From positions 1 to 36,356 of the forward strand of contig CAMNGU010000011.1 in the NCBI GenBank assembly GCA_946538525.1: DNA of 36,356 nt, given 5' to 3'. Made by a program: the position numbers and the translations under genes. Source of the stretch: an uncultured Lachnospiraceae bacterium (GTDB taxonomy: Bacteria > Bacillota > Clostridia > Lachnospirales > Lachnospiraceae). Each line of letters starts with the position of its first letter. Position 1 is the stretch's first letter. The notes below the pieces were generated by a model. It did not search any database. It saw only the letters and a list, made by a program, of their open reading frames with translations, and was not told where the DNA came from. This document shows positions 1 through 36,356 of the stretch, piece by piece.

Positions 1-50
1 GCATCTGCCTTACAAGCAGAGGGTCACAGGTTCGAGCCCTGTAGGCCCCA
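1..50 (+). tRNA. tRNA-Val (TAC), 3' part only
   Basis: Anticodon arm CTGCC-TTACAAG, T-arm GGTTCGAGCC, acceptor 3' strand GGCCCC+A; 5' end lies outside the window. Confidence 0.9.
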
Positions 51-69
51 TTTTCCTTTTATATAACAT

Positions 70-143
70 CGCGGGGTGGAGCAGTCTGGAAGCTCGTCGG
101 GCTCATAACCCGAAGGTCATAGGTTCAAATCCTATCCCCGCTA
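70..143 (+). tRNA. initiator tRNA-fMet (CAT)
   Basis: CGCGGGG...CCCCGCT acceptor with unpaired position 1, three G-C pairs GGG-CTCATAA-CCC in the anticodon stem (initiator hallmarks), GGTTCAAATCC T-arm. Confidence 0.93.
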
Positions 144-163
144 CTGGTACTTTAATAATTGTA

Positions 164-248
164 ACAAACGATTTATCGCCCATCGGCTGCGTTTCACTAC
201 GCCGATGTCCGTAGATTCGCTAAAGCGAATCCACTCAGTTTCGTTTGT
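164..248. repeat. Structured intergenic element: three-way junction (ACAAACGA/TCGTTTGT closing stem, two hairpins)
   Basis: Closing stem 164-171/241-248; hairpin CATCGGC 181-187/GCCGATG 201-207; hairpin GATTCGC 214-220/GCGAATC 225-231. Confidence 0.7.
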
Positions 249-321
249 AAGAACCTCTTTACAAGCAAGCTTGTACGAGATTCTTAAAACTCAACTGCGA
301 TAAATGCTTTTCAAATCTTTC

Positions 322-394
<73 letters not shown>

Positions 395-408
395 CTTTTT
401 ATTTTCTG

Positions 409-432
409 AAGAGTCATTTGACTCTTTTTTTA
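409..432 (+). terminator. Rho-independent terminator after tRNA-Phe
   Basis: AAGAGTC-ATTT-GACTCTT hairpin followed by T-tract. Confidence 0.85.
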
Positions 433-566
433 TTTTTTTCATCAAAGCATTGATTTATAAAAATGTATACGGCATATTTACAAACAATAAATGATATATC
501 ATTAATGAAACAACGAAAAAAAATAAAAAAAACTAGCGAAAACCAAGAAAAATAGCTATTTTCTAC

Positions 567-595
567 TTGCATCAAGCGTGCCTTTATGTTATATT
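567..595 (+). promoter_or_regulatory. Sigma-A-type promoter for rpsF operon
   Basis: TTGCAT (567-572), 17-nt spacer, TATATT (590-595). Confidence 0.65.
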
Positions 596-620
596 AATGA
601 AACTGTGATGAAAAATCCTT

Positions 621-713
621 GTTTCTGTTACGCACTTAGATTGAGTATCGTGATAGTAATTATAATAAGTATTTATAATAAATATTTACCAGTAATTCAC
701 GAATAACAGAAAC
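621..713 (+). promoter_or_regulatory. Structured rpsF mRNA leader (candidate S6:S18 autoregulatory element)
   Basis: 10-bp perfect closing stem GTTTCTGTTA 621-630/TAACAGAAAC 704-713, inner CGTGA 649-653/TCACG 697-701 and TATTTA-TAA-TAAATA hairpin 670-684. Confidence 0.55.
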
Positions 714-740
714 CAGAAAAGTCCATAAGGAGGTGCAAAA

Positions 741-1028
741 ATGAATAAGTATGAGATAGCTTTAGTGCTTAGCTCAAAGATCGATGACGAGGCTAGAACT
801 GCAACACTTGAAAGATTAAAGCATCGTGTTGAGAGATCAGGAAGTACAATTACTGATATTGAAGAGCAGGGCAAGCAGAGATTAGCATACGAGATTCAGG
901 ATATGCTCGAGGGATATTACTACTTCGTACATTTCGAAGGACCAGATGAAGCTCCAGCATATATTGAGTCACATCTTCGTATCTATGAAAATGTCATCAG
1001 ATTCTTAATTGTTAAGCAGGAAGACTAG
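741..1028 (+). CDS. rpsF: 30S ribosomal protein S6
   Basis: MNKYEIALVLSSKIDDEAR...; GGAGG RBS upstream; operon with ssb and rpsR. Confidence 0.96.
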   Translation: MNKYEIALVLSSKIDDEARTATLERLKHRVERSGSTITDIEEQGKQRLAYEIQDMLEGYYYFVHFEGPDEAPAYIESHLRIYENVIRFLIVKQED

Positions 1029-1052
1029 TTTAAGAATTGAGAGGTGTATTTT

Positions 1053-1517
1053 ATGAACAAAGTTATATTGATGGGGCGCCTTACTAGAAATCCTGATGTA
1101 AGGTATACAAATTCAGCAAACGGGGATAACATGTGTATCGCAAGATATACTCTGGCTGTTGATAGAAGATTTTCAAGAAAGAATAGCGGAGGAGATAGTC
1201 AGCAGGATGCTGATTTTATCTCTTGTGTAGCATTTGGAAAAACGGGAGAATTCGCTGAGAAGTACCTTAAGCAGGGTACTAAGATTGCGGTTACTGGACG
1301 TATTCAGACAGGTTCATATACAAATAAGGATGGTCAGAAGGTTTACACAACAGAGGTTGTTATCGAAGATCATGAATTCTGTGAGAGCAAAAATGCCAAC
1401 TCCGGATCACAGGGAGATGGTGGATATGTTCCTCAGTCTGCACCTTCATCAAGTGATGCTAGTGCAGAAGACTTTATGAATATTCCAGCGGCTAATGATG
1501 ATCTCCCATTTAAGTAG
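1053..1517 (+). CDS. ssb: Single-stranded DNA-binding protein
   Basis: MNKVILMGRLTRNPDVRYT..., acidic C-terminal tip DDLPFK; ATG at 1053 after GAGAGGTG RBS preferred over the GTG at 1044. Confidence 0.96.
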   Translation: MNKVILMGRLTRNPDVRYTNSANGDNMCIARYTLAVDRRFSRKNSGGDSQQDADFISCVAFGKTGEFAEKYLKQGTKIAVTGRIQTGSYTNKDGQKVYTTEVVIEDHEFCESKNANSGSQGDGGYVPQSAPSSSDASAEDFMNIPAANDDLPFK

Positions 1518-1564
1518 AATCAGGGTAATCGAGGCCCCTAGGGAATCAAATGGAGGATAATAAT

Positions 1565-1828
1565 ATGCCATATGGTAATAAAGAGGGTGGAGCAGCACCT
1601 ATGAGAAGAAGACCTATGCATAGAAGAAGAAAGGTCTGTGTATTCTGCTCAGATGATAGTCAGAAGATTAGTTACAAGGATGCAAATCTTCTTAGAAAGT
1701 ATATTTCTGAGAGAGGAAAGATTCTTCCACGTCGTATTACAGGAACATGTGCAAAGCATCAGAGAGAGCTTACTGTAGCTATTAAGAGAGCTAGACAGGT
1801 AGCACTTCTTCCATATGTAATCGAGTAA
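1565..1828 (+). CDS. rpsR: 30S ribosomal protein S18
   Basis: [55 protein letters not shown]; start at 1565 preferred because TGGAGG RBS overlaps the upstream ATG. Confidence 0.96.
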
Positions 1829-1912
1829 TAATCAAATAAAAGTCGAATAAGAATCTAGTATAATCAACTGATTTTTATTCAAAAATTTTATATAACTGAT
1901 TAAGTATTTTGT

Positions 1913-1950
1913 AGGGAATAAACCGGTAAGGTTTGTTCCCTATTTTTTTT
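1913..1950 (+). terminator. Rho-independent terminator of rpsF-ssb-rpsR
   Basis: AGGGAATAAACC-GGTAA-GGTTTGTTCCCT (12-bp stem, one G-T) then A and T8. Confidence 0.93.
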
Positions 1951-2157
1951 GCTGTTATATGTGGGTAGGTAAATAGATTTTCCATATGATTTTATTTGTA
2001 AAAAGTGCCCTACTTATCAAAGCTTTTTGGCTATTTTTCAATAAAAATCTTAATAATATAGGGTTTTCTAATATACGGATTTGTGATATTATATAGGTTG
2101 TATTTTTGCGTCTCAACATGAGTAAAAAATTGGAATTGAGACAGAAAGTAGGACGAT

Positions 2158-3150
2158 ATGAAATTCACGAAGATGCAGGGCATCGGAAATGATTATGTAT
2201 ATGTAAATGCAATTGAAGAAAAGATTGAAGATCCGTCAGCACTGGCTGTCCTTGTTAGTGACCGTCATTTTGGAATAGGTTCAGATGGACTTATTCTAAT
2301 TTGCGCCAGTGATAAGGCGGATTTTATGATGGATATGTATAATCTGGACGGCTCTAGAGGAAAGATGTGTGGAAATGGAATCCGTTGTGTCGGAAAATTT
2401 GTTTATGATCACGGATTGACAGATAAGAAGATTATAACAATTGAAACACTCGCAGGAATTAAAACACTTAATCTTACAGTTAAGCCTGTGGATGAAGTTG
2501 ATGGGTATGCCCAGGTAAGTAATAAGGGGTATGTGGTCTCAGATGTTACAGTAAATATGGGATCTCCAGAATTTACACCAGATCAAATTCCTGTGGAATT
2601 GTCTGAAGGTTACTCACCAGCAAAACTATCTGCTCTTGTGGATATTAATCCGGTGAAGAATCCGGGATTAGATGTTGATCAAAAAGTTGTTTATAATATG
2701 GGGCTTTCATTTACCAGGTCTTCAATTGCCAGATCTGATGATGAAAGCGTTAGTGCTTCTAATACGGAGTTCTACTATGGAACATGTTTATCGATGGGAA
2801 ATCCACATTGTGTAGTATTTGTTGACGATGTTGATAACTTTGATGTAAAGGGAGTTGGTCAGCTATTTGAACATGCTAGATATTTTCCAGAGGGCGTGAA
2901 TACTGAGTTTGTGAAGATCGTCGATAGAACTCATGTAAAGATGAGAGTGTGGGAGCGTGGTTCTGGAGAAACCATGGCATGTGGTACAGGCGCTTGTGCT
3001 ACAGTTGTAGCCTGCATCTTAAATGGAAAAACTGATGAAACTGTAACAGTTTCTCTTTTGGGCGGTGATCTTAAAATCCGTTGGGATATGGAAGAAAATC
3101 TTGTATTTATGACGGGACCGGCCAGAACAGCATTTGAAGGTGATTATTAA
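2158..3150 (+). CDS. dapF: Diaminopimelate epimerase with an internal insertion
   Basis: MQGIGNDYVYVNA, MCGNGIRCVGKF, MACGTGACATV active-site motifs; about 330 aa. Confidence 0.95.
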   Translation: MKFTKMQGIGNDYVYVNAIEEKIEDPSALAVLVSDRHFGIGSDGLILICASDKADFMMDMYNLDGSRGKMCGNGIRCVGKFVYDHGLTDKKIITIETLAGIKTLNLTVKPVDEVDGYAQVSNKGYVVSDVTVNMGSPEFTPDQIPVELSEGYSPAKLSALVDINPVKNPGLDVDQKVVYNMGLSFTRSSIARSDDESVSASNTEFYYGTCLSMGNPHCVVFVDDVDNFDVKGVGQLFEHARYFPEGVNTEFVKIVDRTHVKMRVWERGSGETMACGTGACATVVACILNGKTDETVTVSLLGGDLKIRWDMEENLVFMTGPARTAFEGDY

Positions 3151-3191
3151 GAGTATAAAGTTTTAAAGAAGCGATTAACAGGAGGATGCAT

Positions 3192-3977
3192 ATGAAGGTT
3201 GTTTTACTTGCTGGAGGTTATGGAACAAGAATTAGTGAAGAGAGTCATCTTAAGCCAAAGCCAATGATCGAGATTGGTGGAAAGCCAATACTTTGGCATA
3301 TTATGAAGGAATATTCCTACTATGGATTTAACGAGTTTATTATCTGTGCAGGATATAAGCAGCATGTTATTAAGGAGTGGTTTGCAAATTATTATCTGCA
3401 TAATTCAGATATTACATTTGACTTCACTGCTGATAATAAGATGACAATTCATAATAATGTTGCAGAGCCATGGAAAGTTACGATTGTGGATACTGGACTA
3501 AACACTATGACAGGTGGCCGCATTAAGAGAATTAAAGATTATGTTGGTGATGAAGCATTTATGCTTACCTATGGTGATGGCGTTTGTGATATTGATATGA
3601 ATGAATTACTGAAGTTCCATAAGTCTCATGGAAAGCCGGCAACAATTACAGCTATTCGTCTTGGACAGAGATTTGGAATTCTCGATATAAATGACGCTGG
3701 GGTTATTACAAGTTTCCGTGAGAAGGAAGACAGCGATGGAGAAAGAATCAATGGTGGTTACATGGTTCTTGAACCTGAAGTATTCGATTATCTTGAAGAT
3801 GATAGCACAGTATTTGAACAGGCTCCACTTAGAAATCTTGCTAAAGATGGCAAGCTTATGGCATATGAGTATGATGGATATTGGCAGTGTATGGATACAA
3901 AAAGAGAGATGGATAAGTTGAACGAGCTTATTGAATCTGGTACTGCTCCATGGATGAAGTGGAATCAAGAAAAATAA
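3192..3977 (+). CDS. rfbF: Glucose-1-phosphate cytidylyltransferase
   Basis: MKVVLLAGGYGTRISEESHLKPKPMIEIGGKPILWHIMK; followed by rfbG and rfbH; AGGAGG RBS. Confidence 0.95.
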   Translation: MKVVLLAGGYGTRISEESHLKPKPMIEIGGKPILWHIMKEYSYYGFNEFIICAGYKQHVIKEWFANYYLHNSDITFDFTADNKMTIHNNVAEPWKVTIVDTGLNTMTGGRIKRIKDYVGDEAFMLTYGDGVCDIDMNELLKFHKSHGKPATITAIRLGQRFGILDINDAGVITSFREKEDSDGERINGGYMVLEPEVFDYLEDDSTVFEQAPLRNLAKDGKLMAYEYDGYWQCMDTKREMDKLNELIESGTAPWMKWNQEK

Positions 3978-4096
3978 TCAAAAAATAATTTTCAAAAAAT
4001 AGACTCAAAAATTGATAATCAAAAACACAAATAAATATATTAAAAAATAACTTAAAAAACTCAAAAATTTCACAAATCTTAAAAAAGGTAAATAAC

Positions 4097-5155
4097 ATGA
4101 ACAAAAAAGATCTTGAATTTTACAAGGGAAAGAAGGTTCTGATCACTGGACATACAGGCTTTAAGGGAAGTTGGATGTGCAAGATTTTGATCGGTGCTGG
4201 AGCTGAGGTTACGGGCTATTCTCTGGAACCACCTACAAATCCAAGTGTATTTGATGAGGCTGGTATAGCTGCAGAGATAAATAATGTAGTTGGAGACATT
4301 AGAGACCGTGAAAAACTTATGAAGCTGTTTGAAGAAGTACAGCCAGAGATTGTATTTCATCTGGCTGCGCAGCCTATCGTAAGAGAATCTTATAAGGATC
4401 CGGTGGGAACCTACGAGACAAATGTGATGGGTACAGTGAATATTTGTGAAGCTGTTCGCCAAACTCCAAGTGTTAAGTCTTTCCTGAATGTAACAACTGA
4501 TAAGGTTTATAAGAATAACGAGTGGTGCTGGGGATATCGCGAAGATGAGCCGTTAGATGGATATGATCCATATTCAAACTCTAAGTCATGCTCTGAGTTG
4601 GTAACCCATAGCTATATTAATTCATTTTACAATGATATGGATGTGGCTGTTTCTACAGCTCGTGCGGGAAATGTTATTGGTGGCGGTGATTATGCTCCAG
4701 ACAGAATTATTCCTGACTGCGTGAGAGCTGCTGAAAAAAATGAGCAGATAATAGTGAGAAATCCTTACTCAACTCGTCCATATCAGCATGTACTTGAGCC
4801 ACTGAATATTTATCTTACTATTGCGAAGGCGCAGTATGAGGATAAGGCAAAGGCTGGATTTTACAATGTAGGTCCGGATGACAGCGATTGTGTAACAACT
4901 GGTGATATAGTTGATAAGTTCTGTGCATCCTGGGGTGAAGGTATCTCATGGGTGAATAAGCATGACGGAGGTCCTCATGAGGCAAACTTCCTCAAGTTGG
5001 ACTGTTCGCTTATCAAACAGGTATTTGGTTGGAAACCAGTATGGAATATAGATAAGGCAATCGAAATGGTTGTCCAGTTCTCCAAGAGAAGAATGGCTGA
5101 GCCTGATAAGGTAGCTGAGGAGATGGATCTGGAAATCGATGAATTCTTTAGCTAG
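4097..5155 (+). CDS. rfbG: CDP-glucose 4,6-dehydratase
   Basis: KKVLITGHTGFKGSWMCKIL SDR signature, TTDKVY, YSNSKSCSE; gene order F-G-H. Confidence 0.95.
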   Translation: MNKKDLEFYKGKKVLITGHTGFKGSWMCKILIGAGAEVTGYSLEPPTNPSVFDEAGIAAEINNVVGDIRDREKLMKLFEEVQPEIVFHLAAQPIVRESYKDPVGTYETNVMGTVNICEAVRQTPSVKSFLNVTTDKVYKNNEWCWGYREDEPLDGYDPYSNSKSCSELVTHSYINSFYNDMDVAVSTARAGNVIGGGDYAPDRIIPDCVRAAEKNEQIIVRNPYSTRPYQHVLEPLNIYLTIAKAQYEDKAKAGFYNVGPDDSDCVTTGDIVDKFCASWGEGISWVNKHDGGPHEANFLKLDCSLIKQVFGWKPVWNIDKAIEMVVQFSKRRMAEPDKVAEEMDLEIDEFFS

Positions 5156-5333
5156 GTTATAATTTCTTAGAGCGAAGTCTTTTAGGATTATGAAATAATT
5201 AGAGAAATCAGAAAATTCAAGTAAATTATATGTCTAACAAAATGCAAAAAATATAATAAGATAATCAGTAAAATAATAAGAAAATTAGAAAAAACAAGAA
5301 ATCGAAAAAAAGAAAAAATTAGGAGAAATAAAG

Positions 5334-6680
5334 ATGAGCAAGTGGAATAGTGAATCAGAAGCAAGGGAAGAGATTAAGAGCTTAGTTGCTGAGTACTATA
5401 AAGAGTTTAAGAAACCTGAGCAGGATAAGCCATTTGAAGAGGGTGACAGAGTACCATATGCAAGCCGTGTATATGATGAGAAGGAAATGTTATCTCTTAC
5501 AGATGCAACTCTTGATTTTTGGCTTACAACTGGTAGATTTTCTGATGAGTTTGAGAAGAACTTTGCAGAATGGATTGGCGTTAAGTTTGCAAACCTAGTA
5601 AATAGTGGTTCTTCAGCTAACCTTATAGCTTTTATGACACTTACTTCACCACTTCTTGGTGATAGACAGGTTAAGCGTGGAGATGAGGTGATTACAGTTG
5701 CTGCGGGATTCCCTACAACAGTTGCTCCAATCATTCAGTATGGTGCTGTTCCTGTGTTTGTTGATGTTAAGCTTCCTGAGTATAACATTGATCCTTCGCT
5801 TCTGGAGGCGGCTCTTAGCGACAAGACAAAGGCAGTTATGATAGCTCATACTCTTGGAAATCCATTTGACTTAAAAGCAGTTAAGGAGTTCTGTGATAAG
5901 AATAATCTCTGGCTGGTTGAAGATAACTGTGATGCGCTTGGAACAAAGTATACAATTGATGGTGTTACTAAGTTCAGTGGAACTTGGGGCGACATCGGAA
6001 CAAGCAGTTTCTATCCACCACATCATATGACAATGGGTGAGGGCGGCTGCGTTTATACAGACAATCCACTTCTTAATCGTATAGCAAAGAGCCTTCGTGA
6101 CTGGGGCCGTGACTGTATCTGTCCTTCAGGACATGACAACTTCTGTGGACACAGATTTGACGGACAGTTTGGTCAGCTTCCTGAGGGCTACGATCATAAA
6201 TATGTTTATAGCCATCTCGGCTACAACCTTAAGGTTACTGACCTTCAGGCTGCAGTTGGAGTTGAGCAGTTAAAGAAATTCCCAACATTTATTGAAAAGA
6301 GAAAAGCTAACTGGAAATATCTTCGTGAAGCTCTTGCTGATCTGGAAGATAAGCTTATTCTTCCAGAACCTACAGAGAATTCAGAGCCTTCATGGTTTGG
6401 TTTCCTCATCAGCGTTCGTCCAGAGTCAGGGCTTAAGAGAAATGCTGTAACAAGATTTATTGAAGAGCATAATGTTCAGACAAGACTTCTCTTCAGTGGA
6501 AATCTTATACTTCATCCATGCTTTGACCAGATTCGTGATACAGATGCATATAGAGTATCTGGTTCACTTGATGAGACAAACTTCATCATGAATAATTCTT
6601 TCTGGATTGGCGTATATCCTGGAATGACAGAAGAGAAGCTTGCATACATGAGCAAGGTTATTCATGAAGCTGTAAAATAA
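5334..6680 (+). CDS. rfbH: CDP-4-keto-6-deoxyglucose 3-dehydrase (E1/RfbH, PLP + [2Fe-2S])
   Basis: SSFYPPHHMTMGEGGC (His in place of PLP Lys) and Cys cluster DCICPSGHDNFCGHRF; DegT-fold. Confidence 0.95.
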   Translation: MSKWNSESEAREEIKSLVAEYYKEFKKPEQDKPFEEGDRVPYASRVYDEKEMLSLTDATLDFWLTTGRFSDEFEKNFAEWIGVKFANLVNSGSSANLIAFMTLTSPLLGDRQVKRGDEVITVAAGFPTTVAPIIQYGAVPVFVDVKLPEYNIDPSLLEAALSDKTKAVMIAHTLGNPFDLKAVKEFCDKNNLWLVEDNCDALGTKYTIDGVTKFSGTWGDIGTSSFYPPHHMTMGEGGCVYTDNPLLNRIAKSLRDWGRDCICPSGHDNFCGHRFDGQFGQLPEGYDHKYVYSHLGYNLKVTDLQAAVGVEQLKKFPTFIEKRKANWKYLREALADLEDKLILPEPTENSEPSWFGFLISVRPESGLKRNAVTRFIEEHNVQTRLLFSGNLILHPCFDQIRDTDAYRVSGSLDETNFIMNNSFWIGVYPGMTEEKLAYMSKVIHEAVK

Positions 6681-6729
6681 GGATTTAAAATGTAATTTTC
6701 GCTAAGTCTTAGCGTTAATGAGTTTAGTT

Positions 6730-6758
6730 TCATCCTGAGGACTGTATCCAAAGGACCT
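6730..6758 (+). promoter_or_regulatory. Leader hairpin copy A (GA-internal-loop family)
   Basis: TCCT-GA-GGA-CTGTA-TCC-AA-AGGA. Confidence 0.6.
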
Positions 6759-6786
6759 TTACAAAAAAATTAGAGAGAAAGAAACC

Positions 6787-7755
6787 ATGGAAAATGTAAT
6801 AATAACCGGCGCTACCGGAATGATTGGAGCACATGTTGCTAAGGTTTTGATGGAGCGCGGCGTAAATGTAACAGCTATTGTCAGACCTATGTCTGAAAAG
6901 ATAGATAATCTTAAATGGGCTGAAGAGAAGGCTAGTATAGCTAACTTTGAAAATTCAAACAATAATGCAGAGGTGGGAAAACTACAGGTAGTTGAATGTA
7001 ATCTGTGGGAATTACCAAGTCTTAGAGATAAGCTGGGCTGGGAGCATGATACCTTCTTTCATTTTGGATGGGGCTATACATTTGGAACTGGTCGAAACGA
7101 TGCTCCAAAGCAGGAAGCTAATATAAAAGCCTGTCTAGATGCGGTTCATTTGGCTTATGAAGCTGGATGTAAGGCGTTTATAGGAGCTGGTTCCCAGGCT
7201 GAATTTGGTCATGTTAGTGGAAAACTATCTGATGCACTTCCTAAGGATCCGGTTACAGGATATGGAATCGCTAAACTTGCTGCATGCAGGTTATCAGCTC
7301 TGGAATGTCAGAATCTGGGCATGAAGCAGAACTGGGGCAGAATACTCAGCTGCTATGGTCCAGGAGATAATGATTATGCTATGGTCATGGCTGCTGTCAA
7401 AGCGATGCTTAGAGGAGAGAGAATGAAATTCTCACCTGGCGAGCAGGTCTGGGATTACATTTATGCAGAGGACTGTGCGAAAGCGTTTGTGGCTATAGTC
7501 GAGAAGGGCGAAAACATGAAAGCTTATACCATTGGTTCTGGAGAGCATAGACTTCTGAAGGAATATATTTATGCAATCAGGGATGCGATAGATCCAAACC
7601 TTGAAGTTGGAATTGGCGAGAGGGAATATAATCAGGATCAGGTTATGCATCTGGTAGCTGATATTACAGATCTGGTAAATGATACAGGCTATAAGCCAGA
7701 AACCAGCTTTGAAGACGGAATTAAAAAGACTATTGAGTGGGCAAAAAACTCATAA
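6787..7755 (+). CDS. NAD-dependent epimerase/dehydratase-family protein, likely CDP-3,6-dideoxyhexose reductase (abequose/paratose synthase-like)
   Basis: VIITGATGMIGAHVAKVL Rossmann motif, YGIAKLAA catalytic motif; adjacent to rfbFGH. Confidence 0.75.
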   Translation: MENVIITGATGMIGAHVAKVLMERGVNVTAIVRPMSEKIDNLKWAEEKASIANFENSNNNAEVGKLQVVECNLWELPSLRDKLGWEHDTFFHFGWGYTFGTGRNDAPKQEANIKACLDAVHLAYEAGCKAFIGAGSQAEFGHVSGKLSDALPKDPVTGYGIAKLAACRLSALECQNLGMKQNWGRILSCYGPGDNDYAMVMAAVKAMLRGERMKFSPGEQVWDYIYAEDCAKAFVAIVEKGENMKAYTIGSGEHRLLKEYIYAIRDAIDPNLEVGIGEREYNQDQVMHLVADITDLVNDTGYKPETSFEDGIKKTIEWAKNS

Positions 7756-7786
7756 AATGAGACAAAAAGTTTTCAGATAATCTGTC

Positions 7787-7808
7787 ATCCTGAGCTTAGG
7801 CAAAGGAT
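7787..7808 (+). promoter_or_regulatory. Leader hairpin copy C
   Basis: ATCCT-GA-GC-TTAG-GC-AA-AGGAT. Confidence 0.65.
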
Positions 7809-7841
7809 CTAAAATATAATCTTCTAATGGAGATGAATAAT

Positions 7842-8804
7842 ATGAAAAAAGTAAGTATATTGATACCTTGCTACAATGAAGAGGAAAATGTTGTTCCTAT
7901 GAGCAACGCAATCCGTGAGATGTTTGAGAAGAACCTCCCGCAGTATGATTACGAGCTCCTGTTTATCGATAATGATTCATCAGATAACACACGTCCTCTT
8001 CTTAGAGAAATCTGTGCAAGAAATAAGCATGTGAAGGCAATATTCAATGCGAAGAATTTTGGTCAGTTCAACTCACCATATTATGGAATGCTTCAGACTT
8101 CTGGAGATTGCGTAATTTCCATGGTATGTGACTTCCAGGATCCTATTGAAATGATTCCTAAGTACCTTGAGGCTTGGGAAGAGGGCTACAAGATTGTTAT
8201 TGGAATTAAGACTGCCAGTAAAGAGAATAAGCTTATGTACGCTCTTAGATCCGTGTACTATAGCTTTGTAAAGAAGTTCTCTGATGTGGAGCAGATTCAG
8301 CATTTTACCGGTTCGGGCCTTTATGACAGAGAGTTCATCGAGGTTCTTCGTAAGCTGAAGGATCCGACACCATTCCTTCGTGGAATCGTGGCTGAGCTGG
8401 GATTTGAGAGAAAAGAAATTGAGTATGAGCAGCCAAAGAGAAGGGCTGGAAAGACACATAATAATTTCTACACCCTTTATGATGCAGCCATGCTGTCCAT
8501 TACTTCATATACGAAGATAGGACTGAGACTCTGTACGTTTATTGGAGCAATTATAGGTATTATAAGTATTATAATCAGTTTAGTTTACTTGGTGCTCAAG
8601 CTTACCAACTGGTACGGTTTTGAAGCTGGTATGGCTCCGATCATCATTTTGATCTCATTCCTTGGAGCGGTGCAGATATTCTCTATCGGCTTCATGGGCG
8701 AATATATTATGAGTATGAATAAGCGAATTATGAACAGACCTCTGGTTGTTGAAGAGGAACGAATTAATTTTGATGATAAAAAAGTTGATGAGAAAAAACT
8801 TTAA
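7842..8804 (+). CDS. GT2 glycosyltransferase with two C-terminal TM helices (GtrB/polyprenyl-phosphate glycosyltransferase-like)
   Basis: VSILIPCYNEEENV, FIDNDSSD, DFQDPIE, two hydrophobic C-terminal helices; ATG at 7842 preferred. Confidence 0.85.
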   Translation: MKKVSILIPCYNEEENVVPMSNAIREMFEKNLPQYDYELLFIDNDSSDNTRPLLREICARNKHVKAIFNAKNFGQFNSPYYGMLQTSGDCVISMVCDFQDPIEMIPKYLEAWEEGYKIVIGIKTASKENKLMYALRSVYYSFVKKFSDVEQIQHFTGSGLYDREFIEVLRKLKDPTPFLRGIVAELGFERKEIEYEQPKRRAGKTHNNFYTLYDAAMLSITSYTKIGLRLCTFIGAIIGIISIIISLVYLVLKLTNWYGFEAGMAPIIILISFLGAVQIFSIGFMGEYIMSMNKRIMNRPLVVEEERINFDDKKVDEKKL

Positions 8805-8830
8805 AAAATCATTGCTAAAAAAATTCATAA

Positions 8831-8866
8831 ATATGAAGAAATAAAATATGAAGAAATAAAATATGA
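8831..8866 (+). repeat. 15-bp tandem repeat (ATATGAAGAAATAAA x2 + partial) running into the start codon
   Basis: Two exact 15-mers 8831-8845 and 8846-8860, third degenerate copy carries the ATG at 8863. Confidence 0.85.
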
Positions 8867-11800
8867 ATAAATATCGTATGAAAAAACTTCATAAAGTAAT
8901 CCTGCAGTTGATGCTTATTTCTGCTTATCCTGCAGTATTTCATGCTGTGGCTTTTCTGGGAAATGGCAATATGTATAAGCCTGATAGTATGGCTGAAATG
9001 AAATTCCCAATAGCTACTTTTTTGGTGTTTGCAATCTTACTTGTAGCTACTTTTGTTACATTTATAATGGCAAAGTTGGCAGAAAAGAGAGCGAAAATCA
9101 TAGAGGACAGTGAAAATTTACAAAGCGGAAAACTAACGGCGAATTTAGCTCATACCACAAGTAAGCTGATAGCTGAAAACTCTGAAGAAAAGTTTCGTGA
9201 AGTTGTAAAAGCTCATGAGACACCTGATGAGAAGAAAAAGAGGAGAAGAAAGGCTATTAGAAGAAAGGTTCCGATTATTTTACTTTTAGTAATAAGTGTT
9301 GCTTTAAGGCTCCCGATGATTGGAACATTTCAAAGATGGGATGCAGGAGAATACTTCTACACCATAGGAACTTCAGTGCAGGATTATACATTTACCCTGT
9401 CGGACTTTCTGTATAATTTCTCAGTTGCTTATCATCTGAATTACGGATTTACAAGTTTCATCGCAATACCGCTATTTATAAATGCGAGAAGCGTTGAGGC
9501 TGTTACCATATGGCAGATCGTATTTTCAATCCTGGCGATACTTGCGTTATATCAGATTTTTAGAACTGATTTTGGATTTAGACGGTCAAAGTCTGCAGTA
9601 GGCGCATTGATGGTTGGAAATGTACCAATATTCCTGGGACTTTCAGCGTATTGTACACCAGACTATTATGTGGTTTTGTTCTTTATATTTGCGCTTTATT
9701 TTGAGGCGAAGAAACTTCATATATTAGAAGCTTTCATGATCCTTATGATGTGCTTTACGAAGGAAAATTCGGCGCTTATTGTATTTGGCTACTATGGAGT
9801 GAAGATTCTTTACAGATTCATAATAGCTGGAAAGCTTGTTGGACAGAGAAAAGCAATTTTAAATAATATTTCTAAAGCAAAGAGTAGTAAAGAATCTGCT
9901 ACGGATTTAAAAGAAGATTATAGCGATGATTATAGTGAAGATTATAACGAAGATTATAGCGAAGAATCAGAAGATGATTATGGAGAATCAGAGAATGATT
10001 CTAAAAAATCAAAACTGAGAGTAACATTTATTGAAAGACTTAAAATTGTAGTATGTTCTAAAGATTTCTGGGTTGCACTTACTACAGGAGCTGTATTTGT
10101 TGCTGCTATGGGTGTAATGGGCTCTAGTTGGGCTGATAAGCTTAATTCTACAACTATTGCACCAGATGGTATTGCGCCTACAGGATTAACCCTTGAAAAA
10201 CCTTATGTTTATTTCAAGTTGAAGCAGTTTTTTGGTTCGAATTATGCATGGCTCATATCTCTATATTTTCTTCATGCATTTAAAAATATAGTGGTTGAAA
10301 GACTATGGAAGAATCTTAGACATAAAGGCTGGATGACATTTTGTGGACTGATGGGCTCGATGTTCTTCTTCCTGGTTTTTGGTCTTGTATATCATATAGC
10401 TGCAATTGAAAGATATAACATTTTCTTTGCGATTGCTTTAGCCTTTATTTGTGCCATAATTCTTGGAACGGATCTAAATAGTAAATGGTCCTATGCGATT
10501 CTTGGTGGAATTCTAGCAATTCTTCTAGGTGTCGAGAGTTTTATAACCATAGATCCAATGACAAAGTGGCTGTTTGAACAGGTTTCCATTGGAAATGGAA
10601 GAACAATGAATTTTGAAAGTGAATTTACTGAATACTTTGGTGATGGTCTAGTTACAAATTATCAATATGCTTGGATAGACAAATCATTTGATAAATTCCT
10701 TGATGATATTGATTACAATACTGACAAAGCAATCTACTTCCCGGATGAGGAAAGTGGAATGAAGTCAGGAGTCCAGTTTGAAGGAAATGGCGGATATTTC
10801 CGAATTGGATGGTTCCCGGAAAAGAGGAAGCGCGGTTATTATGATTACAATATGTCGGATTGGGAAGAACTGTATATCTGCAGAATTTTCTCTGATAATA
10901 CATGGTTCCCTTATGTCTATGTTCCTTACACAAGAAATGTGACTACAGAATATATGAAGGATCAGTCTTATGTTTGTTTTATTCCTTACTATAAGGAATT
11001 GGGAGTGAACGAAGAGTACTATAAAAATGTTCTAAGCGAATACTATTATTTAGGCAGCGAGGAACAGTCGGAAGCTTATCGTGGAGCTATAAGTTATTAT
11101 CCTATGCTAAAAAAGGATTTGTATTCAGGTGGACTTAGCATGGATATGGTAATTGATGAGCTTAGGGCTAGTCAGAATGAGAGTAACCCGGATGCTCAAA
11201 GACAAAAAAATGTTACCAAGACTGAGATAAGCGAAGCTGCCGAGAGGCTTGCCATGTTAAAAAAGTCTGAATATCTGGTTGTTGCTGAAATGAATGAGGT
11301 TGACAGAACAAAAATTCAGGCGATGGATAGTATCATTCTCTCTGTTCAAATGTTTGATTCAGATGGTAAGAAGATTAAATTAGAGCATGAAGATGAAGAC
11401 ATGGTAGTAAGTGTTGGTACAGGGACTTTAGTAGATGAAGTAGATAAAGCTCTTCAGTCAATGGAATGTGGCGAAGTAGCAGATGTGGAGTTCAAGGTTC
11501 CAGAAGGATATCCAGAACTGGAAGAATATGCAGGAAAATCTGTAATTGCAAAGATTAGTCCACAGGAAATTGTTTGTAGTCTTGAATACAGTATTGAGCA
11601 GGAAGATATTGAAGCTATAGAAGCGTATGCCCGCGATGAGGCAAATGAGTATTTTGACAGATTGAAAGCAAAACAGTGGGTTCGTGGATATATATATCGA
11701 AATGGTACAGAAAATCTGACTAGTATGGTTTCTGAAGAAGAAATAGAAGAGGTAAGAGTGTACTATTACGAATATCTTGAAGGAGTCAATAAGACTAGAG

Positions 11801-11892
11801 ATGAATTTGAGGCCTGGATTGGTGCTACTCCAGAGGAATATGAGCAGGCATTGGCAGTAATAGCGGCCTATGCGAAATGGAGTGGAAAGTAA
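8863..11892 (+). CDS. Large polytopic membrane protein (GT-C/GT39-like) with C-terminal trigger-factor/FKBP-like domain
   Basis: Multiple TM segments with RWDAGEYFY near the N-terminal loop; C-terminus VGTGTLVDEVDKALQSMECGEVADVEFKVPEGYPELEEYAGKSVIAKI resembles FKBP/TF PPIase. Confidence 0.7.
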   Translation: MNKYRMKKLHKVILQLMLISAYPAVFHAVAFLGNGNMYKPDSMAEMKFPIATFLVFAILLVATFVTFIMAKLAEKRAKIIEDSENLQSGKLTANLAHTTSKLIAENSEEKFREVVKAHETPDEKKKRRRKAIRRKVPIILLLVISVALRLPMIGTFQRWDAGEYFYTIGTSVQDYTFTLSDFLYNFSVAYHLNYGFTSFIAIPLFINARSVEAVTIWQIVFSILAILALYQIFRTDFGFRRSKSAVGALMVGNVPIFLGLSAYCTPDYYVVLFFIFALYFEAKKLHILEAFMILMMCFTKENSALIVFGYYGVKILYRFIIAGKLVGQRKAILNNISKAKSSKESATDLKEDYSDDYSEDYNEDYSEESEDDYGESENDSKKSKLRVTFIERLKIVVCSKDFWVALTTGAVFVAAMGVMGSSWADKLNSTTIAPDGIAPTGLTLEKPYVYFKLKQFFGSNYAWLISLYFLHAFKNIVVERLWKNLRHKGWMTFCGLMGSMFFFLVFGLVYHIAAIERYNIFFAIALAFICAIILGTDLNSKWSYAILGGILAILLGVESFITIDPMTKWLFEQVSIGNGRTMNFESEFTEYFGDGLVTNYQYAWIDKSFDKFLDDIDYNTDKAIYFPDEESGMKSGVQFEGNGGYFRIGWFPEKRKRGYYDYNMSDWEELYICRIFSDNTWFPYVYVPYTRNVTTEYMKDQSYVCFIPYYKELGVNEEYYKNVLSEYYYLGSEEQSEAYRGAISYYPMLKKDLYSGGLSMDMVIDELRASQNESNPDAQRQKNVTKTEISEAAERLAMLKKSEYLVVAEMNEVDRTKIQAMDSIILSVQMFDSDGKKIKLEHEDEDMVVSVGTGTLVDEVDKALQSMECGEVADVEFKVPEGYPELEEYAGKSVIAKISPQEIVCSLEYSIEQEDIEAIEAYARDEANEYFDRLKAKQWVRGYIYRNGTENLTSMVSEEEIEEVRVYYYEYLEGVNKTRDEFEAWIGATPEEYEQALAVIAAYAKWSGK
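9916..9963 (+). repeat. 4 x 12-bp in-frame tandem repeat (GATTATAGCGAA-type) encoding DYS(D/E)
   Basis: gattatagcgat|gattatagtgaa|gattataacgaa|gattatagcgaa. Confidence 0.9.
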
Positions 11893-11935
11893 TAAGAGTA
11901 TTAGAGCAAAACATCAATTATATGGTTTAGGTGTC

Positions 11936-11963
11936 ATTCTAAGGACTGATAAGTCCGAAGAAT
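11936..11963 (+). promoter_or_regulatory. Leader hairpin copy B
   Basis: ATTCT-AA-GGACT-GATA-AGTCC-GA-AGAAT. Confidence 0.75.
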
Positions 11964-12017
11964 CCTATAAAGAAAAATAGTAGTTGAATTAATAAGTATG
12001 GGAGAAAAGGAAGGATT

Positions 12018-14321
12018 ATGAGCACAGAACAGAAGGACTTAAAAAAGAATGTGGCAGCAGAAGAAAAAATAGTAGAAGAAAATGCGAAAAAAGCAGCTTC
12101 AACTGTGGCTTCAAAACTAGCGAAGATTTCAGCGGCTAAAGATGATGGAGAGCTGGAAAGTACAGTTTCTAAAGCAGAAGAGAAAGAAAAAAGTACAGCA
12201 TCAACAGCATCATCCTCAAAAGAATCTTCAAGAACAGCCACATCTGGTAGTTCAAGCGGTTTCATAGCTTGGGCAAAGTCAAATAAAGGGAAGATGATAC
12301 TTGGCGTTATAGCTTTATTTATTATCTATGTACTCTATCAGCTGAAATATGTTTATGAAGTTTGGTTCGATCCAGACGAGCTGGATATTTATACTGTTGC
12401 ATTTGAGATGGTAAAGGGTAAGGTGCTATATAGAGATATAGCTTCTCAGCATATGCCATTTACATATATTTACAGTACCATCTTCTATTGGCTGGGTGCA
12501 CATGAAGTTTGGCTTCAGAGAATATATTATTACATTCTGTTTGCTTTCTTCTGGACTATGTTTGTTATTAGATATAATAAGTATGTGAATAAATGGGCGC
12601 TTGTGCTTCATCCATTTCTATTCTATACATATATGCAGCTTCAGGATTTTTCTACACAGATTCTTTCGGAAAATATAGTAGCAATCGGTGCAGAAATATT
12701 TGTTCTGGAGTTCATTCGTTTCCTTAAAGAAAAAGATATTGATACAAAGGGCTGCATCCTTATGGCTGTAGCGGTAATGTTCACCTTTGGTACCACATTC
12801 ATAGCAATATTCCCACTGTTCTTTGTTGGATTGGGAGTACTTCTACTAGAGATTAAGTGGCGCATCGAAAGAGGGCAGTCTCGTAAGGACTGGTGGCAGA
12901 TGATGCTAAAGAGATATGGAAAGCTTTTCGGAATCACCTTGATTCCATGGCTAGGGTTCCTTATCTACGGAGCTGCTACACATTCTTTAGGCGACTTCTA
13001 TGTAGATGCTTATCTTATCAACAGACTTTACTATCCTAAGTACAATGATGGCGTTGGCGGAAGTGTTGGAGGTACATTCCTGACTCCGTTTATGAGCCTT
13101 GCAAATGAATTCTTCGGCATAAATATGTCTGCGATAGAACCAACATTTGTTCTTAGATGGATAGGTATAATCGCCGGAGGACTTTACTTCCCATATAAGC
13201 TGGCAAGAAAGTATGGATGGATTGCCGGATTTACTATGTTTGTATATACATTCTCTTATGGAACAAGAGGGTATTTCAATTATCACGGCAAGGGATTCGT
13301 GGCAGTTATAAGTATGATGACCATGATCACACTTGTTCAGTATGCATATAACAGTAAAGAAAGCTTTGATAATGGCGGCCTTGCAAGAAAGGCTTTCCTT
13401 GCTACAGCAGTAATGCTTATATTTGCAAATAATGCTTATAACATGAATAACATGTTCACAGTTCTTGTGAATTCAGAATATAACCACTATCAGTATGATA
13501 CAGATTATCTTACAAAGATTACTGATGAGGATGAGAGAATCTGGATGACTAATATGTGCGATGCTATTCCTTGGGCTGCTAAGAGAGTAACAACAGGTTC
13601 TCCAGTAAGTTGTCCATGGATGTGGGAAGGTGTAGGAGCTCCAATGTTTGAAGAGTTTTCCAAGAACCCACCTAGAGTTATTATGTTCCAGCTGGGATAT
13701 GAATCTTGGGGACACAAGATGGCAGACTATGCGCCGGATGCATATTATTTCATAGTAAATAACTACAGATATCTTCCAGATTCAGGACAGCTCTGGGTGC
13801 TTAATTCATACTATGATGAGGCATGCCGCAAGGTAGGAATTGATCCGGAAACTTATCCAAATGATAATGGCCTTGGGGTAACCCCATACACAGTTGATCC
13901 TTCAGAAATACCAGGAATGACAGCAGAAGATAGAGCAAGATATAGAGAAGCATTGGCAAATGGTGGTGCACCGGCTGAAGTGAAAACAGAGGAACCTACA
14001 ACAGAGGAAGTTACCACAGAGGAGCAAACTACTGAGGCAACAACAGAGGCAACAACCGAAGAAATCAATGTAGATGATGACGCGGAAGATAGCGATGCAC
14101 TTATCGTAACACCTGATTCAAATGATAATAATGATATTATTGATGATACAACAGGACCTGGTTCTACTTCATCAGGAAATGGACCTGGAGATGTAAATGT
14201 AAGCCCTGCAGATGAAAGAGGCGGAAGTAACAGTGATGTAAATGGTGATACACCTGGTGCAGTACAGGCTCCAGATGGCAGCTGGGTAATACCAGACGAT
14301 AGTGATGGACCAGGAATGTAA
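12018..14321 (+). CDS. Polytopic membrane protein (GT-C-like) with Thr/Glu/Asp/Gly-rich C-terminal tail
   Basis: Ala/Lys/Ser-rich N-terminus, about 10 hydrophobic segments, VWFDPDELDIYTVAFEMVKGKVLYRDIASQHMPF near the first loop, TTEE-repeat tail. Confidence 0.65.
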   Translation: MSTEQKDLKKNVAAEEKIVEENAKKAASTVASKLAKISAAKDDGELESTVSKAEEKEKSTASTASSSKESSRTATSGSSSGFIAWAKSNKGKMILGVIALFIIYVLYQLKYVYEVWFDPDELDIYTVAFEMVKGKVLYRDIASQHMPFTYIYSTIFYWLGAHEVWLQRIYYYILFAFFWTMFVIRYNKYVNKWALVLHPFLFYTYMQLQDFSTQILSENIVAIGAEIFVLEFIRFLKEKDIDTKGCILMAVAVMFTFGTTFIAIFPLFFVGLGVLLLEIKWRIERGQSRKDWWQMMLKRYGKLFGITLIPWLGFLIYGAATHSLGDFYVDAYLINRLYYPKYNDGVGGSVGGTFLTPFMSLANEFFGINMSAIEPTFVLRWIGIIAGGLYFPYKLARKYGWIAGFTMFVYTFSYGTRGYFNYHGKGFVAVISMMTMITLVQYAYNSKESFDNGGLARKAFLATAVMLIFANNAYNMNNMFTVLVNSEYNHYQYDTDYLTKITDEDERIWMTNMCDAIPWAAKRVTTGSPVSCPWMWEGVGAPMFEEFSKNPPRVIMFQLGYESWGHKMADYAPDAYYFIVNNYRYLPDSGQLWVLNSYYDEACRKVGIDPETYPNDNGLGVTPYTVDPSEIPGMTAEDRARYREALANGGAPAEVKTEEPTTEEVTTEEQTTEATTEATTEEINVDDDAEDSDALIVTPDSNDNNDIIDDTTGPGSTSSGNGPGDVNVSPADERGGSNSDVNGDTPGAVQAPDGSWVIPDDSDGPGM

Positions 14322-14330
14322 GTGATAAAT

Positions 14331-14402
14331 TAACATATAGCGATAAAGCGTCTGCGAAGCAGACGAGAGAGCACGAAGTGCGGCTTTATCGCCTATATGT
14401 TA
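14331..14402. repeat. Structured intergenic element: three-way junction with two GAA-capped hairpins
   Basis: Stem TAACATATAG-CGATAAAGC 14331-14349 / GCTTTATCG-(C)-CTATATGTTA 14383-14402; hairpins CGTCTGC-GAA-GCAGACG and GCAC-GAA-GTGC. Confidence 0.85.
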
Positions 14403-14453
14403 GTCAAACTGTGGAACAGTGCAATATAAGAAAATATTAAGGAGAAAAATATC

Positions 14454-15041
14454 ATGGGAAAAATTACAGTAGAAGATTGCGTAGTAGACGGACTTACAAT
14501 TGAAGGCCTTAAGGTTATTACACCAACAGTATTTGGTGATGACAGAGGCTACTTTGTTGAAACATATAACTTAAATGATATGAAAGAAGCTGGAATGGAC
14601 TATACATTTGTTCAGGACAACCAGAGCGCATCTAAAAAGGGTGTTTTAAGAGGACTTCATTTCCAGAAGGAATTCCCACAGGATAAGCTTGTAAGAGTAG
14701 TTAACGGCGAAGTATTTGATGTGGCTGTTGATCTTAGACCAGGTAGCAAAACATTTGGAAAATGGTACGGAGTACTTCTTTCAGCTGAAAATAAGAAGCA
14801 GTTTATGATTCCAAAGAATTTTGCACATGGCTTTATTGTTCTTTCAGATTATGCCGAGTTCTGTTATAAGTGTACAGATTTCTATCATCCAAATGATGAG
14901 GGGGGACTTCTCTGGAAGGACCCTGAGATTGGGGTAGAATGGCCAATGCCAGAGAGAATGACTGAAGCTGATCTTACTCTTTCTGATAAGGATCAGAAGT
15001 GGAGTGGAATTGCTGAATATAAAAAAGAAAGAGGACTTTAA
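14454..15041 (+). CDS. rfbC: dTDP-4-dehydrorhamnose 3,5-epimerase
   Basis: GDDRGYFVETY, VQDNQSASKKGVLRGLHFQ, IPKNFAHGFIVLSD. Confidence 0.95.
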   Translation: MGKITVEDCVVDGLTIEGLKVITPTVFGDDRGYFVETYNLNDMKEAGMDYTFVQDNQSASKKGVLRGLHFQKEFPQDKLVRVVNGEVFDVAVDLRPGSKTFGKWYGVLLSAENKKQFMIPKNFAHGFIVLSDYAEFCYKCTDFYHPNDEGGLLWKDPEIGVEWPMPERMTEADLTLSDKDQKWSGIAEYKKERGL

Positions 15042-15045
15042 TGAT

Positions 15046-15071
15046 ATCCTGAGGGCTTAAGTCCAACGGTT
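15046..15071 (+). promoter_or_regulatory. Leader hairpin copy D (outer stem degenerate)
   Basis: ATCCT-GA-GGGC-TTAA-GTCC-AA-CGGTT. Confidence 0.5.
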
Positions 15072-15089
15072 CTTTAGAGAGAAAAAAGT

Positions 15090-16553
15090 ATGAACAAGAA
15101 AAAACTACTACGAATTCTGTTCGTAGTAATAATAATCATTCTTAATTTAATAATTTTTTGGAAGATAGATTTTTCCGATATTGACACCAAGGGTGTTTCA
15201 TTTGTGATGGAGATGGCTTCGAATAAAGATGATGAATATCAGATTTATTACACTAAGGTGGGCGAGGATTTTAGCGAAGCAGCCAGCAAGAAGGTGTTTT
15301 ACGATGGCTTTGCAAATGGAACAGATGTAACAACCATAGAAAATGATACTGAAAGCATTACTGTAGGAAAAAAACAAACCCTAAGATTTGATTATCCAAT
15401 AGAATATGATAATCTTCGTCTTGATTTTGGCCAGTATGCAGGAAATACAGTTATTTATGATATGTATTTTGAGATGTCTGGAGTAAAATATCAGATACCT
15501 ATGGAGCAGATTCAAAATGAGAAGAATGCTCCAAGCATTCTGTCTAGAATATTGATGGAAAAGGAAGGACAACAGTGTCTGGTAGTAAATGCAGAAGCTG
15601 GAGATCCAAACATGCTTATTCAGTTCCATAAGGATCAGCTTTTGGAACAGTATAGAGAAGCAAATAGACAGAATACGCTTATTTTAGATATTGCAATATG
15701 TGTTGTTATGGATTTTATTGCAATCTATGTACTTCTGCACTTTTATTCTTTGATTGATATTCCAGTACAGATTTATCAGAATAGAAAGCTGGCTTTAACA
15801 CTTGCTAAAAATGATTTCAAGACAAAATATGCAGGTTCATATCTTGGTATGATATGGGCATTTATACAGCCGGTGGTTACCATTTTGGTTTATTGGTTCG
15901 TCTTTTCAGTAGGTTTAAAGGCTGGTAATGAGGGAGACTACCCATATGTTCTTTTCATTGTGGTAGGTATTATTCCTTGGTTCTTCTTCTCGGATTCACT
16001 TAATGGAGGAACCAATGCAATGACAGACTATAACTATCTGGTTAAAAAGGTGGTATTCAATATTGATATCCTTCCATTTGTGAAGGTATTATCAGCATTT
16101 TTCGTGCATTGTTTCTTTATTGCATTTGCACTGATCCTCTGTACTTGTATGGGACATCATCCAACCATCTATACGGTTCAGCTTATATACTACATATTCT
16201 GTAACTTCGTGTTTGTACTGGGGCTTTCATATCTTAGCTCTGCAATAGTAGTATTCTTCCGAGATTTAGGGCAGTTTATAAATATATTTATCCTGCAGGT
16301 GGGTGTATGGCTTACACCTATTATGTGGAATGCAAATAAGATGCTTAGTCCAACTGCGCTTAAGTTATTTAAGATAAATCCAATGTTCTATATTGTCAGT
16401 GGATTCAGGGACAGCGTTCTGGATAAGAACTGGTTCTGGACAGGAGACAGACTCCTTTGGACCATTTATTTCTGGATTATCACAATATTGGTATTTGGAC
16501 TGGGAGTAAAAATATTTAGAAGATTGAAGATACATTTTGCAGATGTATTGTAA
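15090..16553 (+). CDS. ABC-2 polysaccharide export permease (Wzm-like) with about 200-aa N-terminal TM + extracytoplasmic domain
   Basis: C-terminal half FKTKYAGSYLGMIWAFIQPVVTILVYWFVFSVGLKAG...; N-terminal TM, soluble segment, TM. Confidence 0.9.
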   Translation: MNKKKLLRILFVVIIIILNLIIFWKIDFSDIDTKGVSFVMEMASNKDDEYQIYYTKVGEDFSEAASKKVFYDGFANGTDVTTIENDTESITVGKKQTLRFDYPIEYDNLRLDFGQYAGNTVIYDMYFEMSGVKYQIPMEQIQNEKNAPSILSRILMEKEGQQCLVVNAEAGDPNMLIQFHKDQLLEQYREANRQNTLILDIAICVVMDFIAIYVLLHFYSLIDIPVQIYQNRKLALTLAKNDFKTKYAGSYLGMIWAFIQPVVTILVYWFVFSVGLKAGNEGDYPYVLFIVVGIIPWFFFSDSLNGGTNAMTDYNYLVKKVVFNIDILPFVKVLSAFFVHCFFIAFALILCTCMGHHPTIYTVQLIYYIFCNFVFVLGLSYLSSAIVVFFRDLGQFINIFILQVGVWLTPIMWNANKMLSPTALKLFKINPMFYIVSGFRDSVLDKNWFWTGDRLLWTIYFWIITILVFGLGVKIFRRLKIHFADVL

Positions 16554-16563
16554 ATAAAATATA

Positions 16564-16588
16564 ATTCTGAGGCTTTTGGCTGAAGAAT
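16564..16588 (+). promoter_or_regulatory. Leader hairpin copy E
   Basis: ATTCT-GA-GGCT-TTT-GGCT-GA-AGAAT (inner stem uses G-U). Confidence 0.65.
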
Positions 16589-16602
16589 TTTAGGTGAAAA
16601 TC

Positions 16603-17955
16603 ATGTCAGAAGATATAGCAATTAGAATAAATGATGTTTCAAAACTGTATAAGCTTTACGATAAGCCTACTGACCGGTTGAAGGAGTCTTTGGGACTTAC
16701 CAAGGCCAAGAAGTATAAGGAGCATTTCGCTCTTCGCAATGTGAGTTTTGATGTGAAGAGAGGTGAATGCGTAGGAATAATTGGAACTAATGGTGCTGGA
16801 AAGTCTACTATCCTGAAAATCATAACTGGAGTTCTAAATCCTACTGCCGGAGAGGTTACTATAAATGGCCGTATCTCTGCTCTTCTAGAGTTAGGAGCCG
16901 GCTTCAATATGGAATATACAGGTATAGAAAATGTTTATCTAAATGGTTCCATGATTGGATTTAGTCGTGAGGAAATTGATGCAAAATTACAGGATATACT
17001 TGATTTTGCTGATATAGGTGATTTTGTAAATCAGCCTGTAAAGACTTACTCATCAGGTATGTTTGTAAGACTTGCCTTTGCGGTGGCAATCAATATTGAA
17101 CCAGAAATACTTATAGTTGATGAAGCACTTTCAGTAGGTGATGTTTTCTTCCAGCTGAAATGCTTTAAAAAGTTTGAGGAATTTAAGCAGCAGGGAAAAA
17201 CTATTCTCTTTGTAAGTCATGATCTTTCAAGTATAGAGAAGTATTGTGACAAGGCAATTCTTCTGGATCATGGTAGAAATGTTGGAGAAGGAACTCCAAT
17301 TGATATCATAAATAAATATAAGAAGATAATGACAGGAATGACTGTCGAAGAAGTTGAAGAGCAGGAAAAGAGGAAAGCTGAGCTTAGAGATTTAGTAGCT
17401 GAGGACTCAGAAAATTCTGAAAATAAAGAGGAATTAGAAGAGGCTAAAACCAGTACTTTTTCACTTACACCAGAGGTTCCTTGGAAAGAAAGCTTTGATC
17501 TAAATCCAAATCTTGATGAATATGGAGATATGGGTGCCAAGATTATTGATATCGGTGTGTTTGATGAAGATGAAAATCTTACAACCACAATAATAAAGGG
17601 CGGTAAATTTACATTAAGATCAAAGATAGAATTTAAAACAGATATAGAAGATCCTATTTTTACATACACCTTTAAGACACTTAAAGGCCAGGATATTACA
17701 GGTACAAATACCATGTATGAAAAAGCAGGAGTAGGAATTGCCCATGCAGGGGATATATTTGTGGCAAGTTTTACACAGGAGATGAACCTGCAGGGAGGAG
17801 AATATCTGCTCTCTATGAGTTGTACAAGTTTTGTAAATGGCGATCTTGTAGCTCATGACAGACTCTATGATGTATTAAATATCACGGTTGTGTCGGACAA
17901 GAATACTGTGGGATTCTATGATATGAATTCCAAGGTTAAAATTGATAAATTATAG
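16603..17955 (+). CDS. ABC transporter ATPase (Wzt-like) with C-terminal carbohydrate-binding-like domain
   Basis: GTNGAGKSTILKII Walker A, YSSGMFVRLAFAVAI signature, ILIVDEAL Walker B; C-terminal about 150-aa beta-rich domain; ATG 16603 with AGGTG RBS preferred over GTG 16594. Confidence 0.93.
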   Translation: MSEDIAIRINDVSKLYKLYDKPTDRLKESLGLTKAKKYKEHFALRNVSFDVKRGECVGIIGTNGAGKSTILKIITGVLNPTAGEVTINGRISALLELGAGFNMEYTGIENVYLNGSMIGFSREEIDAKLQDILDFADIGDFVNQPVKTYSSGMFVRLAFAVAINIEPEILIVDEALSVGDVFFQLKCFKKFEEFKQQGKTILFVSHDLSSIEKYCDKAILLDHGRNVGEGTPIDIINKYKKIMTGMTVEEVEEQEKRKAELRDLVAEDSENSENKEELEEAKTSTFSLTPEVPWKESFDLNPNLDEYGDMGAKIIDIGVFDEDENLTTTIIKGGKFTLRSKIEFKTDIEDPIFTYTFKTLKGQDITGTNTMYEKAGVGIAHAGDIFVASFTQEMNLQGGEYLLSMSCTSFVNGDLVAHDRLYDVLNITVVSDKNTVGFYDMNSKVKIDKL

Positions 17956-18021
17956 AAGATTTTTAATAGATAAATTTTTAATAGATTAATTTAGTAATAC
18001 ACAAACTAATAAAGGACTATT

Positions 18022-18765
18022 ATGGATATTTACGACGAGCTTTTAAATATAGTAAAAACTGAATCGGATTTAGAAGAGTTTCTTACCCATGAGAATAAAT
18101 GGGAATATCTCTATAATTTTTCAAATATCAGGAAGAATATTCTCGAATGGTATGATTTTAAATCTGATGCAAAGCTTTTGGAGTTTGGAGCAGAATGTGG
18201 TGCACTCACAGGGCTTTTCTGCGAAAGAGTGAAGGAAGTTGTTTCTGTTGAAGATGATGAGAGAAAACGACTGGTAAATAAAGCAAGAAATGAAAAATAT
18301 AGTAATTTAAAGATTGTATCTAACGAAGAATTGTCAGAGAAATCTTTTGATTATATTACTATAATTGGTAATTTTTCGATTGAAACTTTGAAAAAGGCTA
18401 AAAAGTTATTAAAGCCAAAGGGACGACTTATTATAGCAATCGAAAATAAATATGGAATGAAGTACTGGTCAGGAGAAGAGAGACCTGATACTTATTCCAG
18501 AATGCAATTAATTGGAATAATAAGGCGTGAGGGATTGCTGGAAGATGAGGTTTATTATCCTATTCCAGACTATGTATTACCTACGGAGATATATTCATCA
18601 AATAATCTGCCTAAAGTGGGAAGTATTTCTGCAAACTCTCCAGCATATGAAAAAGAAAAGATTACTGCATTTGACGAACCTTCAGCCTTTGATATGGTGA
18701 TAAAAGACAGAAGATTTGAAGAGTTTGCGAATTCATTTTTAATCTTTGCTAAGAGTAATAGCTAA
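18022..18765 (+). CDS. Class I SAM-dependent methyltransferase of the glycan-cluster MTase/kinase type
   Basis: KLLEFGAECGALTGLFCERVKEVVSVEDD motif I, RLIIAIENKYGMKYWSG. Confidence 0.8.
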   Translation: MDIYDELLNIVKTESDLEEFLTHENKWEYLYNFSNIRKNILEWYDFKSDAKLLEFGAECGALTGLFCERVKEVVSVEDDERKRLVNKARNEKYSNLKIVSNEELSEKSFDYITIIGNFSIETLKKAKKLLKPKGRLIIAIENKYGMKYWSGEERPDTYSRMQLIGIIRREGLLEDEVYYPIPDYVLPTEIYSSNNLPKVGSISANSPAYEKEKITAFDEPSAFDMVIKDRRFEEFANSFLIFAKSNS

Positions 18766-18815
18766 AATAATTAATTGTTTAGATATATATTATTGAAAAT
18801 AATTGGAGCATATAA

Positions 18816-21800
18816 ATGTCAGAGCTGTTGTATATAAAATATAATTCTCATAGAAAGCCAGAATATCAGGTATCTACACGAATAGTGTCAAAAAATGGCG
18901 TTAAGCGTGTAGTTAAGTGTCCATCGACACAAAAGGCTGAGATGCAAATCGATACAATAAAAAAGAATTATAAATTACTTAAGGATTATTATAACTCAAT
19001 AAAGGTAATACCATTTAGAAAGGCTGGAAATGGTGTTTCTTTTGATTTTGTTGAAGGTACATCAATAATCGAGGGAATTAATTTTGAGAAAGATAGCCTT
19101 GATAGTATTTATAAGAGGCTTCTTCATACAATGGATGAAGTACTGGATATTAAAGAGGAATATATCTGTGATTTCGAAGAAACAAAAGAGTTTAGTGAGA
19201 TTTTTCCGGATATGCATCCTACAGGAAAGGCATATAAAATCTGTAATCTGGATAGTATTTTCAGTAATTTCATAAGGACGAAAGATGGAATAATATGTAT
19301 AGACTATGAATGGGTTTTAAATTTCCCTGTTCCTATCAATTTTATTCGCTTTAGAATGATGCAAAATATCTACAATGAGCATATTGGATATCTTTTAGAC
19401 AAAGTGGATATTAAAGACTTTATAGGATGTCTGGAATTATCTGATGATGAGATGGATTTATATTTTGATATGGAGAGAGCTTTCCAGGAATTTGTTCATG
19501 GAGAGAATTTGAAATACAGCTATTTGGAAAATTATAAGAAAAGCTGGGGCAGATTAGATAATTTCATCGAGGAATTTAAGGAAAAAGAAAATCATGTTAA
19601 GAATCTGGAAGGAATTATTCAGAATAAGGATGAATTAATAAATAATAAAGATGAAGTAATCAAGGCGCGTGAAGAAATAATTCAAAATAAGGATGCAGTT
19701 ATTGAGTCAAAAGAAAACCAGATTAAAGAAAGAGAAATTAGTATTCAGAATTTGAATGATCAGGTTTCTGCAAAAGATAATCATATTGAGAATCTTAATT
19801 CTATAATAGAAAAAAAGCAGGAAGAGCTAGAGAATTTACTAGAAGCAAAGGCTCAATTACAAGAAGCAAAGGATCAGCAGGCAAGGGATTATGACAGTTT
19901 GCTTCAATATGAAATGTTAAGAAGAGATAATGATATTATATATAGAGATGGTCTTCTGCAGATAAAAGATGCTCAGATAGCTCATTTGACAAAAATGACT
20001 AGAAATCCGTTATATTGGGGCTATTGTCTGGGCCGAAAGGTATGTAGAAAAGCATACCGTATTATTGAGCCTAGGGGGTTAAAAGAGAAAAAAGCAGAAA
20101 TAGAGAAGAATGGAAAATATAAGTATAAATATAAAGATTTAATGGATCTGGATAATACAGATTATGCTGACTGGATTGAAAGAGTTGAGAAGAATTATCC
20201 AAAGGAAAAACGCTTAAAATACCAGCCAAAGATATCCGTGTTGGTTCCTGTTTACAATGTGTTGGATAAACATTTGATTCCTTGTATTGAGTCAGTCATC
20301 AACCAGACATATGATAACTGGGAACTATGTCTCGCAGATGACAAATCAACATGGGATAATGTTAGGGAGACTTTGGAAAAATATGAAGATCACCCTAAGA
20401 TTAAGATTGTTTATAGAAAAGAAAATGGACATATATCGGAGGCAACAAATTCTGCTCTATCAGTGGCATCAGGCGACTTTGTTGGACTTTTGGATTGTGA
20501 TGATATTCTTTCTCCAAATGCTTTATATGAAGTTGCTCTAAAGTTAAATGAGAATAGAGAGCTGGATTTTATTTATAGTGATGAGGATAAGGTGGATGAG
20601 GAAGGGAATAATCGCCATATGCCTCATTTTAAACCGGATTGGTCTCCAGATACTTTGATGTCCAATATGTATACATGTCATTTTACAGTGTATAGAAAGA
20701 GCTTAGTGGAAAAAGTTGGTGGTCTTAGAACAGAATGTAACGGTTCACAGGATTATGACTTGGCTCTTCGAATTATGGATGAGACTACTCCAGATAAAAT
20801 CTCACATATAGCTAAAATACTTTACCATTGGAGAGAGAGAGAAGAGTCTACCTCTGGAAATGCAACTGTTAAGCCATATGTTTTTGAAGCAGCTAAGAAG
20901 GCAAAACTGGATTCTCTTGAAAGAAGAGGAATTAAGGGTGAAGCTGTATATGTCGATGAAATGTATCAGTACAATGTTGTTTATACAGTTCAAAATAGTC
21001 CTAAGGTTAGTATAGTCATTCCTTCAAAGGATAATTATAAGGTACTCAGTAGATGTATAGAAACATTGCATAAATATACAGAGTATAAAAATTTTGAAGT
21101 CATTCTCGTTGATAATGGAAGTAATGATGAAAATAGAAAGAAATATGATAATCTATGTAAAAAACATAACATGAAATATTTCTATGAGAAAATGGACTTC
21201 AATTTCTCTAAAATGTGCAATATTGGTGTAAAAAATGCTACTGGAGAATATGTTCTTCTGCTTAATGATGATATTGAAATACTTGAAGAATCAGGAAATT
21301 GGCTTGGTGTAATGCTGGGACAGGCGCAGATATCATATACTGGAGCGGTAGGAGCAAAGCTTTTATATCCTGAAGAAAGAAAGATTCAGCACGTTGGTGT
21401 CATCAATATTGAGAATGGACCAGTTCATGCTTTTACAGGAATGTCAGATGATATTGTTTACTATTTCGGAAGAAATAGGCTGCATTATAATGTCCTAGCA
21501 GTTACTGCTGCTTGTCTTATGATCAGTAAAGAAAAATACTGGAAAGTTGGCGGATTTGATGAAAGCTTTGCAGTTGCCTATAACGATGTAGATTTTTGCT
21601 TCAAGCTTTCAGAGGCAGGATACTTTAATGTAGTAAGAAATGATATAACACTTATTCATCATGAATCTGTCAGCCGAGGGAATGATTTAGTTGATATAAA
21701 CAAGACTAGAAGATTGATGGATGAAGAGAATAGATTATATGGTATTCATAGTTCATATGCACATTATGATCCATTTTATAATTCTAATTTGACTCAGTTA

Positions 21801-22208
21801 AGACATGATTTTGAAAATAATGTTTGTGATTATAAGTTAAAAATATCGAAAGTAAAGAAATATAACAAACAATTATCATTATCTGAAGATGAAAATTTGG
21901 TATTCTCAATAGATGCTATAAATGTTGAGAGATATGTTTATATTGAAGGTTGGGCTTTTTATAAAGGTCGAGAGAATAATAACGACAATAAGGTTAGCGT
22001 TATATTGACTGGAGATTATTCGTATTGTATTGATACATATAAAGTCTATAGAAAAGATGTGGCTGAATATAATGATAAGGAAAAAGATATTGAGTTTGTA
22101 GGCTTTAGATGTAGATTTGATAGAAGACAGATTGAAGACGGTGAGTATGAAATCGTATTAAGAATTAACAGGGATTGTTACGATAGTGAGAAGAAACTAT
22201 TGAAATAG
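18816..22208 (+). CDS. Multidomain protein: kinase-like domain, heptad coiled coil, two GT2 domains, C-terminal beta domain
   Basis: NLDSIFSNF...IICIDYEW kinase-like motifs; heptads IIQNKDELINNKDEVIKARE...; KISVLVPVYNV...LLDCDD and KVSIVIPSKDN...LLNDD GT-A motifs. Confidence 0.85.
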   Translation: MSELLYIKYNSHRKPEYQVSTRIVSKNGVKRVVKCPSTQKAEMQIDTIKKNYKLLKDYYNSIKVIPFRKAGNGVSFDFVEGTSIIEGINFEKDSLDSIYKRLLHTMDEVLDIKEEYICDFEETKEFSEIFPDMHPTGKAYKICNLDSIFSNFIRTKDGIICIDYEWVLNFPVPINFIRFRMMQNIYNEHIGYLLDKVDIKDFIGCLELSDDEMDLYFDMERAFQEFVHGENLKYSYLENYKKSWGRLDNFIEEFKEKENHVKNLEGIIQNKDELINNKDEVIKAREEIIQNKDAVIESKENQIKEREISIQNLNDQVSAKDNHIENLNSIIEKKQEELENLLEAKAQLQEAKDQQARDYDSLLQYEMLRRDNDIIYRDGLLQIKDAQIAHLTKMTRNPLYWGYCLGRKVCRKAYRIIEPRGLKEKKAEIEKNGKYKYKYKDLMDLDNTDYADWIERVEKNYPKEKRLKYQPKISVLVPVYNVLDKHLIPCIESVINQTYDNWELCLADDKSTWDNVRETLEKYEDHPKIKIVYRKENGHISEATNSALSVASGDFVGLLDCDDILSPNALYEVALKLNENRELDFIYSDEDKVDEEGNNRHMPHFKPDWSPDTLMSNMYTCHFTVYRKSLVEKVGGLRTECNGSQDYDLALRIMDETTPDKISHIAKILYHWREREESTSGNATVKPYVFEAAKKAKLDSLERRGIKGEAVYVDEMYQYNVVYTVQNSPKVSIVIPSKDNYKVLSRCIETLHKYTEYKNFEVILVDNGSNDENRKKYDNLCKKHNMKYFYEKMDFNFSKMCNIGVKNATGEYVLLLNDDIEILEESGNWLGVMLGQAQISYTGAVGAKLLYPEERKIQHVGVINIENGPVHAFTGMSDDIVYYFGRNRLHYNVLAVTAACLMISKEKYWKVGGFDESFAVAYNDVDFCFKLSEAGYFNVVRNDITLIHHESVSRGNDLVDINKTRRLMDEENRLYGIHSSYAHYDPFYNSNLTQLRHDFENNVCDYKLKISKVKKYNKQLSLSEDENLVFSIDAINVERYVYIEGWAFYKGRENNNDNKVSVILTGDYSYCIDTYKVYRKDVAEYNDKEKDIEFVGFRCRFDRRQIEDGEYEIVLRINRDCYDSEKKLLK

Positions 22209-22247
22209 GAATTTTAAAAAAAAGATAAAAATGGTTGGTGGTAATTT

Positions 22248-24398
22248 ATGAGTAGAAATAAAATAATAACTATAAAAGTTTTATGTTCTATTATTGTGGG
22301 ATTATTGTTTGGGTATTTATTGAATCCATTTTTTACAAAAGAAGGAATAGCATCTATATCCAATATTATGTTTGAAGATGGAAGTAGTCTAGATACTCTA
22401 AAGGAGCTTATAAGAGAATGCTTAAATATTAAGTTATTTAATATAGTTGTTATTGAACGAATTGAAATTCTTACAATAGCATTTTCCTATATTTCTGCTC
22501 ATTTTATTTTTGGTCCAAGAAAGACTTTTAGATTCTTTTTTAAGTATAGATGGATTGTTGGTGGGATTCTTTTACTGTTTTTAGTTATATCAAGATATAA
22601 CGGTGATTCTATGGAGGCCTTTGAATTTATTCAACATGATAAAGGTACAGTATATGAAAATCCAATAATAGGATTTGAAACACCTGAAAGATCTGATGAA
22701 ACTATTGTAAGTACACCGAGAAGGTTTTGGTATTATAATAATGGTTTGCCGGGAACTGATTTCAATATCGCTTCTGTATTACGTAATCCAATAATTATAT
22801 TATGTGAGTTACTCCTTTATACAGTGGGAGTAGACTATGCCATTTCATTAGAATGGTATTTTTATGTTATATTAGCTGTATTGCTTTCAATAGAATTCTT
22901 TATGATTATTACTGAACGGCATAAGCTTTTTTCTCTTGCGGCAACAATGATGATCTATTGTTCAACTTTCTATTTGTGGTGGATATTTCCTACGCAGTTG
23001 ATTAATTCAATGGGTGTAATTGTTTCGTTTTATTACTGTTTAAAAGCGAAAAGGGATTTGCATAGAGTCTTATTGGGTATATCTACAGCTATATTTTCTA
23101 TCAAATATGTGTTCAGTCTATATCCTGCTTGGCAGGTTCCAACAGCTTACCTGATATTAGCATTAATGATTTGGGTTGTAGTTGATAGGTTTGCTGATAT
23201 TAAAGGATATAAAAAGAGAGAGTGGCTTGAAATAGGTGCATGTATAGCTTTTATGCTAGTTGGTATGCTGATTTGTTATTTTGATCAGTTAGCTTATATT
23301 TCAAGTGTTTCGGCAACAGTATATCCTGGAGAAAGGGTGGAATATGGTTCATATACTCTGGCAAAACTATTCAATTATATCCCTGCAGCATTGTTTTGGT
23401 TAAAGAGACCAGGTCATATGAGTGAAAATGGTATTATCATATCATTTTTCCCTTTACCAATATTATTGTCAGTTTATTATCTAATAAAGAGTAAGAAAAA
23501 AGACATTATGCTGTTTTTGGTTTCGTTAGCTACATTATTATTGATGCTATATTGTAGCAATGAAGGGTTATCACAATCAATCGCAAAGCTTACTCTTTTG
23601 TCGCATTCAACAGCACACAGAGCTGCTGATATAGTTGCATATGCACAAGTAATTCTATTGGCTCGTGTAGTAGGTATATATAGGGTTAAAAATGAAGATG
23701 AAGAATGGAACAATGTATGGTTTAAACGGATTACATTGTTAGTATGTGGAGTTGTTTTTGCATTGTATTCAATACATATAGCAAGAATAAACTTCGGAGA
23801 GTATATGCCACAGACATATATATATATTTGGATATGTATACTTACAGTTGTTGCATATTGCTTATTCTCAAATATGTCATATAAAAAGTATATTTGTCTT
23901 TCATTGGTTTTGATAAGTGTTTCATTGTTTACCGGTTTTATTATTCGGCCAATTAGAAAAGGAACAGATGTTTTATATAACAAACCAGTTTCAGAAAAAC
24001 TTTTAGAAATCAAGGAAAATGAAGAAGATACTGTTTGGATAGCGTATGGATCATTAACATCACAGGCATATTTAAAGGCTTTGGGGTTTGATGTAATAAA
24101 TTTTGTAAATATTACACCAAATATGGAATTGTGGCAAAAACTAGATCCAGAGGGTGTGTATAATGAAGTGTACAATAGATATACTCACGTAATTGTAGAT
24201 TTTACTGATGAAGATACAAGTTTTGAATTAATGCAGACAGATGCGATGTATTTGCATTTGAGCTATAAGGATATTGAAAAAACGGAATCTGATTACATTT
24301 TTTCACAAGGCGAACTATATGTTGATAGTGAGTATATTGATTTAGAAAATGTATATGATTACGATGGTGTATATATATATAAAATTATTTACAAATAA
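22248..24398 (+). CDS. Polytopic membrane protein, GT-C-like
   Basis: Numerous hydrophobic helices and a soluble C-terminal domain; followed by GT2 and DUF2304-type genes. Confidence 0.6.
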   Translation: MSRNKIITIKVLCSIIVGLLFGYLLNPFFTKEGIASISNIMFEDGSSLDTLKELIRECLNIKLFNIVVIERIEILTIAFSYISAHFIFGPRKTFRFFFKYRWIVGGILLLFLVISRYNGDSMEAFEFIQHDKGTVYENPIIGFETPERSDETIVSTPRRFWYYNNGLPGTDFNIASVLRNPIIILCELLLYTVGVDYAISLEWYFYVILAVLLSIEFFMIITERHKLFSLAATMMIYCSTFYLWWIFPTQLINSMGVIVSFYYCLKAKRDLHRVLLGISTAIFSIKYVFSLYPAWQVPTAYLILALMIWVVVDRFADIKGYKKREWLEIGACIAFMLVGMLICYFDQLAYISSVSATVYPGERVEYGSYTLAKLFNYIPAALFWLKRPGHMSENGIIISFFPLPILLSVYYLIKSKKKDIMLFLVSLATLLLMLYCSNEGLSQSIAKLTLLSHSTAHRAADIVAYAQVILLARVVGIYRVKNEDEEWNNVWFKRITLLVCGVVFALYSIHIARINFGEYMPQTYIYIWICILTVVAYCLFSNMSYKKYICLSLVLISVSLFTGFIIRPIRKGTDVLYNKPVSEKLLEIKENEEDTVWIAYGSLTSQAYLKALGFDVINFVNITPNMELWQKLDPEGVYNEVYNRYTHVIVDFTDEDTSFELMQTDAMYLHLSYKDIEKTESDYIFSQGELYVDSEYIDLENVYDYDGVYIYKIIYK

Positions 24399-24414
24399 TT
24401 ATTAGGTGTAAAAA

Positions 24415-25113
24415 ATGAATAAGAATGAAGTGTTGATTTTAATTCCAGCATATAACGAGTCTGAAAGTATTGAGGTGGTTGTGAATAATCTTGTAAACAA
24501 CTATTCACAATATGATTATATCATAGTTAATGACGGATCCTCAGATGATACATTAAAAATATGCAAGAAAAATAGTTATAACGTTATAGACTTTCCTATC
24601 AACCTGGGACTTGAATGTGGTGTGGTTGCAGGAATGAAATATGCATATCGAAAGGGATATAAATATATTATTCAGTTTGATGCAGATGGCCAGCACCTGC
24701 CAGAGTACATTGCTCCTATGTATGAGAAGATAGAGGAAGGCTATGATATAGTGATCGGTTCCAGATTTGTGACAGAGAAAAAACCATTTACTGCACGAAT
24801 GCTTGGAAGTAGACTCATATCTGGAGCTATAAAGTTGACTACCGGAAAGAGAATAAAGGATCCTACTTCCGGAATGAGAATGTATAATAGAAGATGTATG
24901 GAAGCTTTTTCAAAAGAGATTAATTATGGACCAGAGCCGGATACCATATCATATCTTATGAAGAATGGCTATAAGGTTGAAGAGGTTCAGGCTGAGATGC
25001 AGGAACGAATGGCTGGAAGCAGCTATCTTACATTTGCAAAGTCCATATCCTATATGATGAAGATGCTTACTTCTATTGTAGTAATTCAAAACTTTAGAAA
25101 AAAAGCGAAGTAG
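24415..25113 (+). CDS. GT2 glycosyltransferase (dolichyl-phosphate-mannose synthase-like)
   Basis: VLILIPAYNESESI, IIVNDGSSDDT, QFDADGQHLPEYI. Confidence 0.92.
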   Translation: MNKNEVLILIPAYNESESIEVVVNNLVNNYSQYDYIIVNDGSSDDTLKICKKNSYNVIDFPINLGLECGVVAGMKYAYRKGYKYIIQFDADGQHLPEYIAPMYEKIEEGYDIVIGSRFVTEKKPFTARMLGSRLISGAIKLTTGKRIKDPTSGMRMYNRRCMEAFSKEINYGPEPDTISYLMKNGYKVEEVQAEMQERMAGSSYLTFAKSISYMMKMLTSIVVIQNFRKKAK

Positions 25114-25126
25114 AGAGGGGATATAT

Positions 25127-25477
25127 ATGTCTTTAACGCTTAGAATATTTTTGATTATAGTATCATTTATTTCAATAATATATGTAATAAGAAGAATTAG
25201 AAAAGCAAAACTTAGAATCGATTATTCACTTTTCTGGATAATAGTTTCTGTACTTATAATGTTTCTTGCCATATTCCCTGGTGTTGCAATTAAGCTAGCA
25301 ACCATGATGGGGGTTATGTCAGCTGTAAACCTGATATATCTTGTTATGATATTTATATTGTTGGTACATAACTTTACCATGACCATGAAGATATCTTCTC
25401 TGGAAAGTAAGATCAATAATCTTACGGAGGAAGTTGCAATTAGAGAGAAGATGCAGAATGATGAGAATCAGGAATAA
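25127..25477 (+). CDS. DUF2304-family small membrane protein
   Basis: 116 aa, N-terminal TM helices and C-terminal coiled segment; directly after a GT2 gene as typical of the family. Confidence 0.75.
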   Translation: MSLTLRIFLIIVSFISIIYVIRRIRKAKLRIDYSLFWIIVSVLIMFLAIFPGVAIKLATMMGVMSAVNLIYLVMIFILLVHNFTMTMKISSLESKINNLTEEVAIREKMQNDENQE

Positions 25478-25554
25478 TAGAAAACAAAATGAATTAAAAA
25501 ATTAAGAATTAAAAGATTTAGAATTAAGAGACTTAAAATCGAAAGAATATAAAT

Positions 25555-26520
25555 ATGGCAATTTCAAATAAAACAGTATCTATAATATTACTTTCCTATA
25601 GAAATCTTGAAGGGATATATGAGACTTTAGATAGCATTTTTATTCAGGATTATCCAGAAATAGAGGTGGTTCTCTCCGATGATGGAACACCAGAGTTTAA
25701 TCAGGAAGAACAGCGCTTAAGAGAATATATAGAGAAGAATAAAAAGAATAATACTAAAAATGTAATATTCAATCATCTGGAAGTAAACCAGGGGACTGTT
25801 AAAAATATAAATAGTGGTATCAAAAAATCTTCCGGAGGATATGTTAAGCTGATTTCTTCAGAGGATGTGTTAGCTGATCCTTCATCCCTAGCTAATTATG
25901 TGGCATATATGGATGAGAAGGATGCATATATTGTTTTTGGTAAGATGAGGGGAGTGACCAAGGAAGGCATTTATAAGGATGAGCTTCTTGCCTGTGAATC
26001 AGATTATGATCTGCTAAAGTCCTATAATCTGAAACAGCAGAGAGACAGACTTTTTGCCAGAAACTTCCTTCCGGCACCAGCTGCATTTTTCAGAAGAGAT
26101 GTGTTTGATAAGTGCGGAATGTTTGATGAGGATATCCGACTAATCGAGGATTATCCATATTGGATAAATCTTACCAAGCATCGTGTAAAGTTTGAATATC
26201 TGGATAAGGTTACTGTGTTATACAGGTTATCCGGAGTATCCAGCGCAGGCTCATATAGTGAAATGTTTATGGAAGATATGTTTGTAATATATGATAAGTA
26301 TATCTTCCCATATGACAAGAGATTTAAAGCTTTTCAGAAGCCATATAATGCATTAAAAAGAGATGGACTTACTTTCTATATGGAGAAAGCAAGGCTTAAA
26401 AAATATAAGGGGCTTAGAAAAACTTGGGTATATATTAGATATTCACCATACTTTGTCTATACAAAGCTTTTAGATTTAAAGGTGGATGCTAAGAATAAGA
26501 AAAGTAAGAGGAATAGTTGA
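25555..26520 (+). CDS. GT2 glycosyltransferase
   Basis: TVSIILLSYRNLEGIYETLDSIFIQDYPEIEVVLSDDGT; FLPAPAAFFRRDVFDKCGMFDE. Confidence 0.9.
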   Translation: MAISNKTVSIILLSYRNLEGIYETLDSIFIQDYPEIEVVLSDDGTPEFNQEEQRLREYIEKNKKNNTKNVIFNHLEVNQGTVKNINSGIKKSSGGYVKLISSEDVLADPSSLANYVAYMDEKDAYIVFGKMRGVTKEGIYKDELLACESDYDLLKSYNLKQQRDRLFARNFLPAPAAFFRRDVFDKCGMFDEDIRLIEDYPYWINLTKHRVKFEYLDKVTVLYRLSGVSSAGSYSEMFMEDMFVIYDKYIFPYDKRFKAFQKPYNALKRDGLTFYMEKARLKKYKGLRKTWVYIRYSPYFVYTKLLDLKVDAKNKKSKRNS

Positions 26521-26927
26521 TGGAAATAAATACTATAGATTTTGAAGAACATGGTGATGACAGAGGTACTCTTGTAGCTGTTGAACAGTTGAAGAATCTA
26601 CCTTTTGAGATAAAAAGATGTTACTACATGTATGATACCAAGCCTGGAGTAAGGAGAGGATTTCATGCCCATAAAGCCTTAAAACAGGTTTTACTTTGTG
26701 TTCATGGTAGTTGCAAGATTCTTTTGGATGACGGAACTGAAAAAGCAGAGGTTCTACTCGATAAGCCTAATCATGGGCTTGTTATCGAGTCAAATATATG
26801 GAGAGAAATGTTTGATTTTAGCGAAGATGCAGTGCTGATGGTTCTTGCATCTGAACTATATGATGAAGCTGATTATATTAGAAATTATGATGATTTTATT
26901 AAATATGTAAATGAAAAGGAGAATTAA
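26520..26927 (+). CDS. FdtA/QdtA-like sugar 3,4-ketoisomerase (WxcM-like cupin)
   Basis: [32 protein letters not shown] overlaps the upstream TGA at 26520. Confidence 0.88.
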
Positions 26928-26932
26928 GTATA

Positions 26933-28021
26933 ATGAATATTCAATATACTGATTTTGCAAAAATGCATGATCCAATTAGAGAAAAACTGGATGCCGCTTA
27001 TAAAGAGGTTATGGATTCAGAGTGGTTCATCGGTGGAAAACAGGATGAAGCATTTGAAAAAGAATTTGCCCAGTGGTGTGGTTCGAAATATTGTATAGGC
27101 GTTGGTAATGGACTTGACGCACTTAGACTAATCCTTCAGGCTTATAATATAGGTGAAGGTGACGAGGTTCTTGTTCCATCAAATACTTTTATAGCAACTG
27201 TGCTTGCTATATCATATGTTGGGGCGAGACCTGTTTTTGTTGAACCGGATATTGATACATTTCTTATTACTCCAGAGGAAACTGCAAAGAAGATCACTCC
27301 GAAAACTAAAGCCATTATGGTGGTTCATCTTTATGGCCGACTTGCAGATATGGAGGGATTTGTAAGCTTAGCAGAGAAGAACAATCTTCTCCTGTTTGAA
27401 GATACAGCTCAGGCTCATGGTGCAATGCATAATGGTAAAAAAGCTGGAACCTTTGGAAAGGCAGGTGCTTTTTCATTTTATCCAGGAAAAAATATTGGTG
27501 CCCTGGGAGATGCTGGTGCTGTAGTTACAGATGATAAGGAATTAGCTGATAAGATAAGAGCCTTAGGTAATTATGGTTCTACAAGAAAATATAAGCATGA
27601 TTATATAGGGGTTAATTCAAGACTTGATGAATTCCAGGCTGCATTCCTAAGAGTAAAGCTTCCTGTTCTAGATGAGTGGACAAAGGAACGACAGAGAATA
27701 GCTGATATATATTATGACAAGATTCATAATGATAAAATAGTTCTTCCAAAGTATACAAAGGAAAATGTGTATCATATATTCCCTGTACTTTGTGAAACAA
27801 GAGATGAATTACAGAAATATTTAGAAGATGAAGGAATTCATACTTTAATCCACTATCCAATTGCGATCCATTTACAGGAATCCTATGCTGATCTGGGATA
27901 TGGAAGAGGAGATTTTCCTTTAGCGGAAAAGATAGCAGATCAGGAACTTAGTATTCCACTATATCCTGGAATGAGTAGTGAAGAGATAGAATATGTTATT
28001 AAAGCATTAAATGAGTTTTAA
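26933..28021 (+). CDS. DegT/DnrJ/EryC1 aminotransferase (FdtB-like)
   Basis: [45 protein letters not shown] with catalytic Lys. Confidence 0.92.
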
Positions 28022-28112
28022 ACATATTTCGTAATTAGATGTTGCTTCAGGTATTGAAATAGATACAGATAAATAATGATAGATAAATAGGACAAATAAA
28101 TAGGATAAAAAA

Positions 28113-28643
28113 ATGATAAGAAATCTTAGAATGGAAGATGCTCCTGCAATGTTTGAATGGATGCATGACGAGAATGTAGTCCGTAATCTTCAGGCAGATT
28201 TTATGAGTTTTGGAATGGATAAGGTTAATGCGTTTATCCAGGCAAATTTTGAACCTGATATGGATGGCGATAATGTTAATTATGCCATTTGTAATGAAGA
28301 AGATAATTATGTAGGAACTATCAGTTTAAAGAATATAGATAGAAAGAATAAAAATGCAGAATATGCAATAGTTACTGGAAGCAAGGCACATGGGAAGGGT
28401 TACGCTAAACTTGCAACCATGGATATTCTAAAGGTGGCATTTGAAGAACTGAAGCTGGAAAGAGTTTATCTTTATGTTTCAGTAAATAATATTCCAGCAA
28501 ATAAATTTTATCAGAAGATGCATTTTGTTGAGGAAGGGGTTTTTAGAAAACATCTAATGATAGATGGAGAATTAAGAGATATTAGGTGGTATAGCATATT
28601 ACATGAAGATTATCTTCGTATGAAAGAAGAAAATGAAAGATGA
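28113..28643 (+). CDS. GNAT N-acetyltransferase (likely sugar N-acetyltransferase)
   Basis: RNLRMEDAPAMFEWM...GKGYAKLATMDILKVAFEELKLERVYLYVSVNNIPANKFYQKMHF. Confidence 0.87.
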   Translation: MIRNLRMEDAPAMFEWMHDENVVRNLQADFMSFGMDKVNAFIQANFEPDMDGDNVNYAICNEEDNYVGTISLKNIDRKNKNAEYAIVTGSKAHGKGYAKLATMDILKVAFEELKLERVYLYVSVNNIPANKFYQKMHFVEEGVFRKHLMIDGELRDIRWYSILHEDYLRMKEENER

Positions 28644-28655
28644 GAATAAAAGAAA

Positions 28656-29951
28656 ATGAATATGCTTAGCAAATTATTGTTTGGTAATAGTGAAAATATT
28701 TCGAAGAGAGTTTACTTTTGGAATCTTTGTTCCAGCATGGTGTATAGTTTTCAATCTGCTATATTACTCCTTGTTGTAACCAGAGTAGGGGGCTTGGTAG
28801 AAGGAGGTATATTCTCTATTATTTATACAGTAACTCAGACTCTGGCTTCACTTGGAAGTTATTCCATGAGAAATTATCAGGTATCTGATGTTAAAGATGA
28901 TTATAATTTTGAAACATATTACACTTCCAGAGTAGTAACATGTGTACTTATGATTCTTTCCTGCGTAGTCTATGCAATTTATAAGGGCTCCAGTATAGAT
29001 AAATTTTTTATAATCATACTATTTTCGTTATATAGAACGGTTGATGGCTTTGAGGATGTATATCATGGAGCGGTTCAAAAGCTGGGAAGACTGGATGTTG
29101 TTTCCATAGCTATGACATTTAGGATAACCCTGTCTATGGTTATGTTTTCAGTACTTTATGTAATCACACATAATTTATTGATTGCTTCAGTTGGAATGGT
29201 AATTACGGCAGTTGCACTTTTACTAGGATTCAATAAGATAATTTTTTCCGAATTTACAGAGATTAAAAGAGGAATCGATTTTAGCAAAGTATTTAAATTA
29301 CTTACAGTATGTTTCCCTATATTTTTAGGAGCAATTTTATATAATTATCTGGTGAATGTTCCTAAATATTCTATAGATAATAATCTTGGAGAAGCAACAC
29401 AAACCATATTTAATATTCTTTTTATGCCGGTATTTGTTGTTAATATTTTGAGTATGTTTATCTTTAAGCCTATGGTTAACCAGATGGGAATATGGTGGAA
29501 AGATGGAGAGATAAAGAAACTTTTATTCTCTGTAATAAAGCAGATACTGATCATAGGTGGACTTACTATATTAGTGATAATTGGCGGATATTTTTTAGGA
29601 TGCCCTGTTTTGGGAGCGGTTTATAGCGTTGATCTGTCAGATTATCCATTATTCTTTGCAATGCTTCTTTCCTTTGGAGGAATCGCAGCATTATCAACTT
29701 TCCTCAGTGTGGTACTTACTATTATGAGGAAGCAGGCTTTTATAATCTTAGGCTATGTTCTTGGTTATATTGTTAACCTGTTTATAACTGATAGATTAGT
29801 TATACAATATAAGATAAGTGGAGCCGGATACGCTTATGGAATTATAATGGGCGTGGTTCTTATAGTATTTATAGTAGTTGCAGGAATAAATTTTGTTATT
29901 CGATATAATGAGGTGAAGAATGGTAGAGTTATTAAAGAAGATTTATCATAA
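28656..29951 (+). CDS. Polysaccharide flippase/Wzx-like (MATE/MOP superfamily) membrane protein
   Basis: About 12 hydrophobic helices over 431 aa; position in polysaccharide locus. Confidence 0.75.
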   Translation: MNMLSKLLFGNSENISKRVYFWNLCSSMVYSFQSAILLLVVTRVGGLVEGGIFSIIYTVTQTLASLGSYSMRNYQVSDVKDDYNFETYYTSRVVTCVLMILSCVVYAIYKGSSIDKFFIIILFSLYRTVDGFEDVYHGAVQKLGRLDVVSIAMTFRITLSMVMFSVLYVITHNLLIASVGMVITAVALLLGFNKIIFSEFTEIKRGIDFSKVFKLLTVCFPIFLGAILYNYLVNVPKYSIDNNLGEATQTIFNILFMPVFVVNILSMFIFKPMVNQMGIWWKDGEIKKLLFSVIKQILIIGGLTILVIIGGYFLGCPVLGAVYSVDLSDYPLFFAMLLSFGGIAALSTFLSVVLTIMRKQAFIILGYVLGYIVNLFITDRLVIQYKISGAGYAYGIIMGVVLIVFIVVAGINFVIRYNEVKNGRVIKEDLS

Positions 29952-31227
29952 ATTTGCCCATTTTACTATAGTAAAGAAAATGGGAGAATTATATTTATTA
30001 GGCACACCGATTGGAAATATTAGAGCATATAATGAGTTAAAAAAAATAAATAAAAATAGGAAGACATTGACTAGGTGTCAAACTGTTTCTGGAGAAGGTG
30101 TTACAGATAGAAAAATTAGAGTTGCATTTATTGGGCAAAATATTCAAGTTTGGGGAAAAATAGCTCCTGTTTATGAAAAACTAATTCATGATCCGCGATT
30201 TGTTGTAAGATTATATGCAGTTAAGGATATAGTTGATGGAAATAGTAATAAAACATATGAATATTTTGCAGGACAATACAACAATGTAATAGCGGTTGAT
30301 GAAACTGGATCGTGTGCTCAAGATAAAGATTTAAAAGATTTTAAACCGGATTATGTATTTCTCACTAGACCATATGACCAATATCTACCGAAAAATTATA
30401 GAAGTGATGTAATTGCAAAGTATTCAAAGGTTTGTTATTGCAGTTATACATTCATACTGACTTATACAAATTTAAATGATTGTTATAGTAAAATATTTGC
30501 AAGAAATGTTAGCATATTTTTTGCAGATAATAAATTTATGAGAAATAGAAATATTCGACGGTTTAGCAAGGCTCATTCTGAGGGGATAATGAAATCTGTT
30601 TTTCTTGGATATCCCATAATGAGTAATCTGTCGAAAAAAATAGAAAAAGAAGAAAACTCAAAGCTGTCAATTCTTTGGACTCCAAGATGGTCTCAATCTG
30701 CGGAGACTGGTGGCGGAAATATGCTGAAATATAAAGATGCTATTGTCGAATATGCTAGAAAACGCGATGACATAAGACTGATATATAGACCGCATCCATT
30801 GGCGTTTCATCATTTTGTTGAAACTGGAGAGATGACGCAGCAAGAGGTGGATGAGTATCTTTCTATTTATACAGGTGATAAATTCGTATATGATAATGAA
30901 GCAGAGTATATAATTTCTTTTGCAAATGCAGATATACTTCTTTCTGATATTTCATCTATGATATGCGAGTTTTATATTACAGGAAAACCTATTGTATATT
31001 GTGATACGGGGGCAAAAACACTTCCTGTTATGGATAGGCTTCTTGAGGGATGTTATATTACAAAAACATGGAAAGAAGTTGAAGATACAATAGAGAAGTT
31101 GCGTACGGGAGAAGATCCACTTAGGAGTACGCGAGCTGAAATTGCTAAAGAAGTATTTGGTGATAATTTATCTCGTATTCCGGATAGGTTTGTTGAGTAT
31201 ATTGTAAAGGATTTTAGAAAAGGATAA
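29920..31227 (+). CDS. CDP-glycerol glycerophosphotransferase-family (TagB/TagF-like) protein
   Basis: LSILWTPRWSQ, DIRLIYRPHPLAFH, ADILLSDISSMICEFYITGKPIVYCD; overlaps upstream gene by 32 nt. Confidence 0.85.
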   Translation: MVELLKKIYHKFAHFTIVKKMGELYLLGTPIGNIRAYNELKKINKNRKTLTRCQTVSGEGVTDRKIRVAFIGQNIQVWGKIAPVYEKLIHDPRFVVRLYAVKDIVDGNSNKTYEYFAGQYNNVIAVDETGSCAQDKDLKDFKPDYVFLTRPYDQYLPKNYRSDVIAKYSKVCYCSYTFILTYTNLNDCYSKIFARNVSIFFADNKFMRNRNIRRFSKAHSEGIMKSVFLGYPIMSNLSKKIEKEENSKLSILWTPRWSQSAETGGGNMLKYKDAIVEYARKRDDIRLIYRPHPLAFHHFVETGEMTQQEVDEYLSIYTGDKFVYDNEAEYIISFANADILLSDISSMICEFYITGKPIVYCDTGAKTLPVMDRLLEGCYITKTWKEVEDTIEKLRTGEDPLRSTRAEIAKEVFGDNLSRIPDRFVEYIVKDFRKG

Positions 31228-31240
31228 ATTGGAGGTATAT

Positions 31241-33055
31241 ATGCAGGCAGTTATTCTTGCGGCTGGAATGGGAAAAAGACTAAAGGAACTTACCCATGAT
31301 AACACAAAATGCATGATTAAGGTTAATGGTGTAACATTAATTGAAAGAATGCTTGGACAAATTGATAAACATCATTTATCAAGAATTATAATTGTTGTAG
31401 GATATGAAGGTGAAAAATTAAAAGAATATATTTCTACTCTTAATATAAGTACTCCAATTGAGTATGTTGATAACCCGATATATGATAAAACTAACAATAT
31501 ATATTCGTTGGCGCTTGCAAAGGATTATCTGGCGTCAGATGATACTCTTCTTTTTGAATCTGATCTGATATTTGAAGATTCGCTTATTGATGAGCTTCTT
31601 AATGATTCTAGAGATACCCTTGCGTTGGTTGATAAATATGAAAGCTGGATGGATGGGACATGTGTAAAAATTTCTGAAAATGATGATATTGAAGCATTTG
31701 TTCCTGGAAAGAAGTTTAAATTTAATGAAATTAAAGATTATTACAAGACTGTAAATATATATAAGTTTAGCAAGCATTTTTCAGAAACGCATTATGTTCC
31801 ATTCCTTGATGCATATCAGAAAGCACTTGGATTAAATGAATATTATGAGCAGGTTCTCAGAGTGATTACCATGCTAGATAATCCAGAAATTAAAGCTAAG
31901 AGATTATCTGGACAGAAATGGTATGAGATAGATGATATTCAGGATTTGGATATTGCTGAATCTATCTTTAGTCCTGATGATGATGAAAGGGTTAAACTTA
32001 TACAAGGAAGATATGGCGGTTATTGGAGATACCCAAAATTGCTTGATTTCTGTTATCTAGTTAACCCATATTTTCCTCCGGAAAAGATGAAAGATGAGAT
32101 TAGAGCGAATTTTGATACATTGCTTACGGAATATCCATCAGGGATGCGTGTGAATTCTCTACTTGCTGCCAAAAATTTTGGCGTTCATCAGGAAAATATT
32201 ATTGTTGGAAATGGTGCTGCTGAGCTTATTAAGTCATTGATGGGATATTTAGAGGGAAAGGTAGGTTTTATAAGGCCAACTTTTGAAGAATATCCTAATA
32301 GATATGACAGGAATAATTCGATAGATTTTATTCCTAATAATAATGATTACTCTTATTCAGCTGAAGATATAATTGAATATTTTGAAGATAATAGAATTGA
32401 TAACTTAATCATAATTAATCCTGATAATCCGAGTGGGAATTATATATCAAAAGAAGGATTACTTAAGCTAATTAATTGGACGAAAGACAAAAGTATAAAA
32501 CTTGTTATCGATGAATCTTTTGCAGATTTTTCTGATGAATTAGATAATACACTAATAGATCAGGGGATTCTATCATCAAATCCGCACCTTTTTGTTATGA
32601 AGAGTATTTCAAAGTCTTATGGTGTTCCAGGATTAAGACTAGGTGTTCTAGCATCAGGTGATGAAAAAATAATTGCAAAAATGAAAAAGGATGTTGCTAT
32701 TTGGAATATTAATTCCTTTGGTGAATTCTATTTACAAATAGAGGAAAAATATAAGAAAGATTATGAAGAAGCTTTAGTGAAGTTTAGAACTGAGAGAAAG
32801 CGATATGAAAAGGAATTAGAAAGAGTTAAAGGAGTTAGAGTTATTTCATCTCAGGCAAACTTTGTTATGGTGGAATTGGATGAGGATATTTCTCCAAAGG
32901 ATTTATTAAAGATAATGCTTATTAAGCATAATATTCTTATCAAAGAATTAACAACAAAGACAAATGGCAGAAATTATCTAAGGCTTGCTGTTAGAGATAA
33001 AAAAGATAATGATTATCTTGTCTCGAAATTCTTACTAGAATTGGGAGAAAAATAA
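31241..33055 (+). CDS. Bifunctional nucleotidyltransferase (cytidylyltransferase-like) + PLP aminotransferase (HisC/CobD/PntC-like)
   Basis: N-term MQAVILAAGMGKRLKELTHDNTKCMIKVNG; C-term VGNGAAELIKSL...INPDNPSGN...VIDESFADF...MKSISKSYGVPGLRLG. Confidence 0.9.
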   Translation: MQAVILAAGMGKRLKELTHDNTKCMIKVNGVTLIERMLGQIDKHHLSRIIIVVGYEGEKLKEYISTLNISTPIEYVDNPIYDKTNNIYSLALAKDYLASDDTLLFESDLIFEDSLIDELLNDSRDTLALVDKYESWMDGTCVKISENDDIEAFVPGKKFKFNEIKDYYKTVNIYKFSKHFSETHYVPFLDAYQKALGLNEYYEQVLRVITMLDNPEIKAKRLSGQKWYEIDDIQDLDIAESIFSPDDDERVKLIQGRYGGYWRYPKLLDFCYLVNPYFPPEKMKDEIRANFDTLLTEYPSGMRVNSLLAAKNFGVHQENIIVGNGAAELIKSLMGYLEGKVGFIRPTFEEYPNRYDRNNSIDFIPNNNDYSYSAEDIIEYFEDNRIDNLIIINPDNPSGNYISKEGLLKLINWTKDKSIKLVIDESFADFSDELDNTLIDQGILSSNPHLFVMKSISKSYGVPGLRLGVLASGDEKIIAKMKKDVAIWNINSFGEFYLQIEEKYKKDYEEALVKFRTERKRYEKELERVKGVRVISSQANFVMVELDEDISPKDLLKIMLIKHNILIKELTTKTNGRNYLRLAVRDKKDNDYLVSKFLLELGEK

Positions 33056-34136
33056 TGAAGGTTACTGTTGTAGGCGGAGGAAATATAGGAACACAATTTG
33101 CAGTACATGCTGCAGAAAGTGGATATGAAGTGACCATATATACTTCAAATCCTGAAATATATGATGGACATCTTGAGATTGTTGATGAGAATGGAGAGAT
33201 AACACATGAAGGTAGGATAGAATGTGTAACATCAGATCCCGTTGAAGCTTTTGAAGATGCGGAATTAATTATGGTTACTTACCCTTCGGATTTAATGGAC
33301 AGCATTTCCGGTGTTATTTATAAATATTCCAGAGATGATGCAATAATAGGTGTTGTGCCTGGAAATGGTGGTAGTGAGTGTGCGTTAAAAAATGCATAGA
33401 ACAGGGAAATATCTTTTTTGGGATTGAAAGGGTTCCTGCCATTGCTCGACTGGTAAAAAAAGGAAGAACTGTAAGATCAACAGGATATAGAAAGGAACTT
33501 CATATTGCATCTATTCCCTGTAAAGAGGCAGAAAAATGTGCGAATATAATAGCTGACATTTATAAGATGTCATGTGGAATAATTCCAAATTTTCTCAATC
33601 TAACAATGACTCCTTCAAACCCTATATTGCATACAACAAGACTTAGGACTATATTCAAAGATTGGAAAGATGGTATAATATATAGTGGCTTGCCTTTATT
33701 TTATGAAGAATGGGATAATGCAAGTTCGGAGTTACTTTTTAAATGCGATGAAGAAGTACAAGATATTTGTAGAGCGCTTCCAGAGTATAATTTACAATTT
33801 GTAAAGTCATTAAAAGAACATTATGAAAGCTTTACCATAGAGGAAATGACTAGGAAAATATCAAGTATAGATGCCTTTAAAGGATTAAAGACACCAGCGG
33901 TGATGTTGAATAGTGGTGGATTAATTCCAGATCTGCATTCTCGATATTTTACAGCAGATTTTTCGTTTGGATTAGCAATCATAAAGCAAATTGCGGATAT
34001 GGCTGGGGTTAGTACTCCTAATATTGATGATACATTGGAATGGTATGATAATATAGCCATCATGAAAAAGTGTTTTAAGTATTCCGATTATGGAATAAGA
34101 GAGAGGAATGATTTTGATGAGTTGTATTTGTTGTAA
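33055..34136 (+). pseudogene. NAD/NADP octopine/nopaline dehydrogenase-family protein split by a -1 frameshift (pseudogene or recoded gene)
   Basis: MKVTVVGGGNIGTQFAVHAAESGYEVTIYTSN Rossmann N-terminus stops at TAG 33397; -1 frame continues KCIEQGNIFFGIERVPAIARL...LHTTRLRTIF to 34136. Confidence 0.8.
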
Positions 34137-34387
34137 TATAATGTTAATATGCTTGGGAGTAGTTAATCTTCGCGTTATTAATAGCTATTGACCAGCCGTG
34201 TTAATACTATATTCAAAGAGCTTTTTGTAATTTATAAAGTATGGAATAGAAAAAAAGATATTGGATTGAAAAGTGATGGAAATCTGTATTATTTTTATGC
34301 ATGTGTAATAGTTGCTTGAAATTAAGGATAATATAATAAAAAATGATAGAAAGGTGGCTGTTTTTATAGTAAAGCCTTAAAGGTATT

Positions 34388-34429
34388 ATGGATAATCAAG
34401 AATATTATTATGATGATGAAAAAGAATGA
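34388..34429 (+). pseudogene. Possible 5' remnant of an ORF interrupted by the IS (MDNQEYYYDDEKE...)
   Basis: AAAGG RBS, ATG 34388, 13 codons then TGA formed inside the IS terminal repeat. Confidence 0.3.
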
Positions 34430-34482
34430 TGTGGGTGTCAAAAGTCGGAATTTGAAGACCTACTATTGATATAGATTTTGTT

Positions 34483-34509
34483 CTTTGACAACTGAATATA
34501 ATTATGGAT
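34483..34509. repeat. Left subterminal inverted repeat of the IS
   Basis: CTTTGACAACTGAATATAATTATGGAT, inverted near-match to 36236-36262 (two mismatches). Confidence 0.85.
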
Positions 34510-34569
34510 TGGTTATTTTAGAAATTTATCTATGATTTTGAGATGTAAGATATGCTATTGTTCTTACTT

Positions 34570-36174
34570 TTATCGAAGTGATATGCATTTTTCTATTCCT
34601 TTTCCTTTTGTGTATCGGAATAGCTTGACGAAATTTAAGGCGCCAATTTTAAAGCCGAAGAACTGTTTAGTTCTCAGCTTTCCTCTTACTGGCATCTTAT
34701 CAACATTGTATTTGCTTCGCATTATTGATGGAACGGTTTCAACTTCATTTCTTATGCAACCTACAAGTTGATATGTTTCGTCTTCATGTCGTTCTCGTAA
34801 TCGATGTATGTATTCACTTGATTTCTTTGAGACAAATTTACATGCAGTTCTTGTTTTTATATCAGGATTACATTTATCTTTATGCGGACAGTTTTCACAT
34901 TGTTCTCTTTCAAAAGATATCTTGATATTTCCGTTCTGACATATATAATTATTACTTTTGGGTGTATAACCATTCGGACAAGTAATTACAGAAGTACCAT
35001 CCTCAGTGAAGGTGAAATCTCCAAGGATTTCATTTGGTGTCTTTCCAGACAAACCAGTAGTTATAAGGCCTATATTCTTATCAGCAGCTAACTTTCTTGC
35101 TTCTTCACTGTCATAAGCACCATCAGCTATAAGTGCTATAGTGTCTTCTTGAACAGGTGCTTCTTCCAGGTATTCTTTTATGAACTTGGAATCACTATGA
35201 GTATTTACATCATACTGATAATCGGATATAACAGAACCGTTTTCATCAACTGTTTCAATTATGTTTGCAGCATATCCTCTATGATTCTTTCCTGCTTTGC
35301 TTCTGAATGTTGCTTCCGGATCGGAAGGATTCTGTAAAACAGAAGAATCCATTGAATCATTTTTATCTTTTTGAACGCGTTTTGAATCATCGGCAGGATC
35401 AGGCTTTGTTTGTTCACCAATAGCTCTTAGTAGAAGTTGATAATCTTTGTTATCTGCATAGTATTTCTCACACAGTTTTATTAGATCAGATGCATCATCT
35501 ATAACTGTTTGAAGTTTATCCTTTGCGGATGTTTCTTTATCATGATATACAACCTTGTTTCGATTATTTGAATCATGATAATGATTGAATTTTTCAGGAA
35601 GATTTAACACACCATCTTCATATATAGCATTTACAAGATTGGCAAGGCATGTATAAAGTAGTTCAAGCCTTCCCATACATCTGATATTTGATTCTATCAT
35701 CATACTGTCCATTCGTTTTATGGAACCATCAAGATTCATATATTCAGCAATGTATTTTGAAAGCTTTATAATGCATTCATGTATCAGATCAGTTCCGGTA
35801 AGAAGTTCATAAGCGGCACATCTGGATTTGAATCTGCTAAATGTTCTATCGCTAATAGGCTGTTCTTCAAAGCTTATTGTATGAAGAGCATACTGAAATC
35901 GGAAATCAAACTCCATTGATTCGACTATTTCATCATCTGTCAGTCCTGTAAATTCTTTAAGAATCAAAGCTCCTATAATAACATTAATCGGAGCATTTGG
36001 CCGAGAGCTTGTATGCTCGCTGAAAAGAGGAGCAAATATGTACTCATCGATATTCAGAAAAATATGATCTGAAAATGCTTTAGCCCAGGAATTCTCTAAC
36101 ATGCGTTTTTTACGATCGGACGGGAAGTGAAATGAATCGAATAATGATAGTTGCAGATTAGCTTTAAAAGACAT
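34570..36174 (-). CDS. IS1182-family transposase
   Basis: N-terminal DUF772-like APINVIIGALILKEFTGLTDDEIVESMEFDFRFQYAL, DDE motifs (MDSMMIESN, ALIADGAYDSEEA), C-terminal ENCPHKDKCNP. Confidence 0.93.
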   Translation of the reverse strand: MSFKANLQLSLFDSFHFPSDRKKRMLENSWAKAFSDHIFLNIDEYIFAPLFSEHTSSRPNAPINVIIGALILKEFTGLTDDEIVESMEFDFRFQYALHTISFEEQPISDRTFSRFKSRCAAYELLTGTDLIHECIIKLSKYIAEYMNLDGSIKRMDSMMIESNIRCMGRLELLYTCLANLVNAIYEDGVLNLPEKFNHYHDSNNRNKVVYHDKETSAKDKLQTVIDDASDLIKLCEKYYADNKDYQLLLRAIGEQTKPDPADDSKRVQKDKNDSMDSSVLQNPSDPEATFRSKAGKNHRGYAANIIETVDENGSVISDYQYDVNTHSDSKFIKEYLEEAPVQEDTIALIADGAYDSEEARKLAADKNIGLITTGLSGKTPNEILGDFTFTEDGTSVITCPNGYTPKSNNYICQNGNIKISFEREQCENCPHKDKCNPDIKTRTACKFVSKKSSEYIHRLRERHEDETYQLVGCIRNEVETVPSIMRSKYNVDKMPVRGKLRTKQFFGFKIGALNFVKLFRYTKGKGIEKCISLR

Positions 36175-36235
36175 ATGAACACCTCACGAATGTTTGAATT
36201 TACTATATCTATTATACAAAATAAGAAGTGTTTCT

Positions 36236-36262
36236 ATCCATAACTATATTCAGTTGTCAAGG
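36236..36262. repeat. Right subterminal inverted repeat of the IS
   Basis: ATCCATAACTATATTCAGTTGTCAAGG, inverted near-match to 34483-34509. Confidence 0.85.
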
Positions 36263-36356
36263 TACATTGAGGTGTCATTCTATACTTTTGACACCCACAT
36301 CATTATATTGCTTCATATACGTTATTTATATATTTACTACATTGGTTGATAAAAGA

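Follow-up and report, generated by a model that had tools for sequence, protein, structure and literature searches.

The C-terminal module of a GT-C membrane protein from an uncultured Lachnospiraceae bacterium has, as judged from sequence alignments with trigger factors, lost the aromatic pocket of the prolyl isomerase and kept its fold, and this pocket loss with conservation of the fold is what is new here. The protein of 1009 amino acids is encoded in the analyzed stretch of 36,356 nucleotides (the window), and its residues ~806-1009 are homologous to the peptidyl-prolyl isomerase (PPIase) domain and the C-terminal helical part of trigger factor. We interpret it as a GT-C glycosyltransferase with a trigger factor-derived, non-catalytic docking module for an acceptor or a partner protein, a reading to which we assign a probability of about 0.55. 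The preliminary description of this DNA had regarded the architecture as not described before, and no paper on a fusion of trigger factor and GT-C parts was found within the literature searched. The C-terminal peptide quoted there and the ORF were found exactly at the place indicated; of the feature reported at 11250-11889 the module itself was confirmed, its start having been set slightly early, as the FKBP part begins at ~11278. The ORF and its parts are as follows:

8863-11892, plus strand: GT-C membrane glycosyltransferase-like protein with C-terminal FKBP/trigger factor module (1009 aa; Lachnospiraceae bacterium)
9223-10551, plus strand: GT-C core, residues 121-563, with 11 of the 13 predicted membrane helices (hydropathy and charge profile, model helices, Foldseek)
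9334-9354, plus strand: RWDAGEY motif opening the core's first outer loop, with putative catalytic Asp160 (and Glu163)
10552-11112, plus strand: outer domain, residues 564-750, common to the whole family, also present in members that end here and conserved among the fusions
11113-11277, plus strand: residues 751-805, a variable linker with a lead-in helix, of low conservation (model helix 786-804)
11278-11577, plus strand: FKBP-fold domain of the trigger factor type with loss of the aromatic pocket, residues 806-905 (Pfam, NCBIfam, profile-profile comparison, AlphaFold, Foldseek)
11578-11889, plus strand: helical C-terminal part of the trigger factor type, residues 906-1009, with a conserved YxxxY terminal hairpin (hhalign of the tail, Foldseek)

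The relationship of the C-terminus to trigger factor was established by several comparisons. The Pfam model FKBP_C matched residues 817-888 with 23.8 bits (curated cut-off 21.1, E 5.7e-5), and the NCBIfam trigger factor model (tig) matched residues 808-899 only (E 1e-7, 31 bits, cut-off 180), a score far under the equivalog cut-off, as is expected because one domain alone matches; the N-terminal ribosome-binding domain of trigger factor is absent from the fusion and the whole-protein tig score is not reached. The same model was matched by seven of nine aligned relatives. A profile built only from trigger factor-like lipoproteins of other genomes recovered the ORF in its own genome (E 1.7e-13), and profile-profile comparison of the module with these secreted lipoproteins gave a probability of 98.3 (E 1.6e-14, 154 columns). 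When the parts were compared separately by hhalign, the FKBP domain reached 97.4% and the helical tail 89.5%, and five column-shuffled controls of the tail remained at ≤0.2%. A single-sequence phmmer search against the PDB gave no significant match. Residues 750-1009 were additionally modeled alone with AlphaFold on the basis of nine sequences, taken from the window and from related loci (pLDDT 86.9), and the best PDB matches of this model were the trigger factors 7zgi, 2vrh, 1w26, 1t11, and 3gu0 over ~250 columns, an alignment that includes the tail, followed by FKBP2/FKBP13 over the FKBP part (TM 0.68-0.73; FKBP2 TM 0.73, rmsd ~3). Within the tail, Y967 and Y971 are invariant among nine close relatives. 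Profile comparison and modeling, which had been proposed as checks, thus both led to an FKBP/trigger factor match and an FKBP-like fold, and the trigger factor/FKBP-like domain and the helical tail of the preliminary description were borne out. A chance match is ruled out by the Pfam result, the profile-profile comparison, the search with the lipoprotein profile and the shuffled controls.

The architecture most similar to the module is found in secreted trigger factor-like (FKBP-type) lipoproteins of Lachnospiraceae, which share with trigger factor and the fusion the order of an FKBP fold and a subsequent helical C-terminal part. Unlike these proteins, the module of the window is fused to a membrane enzyme, has neither the ribosome-binding N-domain nor a lipobox, and combines a helical part shortened to ~104 residues with the loss of the PPIase pocket.

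The pocket was examined in an alignment of Escherichia coli trigger factor (from NC_000913), 14 trigger factor or trigger factor-like controls and nine fusions. In the E. coli enzyme, I195, P196, F217, P218, Y221, and H222 hold the substrate proline, F177 lies in a neighboring cleft, the aromatic residues F177 and F217 contact the substrate and catalysis centers on the backbone NH of I195 (PMC6166725). F177, F198, F217, and F233 (E. coli numbering) were kept in all 14 controls, whereas they were replaced in all nine fusions by V, I, L or A, with a Tyr at position 177 of one locus (L061) as the sole exception. P218 was kept in 8/9 fusions and Y221 in 4/9, being present in the subgroup of the window and lost in the second subgroup. 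The pocket of the fusions is therefore lined by smaller aliphatic residues while the fold residues, which make up most of the conserved positions of the module, stay. The FKBP parts of the fusions share 48-52% identity with the two nearest relatives and 62-63% in the other subgroup, and the corresponding values of the GT-C core are 55% and 55-60%; the FKBP part is thus about as conserved as the core, so that the domain looks maintained by selection. Between the near-identical pair G211/G212 two synonymous and no amino acid-changing differences were counted in the FKBP part, too few to serve as a lone test. Pocket loss together with fold conservation speaks for a maintained but altered function of a module that presumably has no isomerase activity, and because the pocket was lost while the fold was conserved we infer a docking role. 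Among the functions offered in the preliminary description, the degenerate, non-catalytic binding domain is thereby favored, the pocket aromatics being lost in every fusion.

These residues also bear on the idea that the module is an active chaperone or isomerase tethered to the enzyme, which would fold or hold unfolded exported proteins for glycosylation by the GT-C part. The complete order of PPIase domain and arm known from trigger factor and its secreted relatives and the retained equivalent of Tyr221 in the window subgroup are in line with it, but the substrate-contacting F177 and F217 are gone in every fusion (PMC6166725), the second subgroup has lost Tyr221 as well and the helical part is cut down to ~104 residues. 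We regard such an activity as unlikely. Since the holding function of chaperones is independent of isomerase activity, a holdase role of the module nevertheless stays within reach.

From the full-length AlphaFold model of the protein (pLDDT 82.1, pTM 0.78) together with the hydropathy and charge profile, 13 membrane helices are predicted. In this topology the long inner loops are basic, and both the loop bearing the RWDAGEY motif and the 446-residue tail are assigned to the outside; since thirteen helices with basic inner loops place the tail there, the trigger factor-derived module is predicted to lie outside the membrane, which answers the question of sidedness raised at the outset. Foldseek searches with the membrane part of the model returned STT3, AglB, ALG12, ALG9, ArnT, PMT4, PglB, and AftB (TMt 0.54 for ALG9/ALG12 and 0.42 for ArnT), and the C-terminal end of the same model matched trigger factors. 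According to the model, the protein has a GT-C fold, as the preliminary description had proposed; the named family models stayed under their cut-offs, with 23.9 bits for Pfam PMT_2 (cut-off 26.1) and 26.5 bits for NCBIfam AZOBR_p60025 (cut-off 150). Nine close relatives all have D160 and E163, D160 is nearly invariant in 21 family members, and by analogy to GT-C enzymes D160 (and E163) are putative catalytic residues.

Comparison of the flanking sequences revealed a cluster of sugar-related genes in the window:

3186-7755, plus strand: CDP-sugar genes (glucose-1-phosphate cytidylyltransferase, CDP-glucose 4,6-dehydratase, RfbH, NAD-dependent epimerase/reductase), the first three being NCBIfam equivalogs above cut-off
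7827-8804, plus strand: PgfS-like GT2 that would synthesize a polyprenyl-phosphate sugar and probably makes the donor (NCBIfam PgfS under its cut-off, E 6.6e-51)
12018-14321, plus strand: second GT-C-like membrane protein, which lacks the module; a conserved neighbor (assigned to GT-C by reading the sequence)
15090-17955, plus strand: Wzm/Wzt polysaccharide ABC exporter, Wzt with Wzt_C (Pfam ABC2_membrane and Wzt_C, NCBIfam)

This first neighborhood was found in the window, NE2001, AC2031, G211, G212, and G239. The fusion gene is preceded by CDP-3,6-dideoxyhexose genes and the PgfS-like GT2, which occupies the same position in L028, L029, L087, L092, and L093, and is followed by the gene of the second GT-C-like protein, then by that of an RmlC-like epimerase and, on contigs that reach far enough, by Wzm/Wzt; the version of G239 has one additional gene in between. 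In the second neighborhood (G218, G236, G240, and a second copy in G212; loci L086, L088, L089, and L090) the fusion lies in housekeeping surroundings between ispH-rpsA/cmk and genes for a signal peptidase-like protein and a YlqF-like GTPase (names from reading the sequences), with no sugar genes and no adjacent donor synthase. G212 holds both fusion types (L042/L088 and L035/L093), which are paralogs or separately acquired lineages.

Several further features of the first neighborhood were noted. The second GT-C-like protein, for which neither Pfam nor NCBIfam gave a family match, carries in the window, L028 (9386-11866) and L029 (9208-11706) a long Thr/Glu-rich tail with TTEATTE repeats that ends in a conserved APDGSWVxPDDSxGPG and is a possible glycosylation target or anchor. 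The Wzm-like permease of the window (15090-16553) comprises 487 aa with a long extra segment in the N-terminal half, compared to 351 aa in L028, 332 aa in L029 and ~490 aa in G239 and G212. The gene at 18022-18765, downstream of Wzt, encodes a methyltransferase-like protein that weakly matches rRNA adenine dimethylase, and similar genes adjoin Wzt in L087 and L093.

The juxtaposition of GT2 and GT-C genes resembles three-component GT-C systems (Gtr, GT136, ArnT type), with which the fusion shares the multi-helix GT-C fold, the acidic motif of the first outer loop and the adjacent GT2. It differs from them in that no dedicated flippase was recognized among the neighborhood genes scanned, in the family scores below cut-off and in carrying a trigger factor-derived module where others carry none or a carbohydrate-binding module. 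A further likeness, with a score below cut-off, is that of the GT2 to PgfS, which acts with PgfM1/M2 in the Pgf protein glycosylation of Streptococcus mutans (PMC5856776). For the docking reading we propose that the GT2 would supply a polyprenyl-phosphate sugar donor, and we infer lipid-sugar use by the GT-C protein; its core with D160 would then, as the fold suggests, probably transfer the sugar to an acceptor on the outer side of the cytoplasmic membrane, while the outer, non-catalytic module, retained as a docking domain after loss of the prolyl isomerase pocket, would keep this acceptor, be it protein or glycan, or else a partner protein close to the enzyme. Binding modules on the outer side are known from GT-C enzymes (PMC11127046).

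As the cluster of the window is of polysaccharide type with Wzm/Wzt, the module might instead have turned into a glycan-binding domain. We consider this very unlikely, as the pocket aromatics were lost, not gained, and we know of no glycan-binding FKBP fold. It would act like the outer carbohydrate-binding modules (CBMs) that occur on other GT-C enzymes (PMC11127046).

Within the genus, the fusion was detected at nine loci in 8/61 genomes and in two unrelated gene neighborhoods; G243 was left out of this count, since a contig end cuts the gene. The recurrence in nine loci and in a contig of 3.19 Mb rules out an assembly or frameshift artefact. A scan of GTDB contigs yielded full-length fusions in Lachnospiraceae NE2001 and AC2031 and one partial copy. 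In the wider family, a related GT-C core is present in 24/396 genomes, mostly in proteins that end at ~610-700 residues without the module; in a single case, from another genus (G266), the protein ends in a strongly diverged FKBP/trigger factor-like part, weakly recognized by hhalign (62%) and without a Pfam FKBP match. No further fusions were found in ~790 more genomes drawn from order and phylum, which are overlapping samples so that rarer fusions can exist; outside the family, these draws gave only stand-alone ORFs of trigger factor or trigger factor-like size. Plasmid-borne relatives were not found. The homolog count therefore describes the fusion as a real, inherited architecture of narrow distribution. 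One related GT-C core (L062 589-3360, G011) is extended at its C-terminus by another segment, which matches Spa1_C weakly and below cut-off, and the GT-C family may therefore swap outer modules.

In the tree of GT-C cores, the fusions of the genus and the short protein of G239 form one clade (100/100), within which G239 is nested (100/100 and 94/90). Through an in-frame loss, the G239 protein lacks both the FKBP part and the first helix of the tail, but the terminal hairpin with the two conserved tyrosines is kept. From this nesting, the module was most likely present first and then lost in G239, and would have been in place already in the ancestor of the genus clade. By the AU test (p 0.23), G266 may have shared this origin or gained its module separately. 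Because the enzyme persists in G239 although the FKBP part is missing, the module can be dispensed with.

This natural dispensability, with only the terminal hairpin left, would also fit a structural appendage that stabilizes the enzyme or mediates the formation of dimers or complexes, e.g., with the second GT-C protein or the exporter, and has no contact with the acceptor. It agrees with conserved residues that are mostly fold residues and with the precedent of an FKBP protein for which a non-catalytic adaptor role has been argued: FKBP11 lies beside the OST-containing secretory translocon, and its nominal catalytic site is buried (PMC12804085). On the other hand, the fold is kept in two genomic contexts with different neighbors, and a cluster-specific partner can therefore not explain all members; we hold this reading to be unlikely. 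FKBP11, a useful parallel for the docking reading too, resembles the fusion in that an FKBP fold is positioned next to a GT-C glycosyltransferase, but it is a separate, unfused eukaryotic protein, and the likeness is a functional analogy only, not kinship. A one-protein counterpart of FKBP11 and OST, in which a built-in, chaperone-derived recruiting domain would catch exported unfolded proteins as clients and pass them to the GT-C active site, is an improbable extension of this analogy.

The choice of acceptors by GT-C enzymes is poorly known, and the outer additions described for them are mainly carbohydrate-binding or repeat domains. As read from the sequences, the domain combination shows a clear sign of repurposing, and a trigger factor module with the fold kept and the isomerase pocket lost would cleanly exemplify how a foldase can become a docking module, with the natural deletion in G239 at hand as a control. 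Should the acceptor be a protein, the fusion would connect bacterial glycosylation with folding that is linked to export.
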